50,482 nucleotides of DNA from the IMG/VR virus record IMGVR_UViG_3300037427_002689, positions 1 to 50,482 of that record; one strand, 5' to 3'. The notes under the pieces were generated by a model. That model worked only from the letters and a program-made list of their open reading frames with translations, was not told the origin of the DNA and ran no database searches. The DNA is from a virus. Shown piece by piece: positions 1 through 50,482 of the stretch. Numbering within the stretch: the first letter of the stretch is position 1; every line of letters begins with the position of its first letter. Both the position numbers and the translations under genes were made by a program.

Positions 1-1305
1 CCATCAGGAAATATTGGGAACATGTATGCAATTCAAGCTATGGGTCATGATTCAACTTTATTTTCACTTAATTTAGATGTAGATACAGCTAAAGCTATAA
101 ATTCTGTAGATCCAGATGCCTTATCAGTAATTTATGAACCAGATGTTGGAAATTATAGATTAGAACAATCACTAAATTTGAAACCATTAGCTGAAGACTA
201 TAGTGTATTTAATGCTGTAGAATCAATATTATCAACAGATAGTTTTAATGCTAAGACTTCTCTTACAGGAGGATCTCTATTCATTCCTAATATGAGGAAG
301 AAAAGTAGTTATGCTAAAAATGTAAATAGTGGAACAACTTCGTCAAATTCTACTAAAAGACTTCAAAATTTAAAAAAAAGAAATGAAAATGCACTAATTG
401 CGCGAGGTCTTATAATTGCTCCCACCATTCCACAATATTTTGATATGGTAGAGAATGTAGAGTCAACTAGAAAAGATAAATCAAATTTGTTACCATTTGA
501 GTTATCATTAAATGTGTATGGTATAGGGTCTATTGTTCCAGGAGATACTTTTCGGGTCGATTATTTACCTAAAATGTATTTAAAAAATACTTATGTGCAG
601 ACTATGAAAGTTATTCATAATGTAAATTCCGATGGGTGGTTTACTAATTTGGAAACTCAATTTAGATTAAATAAATTTACAAACAAATATGGATCAGGAA
701 CAAATGTAAATAGCTCAAGAGTAAGATTATCAGTTGATGCTTTAAATACATTAGGAATTACAGAAGCTTTTACTGTTAATGATGGTTATTTTACAGATAG
801 TGTGTTACCATTAGATGTCCTCCAGGCCCATATAACTGATTTAACATTAAACTTGGAAGGTTTTACTACTAAAAATCTTAATTATGGATACGGTATTGAT
901 TTTAAAACAATCGATGAATTTGATGAAGATATGTTTAAAGATGGGATTCAACAAAACGGAATATTCAGACGCCAACGATTTAATATTATTGGTGGTAGAG
1001 GAGGAGGTGCAATATCATTTGATGAAGAGATGAAAGAGGGAATATCCAATTGGATGTCGGAAAAAGGAATCCTAGATATGGTAAGCCTTGCAACTGAGCA
1101 AATACATATTAAGGTTACATTGAAACCAATAATATTAAAGACGGATGGTAAATATCAATTATTTGTTGATGCAGATGGTAAACTACTTTTATTGGGAGAT
1201 ACTGCTGACAAAATCTATTGGTTAAAACAATATTTTAGCGGACAAGTTACACCTGGACCAGAAGGTGGTCAACCCTATATGGATCCAAACTATACAAAAG
1301 TCTAA
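1..1305 (+). CDS. Probable virion structural protein (tail/baseplate-like), 5' truncated by window
   Basis: The frame is open from base 1, and the seven codons before the first ATG (22) are sense, so the gene almost certainly starts upstream. The visible 434 residues have no catalytic motif. A block near residues 175-225 (PGDTFRVDYLPKMYL, then a GWFTNLETQFRL segment) resembles tail or baseplate proteins of large marine phages as I remember them. The C-terminus is Gly/Pro rich and ends in a clean TAA. A promoter follows directly, so this gene seems to end the structural module and the replication genes begin after it. The structural role is inferred from sequence style and position; the exact function is unknown. 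Confidence 0.55.
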   Translation, partial: PSGNIGNMYAIQAMGHDSTLFSLNLDVDTAKAINSVDPDALSVIYEPDVGNYRLEQSLNLKPLAEDYSVFNAVESILSTDSFNAKTSLTGGSLFIPNMRKKSSYAKNVNSGTTSSNSTKRLQNLKKRNENALIARGLIIAPTIPQYFDMVENVESTRKDKSNLLPFELSLNVYGIGSIVPGDTFRVDYLPKMYLKNTYVQTMKVIHNVNSDGWFTNLETQFRLNKFTNKYGSGTNVNSSRVRLSVDALNTLGITEAFTVNDGYFTDSVLPLDVLQAHITDLTLNLEGFTTKNLNYGYGIDFKTIDEFDEDMFKDGIQQNGIFRRQRFNIIGGRGGGAISFDEEMKEGISNWMSEKGILDMVSLATEQIHIKVTLKPIILKTDGKYQLFVDADGKLLLLGDTADKIYWLKQYFSGQVTPGPEGGQPYMDPNYTKV

Positions 1306-1309
1306 ATAA

Positions 1310-1345
1310 AAAAAGCTTGTTTTTCTCATAAAAAGGTTATATATT
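1310..1345 (+). promoter_or_regulatory. Promoter of the AAAAAAGCTTG class (P1)
   Basis: An A-rich tract and GCTTG lead into TTGTTT at 1317-1322 (-35). After a 17 bp spacer comes TATATT at 1340-1345 (-10). The layout matches seven other copies in the window. It lies between the structural gene and the family A polymerase-like gene, whose ATG is 9 bases after the -10, so the transcript would be nearly leaderless. Confidence 0.7.
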
Positions 1346-1353
1346 AAGATACG

Positions 1354-2598
1354 ATGTATAATGTTATACCCATATTTAAAGACCCAAACCTACATCCATT
1401 ACACGAAAACAATGGATTATCAGCTCTATGGGTTCAACCAGAATCTGCAGAAGAACCATTCTTTATAATAGAAAAACATCCTGATTCAGATAAATTTATG
1501 GAAGATTATAAGTGGTTAGATGAAGAATTTATTCAAACACCTGATAAAAAACTATTGAATCATTTCTATGAATTTAAAGATGTTGTGGATAAAAATTTCA
1601 TATGGTGGAATGAAACAGGTAAACCATTTGATAATAATATTCGTAATAATGCAATAGATTTCTTGAATAATAAGTTCTACAATGTTAAAAAACTTAACGA
1701 AATCATACCTTTATGTAAACATAATGAGTATTGTAGTGACATTTATAAGGGAATGGCTAGAGCATATACAGGTGAGAATGATGATTATATGAATGATGCA
1801 ATTAAAGCGTTTGGTTCAATTGAAAAGAATGGTGTTAAAGTTTCAGATGATGTATGTGATATATTTGACATAAGAGTAAAGAAACATATATCAGATGGGA
1901 AACTATATTCAAACTATAATCTATGGACAACAACAGGTCGTCCAAGTAATTCATTTGGTTCTGTAAATTTTGCTGCTTTACCACCTGAAAAGAGAAAAGC
2001 TATAGTACCAGAAAATGATTCATTGATAGAATTTGACTTTGATGCATATCACTTGAGATTGATTGCTGACTTGGTTGATTATGATTTTGGTAAAGAATCA
2101 GTTCACGAGCACTTGGCTAAACACTATGAGTGTTCATATGAGGAATCAAAACAAAGAACATTTAAATTATTATATGGTGGAGTTGACAAAGAAACAAGAG
2201 AAAAAGTTCCATTTTTTGATAAAGTTCATACTTATATAAATAAGAAGTGGAATGAAATAAATACTCACAATTTAGTTTATACTGATATTTATAGACGGAA
2301 ACTATTATTTAAGAACTATGAAGATATGAATAGAAATAAGGTTTTTAACTATTTAATTCAGGCTTATGAGACAGAATCAAATATTAAGAAGATTTTATTA
2401 ATTCAAGACTATTTATTAGGGAAGAAGACAAAATTGGTTTTATATGGATATGATAGTTTCCTATTTGACTTTTCAAACCAAGATGGAGTGGAAACTTTGA
2501 GAGAAATAAAATCAATTTTAGAAGAAAACAAACATTACACCAAATCCAAAATGGGTTTAAATTATGGTGAAATGCAAGACATTACAAAGAGGTTATAA
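1354..2598 (+). CDS. Family A DNA polymerase-like protein, no 3'-5' exonuclease domain
   Basis: This 414-residue protein carries the palm motifs of pol I-type polymerases. TTGRPSNS at 193-200 matches the TGRLSS primer/template motif. Motif A is FDFDAYHLR, with D228 as the metal-binding Asp. In motif B, K266, F270 and Tyr274 align with Taq K663, F667 and Y671. Motif C is GYDSFLF with D367. Two usual residues differ: the motif A Glu (steric gate) is His233, and the motif C HDE is YDS. The first ~180 residues match no exonuclease I can recognise. It is much shorter than pol I (about 900 aa) and sits apart from the family B replicase at 14676. Repair or specialised synthesis is inferred. The start is the first ATG after promoter P1. 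Confidence 0.75.
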   Translation: MYNVIPIFKDPNLHPLHENNGLSALWVQPESAEEPFFIIEKHPDSDKFMEDYKWLDEEFIQTPDKKLLNHFYEFKDVVDKNFIWWNETGKPFDNNIRNNAIDFLNNKFYNVKKLNEIIPLCKHNEYCSDIYKGMARAYTGENDDYMNDAIKAFGSIEKNGVKVSDDVCDIFDIRVKKHISDGKLYSNYNLWTTTGRPSNSFGSVNFAALPPEKRKAIVPENDSLIEFDFDAYHLRLIADLVDYDFGKESVHEHLAKHYECSYEESKQRTFKLLYGGVDKETREKVPFFDKVHTYINKKWNEINTHNLVYTDIYRRKLLFKNYEDMNRNKVFNYLIQAYETESNIKKILLIQDYLLGKKTKLVLYGYDSFLFDFSNQDGVETLREIKSILEENKHYTKSKMGLNYGEMQDITKRL

Positions 2599-2599
2599 T

Positions 2600-4411
2600 A
2601 TGACAAATATTTCAGAAATCATAGAAGAGATTTTAGTAGAATGGGCATATCGTGTTCACAATGGAATGCCTAATCCAAAAAACGCACAACACATCCACGA
2701 ACTTAGAGAATCAATGGAAGAATTGAATTTACCAAATAAAGTTATTTATGAAGTTATTCAAAATTTAATCAATGAGGATGGCGGACTTTCAGACAAAGAA
2801 AAAGAAAAAGCTAAAAAGATGGGATTAGTTCATCTTGGAAAAGGTGCTTATGGAAAAGAAGGTGGTGAATCTTCACATCAAGCTGTAGATGGAAAATTAG
2901 TTGCAAAAGGTGATAAGGAAGAACCTGAAAAAGAAACCAAACCACCTATGAAAATTGATGCTAATCCATTTGATGATAAAGAAAAAGATAAAGATGGTGA
3001 AGAAAAAACAAAAGATGATAAACAAAAGTCAAAGGTTGGTAGCTCTGAACAACAACAACAAAAGACTAAAATAGATAAAGAAGTAAAAGAAGATTTAGAT
3101 TTTATTGTTAAGAATGCTGATGATGTTAGAACACAAGGTGGTGCTGGTAGTAATACACCTACACGACAACAAGTCCAAGATTTACAAACATTTACAGAAA
3201 AAAGAATGGAACAAGACGCTAGAAGAAAAGCAGCTGAAGAAAAAGGTGAAGAATTTAATGAAGAACCTTATGTTCATCCAAATGTAACACAAAGAGAAAT
3301 AAATGATGAAACTTTAGATAAATCTATAGATTATTTAAAAGAACAATTAGGTGAAGAAGAGTTTGAGAATTTGATTAGATTTTTAGCTAAAGGTGGTGGT
3401 GTTCACCCACATTTAACAAAAGTAACAAAACTCAAAAGAGGTGAACCTGGTTTAGATCCTGAAAGTCCTGGATATAAAAGGGTTAGAGAGTTAATTAGAT
3501 TGTATTTAAAAAATGATGGTAAGTGTGTAGTGACAGGTGTTCCAATGAAATTAAGTATATGTGAACCAGACCATAGAATACCTTATAGTTCTGCAAAAGA
3601 TGAAGCTGAAAGAAACGGAACTACTGTTCAGGAAGAACAACAAAAATTAGATGATTTTACAAGTAATTTAGATTTAATGGTTGGTCCTGTAAATCAATTT
3701 AAATCTTCTTTGATTGATGATAAATTATTAAACGCGACTAGAAAAAGATTAGCTATGTCTGAAGAGGCTGAAGAAGTTAAAAAATTAGAAAAAGTTTATA
3801 AAAATGAAAGAGCAAAAGCTTTAAATAAACATTATAGAGAGAAATATCTTCTTGGTGACTTTACTTCACTTACTGAAAAAAGAATAAGTGAAGCTGACGA
3901 TGATGAAAGAAACGCTATGATGAAAGCTTGGAATTATTTACATCCCAACAAAAAAGAGATGAGAGAACAAATTGAAGGAAATCCAAAAAAAGGTAAAGAC
4001 GGAAATCCTAATTACTATGAGGAATTAAAAAAAGCTTGGAAAGCTCAAGGTATAGAATTACCAGATAATCCTGATGATATAGATTGGAATAATCCACCAT
4101 TTGATAAGTGGATGAATAGATATGGATTTGGTGGTGGTGACGGTAGACCAAGAAGTAATAGGTTATCAGCTGGTCCTGAAAGAAAGTATATGAAAGAACA
4201 TTTTACTAAAAGTGGACAAAATGTTCCTACTATAGAAGAACAATCAGAAGTAGATGAAACTATTGATGAAGCTAGACAAAAAATAAGAAAAGATTCAGCT
4301 AAAAAACAAATTGATATTCAAAAAATAAAATTAAGAGACCCCAACTTATCTGATAAACAAAAACAAAATGTTCAGAAAAAAATTGATAATCTTCAAAAGA
4401 GTTTAGAATAA
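2600..4411 (+). CDS. HNH-like protein with charged linker; hypothetical
   Basis: I chose ATG 2600, behind AGAGG and two bases after the upstream stop, rather than an upstream ATG inside the previous gene; this gives 603 residues. The N-terminal ~75 residues (IIEEILVEWAYRVHNG...) form a helical domain I associate with large marine phages. A very charged Lys/Glu/Gln-rich linker follows. A central block has CVVTG, then EPDHRIPYSS, then NLDLMVGPVNQFKSS, the spacing of an HNH nuclease with H and N but without paired zinc cysteines. The C-terminus is a charged coiled coil. HNH function is moderately supported. A role in packaging or as a homing-type nuclease is open. Confidence 0.55.
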   Translation: MTNISEIIEEILVEWAYRVHNGMPNPKNAQHIHELRESMEELNLPNKVIYEVIQNLINEDGGLSDKEKEKAKKMGLVHLGKGAYGKEGGESSHQAVDGKLVAKGDKEEPEKETKPPMKIDANPFDDKEKDKDGEEKTKDDKQKSKVGSSEQQQQKTKIDKEVKEDLDFIVKNADDVRTQGGAGSNTPTRQQVQDLQTFTEKRMEQDARRKAAEEKGEEFNEEPYVHPNVTQREINDETLDKSIDYLKEQLGEEEFENLIRFLAKGGGVHPHLTKVTKLKRGEPGLDPESPGYKRVRELIRLYLKNDGKCVVTGVPMKLSICEPDHRIPYSSAKDEAERNGTTVQEEQQKLDDFTSNLDLMVGPVNQFKSSLIDDKLLNATRKRLAMSEEAEEVKKLEKVYKNERAKALNKHYREKYLLGDFTSLTEKRISEADDDERNAMMKAWNYLHPNKKEMREQIEGNPKKGKDGNPNYYEELKKAWKAQGIELPDNPDDIDWNNPPFDKWMNRYGFGGGDGRPRSNRLSAGPERKYMKEHFTKSGQNVPTIEEQSEVDETIDEARQKIRKDSAKKQIDIQKIKLRDPNLSDKQKQNVQKKIDNLQKSLE

Positions 4412-4815
4412 TGAAATCACAACTACTAGCAACATTCACAACAAAAGATAATCTTGATGAAACAATTAAGAAAATCGTTGACGCATATACAATCATATTC
4501 AGTAAAGTATATGTATTACAAAATGAAAACAATGTAAATGAATTAATCTGTACTTATAATGTAGATACAAATGATGGTATCGATTATAATAAAGTAGAAG
4601 GAACAATATCTCTTCATAGAAAAAAACATTCCAATACATTGTATACAATAAATGCATTAAATGAATGTATAAAGAATTTAAACAATGGTGTCATGGACTC
4701 AAAGTTTATGATACCCTGGGAAAACTTCAAGAATATGTTGATGGTAACAAATTCTGAAGGATTGAATAAAATCAATACAAGAATATTTAAAATAGAAAAA
4801 ATTGAAAATAATTAA
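4411..4815 (+). CDS. Small conserved phage protein of unknown function
   Basis: The 134-residue protein starts in a TAATG overlap with the preceding stop, so it is translationally coupled. It is an alpha/beta type sequence with no signal peptide, membrane segment or catalytic motif. The opening (MKSQLLATFTTKDNLDE) recalls a hypothetical protein found near gp32 in T4-like marine phages. No function can be given. It is the last gene before the promoter for gp32. Confidence 0.6.
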   Translation: MKSQLLATFTTKDNLDETIKKIVDAYTIIFSKVYVLQNENNVNELICTYNVDTNDGIDYNKVEGTISLHRKKHSNTLYTINALNECIKNLNNGVMDSKFMIPWENFKNMLMVTNSEGLNKINTRIFKIEKIENN

Positions 4816-4853
4816 AAAAAAGCTTGACTTATATTGCATTTTTGATATATATT
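4814..4853 (+). promoter_or_regulatory. Promoter P2 for gp32
   Basis: An A8 tract and GCTTGACTT contain TTGACT at 4824-4829. An 18 bp spacer is followed by TATATT at 4848-4853. It begins right at the stop of the upstream gene and drives a roughly 90-base leader ahead of the ssDNA-binding protein. Confidence 0.8.
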
Positions 4854-4877
4854 ATATGTAGTATAAAAAATAGGTTA

Positions 4878-4900
4878 TATGGTTATACGATTTAACCATA
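4878..4900 (+). promoter_or_regulatory. Leader hairpin upstream of gp32
   Basis: TATGGTTA (4878-4885) and TAACCATA (4893-4900) form a perfect 8-bp stem with a 7-base loop. A/T-only sequence follows up to the AGGAGA site at 4931. T4 gene 32 mRNA also has a folded element followed by an unstructured A/U-rich leader used for autogenous repression. A similar role here is inferred; I see no clear pseudoknot partner for the loop. Confidence 0.5.
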
Positions 4901-4944
4901 AAATAATAAACGATAAATAATAAAACACATAGGAGAAATACAAA

Positions 4945-5709
4945 ATGGATATAGACGCAATCAAATCCAAACTAGCAACACTACAATCAACTTCAAATAC
5001 AAAAGATAACTTTTGGAAACCTGAACCAGGTAAACAAGTTGTTCGTGTTGTTCCTTACAAACATAATAAAGATAACCCATTCATTGAGTTATTCTTTCAT
5101 TATAACTTAGGTAATAATAAAACTTACCTTTCACCTCTTTCATTTGGAAGACCAGACCCAGTAGCTGAATTTGCTGACAAACTAAAATCAACAGGTAATA
5201 AAGACGAATGGATTCAAGGTAAAAGACTTGAACCTAAAATGAGAACCTTTGCACCAGTTGTAGTTCGTGGTAAAGAATCAGAAGGTGTTAAATTTTGGGG
5301 ATTCGGTAAAACAGTATATCAAGAGTTACTTGGTGTAATTGCTGATCCTGATTATGGTGACATTACTGATGCTACTAATGGTAGAGATATTGGTATTGAA
5401 AGACAGACTCCTGCTGAGGCTGGAAATCAATATGGTAAAACTACTGTAAGGGTTAAACCTAATCAGACACCGATTACTGATGATGCTACATTACTTACAA
5501 GCATTATGGATAATCAATCTGATTTAGTAGAACTTTACAATGAACCAACTTATGATGAGTTGAAAGAAGTTTTACAGAACTTTTTGAATCCATCTGATGA
5601 AGCAGAAACAACTGCTCCAACAAACACTACTGAGAAAGTTGCTGAACAAACAGCTACTAAATCTACAGCTGATGTTTCAGATGCATTTGATAACTTGTTC
5701 AATAATTAA
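4945..5709 (+). CDS. 32: Single-stranded DNA-binding protein, T4 gp32-like
   Basis: The 254-residue protein has the gp32-type pattern: an N-terminal basic/hydrophobic segment, a core starting FWKPEPGKQVVRVVPY, and a long Thr/Ala/Glu-rich tail ending in the acidic SDAFDNLFNN, the kind of tail that recruits partner proteins. It would coat ssDNA during replication and recombination and act with the adjacent UvsX and gp41 helicase. It is shorter than T4 gp32 (301 aa). The zinc-binding Cys/His cluster of T4 gp32 is not evident: I see no cysteines in the core. The start follows a strong AGGAGA site, and promoter P2 and a leader hairpin lie upstream. Confidence 0.85.
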   Translation: MDIDAIKSKLATLQSTSNTKDNFWKPEPGKQVVRVVPYKHNKDNPFIELFFHYNLGNNKTYLSPLSFGRPDPVAEFADKLKSTGNKDEWIQGKRLEPKMRTFAPVVVRGKESEGVKFWGFGKTVYQELLGVIADPDYGDITDATNGRDIGIERQTPAEAGNQYGKTTVRVKPNQTPITDDATLLTSIMDNQSDLVELYNEPTYDELKEVLQNFLNPSDEAETTAPTNTTEKVAEQTATKSTADVSDAFDNLFNN

Positions 5710-5730
5710 TCAATAACAACAAATTGTAAT

Positions 5731-5803
5731 GAGTGGGATGCACATTTCACATATGAAACTTCTCACATTGAATACAAGTATTCATAGCATCACTCTCTCA
5801 CTC
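5731..5803 (+). promoter_or_regulatory. Possible three-way-junction RNA in the uvsX leader
   Basis: The 115-base gap between gp32 and uvsX folds on paper. GATGC (5737-5741) pairs with GCATC (5787-5791), and GAGTG (5731-5735) pairs with CACTC (5799-5803). Inside lie two perfect hairpins: TTTCA/TGAAA (5745-5758) and TGAATA/TATTCA (5769-5784). The uvsX ribosome site (AGGAGA, 5814) is just downstream. A regulatory role is inferred from structure and place. Confidence 0.45.
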
Positions 5804-5824
5804 TTTACATAATAGGAGAACGAT

Positions 5825-6943
5825 ATGTCAGAAAAAGACGAATTGGCTGGGATAATTGCCGATGAATTAAATAAACAGTTCAAACATCAAAAGGTTGCTT
5901 ACTTTCTTGACGAGGGTGCAAATCCAACTGATGTTACTGATTTTATTTCGACTGGTTCAACAATATTAGATTTAGCAATTGCTAATAGACCAAATGGTGG
6001 TGTTGCTGTAGGTAAGATTACTGAATTAAATGGTTTAGAAGGTAGTGGTAAATCTTTAATTGGTTCTCATTTGTTATCTTCAACACAGAAGAAAGATGGT
6101 ATAGCAGTTTATATAGATACAGAATCAGCAGTATCTCAAGAGTTCTTGAGAGCTATTGGTGTGGATACTACTAAAATGTTATATGTACATTTGGAAACTG
6201 TTGAAGAGATATTTGATACTATTGAAACAATTGTTACTAAAATCAGAGAATCAAATAAAGACAAGTTAGTTACAATCTTGGTTGATTCATTAGCGGCTGC
6301 TTCTACGAAAGTGGAAATGGATGCTGACTTTGATAAAGATGGTTGGGCAACAGCCAAAGCAATCATCATATCAAAAGCGATGAGAAAAGTAACTCAAATG
6401 ATAGCTAGACAAAAAGTCGCATTGGTTTTCACAAATCAATTGAGACAAAAGTTAGGTGTAATGTTTGGAGACCCATGGACTACAAGTGGTGGTAAGGCTC
6501 TTCCATTCCATTCATCAACTCGTGTTCGATTCAAAAATGTTGGACAAATCAAAGATGGTAGTAAGAATACTATTGGTATTAAGATAAAAGGACAAGTGAT
6601 TAAGAATCGTCTTGGTCCACCAATGAGAACTGCAGAGTTTCCATTGTATTTTGATACTGGTATTGCTGATTTTGATAGTTGGTTAACAGTAATGAAAGAA
6701 CACAAAATATGTAAAGTTGGTGGTGCTTGGTATACATTACAACATTGTGACCTTGAAACTGGTGAATTAATAAAAGAATACAAATTTCAATCTAAAGATT
6801 TTGAAGAGTTAATGTTAACTAATTCAGAATTGAAAGATTATTGTTATTCACGAATCTGTGAAGCTTGTATTCTTAAATATGATTCTAAGGAACTTGGTAT
6901 TGATGATGTAACAGAAACCGATGAGGTAGTGGATGAACTCTAA
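5825..6943 (+). CDS. uvsX: UvsX recombinase (RecA/Rad51 family)
   Basis: The 372-residue protein has a RecA-fold ATPase core. The Walker A motif is GLEGSGKS (residues 70-77) and Walker B is in LVTILVDSLAAAS. Loops with FTNQLRQKLGV and TTSGGKALPFHSSTR follow the UvsX/RecA pattern. It would form filaments on ssDNA and catalyse strand exchange for recombination-dependent replication, helped by gp32 next door. Its length is close to T4 UvsX (391 aa). The start has AGGAGA at the right distance. Its end overlaps the next gene by 11 bases. Confidence 0.93.
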   Translation: MSEKDELAGIIADELNKQFKHQKVAYFLDEGANPTDVTDFISTGSTILDLAIANRPNGGVAVGKITELNGLEGSGKSLIGSHLLSSTQKKDGIAVYIDTESAVSQEFLRAIGVDTTKMLYVHLETVEEIFDTIETIVTKIRESNKDKLVTILVDSLAAASTKVEMDADFDKDGWATAKAIIISKAMRKVTQMIARQKVALVFTNQLRQKLGVMFGDPWTTSGGKALPFHSSTRVRFKNVGQIKDGSKNTIGIKIKGQVIKNRLGPPMRTAEFPLYFDTGIADFDSWLTVMKEHKICKVGGAWYTLQHCDLETGELIKEYKFQSKDFEELMLTNSELKDYCYSRICEACILKYDSKELGIDDVTETDEVVDEL

Positions 6944-7997
6944 AAAAGACTTAAATGAAAAATATTTATCTTTTTTAGACCAGACTAAAGATGATACACA
7001 CAAAGCTGTAAATCATCTAAACGACAGAGTATTGATTGTAGACGGCCTGAATACATTTATCAGGTCGTTTGCAGTTAATCCTGCGTTAAATGAAGATGGA
7101 TTACATATTGGTGGTATGGTTGGTTTTATGAAATCAGTTAGATATAGTTGTGATATATTAAAACCATCTCGTTGTATCATTGTGTTTGACGGAAAAGGTG
7201 GAAGTAAAAGAAGACAAAAAATATATCCAGAATACAAAGGTACTCGTAAAGTTAAACGAAGATTAAATAGAAATGTTGATTGGGGAACAGCTCCTCAAGA
7301 TGAACAAGCTTCAATGAGACAACAGATGGGTAGGTTGATTGAGTATTTAGAACAACTACCATTAACATTAGTTTCAATTGATGGAATTGAAGCAGATGAC
7401 ACGATGGCTTATATATCTCAACAATTACTACCAAAAAGTGATTGTATATTAATGTCAACAGATAAAGATTTTATTCAATTAGTTGATGATAGAGTGAAGG
7501 TATGGAGTCCAACAAAAAAGAAATTATATAATAAACAAGCAGTTTTGGAAGAGTTTGGAATACCATCAAGAAATATGTTAACATATAGAATCTTAGATGG
7601 AGATAAATCAGATAACATCAATGGGGTGATGGGAGCTGGTTTGAAATCATTGATAAAATACATTCCACAAATTGCAGAAGACGAAGATTTTACAGCTATG
7701 GATTTAATAAAATTTGTAAATAATTCAGATTCTAAAATAAAACTCTTGGAAAATATAAAAAAAAGTAGTAACTTGTTAAAGAGAAATTATTTACTTATGC
7801 AACTAAACAATGTAGACATACCAAACCATACTAAGATGAAAATTCAAGGTGCTGTAAATGGTAAAGTTCCACAACTGATTAAGTATAGATTTCAAACAAT
7901 GTTTATAAAGGATAAATTACAATCAAACATAAAAAACTTTGATAGTTGGGTTATGGAGTTTGTAAGATTAGATAGATTTAGGGGATTAAATGGATAA
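6933..7997 (+). CDS. rnh: 5'-3' exonuclease / RNase H, FEN family (T4 rnh-like)
   Basis: The 354-residue protein has the FEN order of acidic motifs: VLIVDGLNTFIRSF near the N-terminus, IIVFDGKGGSKRRQKIYPEYKG, then IEADDTMAYI, MSTDKDFIQLV and LDGDKSDNINGV. These match T4 RNase H and the pol I 5' nuclease domain, which remove RNA primers and flaps during lagging-strand synthesis. It lies between uvsX and the helicase and overlaps both. The ATG at 6933 follows GAGG. T4 Rnh is 305 aa, so this one is slightly long. Confidence 0.88.
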   Translation: MNSKKDLNEKYLSFLDQTKDDTHKAVNHLNDRVLIVDGLNTFIRSFAVNPALNEDGLHIGGMVGFMKSVRYSCDILKPSRCIIVFDGKGGSKRRQKIYPEYKGTRKVKRRLNRNVDWGTAPQDEQASMRQQMGRLIEYLEQLPLTLVSIDGIEADDTMAYISQQLLPKSDCILMSTDKDFIQLVDDRVKVWSPTKKKLYNKQAVLEEFGIPSRNMLTYRILDGDKSDNINGVMGAGLKSLIKYIPQIAEDEDFTAMDLIKFVNNSDSKIKLLENIKKSSNLLKRNYLLMQLNNVDIPNHTKMKIQGAVNGKVPQLIKYRFQTMFIKDKLQSNIKNFDSWVMEFVRLDRFRGLNG

Positions 7998-9345
7998 ATT
8001 AACAGATTTCGGACATACATTTCAGATAAAATCCATTTCTGCATTAATGAAAAACCAAACCTTTTTAGAACAAATACATGATATATTAGATGAAAAACAT
8101 TATGACAGTGATAGTTTAAAATGGGTTGTAAAGGAATGTAAAAAATATTATGATGAATATAGAAAGTGTATAACACTTGATGTATTTAAAGTAAAAACAC
8201 AAGAAGTTGATAACGATGTATTGAAAGTCGCTATAGTTGAAAATTTAAAAGAAGTATTCAGACACTTGGAATCACCTGATTTAGATTTTGTTGAAGATAA
8301 AGCTCTTGACTTTTTCAAGAATCAAACATTAAAGAATGCAATTGTTCAATCAGTTGAAATAATGGAATCAAAAGGTGATTTTGAACAAATCAAAAGATTG
8401 GTAGATGATGCTTTAAATGCAGGAACTGAAAGAAATATCGGACACGAATACATTGAACATATTGAAGATAGATATTCAGAAACTGCTAGAACAACAGTTC
8501 CAACTGGTTGGGATGTTATAGATGACTTGACTCAAGGTGGATTAGGTGGTGGTGAACTTGGTGTGATTGTAGCACCTGCTGGTGTTGGTAAAACTTGGGT
8601 GTTGGCTGCAATTGGTGCTAACTCAATGAAAAAGGGAAGACATATAGTTCATTATTCATTAGAGTTAAATGAGGCTTATGTTGGTTTAAGATATGATAGT
8701 ATATTTACAGGTATTGCAAATCAAAACTTAAAGTACCATAAAGATGATGTTCAGAGTGAAATGGAAAAACTTAAAGGTGATTTGGTTATTAAGTATTATC
8801 CAACCAAGTCTGCTAGTGTGAATACCTTATCAGCTCATCTGAAAAGAATCACAACACTTGGAACAGAAGTAGATATGGTGGTTGTGGATTATGCTGATAT
8901 ATTGAAAGATACAGGTGGTTCTAAAGAAGTAAGACATGCACTTGGTAACATTTATGAAGATTTAAGAGGATTGGCTGGTGAGTTTCAAATACCTGTTTGG
9001 ACGGCTTCACAAGCTAATCGTTCAGCATTAGATGAAGATGTGATTGAGGCTACTAAGGTTTCAGAATCATATCAAAAGATAATGACAGCAGATTTTGTAA
9101 TGTCATTAAGTAGAAAAGTGGAAGATAAGATTGGTAATACAGGTAGATTCCATGTAATTAAAAACAGATTTGGTCCTGATGGTATGACATTCCCAGCAAA
9201 GGTAAATACCAACACTGGTAAAATGGAAATCTATGAGGGTAATTCTGTTGGTGGTAAAGAACAACAAGGAAAAATAGATAATAGAGATAATCTTATGAAA
9301 AAAATGTTATCAAATAGATATGAGGATTTGATGGCAGATGAATAA
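7990..9345 (+). CDS. 41: Replicative DNA helicase, T4 gp41 / DnaB-like
   Basis: The 451-residue protein has an N-terminal helical domain (about 1-150) and a RecA-type motor. Walker A is APAGVGKT (195-202), Walker B is MVVVDYADIL, and WTASQANR resembles the DnaB H3 region. It would unwind the fork ahead of the gp43-gp45 replisome. No primase (gp61) is visible in this window. The start overlaps the FEN gene by 8 bases and the end overlaps the ASCH gene by 8. Confidence 0.9.
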   Translation: MDKLTDFGHTFQIKSISALMKNQTFLEQIHDILDEKHYDSDSLKWVVKECKKYYDEYRKCITLDVFKVKTQEVDNDVLKVAIVENLKEVFRHLESPDLDFVEDKALDFFKNQTLKNAIVQSVEIMESKGDFEQIKRLVDDALNAGTERNIGHEYIEHIEDRYSETARTTVPTGWDVIDDLTQGGLGGGELGVIVAPAGVGKTWVLAAIGANSMKKGRHIVHYSLELNEAYVGLRYDSIFTGIANQNLKYHKDDVQSEMEKLKGDLVIKYYPTKSASVNTLSAHLKRITTLGTEVDMVVVDYADILKDTGGSKEVRHALGNIYEDLRGLAGEFQIPVWTASQANRSALDEDVIEATKVSESYQKIMTADFVMSLSRKVEDKIGNTGRFHVIKNRFGPDGMTFPAKVNTNTGKMEIYEGNSVGGKEQQGKIDNRDNLMKKMLSNRYEDLMADE

Positions 9346-9610
9346 AGTATTACATTTAGTATTGAAGAGAAAATACTTTGAAAGAATATATAATGGAACT
9401 AAAACAACAGAGTATAGAGATTTTACTAACTATTGGAGGAGAAGAATAGAAGGTAATCACTTTACTCACATAAAATTTCAATTAGCATATTCTAAAAATC
9501 CTCCAACTATGTTAGTAGAAGTAAAAGACAGAAATGTAGTTGAATATAAAGATGATTTAGCATACGCATTTGATTTGGGAGAAATAATAGAGGTAAATAA
9601 TTATGAGTAG
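9338..9610 (+). CDS. ASCH-domain small protein
   Basis: The 90-residue protein begins MNKVLHLVLKRKYFERI, followed by NGTKTTEYR. This is the hallmark start of small ASCH domains (ligand/RNA-binding, PUA-like fold), where a KTxEYR strand forms the binding cleft. The remainder fits the beta-barrel (IKFQLAY, MLVEVKDR). ASCH proteins are thought to act on RNA or nucleotides; the ligand here is unknown. It overlaps gp41 and the next small gene. Confidence 0.7.
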   Translation: MNKVLHLVLKRKYFERIYNGTKTTEYRDFTNYWRRRIEGNHFTHIKFQLAYSKNPPTMLVEVKDRNVVEYKDDLAYAFDLGEIIEVNNYE

Positions 9611-9746
9611 TACAACACCAGAACAATATTTATCAATGTGGTTATCAGAACAGATACCGATTGATGAGTGGTTAAGAATATTGAAGGAAAGAAAAGATGT
9701 ATCAGAGTTATATACTGAACATATGAATAGGAGAAATAATGAGTAA
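9603..9746 (+). CDS. Small hypothetical protein (47 aa)
   Basis: The ATG at 9603 overlaps the end of the ASCH gene and the frame runs to TAA 9746, overlapping the next ATG. The sequence is helical and acidic-to-neutral (MSSTTPEQYLSMWLSEQ start). The tight overlaps on both sides are the main support. Function unknown. Confidence 0.55.
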   Translation: MSSTTPEQYLSMWLSEQIPIDEWLRILKERKDVSELYTEHMNRRNNE

Positions 9747-9939
9747 GAAAAAAACAGACTTAGAGGTATTTCAAGAATGGGTTCAAGAGTTAAAAGAATT
9801 AGTTTTTGGAACACCAATAACAGACTTAATGGAAAAACCAAAACCAAAGAAAAGAAAAAGAGCTCGTAAAAAAGATGGAACATATAGAGGTGATGATAAA
9901 TCTACACCGAATGTAAACGAAGCTTGGGAGAGTGAATAA
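9739..9939 (+). CDS. Small Lys/Arg-rich protein
   Basis: The 66-residue protein starts behind AGGAG and has a hydrophobic helix followed by a basic cluster (KPKPKKRKRARKKDG) that could bind nucleic acid. It overlaps its neighbours on both sides. No family recognised. Confidence 0.55.
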   Translation: MSKKKTDLEVFQEWVQELKELVFGTPITDLMEKPKPKKRKRARKKDGTYRGDDKSTPNVNEAWESE

Positions 9940-10109
9940 TGCCAAAAAATAAAAAATCATTAGGTTTTAGAATGTCAGATGAGACAGATAAAACTCCTGT
10001 AGAAAAATGGGATATATATCCAAATCATTTATACATACCGGAAGATTATTGGACTGTATCATCAACAGCTGATGAGTTTGATAAAAAGAAAAGAAAAAAG
10101 AAAAAGTGA
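9939..10109 (+). CDS. Small hypothetical protein with lysine tail
   Basis: The frame starts in a TAATG overlap and encodes 56 residues ending in a run of Lys/Arg. The middle (WDIYPNHLYIPEDYWT) is aromatic-rich. Its stop overlaps the GTG start of the Mom-like gene, so the two are probably co-translated. Function unknown. Confidence 0.5.
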   Translation: MPKNKKSLGFRMSDETDKTPVEKWDIYPNHLYIPEDYWTVSSTADEFDKKKRKKKK

Positions 10110-10726
10110 AAGTAACTGATTTCATAGTAGAACCAGTAGAACGAAGAATAATATCTAAGTTCATTGAGAAACATCACTATTCTCACAGTACAAACGGAGT
10201 ACAACATATACAATGTTTTGCTATGTTTCGTGAGGGTAAGTTTGGTTTCGATAAAGAAATGATTGGGGCTGCTATGTATTGTTATCCATCAATGCCAGCT
10301 ACGGCTAAAAAATATAATCCAATTAATCCTGATAGATGTTGGGAGTTAAGAAGATTTGTTTGTATTGATGATACACCAAAAAATGCAGAAAGTTATTTTA
10401 TATCAAAATGTCACAAATGGACAAGACAAAATACTAATATAGAAGTTATTGTTTCATTTGCTGACTTAGAAGAAGGACATAGTGGAGTTATATATAAAGC
10501 AAGTAACTTCCATTATTTAGGACAAACGGGAGCTGGAAGTAAATTAATGGTTGATGGTGTTTTGAGACACAATCGTTCATTAAATCAAAGTAAACGAACA
10601 TTTGGTAGAACTTTAAAAAGAAGGTATCAAGCTGGAGATCCAGATGTGTATCCAGTCAAAACTAAACCAAAGAATATTTATGTTTACTATTTGAATAAAA
10701 AAATCAAGAAGAAATTATTAAAGTGA
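10106..10726 (+). CDS. Mom-like DNA-modification protein (GNAT-like fold), copy 1
   Basis: The 206-residue protein starts at a GTG overlapping the previous stop. Its landmarks are HHYSHS near residue 24, IGAAMYCYP, WELRRFVC and VSFADLEEGHSGVIYKASNF. These are shared, in the same order, with the protein at 20445. The pattern fits phage Mu Mom-type proteins, which modify adenines in phage DNA and shield it from restriction enzymes. Substrate and reaction here are inferred, not shown. It ends in a Lys-rich tail, and a late-promoter-like sequence follows. Confidence 0.65.
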   Translation: MKVTDFIVEPVERRIISKFIEKHHYSHSTNGVQHIQCFAMFREGKFGFDKEMIGAAMYCYPSMPATAKKYNPINPDRCWELRRFVCIDDTPKNAESYFISKCHKWTRQNTNIEVIVSFADLEEGHSGVIYKASNFHYLGQTGAGSKLMVDGVLRHNRSLNQSKRTFGRTLKRRYQAGDPDVYPVKTKPKNIYVYYLNKKIKKKLLK

Positions 10727-10730
10727 TATT

Positions 10731-10762
10731 TATAAATACCTAACCAAAAGGTTTTGATTTAT
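10731..10762 (+). promoter_or_regulatory. T4-type late promoter-like TATAAATA with small hairpin
   Basis: TATAAATA at 10731-10738 is identical to the T4 late promoter core. It also sits in a weak stem: ATAAAT with ATTTAT (10757-10762) enclosing AACC-AAAA-GGTT. It lies between the Mom-like gene and the reductase gene. One chance match in AT-rich DNA cannot be excluded, so confidence is low. Confidence 0.35.
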
Positions 10763-10793
10763 ATCACAAAAAAGACAGAGGAGAGTGAGAGAA

Positions 10794-12650
10794 ATGGATA
10801 TTTCAACAAAAATATTGTCAGATATTACGGTTTATATGAAGTACGCGAGGTATTTACCTGAAAAGAAAAGAAGAGAAACTTGGAAAGAATTGGTGGAACG
10901 AAACAAACAAATGCACATCAAAAAATATCCAGAATTAAAATCACAAATAGATAAAGCTTACAAATTCGTAACAGATAAAAAAGTATTACCATCAATGAGG
11001 AGTATGCAGTTCGCTGGTAAACCAATTGAAATCTCACCAAACAGAGTTTACAATTGTGCATTTCTACCAATTGATAATTGGCAATCATTTTCGGAAGTAA
11101 TGTTTTTATTATTAGGTGGAACTGGTGTTGGTTATTCAGTTCAACAACATCATGTAGAACAATTACCTGAAATACATTTACCGAACTTTAAAAGAAGAAG
11201 AAGATATTTAATTAGTGATTCAATCGAAGGTTGGGCTGATGCTGTTAAAGTATTAATTAAATCTTATTTCTATGGTGGTTCACATATTCATTTTGACTTT
11301 TCAGATATTCGTCCAAAGGGTGCTGAGTTGGTTACAAGTGGTGGTAAAGCACCAGGTCCTCAACCATTAAAAGAGTGTTTGGTTAAGATAGATGGTATAT
11401 TGGCAACAAAAGAAAATGGAGATAAACTAACTACATTAGAAGTTCATGATATTGTATGTCACATAGCTGATGCTGTGTTAGCTGGTGGGATAAGAAGAGC
11501 TGCTCTGATTGCTCTGTTTTCTGCAGATGATGATTCAATGATTTCATCTAAGTATGGAAATTGGTGGGAAACAAATCCTCAACGAGGGAGAGCAAACAAT
11601 TCAGCTGCTTTGGTTCGTTCTAAAATTACAGAAGAGTTTTTCTTTGAATTATGGGAGAAGATAAAAGCTAGTGGTAGTGGAGAACCAGGTATTTATCTAA
11701 CCAATGATAAAGATTGGGGAACTAATCCTTGTTGTGAAATCGCACTAAGACCATATCAGTTCTGTAATTTAACAGAAGTAAATGTCTCAAATGTTGAATC
11801 ACAAGAAGATTTGAATGAAAGAGTAAAAGCTGGAGCATTCATTGGAACACTACAAGCTGGATTTACAGACTTTCATTATTTAAGGCCTGTATGGCAAAGA
11901 ACAACAGAAAAAGATGCTCTGATTGGAGTATCAATGACTGGTATCGCTTCGAATAAATTAGATGACTTAGATGTTACAGAAGCTGCTAAGGTAGTGAAAG
12001 AAGAAAACAAAAGAGTTGCTGAAATAATTGGAGTGAATCCAGCAGCTAGATGTACAACAGTAAAACCTGCCGGAACAACATCATTAACATTAGGAACATC
12101 AAGTGGTATTCACGCATGGCATAATGACTTTTACATAAGAAGATTAAGGGTTGGAAAGAATGAAGCTATTTATGGATACTTATTAAGAAATCATCCTGAT
12201 TTAGTTGAAGACGAATACTTTAGACCACACGACACTGCTGTTATATCAATTCCACAAAAAGCACCTGAGGGAGCTACAATGAGAACTGAATCAGCATTTC
12301 AATTATTGGAAAGGGTAAAATTCATTAGTGAGAACTATGTTAAAAAAGGACATCGTGGTGGAATGAATACTCACAATGTATCAGCAACAATATCAGTTAA
12401 AGAACACGAGTGGGAAGATATTGGTAAATGGATGTGGAAAAACAAAAATGCTTACAATGGATTAAGTATTCTGCCTTATGATGGTGGAACTTATAAACAA
12501 GCACCATTTGAAGATTGTGAAGAAGCAACTTATGACAAAATGGTGGAAACATTAAAGAACATCAACTTAGCACGAATTACTGAAGAACAAGATGATACCG
12601 ATTTAAAAGGTGAACTTGCTTGTGCTGGTGGTGTTTGTGAAATAGTGTAG
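10794..12650 (+). CDS. nrdJ: Class II (adenosylcobalamin-dependent) ribonucleotide reductase
   Basis: The 618-residue protein resembles the monomeric ribonucleoside-triphosphate reductase of Lactobacillus. Features are PSMRSMQFAGKP, the VYNCAFLP redox Cys region, GGTGVGYSVQ, NPCCEIALRPYQFCNL (active-site loop), the VKPAGTTSL phosphate loop, and a C-terminal CAGGVC pair that would re-reduce the active site. It makes dNTPs without oxygen, using coenzyme B12, so the host must supply cobalamin. It is shorter than the Lactobacillus enzyme (739 aa). I chose ATG 10794 with GAGGAG upstream over a GTG at 10785 that overlaps that site. No class I nrdA/B is seen. Confidence 0.9.
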   Translation: MDISTKILSDITVYMKYARYLPEKKRRETWKELVERNKQMHIKKYPELKSQIDKAYKFVTDKKVLPSMRSMQFAGKPIEISPNRVYNCAFLPIDNWQSFSEVMFLLLGGTGVGYSVQQHHVEQLPEIHLPNFKRRRRYLISDSIEGWADAVKVLIKSYFYGGSHIHFDFSDIRPKGAELVTSGGKAPGPQPLKECLVKIDGILATKENGDKLTTLEVHDIVCHIADAVLAGGIRRAALIALFSADDDSMISSKYGNWWETNPQRGRANNSAALVRSKITEEFFFELWEKIKASGSGEPGIYLTNDKDWGTNPCCEIALRPYQFCNLTEVNVSNVESQEDLNERVKAGAFIGTLQAGFTDFHYLRPVWQRTTEKDALIGVSMTGIASNKLDDLDVTEAAKVVKEENKRVAEIIGVNPAARCTTVKPAGTTSLTLGTSSGIHAWHNDFYIRRLRVGKNEAIYGYLLRNHPDLVEDEYFRPHDTAVISIPQKAPEGATMRTESAFQLLERVKFISENYVKKGHRGGMNTHNVSATISVKEHEWEDIGKWMWKNKNAYNGLSILPYDGGTYKQAPFEDCEEATYDKMVETLKNINLARITEEQDDTDLKGELACAGGVCEIV

Positions 12651-12660
12651 GAGAGGTAAA

Positions 12661-13458
12661 ATGAATACAAAATTATTAATGAGAACATTTAAAGTAATAT
12701 GTTTACTTGGATTGATTCTGATGGTTATGAATAGTTGTAATGATTCAAATCCATTAGCAAACGACCCAAATTTGACACCGATGTCAATGGAACAGCATAC
12801 AATGATGCCAGGTGAATTGCCGTGGCCAATGATTGTAGGTGGAACACAAGTAGACCCAGCGTGTCCTGATTGTAAGTATCCATTTATGGTATCACTTCAA
12901 TCAAGTGGATGGTGGGGTGGACACTTTTGTGGTGGTTCATTAGTCAGAGAAGATTGGGTTGTAACTGCTGCTCATTGTGTTCAAGGTGAAAGTCCAAACA
13001 ATGTAGATGTAGTTATTGGTTTACATAATGTAAATGGTACTACTGGTGACCAAACAAGAGATGTAGTTGAAATAATTATACATCCACAATATAGTAATAA
13101 TTCATTGAATAATGATTATGCATTGTTAAGATTAGATGAACCTATTACAGATTTTGAACCTATACAATTATGTACAGATACTGCACACGATGAAGAACCT
13201 GTAATGTCAACTGTTATGGGTTGGGGAGCAACATCGAGTGGTGGTAATAGTTCTAACTTCTTACTTGAAGTAGATGTTCCTATCGATGATTCTTGTGGTA
13301 ACTACTCTAATTCAGACATAACAAACAATATGATATGTGCTGGAGATGGAAACGGTGGTGAAGACAGTTGTCAAGGAGATTCAGGAGGGCCGTTAATTAT
13401 GACAAATTCCGATGGGGAGTATGAGTTAATCGGTATAGTCAGTTGGGGATATGGTTGA
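12661..13458 (+). CDS. Secreted trypsin-like serine protease lipoprotein, up to an in-frame UGA
   Basis: Residues 1-26 form a lipoprotein signal with a hydrophobic helix and C26 as the likely lipidated Cys. The S1 family domain begins at IVGG (58-61). The catalytic triad is present: His105 (TAAHC), Asp152 (NNDYALL) and Ser241 (GDSGGP). Asp235 at the S1 pocket predicts cleavage after Arg/Lys. Cysteines for the 42-58 and 168-182 disulfides are there, and Cys237 equals trypsin Cys191. Its partner Cys220, in the family sequence WGYGC, is codon 266, which is TGA (13456-13458). The frame then continues for 126 codons. Either the gene is read through or recoded, or it is newly broken or mis-sequenced. 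A protease like this is unusual in a phage and looks acquired. Confidence 0.8.
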   Translation: MNTKLLMRTFKVICLLGLILMVMNSCNDSNPLANDPNLTPMSMEQHTMMPGELPWPMIVGGTQVDPACPDCKYPFMVSLQSSGWWGGHFCGGSLVREDWVVTAAHCVQGESPNNVDVVIGLHNVNGTTGDQTRDVVEIIIHPQYSNNSLNNDYALLRLDEPITDFEPIQLCTDTAHDEEPVMSTVMGWGATSSGGNSSNFLLEVDVPIDDSCGNYSNSDITNNMICAGDGNGGEDSCQGDSGGPLIMTNSDGEYELIGIVSWGYG

Positions 13459-13486
13459 GCGGATGCTCAGTACCCGGGTGTGTACT
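13456..13486 (+). promoter_or_regulatory. UGA with downstream hairpins; possible recoding (SECIS-like) element
   Basis: The UGA itself opens a perfect hairpin, TGAGC-GGAT-GCTCA (13456-13469). Overlapping it by one base is AGTAC-(8 nt)-GTACT (13469-13486), whose loop has GGGT about 18-21 nt after the UGA. That is the distance range of the loop GGU in bacterial selenocysteine insertion elements. The 28 bases after the UGA contain 17 G/C, far above the surrounding AT-rich genes, and use codons such as GCG, CCG and TAC that the phage otherwise seldom uses. Recoding is inferred. Confidence 0.4.
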
Positions 13487-13836
13487 CTAAAATACATAGT
13501 AGATTAAGTTGGTTCTTTGATTACATAGGAGAACCTGAAGATGATTTTGAAGTAGAATTATATGGTGATGTTAACTTTGATGGTGAATTAAATATAACAG
13601 ATGTTATTACATTGATTAACTTTATATTAGGAACAACACCGACAGAGGAAGAAGAATTAACTGCTGATATAAGTCAAGATGGTATTATAAATATACTTGA
13701 TGTGATTCAATTAGTTGGTGAGATATTAGGAACAACATTTACACAATCAGTTCAATGGTTAGAAGAAAACTTTCCACAATTAAATACAAAAAATAGATTA
13801 AGTAAATTAAATAAAGCGATTAACTTCGCTAAATAG
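13459..13836 (+). CDS. In-frame continuation: protease C-terminus plus dockerin-like domain
   Basis: Reading past the UGA gives ADAQYPGVYSKIHSRLSWF, the normal last segment of a trypsin domain, so this is the same protein. It is followed by two dockerin/EF-hand-like repeats: GDVNFDGELNITDVI (DxNxDG calcium loop) and ADISQDGIINILDVI, each with a hydrophobic helix. A short helical tail ends at TAA 13836. Nothing supports independent initiation: a GTG at 13480 lacks a ribosome site. Dockerin-type modules mediate calcium-dependent docking on cell-surface scaffolds. The absence of further stops shows the segment is not decaying. Confidence 0.6.
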   Translation, partial: ADAQYPGVYSKIHSRLSWFFDYIGEPEDDFEVELYGDVNFDGELNITDVITLINFILGTTPTEEEELTADISQDGIINILDVIQLVGEILGTTFTQSVQWLEENFPQLNTKNRLSKLNKAINFAK

Positions 13837-13846
13837 GAGATAGAAA

Positions 13847-14233
13847 ATGGCAAAGAAAATGGATAAACATATTTATTCAGCAAAAGTTGTAAGAGTCGTA
13901 GATGGTGATACAGCAGATGCTATGATTGACTTAGGTTTTGATACTTGGGTTAAAAAAAGAATTAGGTTTTATGGAGTGGATACTTGGGAGTCAAGAACAA
14001 GAAACCTTGAAGAAAAGAAAAAAGGTTTAGCTGCTAAGGATTATGTAAAAGACTTATTAGAAAATTCAGACGAGGGCAAGTTCTTATTAAAATCTCACGG
14101 AGTTGGGAAATACGGACGGGTCCTCGGTGAACTTTTTGTAAAGGGTCACGAAACATCAGTAAATGAATTACTGAAAGAAAATGGACACGCTAGTGCTTAT
14201 TATGGTGGAAAGAAAAAAGTATTCGGGGGATAA
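13847..14233 (+). CDS. Staphylococcal nuclease-like (thermonuclease) protein
   Basis: The 128-residue protein fits the SNase fold. YSAKVVRVVDGDTADAMID has the strand pair with the metal-binding Asp, IRFYGVDTWESR has the conserved Arg/Asp-Glu region, and GKYGRVLGELF has the second Arg block. Such enzymes hydrolyse DNA or RNA using calcium. No signal peptide is visible, so it likely acts inside the cell. The start follows AGGAGA; a second ATG lies four codons in. It abuts the next gene. Confidence 0.85.
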   Translation: MAKKMDKHIYSAKVVRVVDGDTADAMIDLGFDTWVKKRIRFYGVDTWESRTRNLEEKKKGLAAKDYVKDLLENSDEGKFLLKSHGVGKYGRVLGELFVKGHETSVNELLKENGHASAYYGGKKKVFGG

Positions 14234-14644
14234 ATGAGTAAAGGTTCAATAGGTTTTACTTGTAGTTGTTTTGATTTATTACACGCTGGACACATCTTGA
14301 TGTTAAAAGATGCAAGAGAACAATGTGATTATTTAATTGTTGGGTTACAAACAGACCCAACATTAGATAGACCAGAAAAGAATAAACCAATACAATCATT
14401 AGAAGAAAGAAGAATACAATTAGAAGCTGTTAAGTATGTCGATGAAATAAGAGAGTATTCTACAGAATCAGAATTAAGAGATATGTTATGTGAGATATGG
14501 CCTAATGTTAGAATACTTGGTTCAGATTATATAACAAAAGATAACTTTACAGGTTGTAGTTATGACATACCAATTTATTATCACGAAAGAAACCACAATT
14601 ACTCTTCATCAAATTTAAGAAAAGAAATAATAAAAAAAGCTTGA
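14234..14644 (+). CDS. Cytidylyltransferase-like nucleotidyltransferase (TagD/RfaE2 type)
   Basis: The 136-residue protein has the HxGH nucleotide motif in FDLLHAGHILML (HAGH near residue 18) and the second family motif as YSSSNLRK near the C-terminus. This is the length of glycerol-3-phosphate cytidylyltransferases and sugar-phosphate adenylyltransferases. It would activate a small phosphorylated substrate as CDP- or ADP-linked, perhaps for the glycan island at 24-40 kb. Its last codons (KKA and TGA) overlap the -35 of promoter P3. Confidence 0.8.
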   Translation: MSKGSIGFTCSCFDLLHAGHILMLKDAREQCDYLIVGLQTDPTLDRPEKNKPIQSLEERRIQLEAVKYVDEIREYSTESELRDMLCEIWPNVRILGSDYITKDNFTGCSYDIPIYYHERNHNYSSSNLRKEIIKKA

Positions 14645-14670
14645 CTTACATGCAAAAAAGGTTGTATATT
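14632..14670 (+). promoter_or_regulatory. Promoter P3 for DNA polymerase gp43
   Basis: An A7 tract and GC run into TTGACT at 14641-14646, with the upstream gene's TGA inside the -35. An 18 bp spacer leads to TATATT at 14665-14670. The polymerase ATG is only six bases on, so initiation is nearly leaderless, as at P1 and P8. Confidence 0.8.
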
Positions 14671-14675
14671 TAGAT

Positions 14676-17180
14676 ATGTATCAGAATATATATGTAAAAC
14701 GCACAAAGACTTCTTCGGAAGTTCACATTTGGGATGACAAAACAGGTTATTCCAAATTTCAATATAAACCATATGCTTACTTAAAATCACAAAGTGGGAC
14801 ACATCGTTCCTTATATGGTGACAAACTAAAAAAAGTAAACTTTTGGACTGGTGATGATTTAAAAAACGGAAGAGTATTTGAATCGGATGTACCTATTGAA
14901 ACCAGAACATTGGTTGATATGTATACTGAATCAGAAGAGCCATCAGTAGGACATCGTGAGGTTTATTTTGATATTGAGTGTGAGGTAACGGATGGTTTTC
15001 CAGACCCACAAAGAGCTGAGAACAAGATTACAGCTATAGCTCTATATGATAAGACAGCAGATAAATATTCTTGTTTTGTTTTAGGTGATGTTCCAAATAC
15101 AGATGTGGTTGAATCCTTTCAATCAGAAGAAGAACTACTACAAAGATTCTATCAAAAATATCTTGAAATCAACCCAACTATATTAAGTGGTTGGAACATT
15201 GATGGATTTGATATTCCTTATTTATACAATAGAACTGTTAGAGTATTAGGACAACAATTCGCCAATTCACTTTCACCAATCGGTGAAGTGTTTTATTCAG
15301 AACACAAGCGTAAGTATAAAATTGCTGGTGTTTCTTGTTTAGATTATTTACATTTATATAGATTATTTACCTACACACAACAATCATCATATCGTTTAGA
15401 TTACATTGGACAACTTGAAGTTGGACTTGGTAAGATAGAATTTGATGGAACACTACAAGATTTATACGAAACAGATATTAACAAGTATATTGAATATAAC
15501 TTGAATGATGTAATTATCGTAAAGAAACTTGATGATAAGTTAAAATTTATTGAATTGGCTCGTGGTATATGTCATGTGGGTAGAGTTCCATATGAAGATG
15601 TTTATCATTCAAGTAGATATTTAGAAGGTGCTATTTTGGTTTATCTTAAAAACATTGGAGTAGTTGCTCCTAACAAAGATTTAGATGCTAGAGAGAAAAT
15701 GAATCGCAGTAGTAATGATAAATTTACAGGTGCTTATGTTAAAGAACCTAAAGCAGGTAAATACAATTGGGTGTTTGATTTGGATTTAACATCTATGTAT
15801 CCTTCAGTTATTATGTCGTTGAATATTTCACCTGAGATGAAGATTGGTAAAGTGAATGGTTGGAATGCTGAAGAGTTTATTAAAGGTGTGAGTAAAACTT
15901 ATTCATTAGAAAAGAGTGGTAAAACTCAAGGACATATGAATAATAAAGAGTTGGCTGGTATGTTTAAGTCTAATAAAGTATCCATATCTTCAAATGGTAT
16001 TCTGTATCGTAATGATAAAAAAGGTTTGATTCCTTCATTATTATCTAAGTGGTTTGATGAAAGAGTTGAGTATAAAAGGTTGATGAAGAAATATGGTGAA
16101 GAGGGTGATGATGAACAACACGGATATTTCAAGAGAAGACAGCATGTACAAAAGATTGTACTAAATTCACTTTATGGGGTGTTGGGACTACCTGTGTTTA
16201 GATTCTATGATATTGATAATGCTGAGGCTACCACTACGACTGGACAAGATTTAATTAAATTTACAGAGAAGATTGCTAATAGTTACTATAATAATAAACT
16301 TGGAGACAAAGAAGACTATTGTATTTATACTGATACTGATTCAGTATTCTATTCAGCTATTCCATTGGTTCAAAAAGACTTCCCAAATGCAGACTTGAAT
16401 GATGATAAGTTTATGACAGAGAAGATATTGGAAACTGCTGGTGTTGTTCAAGACTACATTAATGAATCATATAATTTATTTGCTAAACGATTCTTGAATA
16501 TTGATGAACATAGATTTGATATTAAACAAGAGTGTGTGGCTAAATCAGCGTTTTGGGTTACGAAGAAAAGATATGGACAATGGATTATCAACGATGGTGG
16601 TTTGACTTGTGATAGACTTGATGTTAAAGGATTAGATATTGTAAGAAGTTCATTCCCACCCGCGATGAGAGAATTGATGACTGGTGTGTTGAAAGACATA
16701 TTGGGTGATGTGGATAAAGATGTGATTGATGAGAATATATTAAAGTTTAAGAAAGAAATGAAAACATCAGATATACAAGATATTTCTTTACCAACTGGTG
16801 TTAAGAAATTAAATAAGTTTAAAGACTCAACACCAAAAGATGCAGTATTCACCACTATGAAAAAGGGAACACCTGTACATGTGAAAGCAGCTTGGGTGTA
16901 TAATGACCTGTTGAGATATTGGGGATTGAATAACTTTGAACAAATCAAATCATCAGAAAAGATTAAATGGATTTACTTAAAACCAAATACGATGAATATT
17001 AAACAAATTGGTTTTAAAGGTTATGATGATCCACCAAAGATTATGGAGTTCATTGAACAAAACATAGATTATGATAAATTATTTACAAGAGCATTAGAGA
17101 AGAAGATAAGAATGTTTTACGAAGCATTGAAATGGGATATGCCTGTTGATAAAGCAAATACATTGGAAAGATTCTTTTAA
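14676..17180 (+). CDS. 43: DNA polymerase, family B (T4 gp43-like)
   Basis: The 834-residue replicase has a 3'-5' exonuclease with VYFDIECEV (D99, E101), GWNIDGFDIPYL and YIEYNLNDVIIV. The polymerase motifs follow: DLDLTSMYPSVIMS (motif A, near 370), KIVLNSLYGVLG (motif B) and YTDTDSVF (motif C, near 551). It is somewhat shorter than T4 gp43 (898 aa). It would work with the clamp and loader encoded directly downstream. P3 upstream gives it its own transcription start. Confidence 0.95.
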   Translation: MYQNIYVKRTKTSSEVHIWDDKTGYSKFQYKPYAYLKSQSGTHRSLYGDKLKKVNFWTGDDLKNGRVFESDVPIETRTLVDMYTESEEPSVGHREVYFDIECEVTDGFPDPQRAENKITAIALYDKTADKYSCFVLGDVPNTDVVESFQSEEELLQRFYQKYLEINPTILSGWNIDGFDIPYLYNRTVRVLGQQFANSLSPIGEVFYSEHKRKYKIAGVSCLDYLHLYRLFTYTQQSSYRLDYIGQLEVGLGKIEFDGTLQDLYETDINKYIEYNLNDVIIVKKLDDKLKFIELARGICHVGRVPYEDVYHSSRYLEGAILVYLKNIGVVAPNKDLDAREKMNRSSNDKFTGAYVKEPKAGKYNWVFDLDLTSMYPSVIMSLNISPEMKIGKVNGWNAEEFIKGVSKTYSLEKSGKTQGHMNNKELAGMFKSNKVSISSNGILYRNDKKGLIPSLLSKWFDERVEYKRLMKKYGEEGDDEQHGYFKRRQHVQKIVLNSLYGVLGLPVFRFYDIDNAEATTTTGQDLIKFTEKIANSYYNNKLGDKEDYCIYTDTDSVFYSAIPLVQKDFPNADLNDDKFMTEKILETAGVVQDYINESYNLFAKRFLNIDEHRFDIKQECVAKSAFWVTKKRYGQWIINDGGLTCDRLDVKGLDIVRSSFPPAMRELMTGVLKDILGDVDKDVIDENILKFKKEMKTSDIQDISLPTGVKKLNKFKDSTPKDAVFTTMKKGTPVHVKAAWVYNDLLRYWGLNNFEQIKSSEKIKWIYLKPNTMNIKQIGFKGYDDPPKIMEFIEQNIDYDKLFTRALEKKIRMFYEALKWDMPVDKANTLERFF

Positions 17181-17217
17181 AAAAAGCTTGACTTATATGG
17201 TCAATTAGTGTTATATT
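17178..17217 (+). promoter_or_regulatory. Promoter P4 for the sliding clamp operon
   Basis: An A-rich tract starting at the polymerase stop codon leads into TTGACT (17188-17193). An 18 bp spacer is followed by TATATT (17212-17217). The leader carries the words ATAAACGATAAAT (17218-17230) and CATAGGAGAAAT (17237-17248), both also present in the gp32 leader. Confidence 0.8.
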
Positions 17218-17253
17218 ATAAACGATAAATCTTAAACATAGGAGAAATGTAAG

Positions 17254-17973
17254 ATGCAAAAAAGTAAGTTAGATAAATTCATTCAAAAGTATAATTTGGG
17301 TGGAAATGTAAATTCAGTAAAATGGAAATCAAGTGGTGATTCTTTAACAACATCATTTGTAACACCTGATAAATCTTTATTAGGTAGTGTAAAGGTTGAC
17401 AAGTTTCCATTTGACGAAGCTGAAATTGGTGTATATCAAACCGACCAATTAAAAAGTTTGATAAATGTGTTAGGTGATGATGTTTCATTAGACTTAACAA
17501 AATTCGGTGATAAAGCTGTTTCACTTAAAGTAAAACACGGAACTACATCTGTTGATTATGTATTAAGTGACTTATCAGTTATATCTGATCCACCACAAAT
17601 GAAAAGACTTCCAGAGTTTGGAACTAAAATTAAACTTGACAGAAAATTCATTGATACTTTTGTTAAAGGTAAAGGTGCTTTGAGTGGTGTTGATACTTTT
17701 TCTATAGTGAAGAGTGGTGAGGGTTGTGAAGTTGTGATTGGTTATTCATCAACAAATACAAATAGAGTTAACATACCTGTTGAATCTACTTCTTGTGATG
17801 TTGATACACCAATAACATTCAATGCTAATCTTTTCAAAGAAGTATTGGTTGCTAATCGTGAATGTTCATCAGCAGTATTAGAAGTTTCAACTGAGGGATT
17901 GGCTAAAGTAAACTTCAAGATTGATGATTTTGATTCTACATATTATGTAGTTGCTATGCAGGATGTTGATTAA
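17254..17973 (+). CDS. 45: Sliding clamp, T4 gp45-like
   Basis: The 239-residue protein has the length and strand-rich pattern of T4 gp45 (228 aa), opening with KLDKFIQKYNLGGNVNSVKW and alternating beta segments throughout, without a nucleotide motif. The trimeric ring tethers gp43 to DNA and, in T4, also activates late transcription. It is followed by the clamp loader with a TAATG overlap, the T4-like 45-44-62 order. Confidence 0.9.
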   Translation: MQKSKLDKFIQKYNLGGNVNSVKWKSSGDSLTTSFVTPDKSLLGSVKVDKFPFDEAEIGVYQTDQLKSLINVLGDDVSLDLTKFGDKAVSLKVKHGTTSVDYVLSDLSVISDPPQMKRLPEFGTKIKLDRKFIDTFVKGKGALSGVDTFSIVKSGEGCEVVIGYSSTNTNRVNIPVESTSCDVDTPITFNANLFKEVLVANRECSSAVLEVSTEGLAKVNFKIDDFDSTYYVVAMQDVD

Positions 17974-18878
17974 TGTCGCATAGCTTATGGGTAGAAAAAT
18001 ATCGTCCAAAAGACTTATCAACTTATGTAGGTAACGAGCATCTTAAAGAAAAAGTAAAGGCATATCTTGAATCAGAAGATGTGCCTCATCTTTTACTTTA
18101 TGGTAAAGCTGGTACTGGTAAGACAACATTAGCCAAGATAGTGGTTAATAACATTGATTGTGATTATATGTATATCAATGCTTCTGATGAGAACAAAGTA
18201 GATGATGTTAGAAACAAAATCAAAACATTTGCTTCATCCGTAGGTTTCAAATCCTTGAAAGTAATCATTCTTGATGAGTGTGATTATCTTACACCAAATG
18301 CACAGGCTGCATTGAGAAACCTAATGGAAACATTTTCAAAACATTGTCGGTTCATTCTAACTTGTAATTATGTAGAAAGAATAATCGACCCAATCCAATC
18401 AAGATGTCAATCATATAAAGTTGTACCACCTTCAAAGAAAGAGGTTGCACAACAAATGGTTAATATCTTGAAAGAAGAGAATTGTCAATTTGAACTTGAT
18501 GATATAGCTCTTATAGTTAATGCAGGTTATCCTGATATTCGTAGAGTTATCAATTCAGCCCAAAGACAAATCGTTGATGGTAAGTTGAAGATTGATACAA
18601 GTTCTGTAATACAAAATAACTACAAACTACAATTGTTAGAAATGTTATCAAGTAATGCTAAACTTAATGATATAAGAAAACTAATTGCTGATAATTCTAT
18701 TTCAGATTATTCAGAAATATATAGATTGTTATATGATGAAGTGGATAACTATGGTAATGGTAAACAAGCTGAGTGTATTATGAATATTGCAGAAGCACAA
18801 TTCCAAGATGTAAATGTAGTGGACAAAGAGATAAACTTTATGTCTTTGATAATTAGAATAATGAGGATATTAAAATGA
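17973..18878 (+). CDS. 44: Clamp loader large subunit, T4 gp44-like AAA+ ATPase
   Basis: The 301-residue AAA+ protein starts SHSLWVEKYRPKDLSTYVG. It has Walker A GKAGTGKT (44-51), Walker B LDECD (100-104), sensor 1 near LTCNY (129-133) and the SRC arginine-finger motif (143-145). It would open the gp45 ring together with the gp62-like protein at 19442. The start overlaps the clamp stop and the end overlaps the next small gene. Confidence 0.93.
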   Translation: MSHSLWVEKYRPKDLSTYVGNEHLKEKVKAYLESEDVPHLLLYGKAGTGKTTLAKIVVNNIDCDYMYINASDENKVDDVRNKIKTFASSVGFKSLKVIILDECDYLTPNAQAALRNLMETFSKHCRFILTCNYVERIIDPIQSRCQSYKVVPPSKKEVAQQMVNILKEENCQFELDDIALIVNAGYPDIRRVINSAQRQIVDGKLKIDTSSVIQNNYKLQLLEMLSSNAKLNDIRKLIADNSISDYSEIYRLLYDEVDNYGNGKQAECIMNIAEAQFQDVNVVDKEINFMSLIIRIMRILK

Positions 18879-19036
18879 GCAAACGATTCAGAGTAGAACA
18901 TAATGATATGGAAAAAGGTGTGTTGTATATTACATTACACCATCCACCATATGAAGATGAAAACATCTTATCTAAAATAAAGTGGGAACAAAAAGATGTT
19001 ACAATAAAAGAAGTATATCAGGGAGGAGAAGAATAA
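18875..19036 (+). CDS. Small hypothetical protein (53 aa)
   Basis: The ATG overlaps the gp44 stop (ATGA) and the frame ends in a TAATG overlap with the next gene, the coupling seen throughout this operon. The sequence has no motif (MSKRFRVEHND start, an LHHPPYEDE segment). It lies among clamp-loader genes, so a replication or transcription accessory role is possible but not shown. Confidence 0.55.
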   Translation: MSKRFRVEHNDMEKGVLYITLHHPPYEDENILSKIKWEQKDVTIKEVYQGGEE

Positions 19037-19272
19037 TGATGATTCCAGGTAAAAATGGTCAAATGCAGGAACAAATTGACTTTAGTAAAACAGCGGAAAT
19101 CAAATGTGATTCTTGTAGTGGACAAACATTTAAACAGACACTTTTATTAAGAAAGATGTCAGCTTTAGTTGCACCAGGTGGACAAGAAACAATAATTCCG
19201 ATGCAAGTATTTGCTTGTGAAAAATGTGGACATGTGAATAAAGAATTTTCAGATGTTGGTGGACTTGAGTAA
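19036..19272 (+). CDS. Zinc-ribbon protein in clamp-loader operon
   Basis: I chose ATG 19036, which overlaps the previous stop and follows GGAGGAG; a longer frame starting at 18982 lies inside the previous gene. The 78-residue protein has two Cys pairs, CDSC and CEKC, about 37 residues apart, forming a zinc ribbon. A similar small protein sits near gp44 in T4-like cyanophages. Its role is unknown. Confidence 0.65.
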   Translation: MMIPGKNGQMQEQIDFSKTAEIKCDSCSGQTFKQTLLLRKMSALVAPGGQETIIPMQVFACEKCGHVNKEFSDVGGLE

Positions 19273-19445
19273 TGCCTTTTTATACTTTTAAATGTATAAA
19301 ATGTTCACACTCGGTTGAAGTTATAACAAATTCAAATGATAGAGAAGATAGAATGTGTCCAAAGTGCCATTGTGCTATGAAAAGACAATTTCCAACAACA
19401 GCAAGACCTTCATCAAAAGATGGTTCGTGGGGATTTGGTAAATGA
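19272..19445 (+). CDS. FmdB-type small zinc ribbon
   Basis: The 57-residue protein begins MPFYTFKCIKC and later has CPKCHC, then a basic tail with PSSKDGSWGFGK. This is the layout of FmdB/putative regulatory zinc ribbons. It overlaps both neighbours. A DNA-binding or regulatory role is known only loosely for the family. Confidence 0.65.
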   Translation: MPFYTFKCIKCSHSVEVITNSNDREDRMCPKCHCAMKRQFPTTARPSSKDGSWGFGK

Positions 19446-19861
19446 CAATATTCGATTGGATAAATCAAATACTTGTAAAGAAAACACATTGGAATGATTT
19501 CACAGAAGATGAACAAAAGAAATTCAGCCCATTTATAATCAATCGTTGGTTATCAATGGATAAAGATTTCCTTGAGATTGTAAACTTCTTTCAAAAGTAT
19601 TCCATTGGAACATTAGAACCAAGAGAGGTTTACAAGTGGTATTGTAATATGCTCCCTAAAGGTAAGAGATTCAACAAGTATATTAAAGGTAAGAAAGATA
19701 AGAAATACAATGCTGAATTACTTGACATAATGGTAACACATTTTGAATGTAGTAAATCACAAGTAAAAGATTATTTAGATTTAATTGCTAAAGATGAATT
19801 AATTGAAATATTAGAGAAATACGGAATGAATGAAAAAACAATAAAGAGGTTATTGAAATGA
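19442..19861 (+). CDS. 62: Clamp loader small subunit, T4 gp62-like
   Basis: The 139-residue protein (FDWINQILVKKTHWNDFT near the start, FIINRWLSMDKDFLEIVN) matches the cyanophage-type gp62 pattern as I know it. It sits in the expected place after gp45-gp44. In T4, gp62 completes the 4:1 loader with gp44. The 4-base ATGA overlap with the previous gene suggests coupled translation. Confidence 0.75.
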   Translation: MTIFDWINQILVKKTHWNDFTEDEQKKFSPFIINRWLSMDKDFLEIVNFFQKYSIGTLEPREVYKWYCNMLPKGKRFNKYIKGKKDKKYNAELLDIMVTHFECSKSQVKDYLDLIAKDELIEILEKYGMNEKTIKRLLK

Positions 19862-20253
19862 GCAACATAAAAGAAAACGACTTAACAATGACTGAAAGAG
19901 ACTTAACAGTTACTAAACATCCAATCGTAGAACAAATGGAAAACGAATGGCCTAAAATGACTGGTGAGTTTAAAAGATTACAGAGAGAACAATATGAATT
20001 GTTTTGTAGAAAACAACACGATTATGGTCCAAGTAATATTTCAGTTGGAACACAATTACTAACAGATGATGAGATTAAATTATCATTGACTGGATTGTGG
20101 TTTAGAGTAAATGATAAAGTACAGAGAATAAAAAATCTGTTAATGGGAAATAGAGAGTCAGCTGTAGATGAACCATTGGAAGACGCATTTTTGGATATGT
20201 CTAATTATGGTATTATGGCAACAATAGTTAAAAATGGAAAATGGGGAAAATAA
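19858..20253 (+). CDS. DUF1599 / nucleotide modification associated domain protein
   Basis: The 131-residue helical protein has YELFCRKQHDYG, SLTGLWFRVNDKVQR, and EPLEDAFLDMSNYGIMA. This pattern matches the DUF1599 family (Pfam calls it nucleotide modification associated domain 1), related in layout to MazG-like helical enzymes. It stands two genes before the second Mom-like protein, which makes a part in DNA-base or nucleotide modification plausible but inferred. It overlaps gp62 by 4 bases. Confidence 0.7.
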   Translation: MSNIKENDLTMTERDLTVTKHPIVEQMENEWPKMTGEFKRLQREQYELFCRKQHDYGPSNISVGTQLLTDDEIKLSLTGLWFRVNDKVQRIKNLLMGNRESAVDEPLEDAFLDMSNYGIMATIVKNGKWGK

Positions 20254-20254
20254 A

Positions 20255-20467
20255 ATGAATCAATTGATACAAGCAGCAATAGATAGTTATCAAGCACAAA
20301 GAACAGAAGCATTAGCTACATTGGATATATTATTCAATGACGCAACAATGATTGGAGAACATACAGATTTACTTAAAGAAGTAAGGAAGTGGACAGAAAG
20401 TTTATCAGAAGCTGAAGAAAACTTAGAAACATTAAAGAGGAACTTTGACTTCAATCAATCCAAATAA
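20255..20467 (+). CDS. Small helical hypothetical protein
   Basis: I chose ATG 20255, after GGGGA, two bases past the upstream stop, giving 70 residues. The sequence is almost wholly helical and acidic with a coiled-coil-like end (LSEAEENLETLKR). Function unknown. It overlaps the next gene's TTG start. Confidence 0.55.
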   Translation: MNQLIQAAIDSYQAQRTEALATLDILFNDATMIGEHTDLLKEVRKWTESLSEAEENLETLKRNFDFNQSK

Positions 20468-21203
20468 AATAACCATTAGAGAAATATCAAAAAAGATAGC
20501 TAAGGATATGATTGTGAAAAATCATTATAGTCACAAGTGGACATCTTGTAGATATGCTTTAGGTATCTTTTATGAAACAGATAACGAACATTCATTCTTT
20601 GATGAGAAAGATGAGAAGTTAGCTGGTGTTGCTATCTATGGTTATCCTGTTGGAAGAAGTGCTCCTAAATCCATTTCACCTGAGTTAAAGGAAGAAGAAG
20701 TATTGGAGTTAACAAGGTTATTTATCTTTGATGATTACGGAAAGAATACAGAAAGTGTAGTTCTATCCAAAACATTCAATTGGTTAAAGGAAAATGCTAG
20801 TGATATAAAAGTATTAGTATCCTATTCTGATCCAGAACAAGGACACTTGGGTATTATTTATCAAGCAACGAATTGGATATATCAAGGTAATAGTATTCGA
20901 CTAATGCCCAATTATGCTATACGACTTACAGAAGATGGTACTTGGATGCATTCACGAAATGTTACGACAAAGTTTGGTTCTCATAATTTAGAGAAATTAA
21001 AGAAAAGAATCGGACATACATTTTGGAGAAAAGAAGAACCTGAGAAACACAGATATTTATATCTGTTATGTAGTAAAAAAGATAAAAAGAAAATTATGAA
21101 TACATTGATACACGAATCAAAACCATATCCAAAAGACGCATATCAATTCTTTCCAGAGATACAGAAGATTGAAGTAGAATCAAAGGAGAAATTTTATGAA
21201 TAA
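20445..21203 (+). CDS. Mom-like DNA-modification protein, copy 2
   Basis: The 252-residue protein shares its core with the protein at 10106: NHYSHKW at 27-33, LAGVAIYGYPVG, LELTRLFIFDD, and VSYSDPEQGHLGIIYQATNW. This is the fold and motif order of Mu Mom-type proteins. It is about 45 residues longer at the C-terminus. The start is probably the TTG at 20445, four bases behind AAGAGG. The next ATG (20508) would remove the first strand. The neighbours are a DUF1599 protein and an ATP-grasp ligase. Activity on phage DNA is inferred. Confidence 0.65.
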   Translation: MTSINPNKITIREISKKIAKDMIVKNHYSHKWTSCRYALGIFYETDNEHSFFDEKDEKLAGVAIYGYPVGRSAPKSISPELKEEEVLELTRLFIFDDYGKNTESVVLSKTFNWLKENASDIKVLVSYSDPEQGHLGIIYQATNWIYQGNSIRLMPNYAIRLTEDGTWMHSRNVTTKFGSHNLEKLKKRIGHTFWRKEEPEKHRYLYLLCSKKDKKKIMNTLIHESKPYPKDAYQFFPEIQKIEVESKEKFYE

Positions 21204-22086
21204 AGGTTGGATGTTAGTTAAGGATAGATTTTGGAAATCATATGAAACTGATAGATTAATTGAAGAATTTCAGAAACAAGATATTGAGATTCAATTGGTA
21301 GACCCAAACACCATTGATATATTTGTAAACAAAGAAAATAAAAAATCAATATTGGTTAATGGGTTGGAAAGTGATTTACCACAATTTGTATTTCCAAGAA
21401 CAGGTAGTGGAACAAGTTATTATATCAAAGCAGTTATCCGACACTTTGAAAGAATGGGAGTACCTGTAATTAATTCATCAGATGCTATAGATAATGTAAA
21501 GGATAAATTATACTCACACCAAATCTTGGCACAATCAAATCTTGACATTCCAAATACAATGTTATTGAAACATCCAATTGATGTAGACTTTGTACAGAAA
21601 CATTTAGGGTTTCCTGTTATTGTAAAAAAGATTAGTGGCAGTTATGGTAGAGGGGTGTTTCTCGCTGAGAATAAAAAACAATTAAGACAATTAGTTACAA
21701 TGGCTGAGTTAACTAAAAAATCATATGATATAATAATACAAGAATTTGTAAAAGACACTTGGGGTAAAGACTTACGAGTATTTGTGGTTAATAATAAAGT
21801 AGTGGGTTGTATGATGAGGCAGGCTACTGATGAAGATTTTAGAGCAAACATCACTCGTGGTGGTGAGGGATTTCCATATGAAGTTAATGAACAGATAGAG
21901 TGGTTATCAACAGAATCATCTAAAGCACTTGATTTGGATATTGCCGGTGTTGATTTACTATTCCATAATGGTGGGTTTAAAATATGTGAAGTAAATAGTA
22001 ATCCTGGTTTTGAGGGAATGGAAAACTTTACAAAGAAAAATATAGCTGGTGAAATTGTATCATTTATAAAATTAAAGCTTGGATAA
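21196..22086 (+). CDS. ATP-grasp ligase, RimK-like
   Basis: The 296-residue protein has the ATP-grasp order: a pre-grasp N-domain, FPRTGSGTSYYIKAV, DKLYSHQILAQSNLDIPNT, FPVIVKKISGSYGRGVFL (ATP-binding lysines and Gly loop), IIQEFVKDTWGKDLRVFVV, and the magnesium end VDLLFHNGGFKICEVNSNPG. RimK enzymes add glutamate to an acceptor, ribosomal protein S6 in E. coli. The acceptor here is unknown: ribosome, another protein, or a modified base are all possible given the Mom-like neighbour. Promoter P8 overlaps its 3' end. Confidence 0.85.
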   Translation: MNKGWMLVKDRFWKSYETDRLIEEFQKQDIEIQLVDPNTIDIFVNKENKKSILVNGLESDLPQFVFPRTGSGTSYYIKAVIRHFERMGVPVINSSDAIDNVKDKLYSHQILAQSNLDIPNTMLLKHPIDVDFVQKHLGFPVIVKKISGSYGRGVFLAENKKQLRQLVTMAELTKKSYDIIIQEFVKDTWGKDLRVFVVNNKVVGCMMRQATDEDFRANITRGGEGFPYEVNEQIEWLSTESSKALDLDIAGVDLLFHNGGFKICEVNSNPGFEGMENFTKKNIAGEIVSFIKLKLG

Positions 22087-22107
22087 AAGAAAAAAAGGTT
22101 GTATATT
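22075..22107 (+). promoter_or_regulatory. Promoter P8 for the RecB/Cas4-like nuclease
   Basis: AAAGCTTGGAT overlaps the last codons of the ATP-grasp gene, with -35 TTGGAT at 22079-22084. After a 17 bp spacer comes TATATT at 22102-22107. The gene ATG is at 22113. The AAAAGGTTGTATATT segment also occurs at P3 and nearly so at P1. Confidence 0.7.
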
Positions 22108-22112
22108 ATAAT

Positions 22113-22970
22113 ATGGGAAGAATTAGTTATAGTCAATTATCAATGTTTAGTGAATGTCCACAAAGGTGGAAGCTCAATTATATAGATAAGTTACGAGTAT
22201 TTGAAACAAATATACATTTAATATTCGGTACAGCAATGCACGAAGTTATACAAACTTGGTTAGAAGTTATGTATAATGATAGTATTAAGAATGCAAACAA
22301 ATTAAATCTTGAACAAAGATTACACGATAAACTCATTGAAGGATTCAAAAAAGCTAAAGAAGAAGAGGGTAAAGAACCTTGTACATTGGAACAATTAAGA
22401 GAGTTCTTTCAAGATGGTGTGAATATATTAGATTTTGTCAAGAAGAGAAGAGCTGATTATTTCAGTAAAAGAGGTTACAAACTAATAGGTTGTGAAGTTC
22501 CAATTGAAGTGGACTTAAAGAAAAATGTTAAAATTATTGGTTACTTGGATTTAGTAATATTAGATGAGTTTCACAACACAATAACAATTTATGATATAAA
22601 GACATCCACACAAGGATGGAACAAGTGGATGAAGAAAGATGAGAACAAAACTCAACAATTATTATTATACAAACAATTTTATTCAAAACAATACAATCAT
22701 CCTATAGATAAGATAGAAGTAGAATACTTTATCGTTAAAAGAAAACTATGGGAAAACGCTATGTTCCCACAAAAGAGAGTACAAAAGTTCTCACCAGCGA
22801 GTGGTACTGTGAGTATGAACAAGGTAGCTAAACGACTGAACACATTCTTAGATTTAGCATTCAATGATGAGGGTGAAAAAATATCAGAAAACATCATTCC
22901 AACACCAAGTAAGAAAGCTTGTAAATGGTGTGAGTTTAGAAAAACAGAACATTGTAGTGTGGGGGTATAA
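22113..22970 (+). CDS. PD-(D/E)XK nuclease, RecB/Cas4-like, with probable Fe-S cysteines
   Basis: The 285-residue protein shows the RecB nuclease motifs: FGTAMHEVIQ (His), IIGYLDLVIL (Asp), TIYDIKTST (D-x-K) and QQLLLYKQFY (Q-Y motif). C15 near the N-terminus (SECPQRWK) and C270, C273 and C281 at the C-terminus (CKWCEF...HC) are placed as in AddB and Cas4, where they bind a 4Fe-4S cluster. It would degrade or resect DNA; no helicase is fused. T4-like phages often carry such a gene in their recombination set. It ends in an overlap with the cupin gene. Confidence 0.82.
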   Translation: MGRISYSQLSMFSECPQRWKLNYIDKLRVFETNIHLIFGTAMHEVIQTWLEVMYNDSIKNANKLNLEQRLHDKLIEGFKKAKEEEGKEPCTLEQLREFFQDGVNILDFVKKRRADYFSKRGYKLIGCEVPIEVDLKKNVKIIGYLDLVILDEFHNTITIYDIKTSTQGWNKWMKKDENKTQQLLLYKQFYSKQYNHPIDKIEVEYFIVKRKLWENAMFPQKRVQKFSPASGTVSMNKVAKRLNTFLDLAFNDEGEKISENIIPTPSKKACKWCEFRKTEHCSVGV

Positions 22971-23332
22971 TGAATAGTAATTATTATGAAGAAAGGCCGT
23001 GGGGTTCATTTGAACATTTACTTGATGAACCTTATTGTAAGGTAAAAAGAATAATTGTGAAACCAGGACAAAGATTAAGTTATCAGTATCATCACGAAAG
23101 AACTGAACATTGGGTTATAGTTCAAGGTGAAGCATTGGTTATACTCGATGGTGAAGAATATCTTTTTCATAAAGGTATGGTAGTAGAAATACCCGTGACA
23201 ACTAAACATAGAGTTGAAAATAAATTTGATAAAGATTTAATATTCATTGAAACTCAAACAGGAAATTATTTTGGAGAAGATGATATTGTGCGAATCGAAG
23301 ATGATTATGGGAGGGAGCAAGATGAAAATTAA
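22970..23332 (+). CDS. Cupin, mannose-6-phosphate isomerase type II-like
   Basis: The 120-residue protein matches the C-terminal cupin of bifunctional ManC proteins: ERPWGSFEHLL, VKPGQRLSYQYHHERTEHW (metal-binding His cluster), and GNYFGEDDIVRIEDDYGR. This would interconvert mannose-6-P and fructose-6-P for sugar-nucleotide synthesis. It is the first sugar gene before the glycan island. It overlaps the nuclease gene by one base. Confidence 0.82.
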   Translation: MNSNYYEERPWGSFEHLLDEPYCKVKRIIVKPGQRLSYQYHHERTEHWVIVQGEALVILDGEEYLFHKGMVVEIPVTTKHRVENKFDKDLIFIETQTGNYFGEDDIVRIEDDYGREQDEN

Positions 23333-23654
23333 TCTAAATGAAAAAGATAGTAAAATAATAAAAGAAAATGAAACATATACATTAATTGATAATACAGATT
23401 TGAATGGATTAATAGTATCTAAAACTATATTACATCCACTCAAAGAAACAGGTGGTCACAATCACAACGGACAAGAAGAAGTATATCAATTCGTTAGTGG
23501 TAAAGGAACTATGGTAGTTGGTGACATGCAATTTGGTGTCAGTCCTGGTGACATTATATTAATACCAGATGGTGATTTTCATAAGGTATGGAATACAAGT
23601 AAGTATGAAGATTTAATATTCATATGTGTATTTGATGGGGGTAGAAATCACTAA
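23322..23654 (+). CDS. Small cupin-domain protein
   Basis: I chose ATG 23322 behind GGGAGGGAG; upstream ATGs in frame lie inside the previous gene. The 110-residue protein has ETGGHNHNGQEEVYQFVSG (His/Glu metal site) and GDIILIPDGDFHKV, a single double-stranded beta-helix domain. The substrate is unknown. It is a second cupin in tandem with the isomerase and may act on the same sugar pathway. Confidence 0.75.
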   Translation: MKINLNEKDSKIIKENETYTLIDNTDLNGLIVSKTILHPLKETGGHNHNGQEEVYQFVSGKGTMVVGDMQFGVSPGDIILIPDGDFHKVWNTSKYEDLIFICVFDGGRNH

Positions 23655-24055
23655 TGAAAGTTGCTATCGTAGGGAGTAGAAGATATGAGAACAAAAAGAA
23701 AATTAAAGACTTTGTATTTAAATTAAAAAACGAGTATGGTAATGATACCATTATTGTAAGTGGTGGATGTAAGACTGGTGCTGATAAATATGCTAAAAAA
23801 TATGCACTTGAATTAGGATTACAATATGAAGAGTATCCACCATTCCACGAAGTACATAATTTATATTGTACAATGCCATCATCAAGATATGGTAAAGATT
23901 TTAATATGAAAAACTTTTTTGCAAGAAATAAGATTATAGCTGGAACATCGGATTTCATTGTAGCATTCATACCTGAAGGTGTAGAAGCTAGTGGTACGAA
24001 GAATGTTTTAGAATATGCAAAAAAATTAAATAAAAAAAGAATAATTATTTCATAG
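23654..24055 (+). CDS. SLOG/DUF2493-like nucleotide-binding protein
   Basis: The 133-residue protein begins KVAIVGSRRYENKKK and has TIIVSGGCKTGADKYAKKYA, the Rossmann-type SLOG pattern seen in YspA and DprA-like proteins. It ends with a KNVLEYAKKLNKKRIII strand. SLOG domains sense or make nucleotide-derived signals and often occur in phage-defence contexts. No partner effector is visible here, so the role is open. Confidence 0.75.
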   Translation: MKVAIVGSRRYENKKKIKDFVFKLKNEYGNDTIIVSGGCKTGADKYAKKYALELGLQYEEYPPFHEVHNLYCTMPSSRYGKDFNMKNFFARNKIIAGTSDFIVAFIPEGVEASGTKNVLEYAKKLNKKRIIIS

Positions 24056-24086
24056 TTTTTTTATATATTTATATATTTATATATGT
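24056..24086 (+). repeat. AT-only direct repeat, possible promoter region
   Basis: TTTATATA recurs three times at 8-9 bp intervals in a stretch of pure A/T ahead of the RHH-like gene. A TATAT -10 could lie anywhere in it, but no TTGAC-type -35 is placed suitably. The ATG of the next gene is at 24108 behind GGAG. Confidence 0.4.
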
Positions 24087-24107
24087 AAATACGATGGAGA
24101 GATTATT

Positions 24108-24302
24108 ATGAAAAACACAAAACTAACATCTGTAAAAATATTAGAATCGTTATATGAGAGGTTCAAACTGAATACAGTCAACACGAAGATGACTTTACAA
24201 AAACTAACAAATCGTTCAGTAGATAGATTTTTAACAGATGATAAATTTAGAGAAGAAATAGAAACATACGACAACTTAACAGTTAGTGGCAGCAACTTTT
24301 AA
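24108..24302 (+). CDS. Small ribbon-helix-helix-like protein
   Basis: The 64-residue protein has a short strand-like start (LTSVKILESLYERFK) and two helices (TLQKLTNRSVDRFLTDDKFREE), typical of phage ribbon-helix-helix DNA-binding proteins. It lies directly before the glycan island and may be a local repressor. This is inferred from the fold pattern only. Confidence 0.5.
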   Translation: MKNTKLTSVKILESLYERFKLNTVNTKMTLQKLTNRSVDRFLTDDKFREEIETYDNLTVSGSNF

Positions 24303-24319
24303 TTAGGAGAAAATAGGTT

Positions 24320-25699
24320 ATGAAGAAGAAAAAGATTCTACTCTTGTCAGATGACTTGAGAATGCATTCCGGAATAGCAACACAATCAAAAGAATTTGTA
24401 ATGGGAACACTACACAAATATGATTGGGTTCAATTAGGTGGGGCAGTTACTCATCCTGAACAAGGGAAAATAATAGATATGAGTCAAGCTGTAACAACAG
24501 ATTATGGTGTCAAAGACGCATATTTAAAAATATATCCAGTATCAGGATATGGTAATCCAGAAATTTTAAGACAACTGTTGGAAATGGAAAATCCAGATGC
24601 AATAATGCACTTCACAGACCCAAGATTTTGGATTTGGTTATATGAAATGGAGCATGAGATAAGACAAGACATTCCTATTATGTATTATAACATATGGGAT
24701 GATATACCTGATCCATTATACAACGCCAATTATTACAGAAGTTCAGATATGTTAATGTCAATATCAAAACAAACTTATGGTATTAATAAAAGAATACTTT
24801 CTAAATTTGGTTACGAAGATTGGCAAACAGATTATGTTCCACATGGAATTACTAATAAAAGAATATTCAAGATAGATGATAAAGGTGATACAAAATTCAG
24901 AGAGTTTGAACAGCAGATGGGATTAGATAAATATAAATTTAAAGTACTTTATTTAAATCGTAACATTAGAAGAAAATCACCAGGTGATGTCGCTCTTGCT
25001 TACAAACATATGATGGATAAACTTACACCTGAACAAAGAAAAGAATGTTGTTTAGTTTGGCACGCAGCACCAAGTGATGAGAATGGAACTGATATGAGAG
25101 CTGTTTGTAAAACACTTTTACCTGATTATCCAATTCTATTTACACACGATAATCATACAAATGGTGCATTTAATGATGAAGAGATGAATTTTATATTTAA
25201 TTCTTGTGATGTTTATATCAATATGGCATCAAATGAAGGATTTGGATTAGGTAGTTGTGAGATGTTACATACGGGTGGAGTTATCGTAGTTAATGTAACT
25301 GGTGGATTACAAGACCAATGTGGATTCAAAAATGAAAAAGGTGACTACTTAACTGCTGAAGATTATGTTGAGTTAAAATCTAATCACAGAGGAACTTATA
25401 AAGAACATGGTGAATGGGTTAAACCTGTATTTCCATCAAACATAAGTTGTCAAGGTTCACCACTAACACCATACATCTTTGATGATAGATGTAGTTGGGA
25501 AGATGCCGGTGAATCATTATTGGAATGGTATAAAGCTGGTACTGAAGAAAGAGAAAGATGTGGTGAAGTTGGAAGACAATTTGTTTTAGGTGATGGTAGA
25601 ATGACTGGTAAACATATGTCAGAATCATTCATCAAAAACATTGAAGCTACATTTGAAAATTGGAAACCAAGAGAACAATATACATTGGAGGTTGTGTAA
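24320..25699 (+). CDS. Glycosyltransferase, GT-B fold (family 4-like)
   Basis: The 459-residue protein has an N-terminal Rossmann half (ILLLSDDLRMHSGIATQS) and a C-terminal donor domain with KVLYLNRNIRRKSP, a YINMASNEGFGLGSCEMLH segment (the E-x7-E region) and GGVIVVNVTGG. It would transfer a sugar from a nucleotide donor. It heads the glycan island, behind AGGAGA. Its end overlaps the next glycosyltransferase by one base. Confidence 0.82.
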   Translation: MKKKKILLLSDDLRMHSGIATQSKEFVMGTLHKYDWVQLGGAVTHPEQGKIIDMSQAVTTDYGVKDAYLKIYPVSGYGNPEILRQLLEMENPDAIMHFTDPRFWIWLYEMEHEIRQDIPIMYYNIWDDIPDPLYNANYYRSSDMLMSISKQTYGINKRILSKFGYEDWQTDYVPHGITNKRIFKIDDKGDTKFREFEQQMGLDKYKFKVLYLNRNIRRKSPGDVALAYKHMMDKLTPEQRKECCLVWHAAPSDENGTDMRAVCKTLLPDYPILFTHDNHTNGAFNDEEMNFIFNSCDVYINMASNEGFGLGSCEMLHTGGVIVVNVTGGLQDQCGFKNEKGDYLTAEDYVELKSNHRGTYKEHGEWVKPVFPSNISCQGSPLTPYIFDDRCSWEDAGESLLEWYKAGTEERERCGEVGRQFVLGDGRMTGKHMSESFIKNIEATFENWKPREQYTLEVV

Positions 25700-27039
25700 T
25701 GAAAAAAGTTATGTTAATATGTGCACCTGTTTCATCACGAAGTGGATATGGTGACCACGCTAGAGATTTAGTTCGTTCCTTTTTAAATTTAGATAAGTTC
25801 GATATAAAAATAATGGATGTAAATTGGGGTCAAACACCAAAAAACGCACTAAATGTTGAATTGGACAAGAATATTATTGATTGTATTCTACCTGAACCTA
25901 AGATGGATAAACAACCTGATGTATATGTGGATATCAGAATACCAAATGAATTTCAGACTTATGGTAAATTTAACATTGGTATAACAGCTGGTATAGAAAC
26001 AACAGCAGTGTCAAGTGTTTGGGTAGAAGGTTGTAACAAAATGGATTTAGTTATAGTTCCTTCAAAACATTCAAAGGATGGATTTGTATCTGCTCTATAT
26101 GAAAAAATGCAAAATATGCCTGATGGTAAACAACAAAAAATTGGTGAATTAAGATTAACTAAACCTATTGAAGTTCTCTTTGAGGGTGTTGATTTGGATG
26201 TTTATAAACCATTAGATAAATCATCTTTGAATTTAGTAGATGATATTAAAGAAGACTTTTGTTTCTTACATGTTGGGTTATGGGGTAAAGGTGGTTATGG
26301 TGAAGATAGAAAAGATATATCAAAATTAGTTAAAGTATTTTATGAATCATTTGCTAATAAAAAAGAACAACCAGCTTTAATTTTAAAAACAAATGGTGCT
26401 GGATTTTCAATATTAGATAGAGAAACATGTTTAAATAAAATAAATAAAATTAAATCAAAATTTCCAAAGGATTGGAATCTACCAAATGTTTACCTTTTAC
26501 ATGGTTCATTATCTACAGAGGAAATGAATAAATTATATAATCATCCAAAGGTAAAATCATTTGTATCATTGACGCATGGTGAGGGGTATGGAAGACCATT
26601 ATTAGAAGCAACTATGGTTGGATTACCTGTAATCGCGAGTTCTTGGAGTGGTCATATGGATTTCCTATCACAAACAGATTCTATGTTAATTGGTGGTGAA
26701 TTAGTTCAAGTTCCTAAATCACAACATTGGGAAAATATTATAATACCCGAATCACAATGGTTTAATGTAAATGAAACACAAGCTTATAAAGCTATGAATT
26801 ATTGTTTTGAAAATTATGATGAAGTTAAGAAAAAAGCACTAAATCTAATGAAAATAAATAGAGATAAATTTACATTAGATAAAATGACAGACGAACTTGA
26901 TAAAATTATTACACCAATGATTGATAAAGTTCCCCAACAAGTTGGATTACAATTACCGAAATTAAAAAAAGTAGGTAGTTCAAAACCACCAAAAATTAAA
27001 TTACCAAAATTAAAAAAAACAAGTGAGGCTACAGTATGA
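25699..27039 (+). CDS. Glycosyltransferase, GT-B fold, with LPKLKK tail
   Basis: I chose ATG 25699 in a TAATG overlap (446 residues). Landmarks are ICAPVSSRSGYGDHARDLV, LHVGLWGKGGYGEDRKD, LTHGEGYGRPLLEATMVGLPVIAS (donor-binding E-x7-E) and a helical end. The last ~30 residues are an unusual basic tail with two copies of the motif LPKLKK. The same motif ends the next protein. The tail is not part of the usual GT-B fold and may be a docking or localisation signal. Confidence 0.82.
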   Translation: MKKVMLICAPVSSRSGYGDHARDLVRSFLNLDKFDIKIMDVNWGQTPKNALNVELDKNIIDCILPEPKMDKQPDVYVDIRIPNEFQTYGKFNIGITAGIETTAVSSVWVEGCNKMDLVIVPSKHSKDGFVSALYEKMQNMPDGKQQKIGELRLTKPIEVLFEGVDLDVYKPLDKSSLNLVDDIKEDFCFLHVGLWGKGGYGEDRKDISKLVKVFYESFANKKEQPALILKTNGAGFSILDRETCLNKINKIKSKFPKDWNLPNVYLLHGSLSTEEMNKLYNHPKVKSFVSLTHGEGYGRPLLEATMVGLPVIASSWSGHMDFLSQTDSMLIGGELVQVPKSQHWENIIIPESQWFNVNETQAYKAMNYCFENYDEVKKKALNLMKINRDKFTLDKMTDELDKIITPMIDKVPQQVGLQLPKLKKVGSSKPPKIKLPKLKKTSEATV

Positions 27040-27524
27040 AAGACTTAATAAGTAATTGTTTCTTATGTGAAGAAAAAGCATTACATGTAGCGGGAACGGA
27101 AAAAGCTCAGGTAATGCAGTGTATCAATTGTGGTTACACAACTACAAGTAAATTTACAGGTACGAAAGAAACCAATGAAGAGTTTCAAAAACTTGGTGAA
27201 GATATGAAGAATTGGGCTATTGAGAAAAATGATAAGATTTGGATTCCAAGTATCATCACATTACCAATCGGTATGTTGTATCCTGTAAATATTAAGAAAG
27301 AATTAAAGTGGGCTTTCGCGCCAATGGTTGAAATACCTGAAGAGGATAGAAAAAAATATCCAAATCCAAGTGTTCCAGGGAAGTTTTATGATAAAAAAAT
27401 AGATACAGATAACGCCGTTGTTTATGATTTGTTTCTTGAAGGTATGACAATGATTAATGAAATGTTAAAAGAAAAATCTAAACCTAAAAAAGTTAAATTA
27501 CCAAAATTAAAAAAGACTAAATAA
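27036..27524 (+). CDS. Cys-pair protein with LPKLKK tail, unknown function
   Basis: The 162-residue protein has an N-terminal zinc-ribbon-like part (CFLC ... CINCG), a central domain with WIPSIITLPIGMLYPVNIKKE, and the C-terminal KVKLPKLKKTK shared with the preceding glycosyltransferase. It overlaps that gene by 4 bases. Similar hypothetical proteins occur in large marine phages. Function unknown. Confidence 0.6.
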   Translation: MKDLISNCFLCEEKALHVAGTEKAQVMQCINCGYTTTSKFTGTKETNEEFQKLGEDMKNWAIEKNDKIWIPSIITLPIGMLYPVNIKKELKWAFAPMVEIPEEDRKKYPNPSVPGKFYDKKIDTDNAVVYDLFLEGMTMINEMLKEKSKPKKVKLPKLKKTK

Positions 27525-27988
27525 TGGCGAATAGAAAACAACCATATACTTGGAATAGAGTAAAACCAGGTGACATTATTTCATTTAAATATAAATCAAA
27601 ATCCACTGGTAAATCTCGTGTTAATTCCATACTAGTATTAAATCCAAGAATACTAGTGACTTTAAAAGATGGGACAACGACTAAACATTTAATTGGTATA
27701 AAACTTGAAGAATCAAATAAAATATCATTAAGATTAAATCAAAGACAAGTTACTTTATTAGAAAAGATTGGTGATTTTAAAAAAATTGATGACAAAAATA
27801 ATTTGTATAAACTTGAAATCAAAAGAAGATTTGTTCTCAATGATATAAAAGGTGTTAAACAAGAAGCATATGATAAGATTTCTAAAAGTCTTGGTATTCA
27901 AGGACAATACAGAACTTATGATTATATGATAGCTAAAAAAGGTGCAGTATATTTAGAACCAATAAGGGTATTCACGGATGAAGATTAG
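27524..27988 (+). CDS. Hypothetical phage protein
   Basis: The 154-residue protein starts in a TAATG overlap. It opens YTWNRVKPGDIISFKY, a beta-strand pattern like an SH3-type barrel, and is basic throughout. No catalytic motif is seen. It sits between glycosyltransferase genes and overlaps the next by 11 bases. Confidence 0.6.
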   Translation: MANRKQPYTWNRVKPGDIISFKYKSKSTGKSRVNSILVLNPRILVTLKDGTTTKHLIGIKLEESNKISLRLNQRQVTLLEKIGDFKKIDDKNNLYKLEIKRRFVLNDIKGVKQEAYDKISKSLGIQGQYRTYDYMIAKKGAVYLEPIRVFTDED

Positions 27989-28598
27989 TTATAGCATATT
28001 AACTCACAATGAAGACACATCACTACAAAAATTACTTGAGTTCTTAGTCAAACATAAAGACGAAGAAGACGAAATAGTAATTCTTGATGATTTTTCAGAC
28101 AATAAAAAGACAATAGAGATATTAGATGTAATGACATCCATGCACGAAATGACTTTTGAACAAAGACATTTGTTAAAAGATTACGCTGGACAAAAAAATT
28201 ACTTGACTCGTATGTGCAAAAATGACTATATTGTTAATATAGATGCTGATGAGATTCCACATAAATCATTGATGAAGAATCTCAAACCTGTATTAGAGGC
28301 AAATCCAACAATAGATTTGTATTGGGTGCCAAGAGTAAATACGGTTGATGGTATCACACAAGAACATATTAATAAATGGGGTTGGAATGTGAATGAAAAA
28401 GGTTGGGTAAACTTTCCAGATTATCAAGGTAGGATTTGGAGAAATCGTCCAAACATATTATGGAAGAATAAAGTACACGAAGTTTTGACAGGTTATCAAG
28501 AACATACTTATTTACCAGCAGAAGAACAATTTTCATTCTATCATCCAAAAGATATAGGTAGACAAGAAAAACAAAATAAATTTTATGAGGGAATATAA
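27978..28598 (+). CDS. Glycosyltransferase family 2-like (GT-A)
   Basis: The 206-residue protein has ISYSILTHNEDTSLQ, EIVILDDFSDN and the metal-binding VNIDADEIPH (DxD). An aromatic acceptor region follows (YWVPRVNTVDG, RIWRNRPNILWKNKVHE). This is a compact family 2 enzyme adding one sugar to a growing glycan. Confidence 0.82.
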   Translation: MKISYSILTHNEDTSLQKLLEFLVKHKDEEDEIVILDDFSDNKKTIEILDVMTSMHEMTFEQRHLLKDYAGQKNYLTRMCKNDYIVNIDADEIPHKSLMKNLKPVLEANPTIDLYWVPRVNTVDGITQEHINKWGWNVNEKGWVNFPDYQGRIWRNRPNILWKNKVHEVLTGYQEHTYLPAEEQFSFYHPKDIGRQEKQNKFYEGI

Positions 28599-29240
28599 AT
28601 GAAAGATTTAATTATTTTAGCTGCTCATTTAGATGATTTTGAGTTAGGATGTGTTGGTTATATTATTAGACATCATAAAGAGTATAATGATATTAGATTA
28701 TATGTTGCTACTAACAATGATTATAAAGAACCAATTACAATAGAAAATGTAGAACAACTATCAAATTATATTGGAAAAGACATAAAGTATTTAAATTTAA
28801 ACTATGATTCAACAAAATTGAAAACTCAATTTGATGATTTAAAAGATGATTTTTATAAGTTGATAGATTTTGATTCAAGTTTTGATTTACTTACTCACGA
28901 TGAAGAAGATTTACATACAGACCATACCTCTTGTTCTGATATAGCTAGAGGTTTGTTTAAATATTGTGAAAGTTATATAACATTACATTCACCAAGTTGT
29001 TTGAAATTTTCACCAAATTATTTTATACCATTATCAGAAGAAGATTTTAAAGTAAAAGCTGAATTGATTCAAAAATATGATATTCAAAAAGATCATTCTT
29101 ATAGTAAAATAGGATACTATTTATCAGATGAGTACTTAAACATTGGCAAGGCTTATGTTATGGAAAATTATGTTAGATTATATTTACAGAAACATAAATA
29201 TTTCGACATTTATAATTTAAAAAAATGGAGTTCTTCGTAG
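28599..29240 (+). CDS. PIG-L/LmbE-type N-deacetylase
   Basis: The 213-residue protein begins with LIILAAHLDDFELGCVG, the AHxDDxxLG zinc motif. HTDHTSCSDIARG carries the third zinc ligand region (HxDH). These enzymes remove acetyl groups from N-acetylated sugars. In this island it probably exposes an amine on a sugar for further decoration. Confidence 0.82.
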   Translation: MKDLIILAAHLDDFELGCVGYIIRHHKEYNDIRLYVATNNDYKEPITIENVEQLSNYIGKDIKYLNLNYDSTKLKTQFDDLKDDFYKLIDFDSSFDLLTHDEEDLHTDHTSCSDIARGLFKYCESYITLHSPSCLKFSPNYFIPLSEEDFKVKAELIQKYDIQKDHSYSKIGYYLSDEYLNIGKAYVMENYVRLYLQKHKYFDIYNLKKWSSS

Positions 29241-30112
29241 TGAGTAAAATTAAAATAGTTTTACATTCAACACCAAATGAACTTGACCAAGTAACATGGA
29301 TTGTAGACCAATTAAAAAGGTCTTCTTTGTATGTTAATCCAAATAACTTTGTTTTAGATTTTACATTAAATGTATCAGATGAAGATGTCGATTGGGATAA
29401 TTCAATATTATCAAAACAATATTGTATTGATAAATTTAATTTATTGTTTGAAAAAAGTCCATTTATAAATGAAAACAAAGTTTCAGAAGAACCAACTGGT
29501 TGTAATACAGTTAGAAGAAATGCTTTAAGAGCAGACGATGATGTTACTCACATAATTGGGTTAGATCCTGATTTGTTATTTCCAGAAAGTATTTTATTTT
29601 ATTTAGAAAATGCTATATCCAACATAAAAGAAAAGTATTATATAGTCACACCTCAAATATTTCAGTTGTGGGATGAATCTTGGGACATAATATCTCATAA
29701 TAAATATAAAAATACCCCAAGAAGTGAAAAATTGTGGTTATCAGACCCATATATGTTATTTCAATATGAAGTTTCAGATGTTGGATTAGAAAAATTACCA
29801 TATTTTAAATTCGATGGTGGTTGGATGACTTTATATAGCAAAAATTTATTAAAGTTGATTGATATACCTGACAGTTTAGGTCATTATGGTTTGGATGATA
29901 CATTTGTTTGTCAATGTTCTAATACATTGTTAAACAATAATTACGATATTAATCAGTATTCGTTAGAGAATTTAATAGTGATGGAAGATAGAGTTTATCG
30001 TTCAAATTCAATGAATCCATTTATAAAGATGAAAGATAAAAAAAGTGATAAACGAGATATGTCACATCAATATTTTAATGAAGAATTACAGAAATTTAAT
30101 AGTAGGATTTAA
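29240..30112 (+). CDS. Putative GT-A glycosyltransferase
   Basis: I prefer the GTG at 29240 (290 residues), which overlaps the upstream stop and has GGAG nine bases upstream; an ATG at 29225 lacks a ribosome site. The protein has RRNALRADDDVTHIIGLDPDLLFP, with a DPD metal-binding motif, then a FDGGWMTLYSK acceptor-side segment and a GLDDTFVCQ block. These fit a GT-A enzyme of no close family I know. Confidence 0.6.
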   Translation: MSKIKIVLHSTPNELDQVTWIVDQLKRSSLYVNPNNFVLDFTLNVSDEDVDWDNSILSKQYCIDKFNLLFEKSPFINENKVSEEPTGCNTVRRNALRADDDVTHIIGLDPDLLFPESILFYLENAISNIKEKYYIVTPQIFQLWDESWDIISHNKYKNTPRSEKLWLSDPYMLFQYEVSDVGLEKLPYFKFDGGWMTLYSKNLLKLIDIPDSLGHYGLDDTFVCQCSNTLLNNNYDINQYSLENLIVMEDRVYRSNSMNPFIKMKDKKSDKRDMSHQYFNEELQKFNSRI

Positions 30113-30145
30113 TCAACAACTTATTCATAAATTGGAGGAATAAAC

Positions 30146-30358
30146 ATGGGAGTCATACAAAAAATATTATCTAAGGCTGAGTTTAAAGATAATAAATCAG
30201 AGTATTTAGAAATAGAACAAAATGATGGTAATATCATTCATTTACAGAATGGTGTTTATCGTATAGAGATGAGACCAGAAGAATTTAGTGAATTTGCAAC
30301 TCATGTAATCAATGGTGCAAATAAACTAATCGAAATGAAAAACATAAAGATAGATTAA
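30146..30358 (+). CDS. Small protein paired with glycan genes, paralogue A
   Basis: The 70-residue protein follows GGAGGA. Its C-terminal half (IIHLQNGVYRIEMRPEEFSEF) aligns by eye with IHIHYKNLRFDLTIRDFIEL in the protein at 30999, so the two are paralogues flanking a nucleotidyltransferase-like gene. Function unknown. Confidence 0.6.
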   Translation: MGVIQKILSKAEFKDNKSEYLEIEQNDGNIIHLQNGVYRIEMRPEEFSEFATHVINGANKLIEMKNIKID

Positions 30359-30359
30359 T

Positions 30360-30989
30360 ATGAATAGAGAAAAACTTATAAACTCTACTTTTAAATCTAT
30401 TGAAAAAATTACCAATGGTAATTTTACGACTTTAAGAAACTTTGATTTTATACCTGAACAATCGTCAATTGAAAATGATATAGATGTTTTAGTACCAAAC
30501 AAATATATTTCTGATTTAGTAGAAAATTGTAAAGACAATTATTTTATATATCAAGACCAAAATCCTTGTTTGTATGGTGCAGAACCTCATATTCATTTTA
30601 AAAATGAAGAGTTGGATGTACACTTTGATATTGTTACTGGATTGTATTATAGAAGTTCAAATGATTCTAATTTATTCATAAAAGTTAATGATGAGTTAGA
30701 AAAGTCTATGTTAGAACATAAAACATTAGTTGACGGTGTATGGTTAAGTCAACCATCATCAGAAGATGAATTAGTTCATTTAGCTTGTCATTGTATTTTT
30801 GATAAAAAGAAAGTTACTAAAAGATATGAAGATAGAATGAATTATTTATTTAAAGATTGTCAAGAAGAAAAATTAAACAAATTATTAGAAATTGCTTTTT
30901 ATAAAACATCAAATACTATTTTTGAAAGTTTAAGTATTGGAAATAGTTCTAAAATTTATGAAAATTATATTTCATTCACAGATTACTAG
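30360..30989 (+). CDS. Nucleotidyltransferase-fold-like protein
   Basis: The 209-residue protein has IENDIDVLVPNKYIS, an Asp-x-Asp pattern on a strand as in nucleotidyltransferases, followed by LDVHFDIVTGLYYR with a third acidic strand. The C-terminal half is helical (EDELVHLACHCIFDKKKV). It may transfer a nucleotidyl or phospho group to a sugar. Assignment is by fold pattern only. Confidence 0.5.
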   Translation: MNREKLINSTFKSIEKITNGNFTTLRNFDFIPEQSSIENDIDVLVPNKYISDLVENCKDNYFIYQDQNPCLYGAEPHIHFKNEELDVHFDIVTGLYYRSSNDSNLFIKVNDELEKSMLEHKTLVDGVWLSQPSSEDELVHLACHCIFDKKKVTKRYEDRMNYLFKDCQEEKLNKLLEIAFYKTSNTIFESLSIGNSSKIYENYISFTDY

Positions 30990-30998
30990 GAGATAAAA

Positions 30999-31217
30999 AT
31001 GGAACATCATAATGTAAACGCTGGGGTTGTCGTTCTTTCATCGGCCCTTTTACAAAACACAAGAGAAAATCAGAGATTAGATATTGAAGATAATATTGGA
31101 GAAGGTATTCACATTCATTACAAAAATTTAAGATTTGATTTAACAATAAGAGATTTTATAGAGTTAGCAAAATCTATTGATATAGCTGTAAACGAATTAT
31201 ATGGTGGTAATCAATAA
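30999..31217 (+). CDS. Small protein paired with glycan genes, paralogue B
   Basis: The 72-residue protein (ATG after AGGAGA) resembles the 70-residue protein at 30146 over its second half, with IHIHYKNLRFDLTIRDFIELAK. Such small proteins occur beside sugar-transfer genes. No function assigned. Confidence 0.6.
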   Translation: MEHHNVNAGVVVLSSALLQNTRENQRLDIEDNIGEGIHIHYKNLRFDLTIRDFIELAKSIDIAVNELYGGNQ

Positions 31218-31219
31218 CT

Positions 31220-32767
31220 ATGACAGAGAAAATTTACATAAAAGGAAAAGGTTATGTAGAGCTGACATATGAAAAAGAGGATGTAAGGTCTACTCATATT
31301 GATAAACCACAAAGAGACTATGAAGTTTGGAGTGATTGTTTTATAGATGGAAAAGAAACTGACTCTATGTTTTTTGTTATAAAAAATTATGAACCGTGGA
31401 TTGACAATAAAGTGTTATCTAATCCGAAACCGGTGATGGATTACACTCAAGATGATAATAAAATTATTGAAACATATAAAATAAGTAAAGAGATGATTGT
31501 TACAAAGTTTTATGATTGGTATCCATCAGTTATAAAATCAGCAAATAATTTTTATTCCAAAAATACTTTTTTAGACAGAGGTAAAAAACATTTAGACTTT
31601 TTTAGTAGTAAAATTAATTCAGATAGATTTTATAGGTCTGTAATTGATGAGTATAAAAAATTAAATAAAGAGTTAGGATTGTATTCTGATGACATAGCTC
31701 CAAATAATTTTATTGTTAATGATGATTACACCGATTTTAGAATAATAGATGTGGTGTCATTTAAAGAGGGGGAGTTTAAGATAGATTTCCCATACACTCA
31801 GATAATACATGGAGATGGTTCTAATGATATTGGTTTTGTAAATCCTAAAGAAATAGAAAGTTCTTGGGTTTATGATAAATATGATGAATCTACAATGACA
31901 TTTTGTATATCAACTTATAATAATTTTGACTATTTAAAATTAGCAGTTAAGTCTGTTAGGGAGCATAGTTATTTTAAAAATGCTCCATTTATTATTCATG
32001 CTGAAAATTGTGATGATGGAACTAATGAGTGGTTGGAAGAGAATAAAGATAAATATAATTTAGAAATCTATATAGAACCAGACAATGAAGTCGCTCGTGG
32101 TATTGGTGGTGGTATGGATTTTGTTGCTAGTAAAGTTAAAACGGAGTTTATAAATTTTATACATTCAGATTTTTATGTTTCAAAGAATTGGGATATTGAG
32201 TTATTGAAAGTATTTGATAAATATCCAAGTGAACCTATGATGGTTTTTAGTCATAGAGTCCAACCTAATATATTTAATGAAAAACCTGGAAGACCAGGAA
32301 CACATATTGTTCCATGTGAAGAGTTTGGTGAATACCACCATAACTTTGATGAGGTGTGGTTTTTAGATTGGTGTGATGAGTTCAGTAGTATCAATGATTT
32401 CGAAGTTAGAAAAGGTGAGGGTGTAAGTGGGTTGATACGAAAAAGTGATTGGGATTATATAGGTGGTAATGATCCATTATTTGCACCAGCTTCTTGGGAA
32501 GATATGGACTTATTTATTAGAATGCAGTTAGAACATTATAAAATAGTATTAACACCTAAATCAGTTGTTTATCATTTTGGGGCTAGGGGTAGTCACTTTC
32601 CTACTGATGACTTTACTGTTAAATCTGATAGACAAGTTATAGCTGAAACCACAAATGCAAAAAAATGGTGGAATAAATGGGGTGTGATGCCTGTGTTTGA
32701 TGATGTGGAGTTTATAAAAGTTACAGATGATTATATAAAAAAATATAAGGAATTAAAAAATGGATAA
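31220..32767 (+). CDS. Two-domain protein: kinase-like N-domain fused to GT2 glycosyltransferase
   Basis: The C-terminal ~290 residues are family 2-like: TMTFCISTYNNFDYLKLAVKS, an FINFIHSDFYVSKNW metal region (HSD), and a WEDMDLFIRMQ acceptor block. The N-terminal ~220 residues differ. SDDIAPNNFIV (156-166) followed by RIIDVVSF (174-181) resembles the catalytic loop and metal-binding Asp of small-molecule/sugar kinases (HxDxxxxN then D). If right, the protein phosphorylates and glycosylates in one chain. The kinase reading is tentative. Confidence 0.65.
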   Translation: MTEKIYIKGKGYVELTYEKEDVRSTHIDKPQRDYEVWSDCFIDGKETDSMFFVIKNYEPWIDNKVLSNPKPVMDYTQDDNKIIETYKISKEMIVTKFYDWYPSVIKSANNFYSKNTFLDRGKKHLDFFSSKINSDRFYRSVIDEYKKLNKELGLYSDDIAPNNFIVNDDYTDFRIIDVVSFKEGEFKIDFPYTQIIHGDGSNDIGFVNPKEIESSWVYDKYDESTMTFCISTYNNFDYLKLAVKSVREHSYFKNAPFIIHAENCDDGTNEWLEENKDKYNLEIYIEPDNEVARGIGGGMDFVASKVKTEFINFIHSDFYVSKNWDIELLKVFDKYPSEPMMVFSHRVQPNIFNEKPGRPGTHIVPCEEFGEYHHNFDEVWFLDWCDEFSSINDFEVRKGEGVSGLIRKSDWDYIGGNDPLFAPASWEDMDLFIRMQLEHYKIVLTPKSVVYHFGARGSHFPTDDFTVKSDRQVIAETTNAKKWWNKWGVMPVFDDVEFIKVTDDYIKKYKELKNG

Positions 32768-33989
32768 AATAACATTTTGTATACCAAGTAAAAACAATCG
32801 TAGGTATCTTGAAGCTTGTATACCTTCAATAAGAAAAAATGCTTATAGAAAAGACCACGACATAATTGTATTCGTTGATGCTGACAATGATGGGACGGTT
32901 GAATGGTTGGAGTCAGTTAAAGAAAAGTATAATTTAAAATACATTATAAATGACACAGATGAATTGTATGGTATTGGAAAAGCATATGATAAATGTGTAG
33001 AAGAATCCAATACAGATATTTTTATGATATTCCACGCTGATATGATGTTGGGTAAAGATGCTGATTTGGAAGCATTTAAATACCTTGATAAAAAGAAAGT
33101 AGTGTGTGCTACAAGAATAGAACCACCACTACATCCAGAGAATGGTGAGAAGATTATTAAAGACTTTGGTATGTGGCCTGAAAAAGATGTAGAAGAGGGT
33201 TGGTTGGAAGATGACTTTGATAAGTATGTAGAAGAATCTAAAGTTGAGTTCAAAGACAAAACTACTAATGGTTGTTTCGCGCCGTGGATGATGTACAAGG
33301 ATGACTTCATTTCAATAGGTGGACATGACCCAAGATTCGCATCGGCTCGTGAAGATTCGGATGTGTTTAATAGATTGTCACTTGGTGGGTTTGAATTAAT
33401 ACAATCATGGCAGAGTTTTGTATATCATTTAACTGCTCGTGGTGGTCAGTTTCAACATGGAAAAGTTACTAAAGATGAGAGTCAAAAATCAGAAGAGTGG
33501 CAAAAACTGATGAACAATTCCACAAGAGAGTTTTTCAGAAAATGGGGAACAACTGTTTTACATAACAATTTGTTAAAACCAATTGTACCACCAAAATATG
33601 ATATTGGTTTTGTCATTGAAAATTGTAATGACCAATTGTTAGAATTATTAGAACCATGGTGTGCAGGTATTTATGTTGATACATATATAGAAGATTATGT
33701 TGAAAAAGAACAACAAAATACAACTGATGATTTAAGTAAAAAAGTTAATGATATTGGAGATGTCATTCATACTACAGGATATCTTCACGATGTAGAAGTT
33801 TGGTTTGATGGAACTAAATTTACCAATCAGAGTTTTCAAATCATTCAACAATTATCACAGATATTAGCTAATGATAACCTTGAAGTTGGTGAATTTGAAT
33901 TAGATATATTTAAAGTTACCATAGATAGAATTAAAACATATGAAGAGGAATTAATAGTAAATGAAAATACTATGTTTAACACCAATTAA
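32760..33989 (+). CDS. Glycosyltransferase family 2-like
   Basis: The 409-residue protein has ITFCIPSKNNRRYLEAC, DIIVFVDADNDG, MIFHADMMLG (DxD-type HAD) and SAREDSDVFNRL. It is related by eye to the C-terminal domain of the protein before it (same order: HxD, then GGHDPRFAS and ED-DVF). An extra C-terminal ~130 residues has no recognisable motif. It overlaps both neighbours. Confidence 0.8.
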   Translation: MDKITFCIPSKNNRRYLEACIPSIRKNAYRKDHDIIVFVDADNDGTVEWLESVKEKYNLKYIINDTDELYGIGKAYDKCVEESNTDIFMIFHADMMLGKDADLEAFKYLDKKKVVCATRIEPPLHPENGEKIIKDFGMWPEKDVEEGWLEDDFDKYVEESKVEFKDKTTNGCFAPWMMYKDDFISIGGHDPRFASAREDSDVFNRLSLGGFELIQSWQSFVYHLTARGGQFQHGKVTKDESQKSEEWQKLMNNSTREFFRKWGTTVLHNNLLKPIVPPKYDIGFVIENCNDQLLELLEPWCAGIYVDTYIEDYVEKEQQNTTDDLSKKVNDIGDVIHTTGYLHDVEVWFDGTKFTNQSFQIIQQLSQILANDNLEVGEFELDIFKVTIDRIKTYEEELIVNENTMFNTN

Positions 33990-34869
33990 GCATTTAGACG
34001 GAATATACGAGTATCTTGAATCATTTGGTGAGGTAGATTATATGCCTGAATTAAAAACTATTGATTTTGATTTAAGTAATTATGATTTGTTATTCTGTAA
34101 TCCAAATAAACAAAATTATAAATTAGATGAATTTACATTAAATAATTTTAATGGAACTATATTAACGGCTAGTACTGGTTTGAATCATATTGATATTGAT
34201 TATTGTGATAAAAAAGGTATTAAGGTAATGTCTCACAAAGAAGATATGGAGTTGTTGAATGAATTACCATCAACATCAGAATTAGCATTTGGATTGATGT
34301 CTTCAATGTTAAGAAATATACCAAGTAGTTTTGACGATGTTAAGAAAGGTAATTGGGATTATGATTCTCATATGGGTCATCAGTTACAAGGAAAATCTGT
34401 TGGTATTATAGGTTATGGTAGATTAGGTAAAATGATGACGAAATATTGTTGGGCATTTGGAATGAGAATAAGAGCTTATGATCCATATGAAGGATATAAA
34501 GATTTAGATTCACTTATAGAAGAATCAGATGTTATTTCATTACATGTTCATGCAAATGATGAAACGAGACATATGATTAATAAAAAAACGCTTGGAAAAA
34601 TGAAAAATAATTCGTATATTGTTAATACATCTCGTGGTGAGATTGTAAATGAACACGATATTGTAGAAGCTTTAAGAAGTGGAAAACTTAAAGGATATGC
34701 TACAGATGTGATTGAAGATGAGTATGGGAATAGAGAAAATAGTCCAATACTTAATGGAATTAAAGAAGGATTAAATATAATAGTAACACCGCATGTGGGT
34801 GGAATGACTTGGGAAGGACAACAGAAAGCTTATATGTGGTCAATCAGTAAATTAAAGGAATTGAAATGA
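33961..34869 (+). CDS. D-isomer 2-hydroxyacid dehydrogenase
   Basis: The 302-residue protein has the NAD motif GKSVGIIGYGRLGKMM, the catalytic region VNTSRGEIVNE (Arg) and TPHVGGMTW (His), and SLHVHANDETRHM. This is the SerA/PdxB family, which oxidises or reduces D-2-hydroxyacids. In a glycan island it may make an acidic sugar or acyl precursor. It overlaps the upstream gene by 29 bases. Confidence 0.85.
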   Translation: MKILCLTPIKHLDGIYEYLESFGEVDYMPELKTIDFDLSNYDLLFCNPNKQNYKLDEFTLNNFNGTILTASTGLNHIDIDYCDKKGIKVMSHKEDMELLNELPSTSELAFGLMSSMLRNIPSSFDDVKKGNWDYDSHMGHQLQGKSVGIIGYGRLGKMMTKYCWAFGMRIRAYDPYEGYKDLDSLIEESDVISLHVHANDETRHMINKKTLGKMKNNSYIVNTSRGEIVNEHDIVEALRSGKLKGYATDVIEDEYGNRENSPILNGIKEGLNIIVTPHVGGMTWEGQQKAYMWSISKLKELK

Positions 34870-35453
34870 AACACGATTTATCAGTAGTTGGAATCATACC
34901 AGCTAAAACAGATTCAACAAGATTGTTAAAGAAAAACTTACAAGTTATAAATGGTAAAACATTATTAGAACATTCATTAGATTATGCTAAAAACTCAGAA
35001 TACATTAAAACAATTATTGTATCAACTGAATCAGATGAAGTTAGAAAAATATGTAAATCATATGATAATATAATTGTTTTAGGTAGGCCTGAACATTTAT
35101 TAAAAGACGCTGAGGTAGCTGATGTTTATGTAGATATTTTTCAAAACCTTAATGATGATGTTTTAAAGGTAACATCAGGTGCAACACATATGGTAGCACT
35201 TCAACCCGACCATCCAGATAGGACAAGAAACATAGATGATATGTTGGATTACTTTGTGGATAACACATATGATGACTTAGTTACTGTTGATTCAAATGGG
35301 ACAAGAAATGGTTCAATAAGAATTACAAAAGCTCAATATGTAAAAGATGGTTCAATGAGTAGAAGAGTTGGTAGTATGTTAGACGATTGTACAAACATAC
35401 ATAGTGAAGAAGACTTAAAACAGGCGGAGGTAAATATAAAAAATGGATTATAA
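34866..35453 (+). CDS. CMP-sugar synthetase-like cytidylyltransferase (NeuA/KdsB type)
   Basis: The 195-residue protein begins VVGIIPAKTDSTRLLKKNL, matching the IPARxxSxRLPxKN nucleotide loop. ESDEVRKICKS and MVALQPDHPDRT follow the NeuA pattern. It would activate an acidic sugar such as a nonulosonic acid with CMP. The GT29-like protein at 37915 could be the matching transferase. Confidence 0.8.
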   Translation: MKHDLSVVGIIPAKTDSTRLLKKNLQVINGKTLLEHSLDYAKNSEYIKTIIVSTESDEVRKICKSYDNIIVLGRPEHLLKDAEVADVYVDIFQNLNDDVLKVTSGATHMVALQPDHPDRTRNIDDMLDYFVDNTYDDLVTVDSNGTRNGSIRITKAQYVKDGSMSRRVGSMLDDCTNIHSEEDLKQAEVNIKNGL

Positions 35454-36432
35454 TTTCTCTAATTATTCAGCAGAAGAAATTAAAAGTTTAGTTGAGGAAA
35501 AACCATTTTCACATTTCGTGATTGATGATTTTTTAGATGAAAAATTATTTAAAAAATTAGATGAAGACTTTTTAAATTTTTATGATAAATATGGAGTAAA
35601 TTTACAGAGTGTTTTAAATACAGCAAAAAATAATTCTAATCATAAGCTTACAGAAACTAATGAACCGATTGTTACATGGGGAAAACAACTTCACGAAATG
35701 AGTGGTGGTACAATAGATAAGTCTTTTAGATTACAAGGAGCTAATGTTCATCATAATGATAGAACTTTTGGTTACACTGTTGACTATGGTGGTAATGGTA
35801 AAGTATTGGATTCTTTTCAATCATTGTGTAATTTTTCAAGTGTTTGGGATAGTTTTTTGAATATTATTTACTCAAAAGAATTTTTTGATTATATGTTTTT
35901 TATATTTGAAGAAACAAAAGAATATAAGGTTAGAGTTGGAAATAAAAAAATAAATAAATGTCATAGTAATAAAATAGAAAATCCAAAAAATTTAAATTAT
36001 TTTACAGGAACAAAAATAAATAAATATATGGATAATTATGGTTGGTTTTTACATCCAGACACTAGTGATAAGGTTGTGTCATTTCTTTTATACATGGATA
36101 ATTCTGATTGGCCTGATGATTTAGTGGGTAATGGAACTCAATTATGGGAGTTTGGAAAAGAAGATACTAATTTTGATTTTAAGGAAGCATTTAAATATAA
36201 TGATAATTCAATTGATTTTCAATTAAGAGATGCCAGAACCAAAGAGGCTGGATTGTTAACTGATGAACAAAAGAAAAAAATGAAAGTTTATAAAAATATA
36301 GATTTTAAACCTAATAGATTGGTTGGGTTTATTCGTTCAGGCAATTCTTGGCATTCAATACTGCCAATGGAGTTACCTGAATTAGTTACTAGAAATTGTT
36401 TTCAAATAAATGTATGGGAGTGTAGTTCATAA
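35443..36432 (+). CDS. 2OG-Fe(II) oxygenase (prolyl-hydroxylase-like)
   Basis: The 329-residue protein has H204-x-D206 in GWFLHPDTSDK, a distal His304 in GNSWHSI and Arg317 in VTRNCFQINVW, the iron and 2-oxoglutarate ligands. N-terminal FSHFVIDDFL is typical of phage members of this group. Large marine phages often carry several such oxygenases, some in glycan clusters. The substrate is unknown; a sugar or virion protein is likely. Confidence 0.8.
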   Translation: MDYNFSNYSAEEIKSLVEEKPFSHFVIDDFLDEKLFKKLDEDFLNFYDKYGVNLQSVLNTAKNNSNHKLTETNEPIVTWGKQLHEMSGGTIDKSFRLQGANVHHNDRTFGYTVDYGGNGKVLDSFQSLCNFSSVWDSFLNIIYSKEFFDYMFFIFEETKEYKVRVGNKKINKCHSNKIENPKNLNYFTGTKINKYMDNYGWFLHPDTSDKVVSFLLYMDNSDWPDDLVGNGTQLWEFGKEDTNFDFKEAFKYNDNSIDFQLRDARTKEAGLLTDEQKKKMKVYKNIDFKPNRLVGFIRSGNSWHSILPMELPELVTRNCFQINVWECSS

Positions 36433-37277
36433 TGAATGAATATATAGATAAATTAATCCAAGATGATAAGTTAAGATTGTCAGTAGATAAATCTAAATCA
36501 TTTGGATTCAAGTTAGGTAACAAGTGGGTTGGTAAAGATAAAGTATTAATATCAGGACCTTGTTCGGTTGAGTCAAGAGATATGATTGTAGATTGGTCTC
36601 AAGAGTTAAAAGAAGTTGGAGTTGATGCGATTAGAGCTGGTGCTTACAAACCTTGTACTTATCCAATCAGAAGAGAAGTGAATGGTTGGAAAGAAGGAAT
36701 GAGGGAAGAAGGATTACACGCTATGATTGATGCTAAAGCCGAATGTGGTTTACCAATGGTATCAGAGATTATGGATGTGAAACAAATCACAACTCTTTCA
36801 ATGGACGCTATTGATGTGATTCAAGTTGGAACAAGAAACTTTCAAAACTATTCTTTATTAGATGAGTTTGGTAAGTTGGATAAACCAATATTATTAAAGA
36901 GAGGAACTTGGGGAACACTTGATGAGATACTTGGAGCTTGTGAAAGAATACTTGATGGTGGTAATGAGAAGATAGCTATATGTTTAAGAGGTGTTGTTGG
37001 AGCACCTTCTTATAGACATATCTTTCCTTCAACGAGATGGGCTCCCGATTTAATGATGATACCAGCATTACAACAATTTACAAACATACCAATCATATAC
37101 GACCCAAGTCACGCAACTGGTTACAGAGACTTTGTTGTACCTGTGTCTAAAGGAGCTATGTCGATGGGAGCAGATGGTTTAATAGTTGAGTGTCATCCAA
37201 ATCCAACTAAGTCAATTAGTGACGCTGACCAAGCAATTGGAATTGAAGAATTAAAACAAATAAAGGAAGTGTGTTAA
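36432..37277 (+). CDS. DAHP synthase-type aldolase (class I-beta, AroF-like)
   Basis: The 281-residue protein has LISGPCSVESRD, DAIRAGAYKPCTYP, VIQVGTRNFQNYSLL, KPILLKRGTWGT, IIYDPSHATGYRD and DGLIVECHPNP, the PEP-binding barrel shared by DAHP and KDO-8-P synthases. GTRNFQN and PSHA favour the I-beta DAHP group. It would condense PEP with an aldose phosphate. Beside a CMP-sugar synthetase, a keto-acid sugar product is also reasonable, so the exact reaction is open. Confidence 0.82.
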   Translation: MNEYIDKLIQDDKLRLSVDKSKSFGFKLGNKWVGKDKVLISGPCSVESRDMIVDWSQELKEVGVDAIRAGAYKPCTYPIRREVNGWKEGMREEGLHAMIDAKAECGLPMVSEIMDVKQITTLSMDAIDVIQVGTRNFQNYSLLDEFGKLDKPILLKRGTWGTLDEILGACERILDGGNEKIAICLRGVVGAPSYRHIFPSTRWAPDLMMIPALQQFTNIPIIYDPSHATGYRDFVVPVSKGAMSMGADGLIVECHPNPTKSISDADQAIGIEELKQIKEVC

Positions 37278-37915
37278 TGGATAACATATCGGTTATAATA
37301 AGAAATAGAAATGAAGAAAGATACATTGGTTACGCTATACAGTCAGTATTGGATACATTTGATAAACCTGAAATAATAGTTGTTGATAATAACTCAACAG
37401 ATAACTCAATGGGTATTGTGAATACTTATGATTTTGAAAACATTAAAACATATAATATGGATTCTTACACACCAGGTAAATCAATAAACTATGGTGTAAC
37501 AAAATGCTCTAATGATTATGTATTAGTTTTATCAGCTCATTCACAGATTATGAATTGTGAGTTTGGAAAAATAAAAGGTTTATTAGAAGAACATTGTGTA
37601 GTTGGTGGAAAACAAATACCAATATGGAATGGTAAGAAAATAAGTAGAAGATATGTTTGGTCTCATTTTGTAGAGAAAGATGTAATAAATCAATTTAGTG
37701 AAAGTGAAAATAGATATTTTTTACACAATGCATTTGCATTTTATAGGAAACAAATATTAATAGATAATCCATTTGATGAAACTTTATCGGGTAAAGAAGA
37801 TAGATATTGGGTTAATGATATGATTAATAAAGGTGCTAAATCTTATTATAACTCAGACATAATATGTCATCATCACTATACAGATAATGGTGCAACTTGG
37901 AAGGGTATTGGTTAA
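37277..37915 (+). CDS. Glycosyltransferase family 2-like
   Basis: I chose ATG 37277, overlapping the upstream stop and behind AAGGAAG (212 residues). It has ISVIIRNRNEERYIGYAI, EIIVVDNNSTDNS and VLVLSAHSQIM in place of a plain DxD. SGKEDRYWVNDM fits the acceptor-side ED motif. It is likely a sugar transferase in the same glycan pathway. Confidence 0.8.
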   Translation: MDNISVIIRNRNEERYIGYAIQSVLDTFDKPEIIVVDNNSTDNSMGIVNTYDFENIKTYNMDSYTPGKSINYGVTKCSNDYVLVLSAHSQIMNCEFGKIKGLLEEHCVVGGKQIPIWNGKKISRRYVWSHFVEKDVINQFSESENRYFLHNAFAFYRKQILIDNPFDETLSGKEDRYWVNDMINKGAKSYYNSDIICHHHYTDNGATWKGIG

Positions 37916-38514
37916 TGAGTAAAATTTTAATAATTGGAAATGGCCCATCAGCTATTGAAAAAGAATATGGTGAAGTAATTGATTCTGATAGATGGGATGT
38001 TGTGATGAGATTTAACCGTTGGGATAAAAATGATGATGGAACAGAGCATGATGATTATTCAAAATATATTGGAACTCGATGTGATTATTGGATGATAAAT
38101 GATTTAAGATTGCAGGTGGGAATAGATAGGAGAAATGATTATTCTGGTGTATTTATTGTCTGTCCAAAATTTAAATATAATCATCAATTATTTGAGCAGA
38201 TACAAAATCAATATGAAAATATAACATTTGTACCTGTAGAGTATGAAGACTATATAAATGAAAATATTATAAATTTTAATCCTCAATGGCCTAGTACAGG
38301 TGTAGTTGGAATGTATTTTGCAACATTACATTTTGATGAAGTTGTTTTGCATGGTTTTGACACTTATTCACAAGATAAAATTCATTATTTTGAAGATAAA
38401 GAAAATAACTTAAAGAAAAGACCAAATAAAGCTCACAAACCAAGTAAAGAATTAGAGTTTATAAAATTAATTAAAGAAAAATATAATGTAAAATTATTGG
38501 AGGATGTATTATGA
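37915..38514 (+). CDS. Sialyltransferase-like (GT29-type) protein
   Basis: I chose ATG 37915 in a TAATG overlap (199 residues). ILIIGNGPSAIEKEYG with DVVMRFNRWD resembles the large sialyl motif of GT29 enzymes, and WPSTGVVGMYFATLHFDEVVLHGFD resembles the small motif. It would transfer a CMP-activated acidic sugar, matching the synthetase at 34866. The family link is by motif only. Confidence 0.65.
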   Translation: MSKILIIGNGPSAIEKEYGEVIDSDRWDVVMRFNRWDKNDDGTEHDDYSKYIGTRCDYWMINDLRLQVGIDRRNDYSGVFIVCPKFKYNHQLFEQIQNQYENITFVPVEYEDYINENIINFNPQWPSTGVVGMYFATLHFDEVVLHGFDTYSQDKIHYFEDKENNLKKRPNKAHKPSKELEFIKLIKEKYNVKLLEDVL

Positions 38515-39431
38515 GATGTGTAGTTACAGGTGGTGCAGGTTTTATAGGTAGTAATCTTGTTGATGAATTGATAAAAGATGGTCACGAAGTAATTATTTTT
38601 GATGACTTATCTACTGGTAGAGAAGAAAATATAAATTCAAAAGCTAAATTATTTAGATTTGATATATCAAAAGAAGAATTTTTCGATATACCAATAATGG
38701 AGGATATAATGACTGGAGTCGATGTGGTGTTTCACACAGCAGCTTTGGCTAGAGTTCAACCATCGATAGAAGACCCAATTACTTATCATAATGTGAATGT
38801 CAATGGGACACTAAATTTGTTAAAAGCTTGTGTTGATTATGGTGTGAATAGATTTGTGTTTAGTTCATCATCTTCAGTATATGGTGATGTAGAAGAAAAA
38901 GACTTACCAACATCAGAAAATTCTGAATTGAATCCCATGAGTCCGTATGCTATACATAAATTAATTGGAGAACAATATTGTAAATTGTTTTCAGAGATAT
39001 ATAATTTAGAAACTGTGTCTTTAAGATATTTTAATGTCTACGGTGAAAGACAACCAATTGAAGGTGCTTATACTTTGGTGATGGGGGCTTTTGCTAAACA
39101 GATGTTAGAGAACAAACCAATGACAATTAGAGGTGATGGAGAACAAAGACGGGATTTTACCTATGTAGGTGATGTGGTTGATGCTAACATAAGAGCTGGT
39201 TTTTATGAACATCCAATATGGGGAGAAGTTTTTAATGTGGGTAATGGTGATAATCGTTCAGTAAATCAAATAGCTGATATGATGGGTGGTGAGACAATTG
39301 GAGTAGAACCTGTTATTGAACCAAAATTAACATTAGCAGATAATAACAAAATTAAAAAAATGTTTAATTGGAAACCGACAATTAATTTAGAAGATTGGTT
39401 ACCAAAATGGAAAAAAGGACTTAATCTATGA
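38511..39431 (+). CDS. NAD-dependent sugar epimerase/dehydratase (UDP-glucose 4-epimerase-like)
   Basis: The 306-residue short-chain enzyme has VTGGAGFIGSNLVDEL (NAD loop), FSSSSSVYG and the catalytic YAIHK (Tyr-x3-Lys), then LRYFNVYGERQ and RDFTYVGDVV. It interconverts nucleotide sugars for the glycan island. The full family length is present. Confidence 0.9.
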   Translation: MRCVVTGGAGFIGSNLVDELIKDGHEVIIFDDLSTGREENINSKAKLFRFDISKEEFFDIPIMEDIMTGVDVVFHTAALARVQPSIEDPITYHNVNVNGTLNLLKACVDYGVNRFVFSSSSSVYGDVEEKDLPTSENSELNPMSPYAIHKLIGEQYCKLFSEIYNLETVSLRYFNVYGERQPIEGAYTLVMGAFAKQMLENKPMTIRGDGEQRRDFTYVGDVVDANIRAGFYEHPIWGEVFNVGNGDNRSVNQIADMMGGETIGVEPVIEPKLTLADNNKIKKMFNWKPTINLEDWLPKWKKGLNL

Positions 39432-40276
39432 AAATAGGAATAGTAGGACAAGGTTATGTGGGAACTGCGGTTAAGGAAGTGTTTAGTAAACACTATGAAG
39501 TAGAAACATATGATTTAGATAAAGATAAATGTAGTGTTGATTATTTAGAAGACATCGTTGAGTTATCAAACATTATATTTGTGTGTGTTCCAACACCGAT
39601 GAAAAAAGATGGTAGTTGTGATACAAGTATAGTTGAGAGTGTGGTTAAAGATATAAATGATATGGTTGTGAGTAGAAATGTATCAGGTAGAATAGTTGCA
39701 ATTAAATCCACTATACCACCTGGAACAACAAATAGATTAAATAAAGAATGTCATAACATATCAGTAATATTCAATCCAGAGTTTTTAACTGAAGCTAATT
39801 TCATTGATGATTTCAAGAATCAGAATAGAATTATAATTGGTGGTGAAAGACTATCAACAACAAAGTTAAGACAAGTGTATTCATTGGTTTTTCCCAATGT
39901 TACAATTATAAAAACAGGTTCTATAACTGCTGAGATGGTTAAGTATATGACTAACACATTCTTAGCTACAAAAGTATCATTTGCTAATGAGATGAAAATG
40001 ATATGTGACAAGATTGATATTGACTATGATAAAGTTGTGGAGTATTCTACATATGATGAAAGACTTGGTAAATCACATTGGGCAGTTCCAGGTCCTGATG
40101 GAAAATTAGGTTTTGGTGGTAGTTGTTTCCCTAAAGATGTAAATGCGCTGATACACTTAGCAGGTGAATTGGAATTATGTACAGAAGTTTTAATGGGTGC
40201 TTGGAATACTAATTTAAGGGTTAGACCAGAAGAAGATTGGAAAGAATTAAAAGGAAGGGCAGTAACAGATGAGTAG
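39428..40276 (+). CDS. UDP-glucose/GDP-mannose dehydrogenase-like, short
   Basis: The 282-residue protein has KIGIVGQGYVGTAV (NAD loop), FVCVPTPMKKDGSC, STIPPGTT, FNPEFLTEANFIDDF and the active-site Cys in GFGGSCFPKD. Full-length family members run 400 aa or more. This one stops soon after the central helix, so the C-terminal UDP-sugar-binding domain is absent. Whether it is a compact enzyme or a truncated one cannot be told. Confidence 0.82.
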   Translation: MKIGIVGQGYVGTAVKEVFSKHYEVETYDLDKDKCSVDYLEDIVELSNIIFVCVPTPMKKDGSCDTSIVESVVKDINDMVVSRNVSGRIVAIKSTIPPGTTNRLNKECHNISVIFNPEFLTEANFIDDFKNQNRIIIGGERLSTTKLRQVYSLVFPNVTIIKTGSITAEMVKYMTNTFLATKVSFANEMKMICDKIDIDYDKVVEYSTYDERLGKSHWAVPGPDGKLGFGGSCFPKDVNALIHLAGELELCTEVLMGAWNTNLRVRPEEDWKELKGRAVTDE

Positions 40277-40427
40277 TAAAAAACCAGCAGTACCAATAAA
40301 ACAAGCTGAAGAAAGATTAAGATATTTAAAATCAGAGTTAGCTCACGAAGGTTATCACGATGGTTGGACTCTTAAAGGTATGAGAGAAGAAGTTGAATGG
40401 TTAGAAAAAGAATTAAAAAAAGCTTGA
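40269..40427 (+). CDS. Small helical protein ending in the P5 promoter
   Basis: The frame from ATG 40269 overlaps the dehydrogenase stop and encodes 52 residues (AEERLRYLKSELAHEG ...). Its last codons KKA-TGA are the A-tract and -35 of promoter P5. Function unknown. Confidence 0.6.
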   Translation: MSSKKPAVPIKQAEERLRYLKSELAHEGYHDGWTLKGMREEVEWLEKELKKA

Positions 40428-40453
40428 CTTTAATAGTAAAAAACCCTTATATT
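40414..40453 (+). promoter_or_regulatory. Promoter P5
   Basis: An A7 tract and GC run into TTGACT (40424-40429), an 18 bp spacer and TATATT (40448-40453). It starts the accessory gene run after the glycan island. The -35 contains the upstream gene's stop codon. Confidence 0.8.
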
Positions 40454-40467
40454 AATAGGAGACAAAA

Positions 40468-40605
40468 ATGTCTAAGATAGATTATTTAAATTATGATGAT
40501 GTCAGAGAAGATAGAAGACAACAAAAGAAATTTAAAAAGAAAAAAGGTCTGAAAGAGGCTAAAAACAAAAGGAGAAAAAAGAAATATGGTAGAAAAGATA
40601 ATTAA
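40468..40605 (+). CDS. Tiny Lys/Arg-rich protein
   Basis: The ATG follows AGGAGA and the 45-residue product is about one-third Lys/Arg (QQKKFKKKKGLKE, then KNKRRKKKYGRK). It is likely nucleic-acid-binding. It overlaps the lipoprotein gene's start by 20 bases and is the first gene after P5. Confidence 0.55.
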   Translation: MSKIDYLNYDDVREDRRQQKKFKKKKGLKEAKNKRRKKKYGRKDN

Positions 40606-41044
40606 ATATATATTTATATATACAATATGTGTAATATTCATTGGTTGTGAATCCAATCCAATGACACCATCACAAGAGTTTTGTGATTATTGTTATTTGA
40701 AATTAGAAGCACCATATTTAACACTTGATGAGAATGATTACTATCATTTAGATTATATTGATGGTGCATTACAAACATTCACAAGATTAGATGCTTATGT
40801 TGGATATGATTTAGAATATTTGGGATGGGCTACAGACATAACTTTTGAGGGATGCACTTGGAATTATTGTGAAGATATTTCAGTTGTGAATGGTGCAAGT
40901 TACACAGGAGATGATGGTTATGGACACACGATGATGGGTGTCTATGAAGGAAACATAGGTGATACAGCTACAGTTTGGGTAGGGTATTATGACAATTATG
41001 GTAAACAATGGTTAGATAGTATAAAGGTAATAATAGATGAATAA
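40586..41044 (+). CDS. Predicted lipoprotein
   Basis: The 152-residue protein has an N-terminal hydrophobic helix and a lipobox FIGC, with Cys near residue 20, followed by ESNPMTP. The rest is Tyr/Trp/Gly-rich beta sequence with further cysteines. The CxSNPx opening is like that of the trypsin lipoprotein at 12661 (CNDSNPL). A surface role such as blocking superinfection is only a guess. Confidence 0.65.
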   Translation: MVEKIIKYIFIYTICVIFIGCESNPMTPSQEFCDYCYLKLEAPYLTLDENDYYHLDYIDGALQTFTRLDAYVGYDLEYLGWATDITFEGCTWNYCEDISVVNGASYTGDDGYGHTMMGVYEGNIGDTATVWVGYYDNYGKQWLDSIKVIIDE

Positions 41045-41255
41045 ATTAGGTAGTTATATAACAAAATTAATGACAACTGTTCTTGATTCAGAACAAGAAC
41101 AATTTGTAAGAGATTTAGCATTAAGTGAGTTAGAAAGACTTAATGTTGATGTAAACGAGTTTATCAGAAAACATACAAAAGATGATTTTGATAAAGCAAA
41201 AGAAACAGAAAAAAAGTTATTACAGGAGGACAAGAAAAATGTCAAAGATAAGTAA
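41037..41255 (+). CDS. Small helical hypothetical protein
   Basis: The 72-residue protein overlaps the lipoprotein stop. It is helical with a charged C-terminus (TEKKLLQEDKKNVKDK). Function unknown. Confidence 0.55.
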   Translation: MNKLGSYITKLMTTVLDSEQEQFVRDLALSELERLNVDVNEFIRKHTKDDFDKAKETEKKLLQEDKKNVKDK

Positions 41256-41481
41256 AGAAGGTTACAACCAAATAAAAGTGATTAAAAATGCACTTGATTC
41301 AATGTATGATAAACTAGATAGAGCATTATACATTCCAAAAGGTAAAACACCAAAAAACATTGATGGTAGTTATGAAAAAGTAAATGTTTTTGAATCAGTT
41401 CAATCAGAGTTTGAAGCTATATCAGGTATAGTAGAACTTAGTGGAACTTGGGAAGAGGTAGGAGAGCAGGATGCCAAATAA
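41239..41481 (+). CDS. Small hypothetical protein
   Basis: I chose ATG 41239 (80 residues), which follows AGGAGG; a longer in-frame start lies within the previous gene. It is helical (YNQIKVIKNALDSMYDKLDRA), with no motif. Both ends overlap neighbouring genes. Confidence 0.55.
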   Translation: MSKISKEGYNQIKVIKNALDSMYDKLDRALYIPKGKTPKNIDGSYEKVNVFESVQSEFEAISGIVELSGTWEEVGEQDAK

Positions 41482-41701
41482 TAACCCAACAAGAGATCAC
41501 TTTGATCCACCAAGTAATCAAAGTAAAGATTTTGAAGAATTTTATTTTCAAGATTTGGAACTTGATGAATTGTTTTGGCAAACTAATAGACCAGAAGAAA
41601 GTAATCCCTGGAGGAAGTCAAGTCAAACACAAGGTAAAAATCTTAAAACTCAAACACTTCATAATTTTGATTTAAAAACAAAAGTATATCAGAAGATATA
41701 A
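41471..41701 (+). CDS. Small hypothetical protein
   Basis: The 76-residue frame starts behind AGGAG and ends in a TAATG overlap with the HNH-like gene. It is polar, Asn/Gln/Phe-rich and without a recognisable domain. Confidence 0.5.
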   Translation: MPNNNPTRDHFDPPSNQSKDFEEFYFQDLELDELFWQTNRPEESNPWRKSSQTQGKNLKTQTLHNFDLKTKVYQKI

Positions 41702-42204
41702 TGAGTGCAAATCGTCCACTAAACATTCCTGGTAGGAGAAAAGTAATAACCAAGAATATGATTTTAGAGGCTCAGAAACATACTAAGTCCAATATGGCAG
41801 CAGCTAAATGGATGAATGTATGTTACACGACTTATAGGAAATGGGCCAAGTATTATAAAGTATTCGACCAACATTTGAATCAAACTGGTATTGGTATCCA
41901 AAAAGGTTGGGTAACCAGAACCACAAATGTTGAAGATATAATACTTGGTAAGAGAAAAGTTCCAAGAAAGTGGAGTCAATCAACAGTCAAAGAAGAGTTA
42001 ATCAAAAAAGGCTATTGGTTAGAAGAGTGTCATAATTGTGGTTATAATGAAACTAATTTGGCTACAAATAAGGTTTGTTTAGGGATAGATTTCAAAAATG
42101 GTGATAGTAAAGATTGGTTAAACGATAATATAAGACTTTTATGTGCTAATTGTTATTATTCATTCAATGGATATTTTCCAAGCGCTAAAAAGTTTTGTAA
42201 ATAG
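41701..42204 (+). CDS. HNH-like DNA-binding protein with lost catalytic histidines
   Basis: The 167-residue protein has an N-terminal helix-turn-helix-like part (KNMILEAQKHTKSNMAAAKWM). The C-terminal HNH frame is CHNCGY, LGIDFKNGD and IRLLCANCYYSF. The zinc cysteines remain, but the usual DH is DF and the final NCH is NCY, so both catalytic histidines are replaced. It is more likely a DNA-binding regulator than a nuclease. It overlaps the previous gene by one base. Confidence 0.65.
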   Translation: MSANRPLNIPGRRKVITKNMILEAQKHTKSNMAAAKWMNVCYTTYRKWAKYYKVFDQHLNQTGIGIQKGWVTRTTNVEDIILGKRKVPRKWSQSTVKEELIKKGYWLEECHNCGYNETNLATNKVCLGIDFKNGDSKDWLNDNIRLLCANCYYSFNGYFPSAKKFCK

Positions 42205-42217
42205 GAGATAGTTATAG

Positions 42218-42418
42218 ATGAAAGATGTACGGGGTAGGGTATTAAAAATAAGTGACAGAGTTAGAATAGAAGAGGATATTCCATCAGTTGATGGTATGTT
42301 ATATAAGGATACCATAGTAAAAGTTGATAGTCTTGATGAGAGTAAAGTAAGAGTTCAAGACAGAAGTGGGAAACTTTGGTGGGTTGCATATAATCAAGTA
42401 AGTGCTAGTTTTCTATAA
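42218..42418 (+). CDS. Small SH3-like hypothetical protein
   Basis: The 66-residue protein is strand-rich (GRVLKISDRVRIEED, YKDTIVKVDSL, VRVQDRSGKLWWV), like a small barrel. It starts about 20 bases behind TAGGAGA and ends in a TAATG overlap. Confidence 0.55.
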   Translation: MKDVRGRVLKISDRVRIEEDIPSVDGMLYKDTIVKVDSLDESKVRVQDRSGKLWWVAYNQVSASFL

Positions 42419-42666
42419 TGGGGTATGATATGGAAATGGATGACTTTCACGATGAGAAAGATTTTAACGAAAAAGAACTCGAAAGATTAAAAAAAGAAAT
42501 CTTAGATGAAGCTAAAAAGGTTGTTGAAAACTATGTTGATAACCCAAGTGATATTTCAGGTAGTGTGGTTAATATACACGAAGATAGCCCATTCTTAGAT
42601 GAAGACAAAAGTGGAGAACCAGCGTTTAGTGGTAGTCGTTGGACTAAAATAATAAAGAGAAAATAA
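42418..42666 (+). CDS. Acidic small hypothetical protein
   Basis: The 82-residue protein is rich in Asp/Glu/Lys and is helical then disordered. Overlaps with both neighbours support it as a real gene. No family recognised. Confidence 0.5.
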   Translation: MGYDMEMDDFHDEKDFNEKELERLKKEILDEAKKVVENYVDNPSDISGSVVNIHEDSPFLDEDKSGEPAFSGSRWTKIIKRK

Positions 42667-43088
42667 TGTTAATAAAAGAATTTATATCAGAAACAAATAA
42701 AAACAAAATGATTTCAGATTTATTGAAACATTACAAAGTTGGTAGTGTTAAGGTTAAGACAAAATCAATGAAAGACCACGCACACTACAATGTAGACACT
42801 GGTACTTTGGAATTATCTACACGATATAAAACCATTAAAAACAGGCAGTTAAAAGAGTTCTTGATTACAATCATACACGAAATCAGACACGCTATGGATG
42901 CCAAGAAATATGGTTGGAAGAAGTTTAAAGAAATGTATGAAATGGAAATAGCTCAATGGCAAGCTAAAAATCCAGGTAAAGAAGATGATTGGTATAAAAA
43001 CCTTTCATTTGAAATAGAAGCAGAAAAGTTTGGACAAAAGAATTGGTCTAAATGGAAAACTAAATTTAAAAAAGAGGGTTTAATTTAA
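42666..43088 (+). CDS. HExxH zinc metalloprotease-like protein
   Basis: The 140-residue protein has ITIIHEIRHAMD (HExxH zinc site) and, about 40 residues on, FEIEAEKFG, whose Glu could be the third ligand. This is the pattern of small SprT/IrrE-like phage metalloproteins. The target is unknown. It is coupled on both sides by TAATG overlaps. Confidence 0.7.
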   Translation: MLIKEFISETNKNKMISDLLKHYKVGSVKVKTKSMKDHAHYNVDTGTLELSTRYKTIKNRQLKEFLITIIHEIRHAMDAKKYGWKKFKEMYEMEIAQWQAKNPGKEDDWYKNLSFEIEAEKFGQKNWSKWKTKFKKEGLI

Positions 43089-43246
43089 TGTATGAGTTAG
43101 TATTAAAAGATGAAGTGGTAGACAGAGCACCATTAGCTAATCTAAAACAAGCTAAAACATTCTTTATGAAAAGAAAACATATGACAGAATCACAATTTGA
43201 CGAATTGGGTTATTCTGTTAGATTGGTTGAACCAAAAGTAAGATAA
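43088..43246 (+). CDS. Small hypothetical protein before tRNA-Ala
   Basis: The 52-residue frame begins in a TAATG overlap with the metalloprotease. It reads MYELVLKDEVVDRAP and ends 6 bases before the tRNA. No motif. Confidence 0.5.
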   Translation: MYELVLKDEVVDRAPLANLKQAKTFFMKRKHMTESQFDELGYSVRLVEPKVR

Positions 43247-43252
43247 ATTATT

Positions 43253-43325
43253 GGGGCTGTAACTCAGTTGGGAGAGTGCTTCCCTTGCACGGAAGAAGTC
43301 GCAGGTTCGAATCCTGTCAGCTCCA
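43253..43325 (+). tRNA. tRNA-Ala (anticodon UGC)
   Basis: The 73-base sequence folds as a full cloverleaf. The acceptor GGGGCTG pairs with CAGCTCC (one G-U). The anticodon stem is CTTCC/GGAAG with loop CTTGCAC, so the anticodon is TGC. The T arm is GCAGG-TTCGAAT-CCTGT and the discriminator is A. The 3' CCA is not encoded (CAC follows). The D-loop has AGTTGGGA with the GG pair. Confidence 0.95.
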
Positions 43326-43333
43326 CACCTCAT

Positions 43334-43409
43334 TGTAACATCCTTGTTACAAACTGTTACAAATAAAACACATAAAACATTTGGTTATTTGCCATATTCT
43401 TCGTATATT
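43334..43409 (+). promoter_or_regulatory. GTTACA operator with promoter, copy 1
   Basis: TGTAAC (43334-43339) is followed by GTTACA at 43346 and 43356, 10 bp apart, so the first two words form an inverted repeat and the last two a direct repeat. Downstream are TTGGTT (43381-43386), a 17 bp spacer and TATATT (43404-43409) within CTTCGTATATTATAGTATGA. The next gene starts at 43445. A regulator-binding role is inferred. Confidence 0.65.
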
Positions 43410-43444
43410 ATAGTATGATAAGAAATGATAAAAAAGGAGTTAAT

Positions 43445-43738
43445 ATGGATTACAAAGAATTACTTAGTGTTGGTTGTTTAATAACAAAAGATTTAAAAGT
43501 GTTTCCAATAAATTGTAATGAACCACCTGAAACAGCTAGTGAAGCTGATGAATATATGGGTGTTCACATTTATGATTTAACAGATGAATGGTGGAGTAAT
43601 TTATCATTCGTTGATGGTACTGATGCACTTGCGTTTATAGAACTAAATACATATGAAATAATTGAAGGTCCTTTTAAGATTTGGAAGGAAAAGAAATTAG
43701 ACTTAATAGGTTGTGTAGATGTATTGGAGGTTGCGTAA
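43445..43738 (+). CDS. Hypothetical protein
   Basis: I chose ATG 43445 (97 residues) behind AAGGAG; an upstream ATG at 43415 lies too close to the -10. The sequence is mixed alpha/beta with ASEADEYMGVHIYDL and no motif. It is the first gene after the GTTACA promoter. Confidence 0.6.
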   Translation: MDYKELLSVGCLITKDLKVFPINCNEPPETASEADEYMGVHIYDLTDEWWSNLSFVDGTDALAFIELNTYEIIEGPFKIWKEKKLDLIGCVDVLEVA

Positions 43739-43827
43739 TGAGTTGTGATAAATGTAAAAAACATAGTTCAACAATAACATATAAAGATAAAAATTATTGC
43801 ACTTGGTATTGTGCTAAAAAGGGGTAA
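43738..43827 (+). CDS. Tiny Cys-rich protein (29 aa)
   Basis: The frame starts in a TAATG overlap. It has CDKC near the start and C..YC near the end, enough for one zinc site. Very small; support is the overlap and the Cys spacing. Confidence 0.4.
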   Translation: MSCDKCKKHSSTITYKDKNYCTWYCAKKG

Positions 43828-43832
43828 GTAAT

Positions 43833-43964
43833 ATGTTAAATCAAACAGAATATATAGAAGGTGTGCATTGTGGAGACAAAGATTGTTATGCTTGTGGAAC
43901 TCAAAGATATAATTGTGATGAGTTAAATAGATTAGATAAGGAGAATGATGGCGATACTAACTAA
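43833..43964 (+). CDS. Tiny Cys-rich protein (43 aa)
   Basis: The 43-residue frame has CGDKDCYACG and a further Cys, a possible zinc site. It overlaps the next gene's start. No strong ribosome site is visible beyond GGGGTAAG. Confidence 0.4.
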   Translation: MLNQTEYIEGVHCGDKDCYACGTQRYNCDELNRLDKENDGDTN

Positions 43965-44175
43965 AGATAAATTTAGAAAAAGAGTAATTGATTTAAATGG
44001 TCCTGAGGGTAATGCATTTTGTCTATTAGGGACAGCTATGAGTTTATGTAAACAAATAGGTATTAGTGATACGAGAACAGAGGAAATAATTGATGAAATG
44101 AAATCATCTGATTATGAACACCTTATACTTACATTTGATAAATATTTTGGTAAATTAGTAGATTTGGAAAGATAA
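43948..44175 (+). CDS. Hypothetical phage protein
   Basis: The 75-residue protein begins at the second of two adjacent ATGs (43945 or 43948), the second being better spaced from AAGGAG. NGPEGNAFCLLGTAM and a LTFDKYFGKLVDLER end recall a small protein common in large phages. Function unknown. Confidence 0.6.
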   Translation: MAILTKDKFRKRVIDLNGPEGNAFCLLGTAMSLCKQIGISDTRTEEIIDEMKSSDYEHLILTFDKYFGKLVDLER

Positions 44176-44702
44176 TGACAGAAGGCGATAAAAGATGGAT
44201 ACAGAATTGGCAATCACAACAAATTGGAAATAATATGAATAGATTTTACAAAAAACCTAAACCAGAAACTATGAAGAAGAATAGAGAAGATTATGCTAAA
44301 CTCTATCCTAATGAAATAAAATGGTTGAAGGATAATTTACAGACTTTAACAGAGACTAAAAACAAATTTATGATTGAGATGTATACTATCTTAATTAGTG
44401 GTAGTCGTAAGATTACACCAAAGATGGCAGATGCTATAATGAATGGTATTAAAAGATGTAATAACAATCCAAAGTTTAATCCTGTTTTACAAACAGAAGC
44501 AGAAGCTAAACTAAAACCTATATTAGAGAAAATCGCTATGGTTGAGAGGTTAGCTGAACAGAAGAATGATAAAGCACTTGGGTTTATACAGAATGTAAAA
44601 GAATATGTTAAGAATAATTACAGAGTAACCAAGAAACAAATGACAGCTCTGAATAAAGTATATAAAAGATGTAGTGAAGATTTATTTAAAGGAGATGAGT
44701 AA
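44175..44702 (+). CDS. Hypothetical helical protein
   Basis: The 175-residue protein is Lys-rich and helical. It has MTEGDKRWIQNWQSQQIG at the start and two similar lysine-rich segments ending in regular helices (KITPKMADAIMNGIKRC and VTKKQMTALNKVYKRC). These two segments look like an internal repeat. Function unknown. Confidence 0.55.
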   Translation: MTEGDKRWIQNWQSQQIGNNMNRFYKKPKPETMKKNREDYAKLYPNEIKWLKDNLQTLTETKNKFMIEMYTILISGSRKITPKMADAIMNGIKRCNNNPKFNPVLQTEAEAKLKPILEKIAMVERLAEQKNDKALGFIQNVKEYVKNNYRVTKKQMTALNKVYKRCSEDLFKGDE

Positions 44703-44947
44703 TGAAACCAACAATAGCACCAAAAAAGAGACCAGCTAAAAGGAATGATAATCCTATCGTTGGTAAACTATTAAAATTAAAGTATAAGATAAATGAAGCT
44801 TATCATAATGGTGGTTCAAGTTTTGAAAACATAGGTGATAAGAAATGGGTTATGAGTCTAATATCAGATGTTAGAACTAACAACCTAACTAAATTGTGTA
44901 AAGAAGATATGTTACATTGTAATGAGATGTGGAGGAAATATGACTAA
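44702..44947 (+). CDS. Small hypothetical protein, family X copy 1
   Basis: The 81-residue protein has KKWVMSLISDVRTN and ends LCKEDMLHCNEMWRKYD. The protein at 45303 ends similarly (YRWVSDRI..., LTKDEMDIANVYWKKYG), so the two are paralogues. It overlaps the next gene. Confidence 0.55.
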   Translation: MKPTIAPKKRPAKRNDNPIVGKLLKLKYKINEAYHNGGSSFENIGDKKWVMSLISDVRTNNLTKLCKEDMLHCNEMWRKYD

Positions 44948-45146
44948 ACAAGAAATATTAGATAGAATACAAAATGTATTAAATCAAGGTGTTGATACAG
45001 AATCACAAGATTTAGATTTACTACGACACGATTTAGAAAATGATATAATTGAATCTAAAATAGATTTAGAGGTATCAGCTGAACATCAGATAAATAGAAG
45101 AGCTGAAGATAAGATTAAAGAACAATTCAATAGGGAGTGTGGTTAA
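44940..45146 (+). CDS. Small hypothetical protein, family Y copy 1
   Basis: I chose ATG 44940 (68 residues) behind GGAGG. It starts MTKQEILDRIQNVL, close to MTRQELVDRLERI in the next protein, so they are paralogues. Helical and acidic; function unknown. Confidence 0.55.
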   Translation: MTKQEILDRIQNVLNQGVDTESQDLDLLRHDLENDIIESKIDLEVSAEHQINRRAEDKIKEQFNRECG

Positions 45147-45147
45147 G

Positions 45148-45303
45148 ATGACTAGACAAGAATTAGTAGATAGGTTAGAAAGAATAAAAGATAGTATGGA
45201 TATGGACTTTCTAAATAGACAAGAGATTGAAGGTATTGTAGATGACATTACAGCATTACAATGGGAAGTTAATACTCAAGGAATCAAGATAGAGGTAAAT
45301 TAA
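45148..45303 (+). CDS. Small hypothetical protein, family Y copy 2
   Basis: The 51-residue frame starts one base after the previous stop, behind GGGAG. It begins MTRQELVDRLERIK and is a paralogue of the preceding protein. The end overlaps the next start (TAATG). Confidence 0.55.
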   Translation: MTRQELVDRLERIKDSMDMDFLNRQEIEGIVDDITALQWEVNTQGIKIEVN

Positions 45304-45554
45304 TGAAGGGGACAAGATTGAAAGATGTATTAGATGATAAGGTATTCAACAGAGAATTTTGGAATAAGATGTTTGCTAAAATGAATACTTTACTTGTAGC
45401 TATGGAATCTGCTAAAGGTCCAAGTATGAGTATCGATGACCTTGAATATAGATGGGTATCAGATAGAATAGAATATTGGAATGCTGAAGAAAGATTGTTA
45501 ACCAAAGATGAAATGGATATAGCTAATGTATATTGGAAGAAATATGGAAAATAA
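45303..45554 (+). CDS. Small hypothetical protein, family X copy 2
   Basis: The 83-residue protein resembles the one at 44702 over its last ~35 residues, with the RLLTKDEMDIANVYWKKYGK end. It is the last gene before promoter P6. Confidence 0.55.
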   Translation: MKGTRLKDVLDDKVFNREFWNKMFAKMNTLLVAMESAKGPSMSIDDLEYRWVSDRIEYWNAEERLLTKDEMDIANVYWKKYGK

Positions 45555-45555
45555 T

Positions 45556-45596
45556 TAAAAAAAAGCTTGACTGGTATTGCATTTTATATGTATATT
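45556..45596 (+). promoter_or_regulatory. Promoter P6 for the Ro-like gene
   Basis: An A8 tract and GC run into TTGACT (45567-45572), an 18 bp spacer and TATATT (45591-45596). CTGGTATTGCATTTT in the spacer is also found in P7 at 50249. The Ro-like ATG is at 45635. Confidence 0.8.
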
Positions 45597-45634
45597 TAAT
45601 AAATAAATAAATGATAAACTTTAAGGAATAAAAT

Positions 45635-46981
45635 ATGAACTACACAACAACTACAAACGGAGCAGTAACAAACCAAACCTCTGGTAAACAATGTCTTGAC
45701 TTATTCCAACGAATTGGAAATATGAGACATCGTGATAGACTTCATATCCTTGAAAATTTTGAACAAGCGTATATAGACGATAAAGAATTAGCAACACAAA
45801 TATTATTTTGGGCGAGAGCTGCAAGAGTTGGTTCAGGTGAGAGAAAAACTTTCCACACTGTATTAAGTGAAATTGGGAAGACATCTCCTGAGTTTATTTC
45901 AGATAATGCCAAAACTATTGCAGACTTAGGGTATTGGAAAGATCTTATTAGTTATCTTGATATTCCTAAAGTTGTTTCTACATTCGCCCAAGCAATTCGT
46001 GATGAGGATAGGTTAGCTTGTAAATGGGCCCCAAGAAAGTGTGCGGTTTTACGAGATGAGTTAGGATGGACTAATAAACAATACAGAAAATGGTTAAAGG
46101 TTCATTCTGAAACTGTTGAACAAAAGATGTCTGAAAAGAGTTGGAGTGACATCAACTATTCATCTGTACCAGGTTCTGCTATGAGGAGATATAGTGGAGC
46201 ATTTACTACACAAGATAGTAAAAGGTTTGATGAATGGAAAGATGACAAGACAAGTAAGGCATCTGTATCTGCTACCTATCCACACGAAGTGTTAAAATGT
46301 AATGATTCCAAATTGGCTGATAAACTATGGAATAACTTACCTGATTTATTATCAGAGAGTGATGAAAACATTCTACCTATGATTGATGTAAGTGGTAGTA
46401 TGTATGGAGAACCATTGGCAATAGCAACATCATTAGGTATGTATTTATCTGAAAGAACCAAAGGTGAGTTTAAAGATATGTTCTTAACATTTAGTGAGAA
46501 TCCAGAGTTAGTAAAATTACAAGGTGATTCAGTAATGGAAAGATTAAGTAGAATAGCAAATGCAGATTGGGGTATGAGTACAGACTTTACTAAAGCATAC
46601 CAACATATATTAGATGTTGCAGTTAAACACGATGTAGTACCTGAATCAATGCCAAGTATGTTATTGGTATTATCAGATATGCAGTTTAATCATTCACAGA
46701 GAGATGTGACACACTTTACTCATATGAAAGAAGTATATGAAAAAGCTGGATATGAATTACCAAAAATAGTATTTTGGAACTTGGATGCGGAAATGGGAAC
46801 ACCAGCGAGATGTGATGATGATTCAGTAGCTATGGTTAGTGGATTTTCACCAAGTATTATGAAAGCAATATTAAATGCAGAAGAATTTACACCAATGGAT
46901 GTAATGTTAGAAGCATTGAAACCAATAGAATTAAATTATATCAATTTACCTGAAGATTTTTCGTATGTTTCAGAAATTTGA
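45635..46981 (+). CDS. Ro/TROVE-like protein (DUF2828 type) with vWA domain
   Basis: The 448-residue protein has a helical-repeat N-domain (about 15-240) with VGSGERKTFHTVL, LGYWKDLISYL and LACKWAPRKCA. A von Willebrand A domain follows, with a full metal site: D251-V-S-G-S-M, STDFTKAY (Thr) and LVLSDMQF (Asp). HEAT-like repeats plus vWA is the layout of Ro60/Rsr proteins, which form a ring that binds misfolded and Y RNAs. The motif set fits DUF2828. It has its own promoter P6 and is followed by structured non-coding sequence, as bacterial rsr genes often are. RNA binding is inferred. It ends in TGA. Confidence 0.75.
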   Translation: MNYTTTTNGAVTNQTSGKQCLDLFQRIGNMRHRDRLHILENFEQAYIDDKELATQILFWARAARVGSGERKTFHTVLSEIGKTSPEFISDNAKTIADLGYWKDLISYLDIPKVVSTFAQAIRDEDRLACKWAPRKCAVLRDELGWTNKQYRKWLKVHSETVEQKMSEKSWSDINYSSVPGSAMRRYSGAFTTQDSKRFDEWKDDKTSKASVSATYPHEVLKCNDSKLADKLWNNLPDLLSESDENILPMIDVSGSMYGEPLAIATSLGMYLSERTKGEFKDMFLTFSENPELVKLQGDSVMERLSRIANADWGMSTDFTKAYQHILDVAVKHDVVPESMPSMLLVLSDMQFNHSQRDVTHFTHMKEVYEKAGYELPKIVFWNLDAEMGTPARCDDDSVAMVSGFSPSIMKAILNAEEFTPMDVMLEALKPIELNYINLPEDFSYVSEI

Positions 46982-47271
46982 TGATATTTATATTAATTGC
47001 AGAAATTAACCCAACAGCACTATACACTTATAAAAAGCGAATAGAGCAGATGACAAAAGTAGGTTAAATCGAGATGGGGTTACCGAAAGGTTCGATAACA
47101 GATTTAACTGAAAGTCATCGAGAAAATTAAACAATAGGAGAACTATGTTCTGAATGAAATAAAGTTCTAAAAAGAAGAAATGTCTTAGTTGGTCTTACAG
47201 CACCTTATAAATCAAATGAAAATACATAAGATAACTGACCACCGAAAGGATAAGACAAAAAAGGTTATAAA
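46982..47271 (+). ncRNA. Structured non-coding region downstream of Ro-like gene; candidate Y-like RNA(s)
   Basis: The 290 bases hold no gene but several helices. H1 (47049-47119): GATGAC/GTCATC and GTTAAATC/GATTTAAC separated by an asymmetric internal loop, capped by an element with ACC-GAAA-GGT. H2 (47139-47168): AGAACT/AGTTCT. H3 (47182-47256): GTCTTA/TAAGAC, a GAAAGGA bulge on one strand, GGTC/GACC, then CTTAT/ATAAG. A long stem broken by a bulge next to GGTC/GACC resembles Y RNAs, the ligands of Ro proteins. No separate promoter is clear, so it may be cut from the Ro-like mRNA. Boundaries are approximate. Confidence 0.45.
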
Positions 47272-47433
47272 ATGTCTAAAAAGAAAAAGAAAAAGAAATA
47301 CAATCCTCTAAAAACTATAAAGAAATTAGCAAGAGATATGTTTATAGACATACCTACCAGTACGAAAGTATTCCAAGACAAGAAAAAATATTCAAGAAAA
47401 AAGAAACATAAAAAGAGGTTAGATGATGAATAA
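47272..47433 (+). CDS. Tiny Lys-rich protein after the structured RNA
   Basis: The ATG follows AAAGG about 10 bases upstream. The 53-residue product is very basic (SKKKKKKKYN at the start, SRKKKHKKR near the end) and likely binds nucleic acid. Its position right after the candidate Y-like RNA is notable. It overlaps the next gene. Confidence 0.55.
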   Translation: MSKKKKKKKYNPLKTIKKLARDMFIDIPTSTKVFQDKKKYSRKKKHKKRLDDE

Positions 47434-47626
47434 ATCAGATACAAGTAAATTTGATTATCAATATGGTATATTTGCAAAGATAGGTATTCCTTATGATACT
47501 ATTGGTTCGAGGTATTGGACTAATAAACAAATAAAACATTGGATGGATAAAAACGATGTATATTATGAATCAACAGATAAAAGAATTGATTTAGTAGAAA
47601 GAATAAAAAAAGCGGGGTATAAGTAA
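47426..47626 (+). CDS. Small hypothetical protein
   Basis: I chose the second ATG (47426, 66 residues) for better spacing from AGAGG; 47423 is the alternative. The C-terminus (WTNKQIKHWMDKNDVYYE, then RIDLVERIKKAGYK) looks like a SAP-type helix-loop-helix. Function unknown. Confidence 0.55.
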   Translation: MNKSDTSKFDYQYGIFAKIGIPYDTIGSRYWTNKQIKHWMDKNDVYYESTDKRIDLVERIKKAGYK

Positions 47627-48024
47627 TGGATAAAAATGCATATAAAGAAATGATAGCTGAGTATATGAGAAGAGAATCTACACTTAAAACTAAAGTAGAA
47701 GACTTAGAGTTAAAGTTAGAACAAAAAGAACAAGACTATTATTTTGATATGAGAAATAAACAGATGGAAGTTGTACAATTAACAATGGAAAACGCTGAAC
47801 TTAAAGATATGGTATTAGATAACGGTGGTGATTATACTGAAACTGATGGTTATGAAGTAGGTAGTCCAAGTGATTATGAATACGAAGAAGATCCACAACT
47901 AAATATATTTGAATCACCTGATGGTGGTAAAACTATATATCAGAGAAAAGTTGGTAGTACAGATAGAGTTTTGGTTAAATCACCCGATGATAATCCAAAT
48001 CAATTAAATCTATTCAATGACTAA
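47626..48024 (+). CDS. Coiled-coil hypothetical protein
   Basis: The 132-residue protein has an N-terminal coiled coil (residues ~15-65, rich in Glu/Lys/Leu) and an acidic C-terminal half. It starts in a TAATG overlap. No enzyme motif is visible. Confidence 0.55.
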   Translation: MDKNAYKEMIAEYMRRESTLKTKVEDLELKLEQKEQDYYFDMRNKQMEVVQLTMENAELKDMVLDNGGDYTETDGYEVGSPSDYEYEEDPQLNIFESPDGGKTIYQRKVGSTDRVLVKSPDDNPNQLNLFND

Positions 48025-48241
48025 AATCATTAATTTAAAAACAGGAAGAGAAGTAGAGTATCCTAAAAAGGTATACAGTACCTGTTCCATATGTAGTAGT
48101 CCATTTGTTTATGATGAAGAGGGTGGAGTTACAGGTGGAGCTATTGGTATGGTTCCTGTTAACTTTTGTCCATACTGTTTAAGTGGTGTATTGGATATGA
48201 CTAAACAAATGTTAGGGATACAAGATGACGAAGACGCTTGA
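48017..48241 (+). CDS. Small zinc-ribbon protein
   Basis: The 74-residue protein has CSIC and, about 28 residues later, CPYC, a zinc ribbon with a Gly-rich loop (EEGGVTGGAIGM) between. It overlaps both neighbours. Unknown function. Confidence 0.6.
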   Translation: MTKIINLKTGREVEYPKKVYSTCSICSSPFVYDEEGGVTGGAIGMVPVNFCPYCLSGVLDMTKQMLGIQDDEDA

Positions 48242-48425
48242 TTTACATGGAGTAAAACACGAAGATGTGGATAGATTGGTAGAAAACTTCGTATTATTAA
48301 ATGATGTACCTATGAAGATAATTACAGGCAATTCAGAGAAGATGATGTTAATGACATTAGATGTATTGAATAGAAATGATTTCTTATGGGAGAGATGGGC
48401 GAATAGTTATGTCGTGGTACTATAA
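48225..48425 (+). CDS. Smr-domain-like small protein
   Basis: The 66-residue protein begins TLDLHGVKHEDVDRLVENF and has MKIITGNSEKMM, the LDLHG and TGxG-like elements of Smr domains, which nick branched or ribosome-bound nucleic acids in other systems. Phage versions of this length exist. The catalytic role is inferred. It overlaps the zinc-ribbon gene by 17 bases. Confidence 0.65.
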   Translation: MTKTLDLHGVKHEDVDRLVENFVLLNDVPMKIITGNSEKMMLMTLDVLNRNDFLWERWANSYVVVL

Positions 48426-48498
48426 AGAGGTAAGGAAAATTTTTGTGGTAATGGATATATATGGATTCCAAGCCCCTCCCCTCAAGAGTTATGGATGT

Positions 48499-48552
48499 GT
48501 TACATATTGTTACAATTAAAAGGTTGTAGCTTCCCCCAAATCTTCGTATATT
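48499..48552 (+). promoter_or_regulatory. GTTACA operator with promoter, copy 2
   Basis: GTTACA occurs at 48499 and 48509 (10 bp apart). Downstream are TTGTAG (48524-48529), a 17 bp spacer and TATATT (48547-48552) in the same CTTCGTATATTATAGTATGA word as copy 1. The distance from repeat to -10 is 38 bp, one helical turn less than in copies 1, 3 and 4. The 155-base gap (48426-48580) contains nothing else I recognise apart from a C-rich run at 48471-48483. Confidence 0.65.
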
Positions 48553-48580
48553 ATAGTATGATTAAAAGGGAGTTATATTA

Positions 48581-48679
48581 ATGGAAACAATAGTTCAAGA
48601 AATAGCCAATGTAGGGTTTACACTTTTAGTGTTCATTATTGGTTTAGTAATTGTAAATAAATTTAAAGGAGATAAATAG
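48581..48679 (+). CDS. Tiny single-pass membrane protein
   Basis: The 32-residue frame is behind AAGGGAG. It has one hydrophobic helix (VGFTLLVFIIGLVIV) followed by Lys residues, so it would sit in the membrane with the C-terminus inside. It may be a toxin-like or membrane-altering peptide, but this is unproven. Confidence 0.5.
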   Translation: METIVQEIANVGFTLLVFIIGLVIVNKFKGDK

Positions 48680-48796
48680 ATGATAGATTTAACTTGTAAA
48701 AAATGTGATGATGTAACAATAGCGTGTGATGAAGGTGTCGTAAGTGTTACTTGTGGATTATGTAGTATGGTTGATGTGGAGGTGTTGAATGATTAA
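48680..48796 (+). CDS. Tiny zinc-ribbon protein (38 aa)
   Basis: The ATG abuts the previous stop, with AAAGGAG upstream. Two Cys pairs, CKKC and CGLC, form a minimal zinc ribbon. It overlaps the next gene by 8 bases. Confidence 0.5.
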   Translation: MIDLTCKKCDDVTIACDEGVVSVTCGLCSMVDVEVLND

Positions 48797-49220
48797 TGGA
48801 ATAAAACCTCAAATGACTAAAACCACCGAGTTGAGAATAAAACCTACTTCATTCGATGAGGCTATGAATGTATTTTGTGATAGGTTAGAAGAAAATTGTA
48901 AGGCTTATGTGGATACATTCAAGTATATGGATTCGGTTAAATTTCGTCCAGACGGTGGTGTAAAGTATATAAAGGTTAAACAATTTCAAAAGAATTGGAA
49001 TACGGATTATAACGATGATGGAACGGTTACTAAAACCCTTGTAGGTGGTGACAAAGGTTCAATCCATTGTTTTGTAGAAAAAACGACGGGTAATATATTT
49101 AAACCTGCCGGTTACAAGACACCTTATACAAAAGGAAACAATTGTGTGAGAGGTAACATATATGATTCGTCTACTTTCGAAAAAACAGATTTACATGGAG
49201 GGTGGTTGTATGCTAGATAG
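48789..49220 (+). CDS. Conserved hypothetical phage protein
   Basis: The 143-residue protein contains KGSIHCFVEKTTGNIFKPAGY followed by CVRGNIYD, a pattern I know from hypothetical proteins in many tailed phages. The N-terminal part is helical (FDEAMNVFCDRLEENCKAYVD). No function is established. Confidence 0.65.
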   Translation: MINGIKPQMTKTTELRIKPTSFDEAMNVFCDRLEENCKAYVDTFKYMDSVKFRPDGGVKYIKVKQFQKNWNTDYNDDGTVTKTLVGGDKGSIHCFVEKTTGNIFKPAGYKTPYTKGNNCVRGNIYDSSTFEKTDLHGGWLYAR

Positions 49221-49371
49221 TAATAATATATTAATAGGAGTGTTAACATTAGTAGGTGGTATGTTTGGAATGATGCTATCGTTCTACCTACTTCTTGTCT
49301 TTATTCAATGGTTATCAGATGTAGTAGATGAGAAGAGATGGCAAGTATGGATGGAGTGGTTGAGATGGTAG
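49210..49371 (+). CDS. Small membrane protein
   Basis: I chose ATG 49210 (53 residues) behind GGAGGG; ATG 49195 is less likely. One long hydrophobic helix (ILIGVLTLVGGMFGM and on through LLLVFIQW) precedes a charged, Trp-rich end. It overlaps both neighbours. Confidence 0.5.
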   Translation: MLDSNNILIGVLTLVGGMFGMMLSFYLLLVFIQWLSDVVDEKRWQVWMEWLRW

Positions 49372-49466
49372 TATATATAATAACAGGTATATGTCTTATA
49401 GGTTTAATATCAGCTTTACTTTATAGTATCTATATGGCAGTATGGGGGGTGTATGAAGAATATTAA
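49365..49466 (+). CDS. Tiny membrane protein (33 aa)
   Basis: The frame overlaps the previous stop and encodes one hydrophobic helix (VVYIITGICLIGLISALLY) with a short acidic end. It overlaps the next gene by 14 bases. Confidence 0.45.
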   Translation: MVVYIITGICLIGLISALLYSIYMAVWGVYEEY

Positions 49467-49614
49467 TTGGGGATTCATTGGTATAATGAGTGCAACGATA
49501 GGTGTGTGGTATAGCATCTTTACAAATGGGTTCTTTATCACTGTAATGTGGTTAGTAATAGTAAGTAGTATAATAGGAATAATTTTAAAAACAATAGAGG
49601 AGATGAGAGTATGA
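49453..49614 (+). CDS. Small two-helix membrane protein
   Basis: The 53-residue frame has two hydrophobic segments (FIGIMSATIGVWYSIF and VMWLVIVSSIIGIIL) and a charged tail. The end overlaps the next ATG (ATGA). It is the third membrane peptide in a row. Confidence 0.5.
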   Translation: MKNINWGFIGIMSATIGVWYSIFTNGFFITVMWLVIVSSIIGIILKTIEEMRV

Positions 49615-49820
49615 CAATACAAGACATAATGAATAGTATAAGGGATATGAAGGCTAACTTTGTTAATGGTAATATTAACTCTGAAGAATTAGTAGAACAA
49701 ATGGAAGACCTTATACACGATACGGAAGGTACTGACGCTTATAGTGGTTTTGGTACTACAACTGAAGATGATGGATTTTACGATACATTACCTGACTTTA
49801 CAGCTTTAGTGGTTGATTAA
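49611..49820 (+). CDS. Small acidic hypothetical protein
   Basis: The 69-residue protein follows GAGGAG. It has a helical N-half (MNSIRDMKANFVNGN, then SEELVEQMEDLIHD) and an acidic Gly/Thr-rich end. No family recognised. Confidence 0.55.
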   Translation: MTIQDIMNSIRDMKANFVNGNINSEELVEQMEDLIHDTEGTDAYSGFGTTTEDDGFYDTLPDFTALVVD

Positions 49821-49823
49821 GAT

Positions 49824-49967
49824 ATGGATTATCAAGGTAAGACAAAGAAACAAATAGAGTACTCTGAGATGGTTGTAGGCGTCTCTATATTAGTGATTCT
49901 TACCACGATTTTGGGATACACCCTCTACTATATAATAAGTTCACTACTACATTATATGAATGGGTAG
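49824..49967 (+). CDS. Small membrane protein (47 aa)
   Basis: The frame starts 3 bases after the previous stop. A basic N-terminus (GKTKKQ) precedes one long hydrophobic helix (VVGVSILVILTTILGYTLYY). No ribosome site beyond GATTAAG is visible, which lowers confidence. Confidence 0.45.
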   Translation: MDYQGKTKKQIEYSEMVVGVSILVILTTILGYTLYYIISSLLHYMNG

Positions 49968-50359
49968 TGGTGGTGTGTAGTGGGGGAGAATGGTGTAAAC
50001 ACCATAATATCTGGTAGTTTTTTGACATAAATCTTTATATTGTATACTCTCAATTATATAGAGTCTATACATATCAAGCTTTTTATTTTTTCGTGGGGAA
50101 ATGACACTATTTGTTACATATTGTTACACTTAATGTGTTGTTTTATAGCGATATTATTCGTAAATTGTAGTATAATAAAAGAGTGGAACGCTCAATATTA
50201 TAGCTTTTTGTTACAATTTGTTACAATTTAAATGAAGAAAACACTTGACTGGTATTGCATTTTCTTCGTATATTATATAGTAAGGTTCGAGATAGTGAGA
50301 GGATGGGTGACAGGACATACCGAGATGACTAACGACTTACGAGATTTTTGAAAGATTTA
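49968..50359 (+). promoter_or_regulatory. Intergenic control region: hairpin, three promoters, two GTTACA operators
   Basis: This stretch holds no credible gene. In order: hairpin ATGGTGT-AA-ACACCAT (49990-50005); TTGACA (50022-50027) with TATACT (50043-50048), spacer 15; GTTACA pair at 50113/50123 with TATAAT at 50171-50176 and no good -35; GTTACA pair at 50210/50220; and P7, TTGACT (50245-50250), 18 bp, TATATT (50269-50274). A leader after P7 has CGAGAT three times (50288, 50321, 50340). Repeat-to--10 distances are 48 and 49 bp. Confidence 0.6.
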
Positions 50360-50403
50360 GGTAAATGAAGGGCAGTTACTCTCTAAGAGCCGATGTATTT
50401 ACC
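50360..50403 (+). other. Hairpin between P7 and the tRNA-like gene
   Basis: GGTAAAT (50360-50366) pairs perfectly with ATTTACC (50397-50403) around a 30-base loop that contains GGGCAGTT. The same GGGCAGTT stands in the T-loop position of the tRNA-like gene that follows. It may be a processing or folding signal. No Rho-independent T-run follows. Confidence 0.4.
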
Positions 50404-50409
50404 AACTTT

Positions 50410-50482
50410 GCGGAGTAAGAATCAAGAGAGATTCGCTGGCTTTCCAAGTCAGAGGGTTAGGGGCAGTTCCTAAACTCCGCTC
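50410..50482 (+). tRNA. Atypical tRNA-Gly-like gene (anticodon UCC), cut by window end
   Basis: The acceptor GCGGAGT (50410-50416) pairs perfectly with ACTCCGC (50474-50480), with discriminator T. The D stem is GAATC/GATTC and the anticodon stem CTGGC/GTCAG has loop TTTCCAA (anticodon TCC at 50443-50445). The T stem is TTAGG/CCTAA. Length and arms are normal, but the D-loop AAGAGA lacks GG and the T-loop GGCAGTT lacks TTCRA, so elbow contacts would be missing. The TC at the end could begin TCCA. Either a divergent tRNA-Gly or a tRNA mimic. Confidence 0.55.

Follow-up and report, generated by a model that had tools for sequence, protein, structure and literature searches.

The window analysed here is a virus record of 50,482 bases with 31% G+C. 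It carries the phage replication genes RecA, DnaB helicase, 5'-3' exonuclease, PolB and ribonucleotide reductase. At 12661-13836 on the plus strand lies the gene of interest, which encodes a trypsin-like lipoprotein. Its frame is open for 391 codons and closed by a TAG stop, save for one TGA at codon 266 (13456-13458), exactly as an earlier note on this DNA had described. The gene stands in conserved synteny between a ribonucleotide reductase gene (phrog_367; 10785-12650, plus strand) and a gene for an SNase-like nuclease (13847-14233, plus strand). The ribonucleotide reductase next to the trypsin reaches 86-94% identity in some relatives and only 26-28% in others at this place, as if two types replaced each other. 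Elsewhere the window holds two Mom-like DNA modification genes (10106-10726 and 20445-21203; Pfam Mom 3.7e-38, phrog_1384 3.8e-54), a protein with DUF7788 and DUF2828 domains (45635-46981) and a sole tRNA, tRNA-Ala (TGC), at 43253-43326.

All parts of the protein are encoded on the plus strand. A probable lipoprotein signal peptide, judged from the sequence only, spans 12661-12738 and ends at Cys26 (MNSC). The trypsin (S1) domain occupies residues 58-289 (12832-13527), and the Pfam Trypsin match (5.7e-60, residues 68-284) runs across the TGA. The His-Asp-Ser triad is formed by H105, D152 and S241, the last within GDSGGP, and the S1-pocket Asp is D235. Alignment with solved trypsins matches codon 266 to the Cys of SWGYGCA (Cys220) and C237 (13369-13371) to the Cys of DSCQGDSGGP (Cys191), which is the partner expected for residue 220; this confirms where the earlier note had placed the TGA and its partner. 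The frame after the TGA had been described as intact, with the end of the trypsin and two dockerin-like repeats, and Pfam agrees: besides Trypsin it detects Dockerin_1 (1.5e-10) over residues 301-352 (13561-13716), a dockerin type I domain of two repeats. An NCBI model for an Omp28-related selenoprotein also matches the dockerin tail weakly (E 2.5e-4). The triad, the S1 Asp and the other disulfide cysteines are all conserved, so the protein is expected to be an active protease with trypsin specificity. A CPxC motif at residues 68-71 (12862-12873), just past the mature N-terminus, is nearly invariant in the family and possibly represents an extra redox pair. The AlphaFold model of the protein was poor (mean pLDDT 51) and was set aside.

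In the rest of the window TGA acts as a normal stop. It terminates 9 of the 55 ORFs, including those ending at 14644, 18878 and 46981, and a 74-aa ORF ends with TGA at 48241; the earlier note had listed these four positions, and each was verified. A recoded genetic code was ruled out by the count of 9 in 55.

Scanning 2.9 million viral contigs yielded a non-redundant set of 31 sequences that span the site at 60-100% identity and include the window. Codon 266 is TGA in 17 of them, coming from many samples, and TGT (Cys) in 14; TAA or TAG never occurs there, and no further stop was found within the match. In the bacterial homologues (about 90 copies, 32-47% identity) the codon is TGT or TGC in every case. 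The in-frame UGA is aligned with Cys in homologues, the pattern by which a bacterial selenoprotein is recognised. TGA and Cys forms are intermixed on a DNA tree of the relatives built without codons 262-280. The best tree has 7 state changes, and supported branches force at least 4. A sign test on independent pairs from this tree had four pairs (p 0.125) and was underpowered. Two observations in relatives had been named beforehand as evidence against a selenoprotein. Extra lesions of the frame are absent from the match in all 31 sequences. For Cys codons at the site the outcome is mixed, with TGT in 14 phage sequences and TGA in 17. In our view this mixture does not refute the selenoprotein, since the hairpin goes with the TGA. 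A mixture of Sec and Cys forms is the usual pattern of selenoprotein families.

The SECIS-like hairpin, which is GC-rich and closely follows the TGA, lies at 13469-13486 on the plus strand, with its stem at 13469-13473/13482-13486, an inner pair at 13475-13480 and the loop GGGU at 13476-13479, and the spacing from UGA to loop is 17 nt. With the U of UGA as the start of the count, columns 14-18 are paired with 27-31 in 17/17 TGA forms, and full pairing occurs in register 0 only. Two of these pairs covary in the TGA forms, pair 15-30 being G-C in 13 and A-U in 4, and pair 18-27 being C-G in 15 and U-A in 2. Because both fall on third codon positions, the exchanges are synonymous. Positions 20-25, the inner C-G, close a loop RGGN at 21-24. 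In the Cys forms, 15-30 is paired in 6 of 14 and there is no covariation. For the rows placed on the tree, a Watson-Crick stem is present in 15/15 TGA rows against 1/12 Cys rows. The structure is kept by compensatory change where the codon is TGA and is almost wholly lacking in the Cys forms.

Randomisation of synonymous codons produced the stem in a mean of 2.75 and a maximum of 9 of the 17 sequences over 5000 trials, compared with 17/17 observed. TGA forms have a GC3 of 0.60 across codons 267-276, where Cys forms have 0.15, and the remainder of the gene has 0.16. Both comparisons treat related sequences as independent and are not strict probabilities. The published bSECIS rules cover spacing, stem length, loop G and an energy of -7.5 kcal/mol or lower (PMC13188914). 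The hairpin agrees with their geometry, having the 17 nt spacing, G at the first two loop positions and a 5-bp stem plus the inner C-G. With the stem imposed on the whole region, the energy is -8.5 in the window and -3.8 to -12.3 in the TGA relatives, so that part of the family reaches -7.5 kcal/mol; the stem alone contributes just -1.4 to -3.3 kcal/mol. Unconstrained folding of single sequences gives the hairpin no preference (z about -0.4), and other folds compete with it; as a test such folding told little, and covariation and synonymous randomisation took its place. A sliding-window analysis of synonymous divergence does not single out codons 267-277 as unusually invariant, since compensation lets the stem vary; codon choice gave the clearer signal.

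A second gene with an in-frame UGA was found in this phage group. The 113-kb record G209, which is the phage of contig L004, encodes a thioredoxin (Pfam 5.7e-22) with the active site WUGPC, where U is TGA (L170:15079-15423, equal to G209:35079-35423; also in L011, L167 and L243-L247). Immediately downstream of it are a gp32-like gene and RecA. The TGA is present at the first active-site Cys in all 8 distinct close viral homologues (47-99% identity), and a TGA-trypsin and a TGA-thioredoxin occur together on four contigs, those of L008, L011, L030 and L036. Hairpins of the type TTGAGC-AGGT-GCTCAA follow the thioredoxin TGA in most of the eight sequences, with a clear excess over synonymous shuffles in 4/8 only. 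We infer that this thioredoxin represents another selenoprotein family of phages. As read-through genes in these phages, only the trypsin and the thioredoxin stood out; further conserved TGA sites, judged by eye, were short or antisense frames without support.

The same record carries a canonical tRNA-Sec with anticodon UCA (RF01852, 69.4 bits against a cut-off of 47; L166:1501-1595, G209:103633), flanked by PNKP-phosphatase and CobT-like genes in phage-type surroundings. Of the records searched, G209 is the one relative with its own tRNA-Sec, and its trypsin is the Cys form; a second, different trypsin-like protease (Trypsin_2) is encoded at L174:7885-8709. In the other 19 records searched, many of which are fragments, tRNA-Sec matches were below the cut-off, and the window, searched for both, holds neither a tRNA-Sec nor a Sec-thioredoxin. 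Canonical tRNA-Sec genes (73-82 bits) were also seen at L196:1240, L209:3379, L211:3376 and L238:10734, in viral-classed contigs that may be prophage, phage or host DNA. Ordinary-length UCA tRNAs occur at L192:4402-4477 and L195:2009-2084 and on L197, L222, L223, L229 and L237. ARAGORN labels them tRNA-SeC; they match the general tRNA model and were rejected as tRNA-Sec, and they are possibly UGA suppressors.

The phage tRNA-Sec was also compared with bacterial genomes of three phyla. Its best match is in the phylum of the 'FCB group bacterium', with hits in 25 of 245 genomes and a top identity of 79% (E 4.8e-13, genome G151). The phylum of a Flavobacteriales genome gave none in 296 genomes, and a third phylum gave 7 in 198 (best 2e-6). 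As only three phyla were compared, the proposed host in the 'FCB group bacterium' phylum, whose features are possibly those of Marinimicrobia (SAR406), is a lead. selA, selB, selC and selD are present in this phylum; selD often has an in-frame TGA of its own, as in G151, where it has one and where selA adjoins selB. The earlier note had made the case depend in part on a host with these four genes, and the candidate phylum, if it is indeed that of the host, would supply all of them. The dockerin tail is matched in 139/245 genomes of the phylum, with dozens of candidates in small genomes around G151. A search of the phylum for the trypsin returned one distant Cys form only.

Taken together, these observations make it very probable that the locus is a phage-borne selenoprotein gene, with selenocysteine inserted at UGA266 through host SelB and the hairpin. 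The earlier note's preference for a selenoprotein is upheld by the interchange of TGA and Cys and by the TGA-linked hairpin with its compensatory synonymous changes, and further by the second Sec-type gene, the phage tRNA-Sec and a candidate host phylum with selA-selD. During infection, host SelB carrying Sec-tRNASec would bind the hairpin just 3' of UGA266, selenocysteine would enter at the Cys220 position, and the ribosome would complete the trypsin fold and go on through the dockerin tail. Its product would be a serine protease, secreted and anchored by lipid, whose Sec220 and Cys191 may be joined in a selenenylsulfide bridge next to the S1 specificity pocket. Most likely, this bridge would keep the active enzyme stable in the oxidised envelope or make its activity redox-sensitive. 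The selenium machinery would come from the host, with at least one relative phage adding its own tRNA-Sec. Because Cys works in close relatives, Sec would be an adjustable advantage rather than a requirement. Candidates for this advantage are faster oxidative folding, a more stable bridge and redox-set activity. A surface role for the protease, based on the leader and the dockerin, is a guess; its targets might lie on the surface of the host, on rivals or among seawater proteins.

The same UGA could be read by dedicated decoding but with cysteine as the residue inserted, for example by a Cys-charged UCA tRNA. The alternative residue at the site is always Cys, and ordinary-length UCA tRNAs exist on some viral contigs (L192 and L195), both of which fit this reading. 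Nevertheless, we consider it very improbable: the hairpin that tracks TGA is of the SelB type, a full canonical tRNA-Sec exists in this phage group, selA, selB and selD are found in the candidate host phylum, and the second UGA replaces the catalytic first Cys of a thioredoxin in the classical UxxC motif.

Slightly lower still we rate the proposal that UGA266 is mainly a regulated stop, with a useful 265-residue protease as the main product and leaky or selenium-dependent read-through giving a minor extended form. Decoding of Sec generally competes with termination, and a GTG start is available downstream of the TGA at 13480. Truncation, on the other hand, would cost the protein Cys220, the dockerin and the final strand and terminal helix of the S1 fold. 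This stretch is conserved in frame, and every Cys relative has it without interruption. Finally, a sequencing error or decaying pseudogene is hardly credible. A single change of TGT or TGC to TGA would suffice for it, and the earlier note had held such a mutation or a sequencing error to be the main alternative. It was ruled out because 17 non-redundant sequences, drawn from many samples, share this TGA and have no further stop or lesion; the hairpin, too, would be left unexplained.

Beyond selenocysteine insertion at codon 266, a broader picture can be drawn, which we offer tentatively and consider rather doubtful as a whole. A marine phage lineage may run its own selenium programme, with a Sec-thioredoxin by the replication genes, a Sec-trypsin at the cell surface, sometimes a tRNA-Sec, repeated switching of the trypsin between Sec and Cys, and a Sec220-Cys191 redox switch on protease activity.

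The findings point to a little-known use of selenium by bacterial viruses and would extend selenoproteins to bacteriophages, with a tRNA-Sec within the same group. Standard annotation would end the gene at the UGA, and such phage genes have therefore probably been missed. The Sec and Cys versions in close relatives form a natural series in which the gain from selenium in the disulfide of a non-redox protease is testable.

Several known systems share parts of this arrangement. The phage trypsin has the triad, S1-pocket Asp and disulfide pattern of S1 serine proteases, and differs from them in the Sec predicted to replace Cys220, the lipoprotein leader and the dockerin tail. Bacterial Trx-like UxxC selenoproteins, abundant in ocean data, carry Sec in place of the redox motif's first Cys, as is predicted for the phage thioredoxin; the latter is phage-borne and lies beside gp32-like and RecA genes. 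UCA tRNAs annotated as tRNA-Sec have been described in Basilisk-like Bacillus phages (PMC6145125) and wastewater huge phages (PMC10747093), with no matching Sec-coding gene named in the portions of these reports available to us. G209, in contrast, has a canonical RF01852 tRNA-Sec in a phage with a UGA thioredoxin. The glutathione peroxidases of the poxviruses Molluscum contagiosum and fowlpox are likewise viral selenoprotein genes from a cellular family (PMC8310308), although they belong to animal viruses and the eukaryotic Sec system, and the protein and decoding signals are unrelated.

The closest counterpart is a trypsin-like serine protease selenoprotein family predicted in 2008 from Global Ocean Sampling (GOS) reads by Zhang and Gladyshev (PMC2398784). 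It comprised 9 reads with no organism assigned, and the text is silent on phages (PMC2398784). A 2022 review gives no accession for the family, neither that review nor one of 2026 places a trypsin-like selenoprotein in phages, and our search, made without subscription journals and preprints, found no paper naming a phage selenoprotein. Within the searchable literature, the phage location appears to be new. Like the phage trypsin, the GOS family is marine, has a predicted Sec at a conserved Cys of the trypsin domain with a predicted bacterial SECIS, and includes Sec and Cys forms (PMC2398784). On this likeness of description, a known orphan selenoprotein family would be placed in phages together with its decoding parts. 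To a family formerly known from nine anonymous ocean reads alone, the phage trypsin would add phage genomes, gene neighbours, a phylogeny and the covariation of the hairpin.
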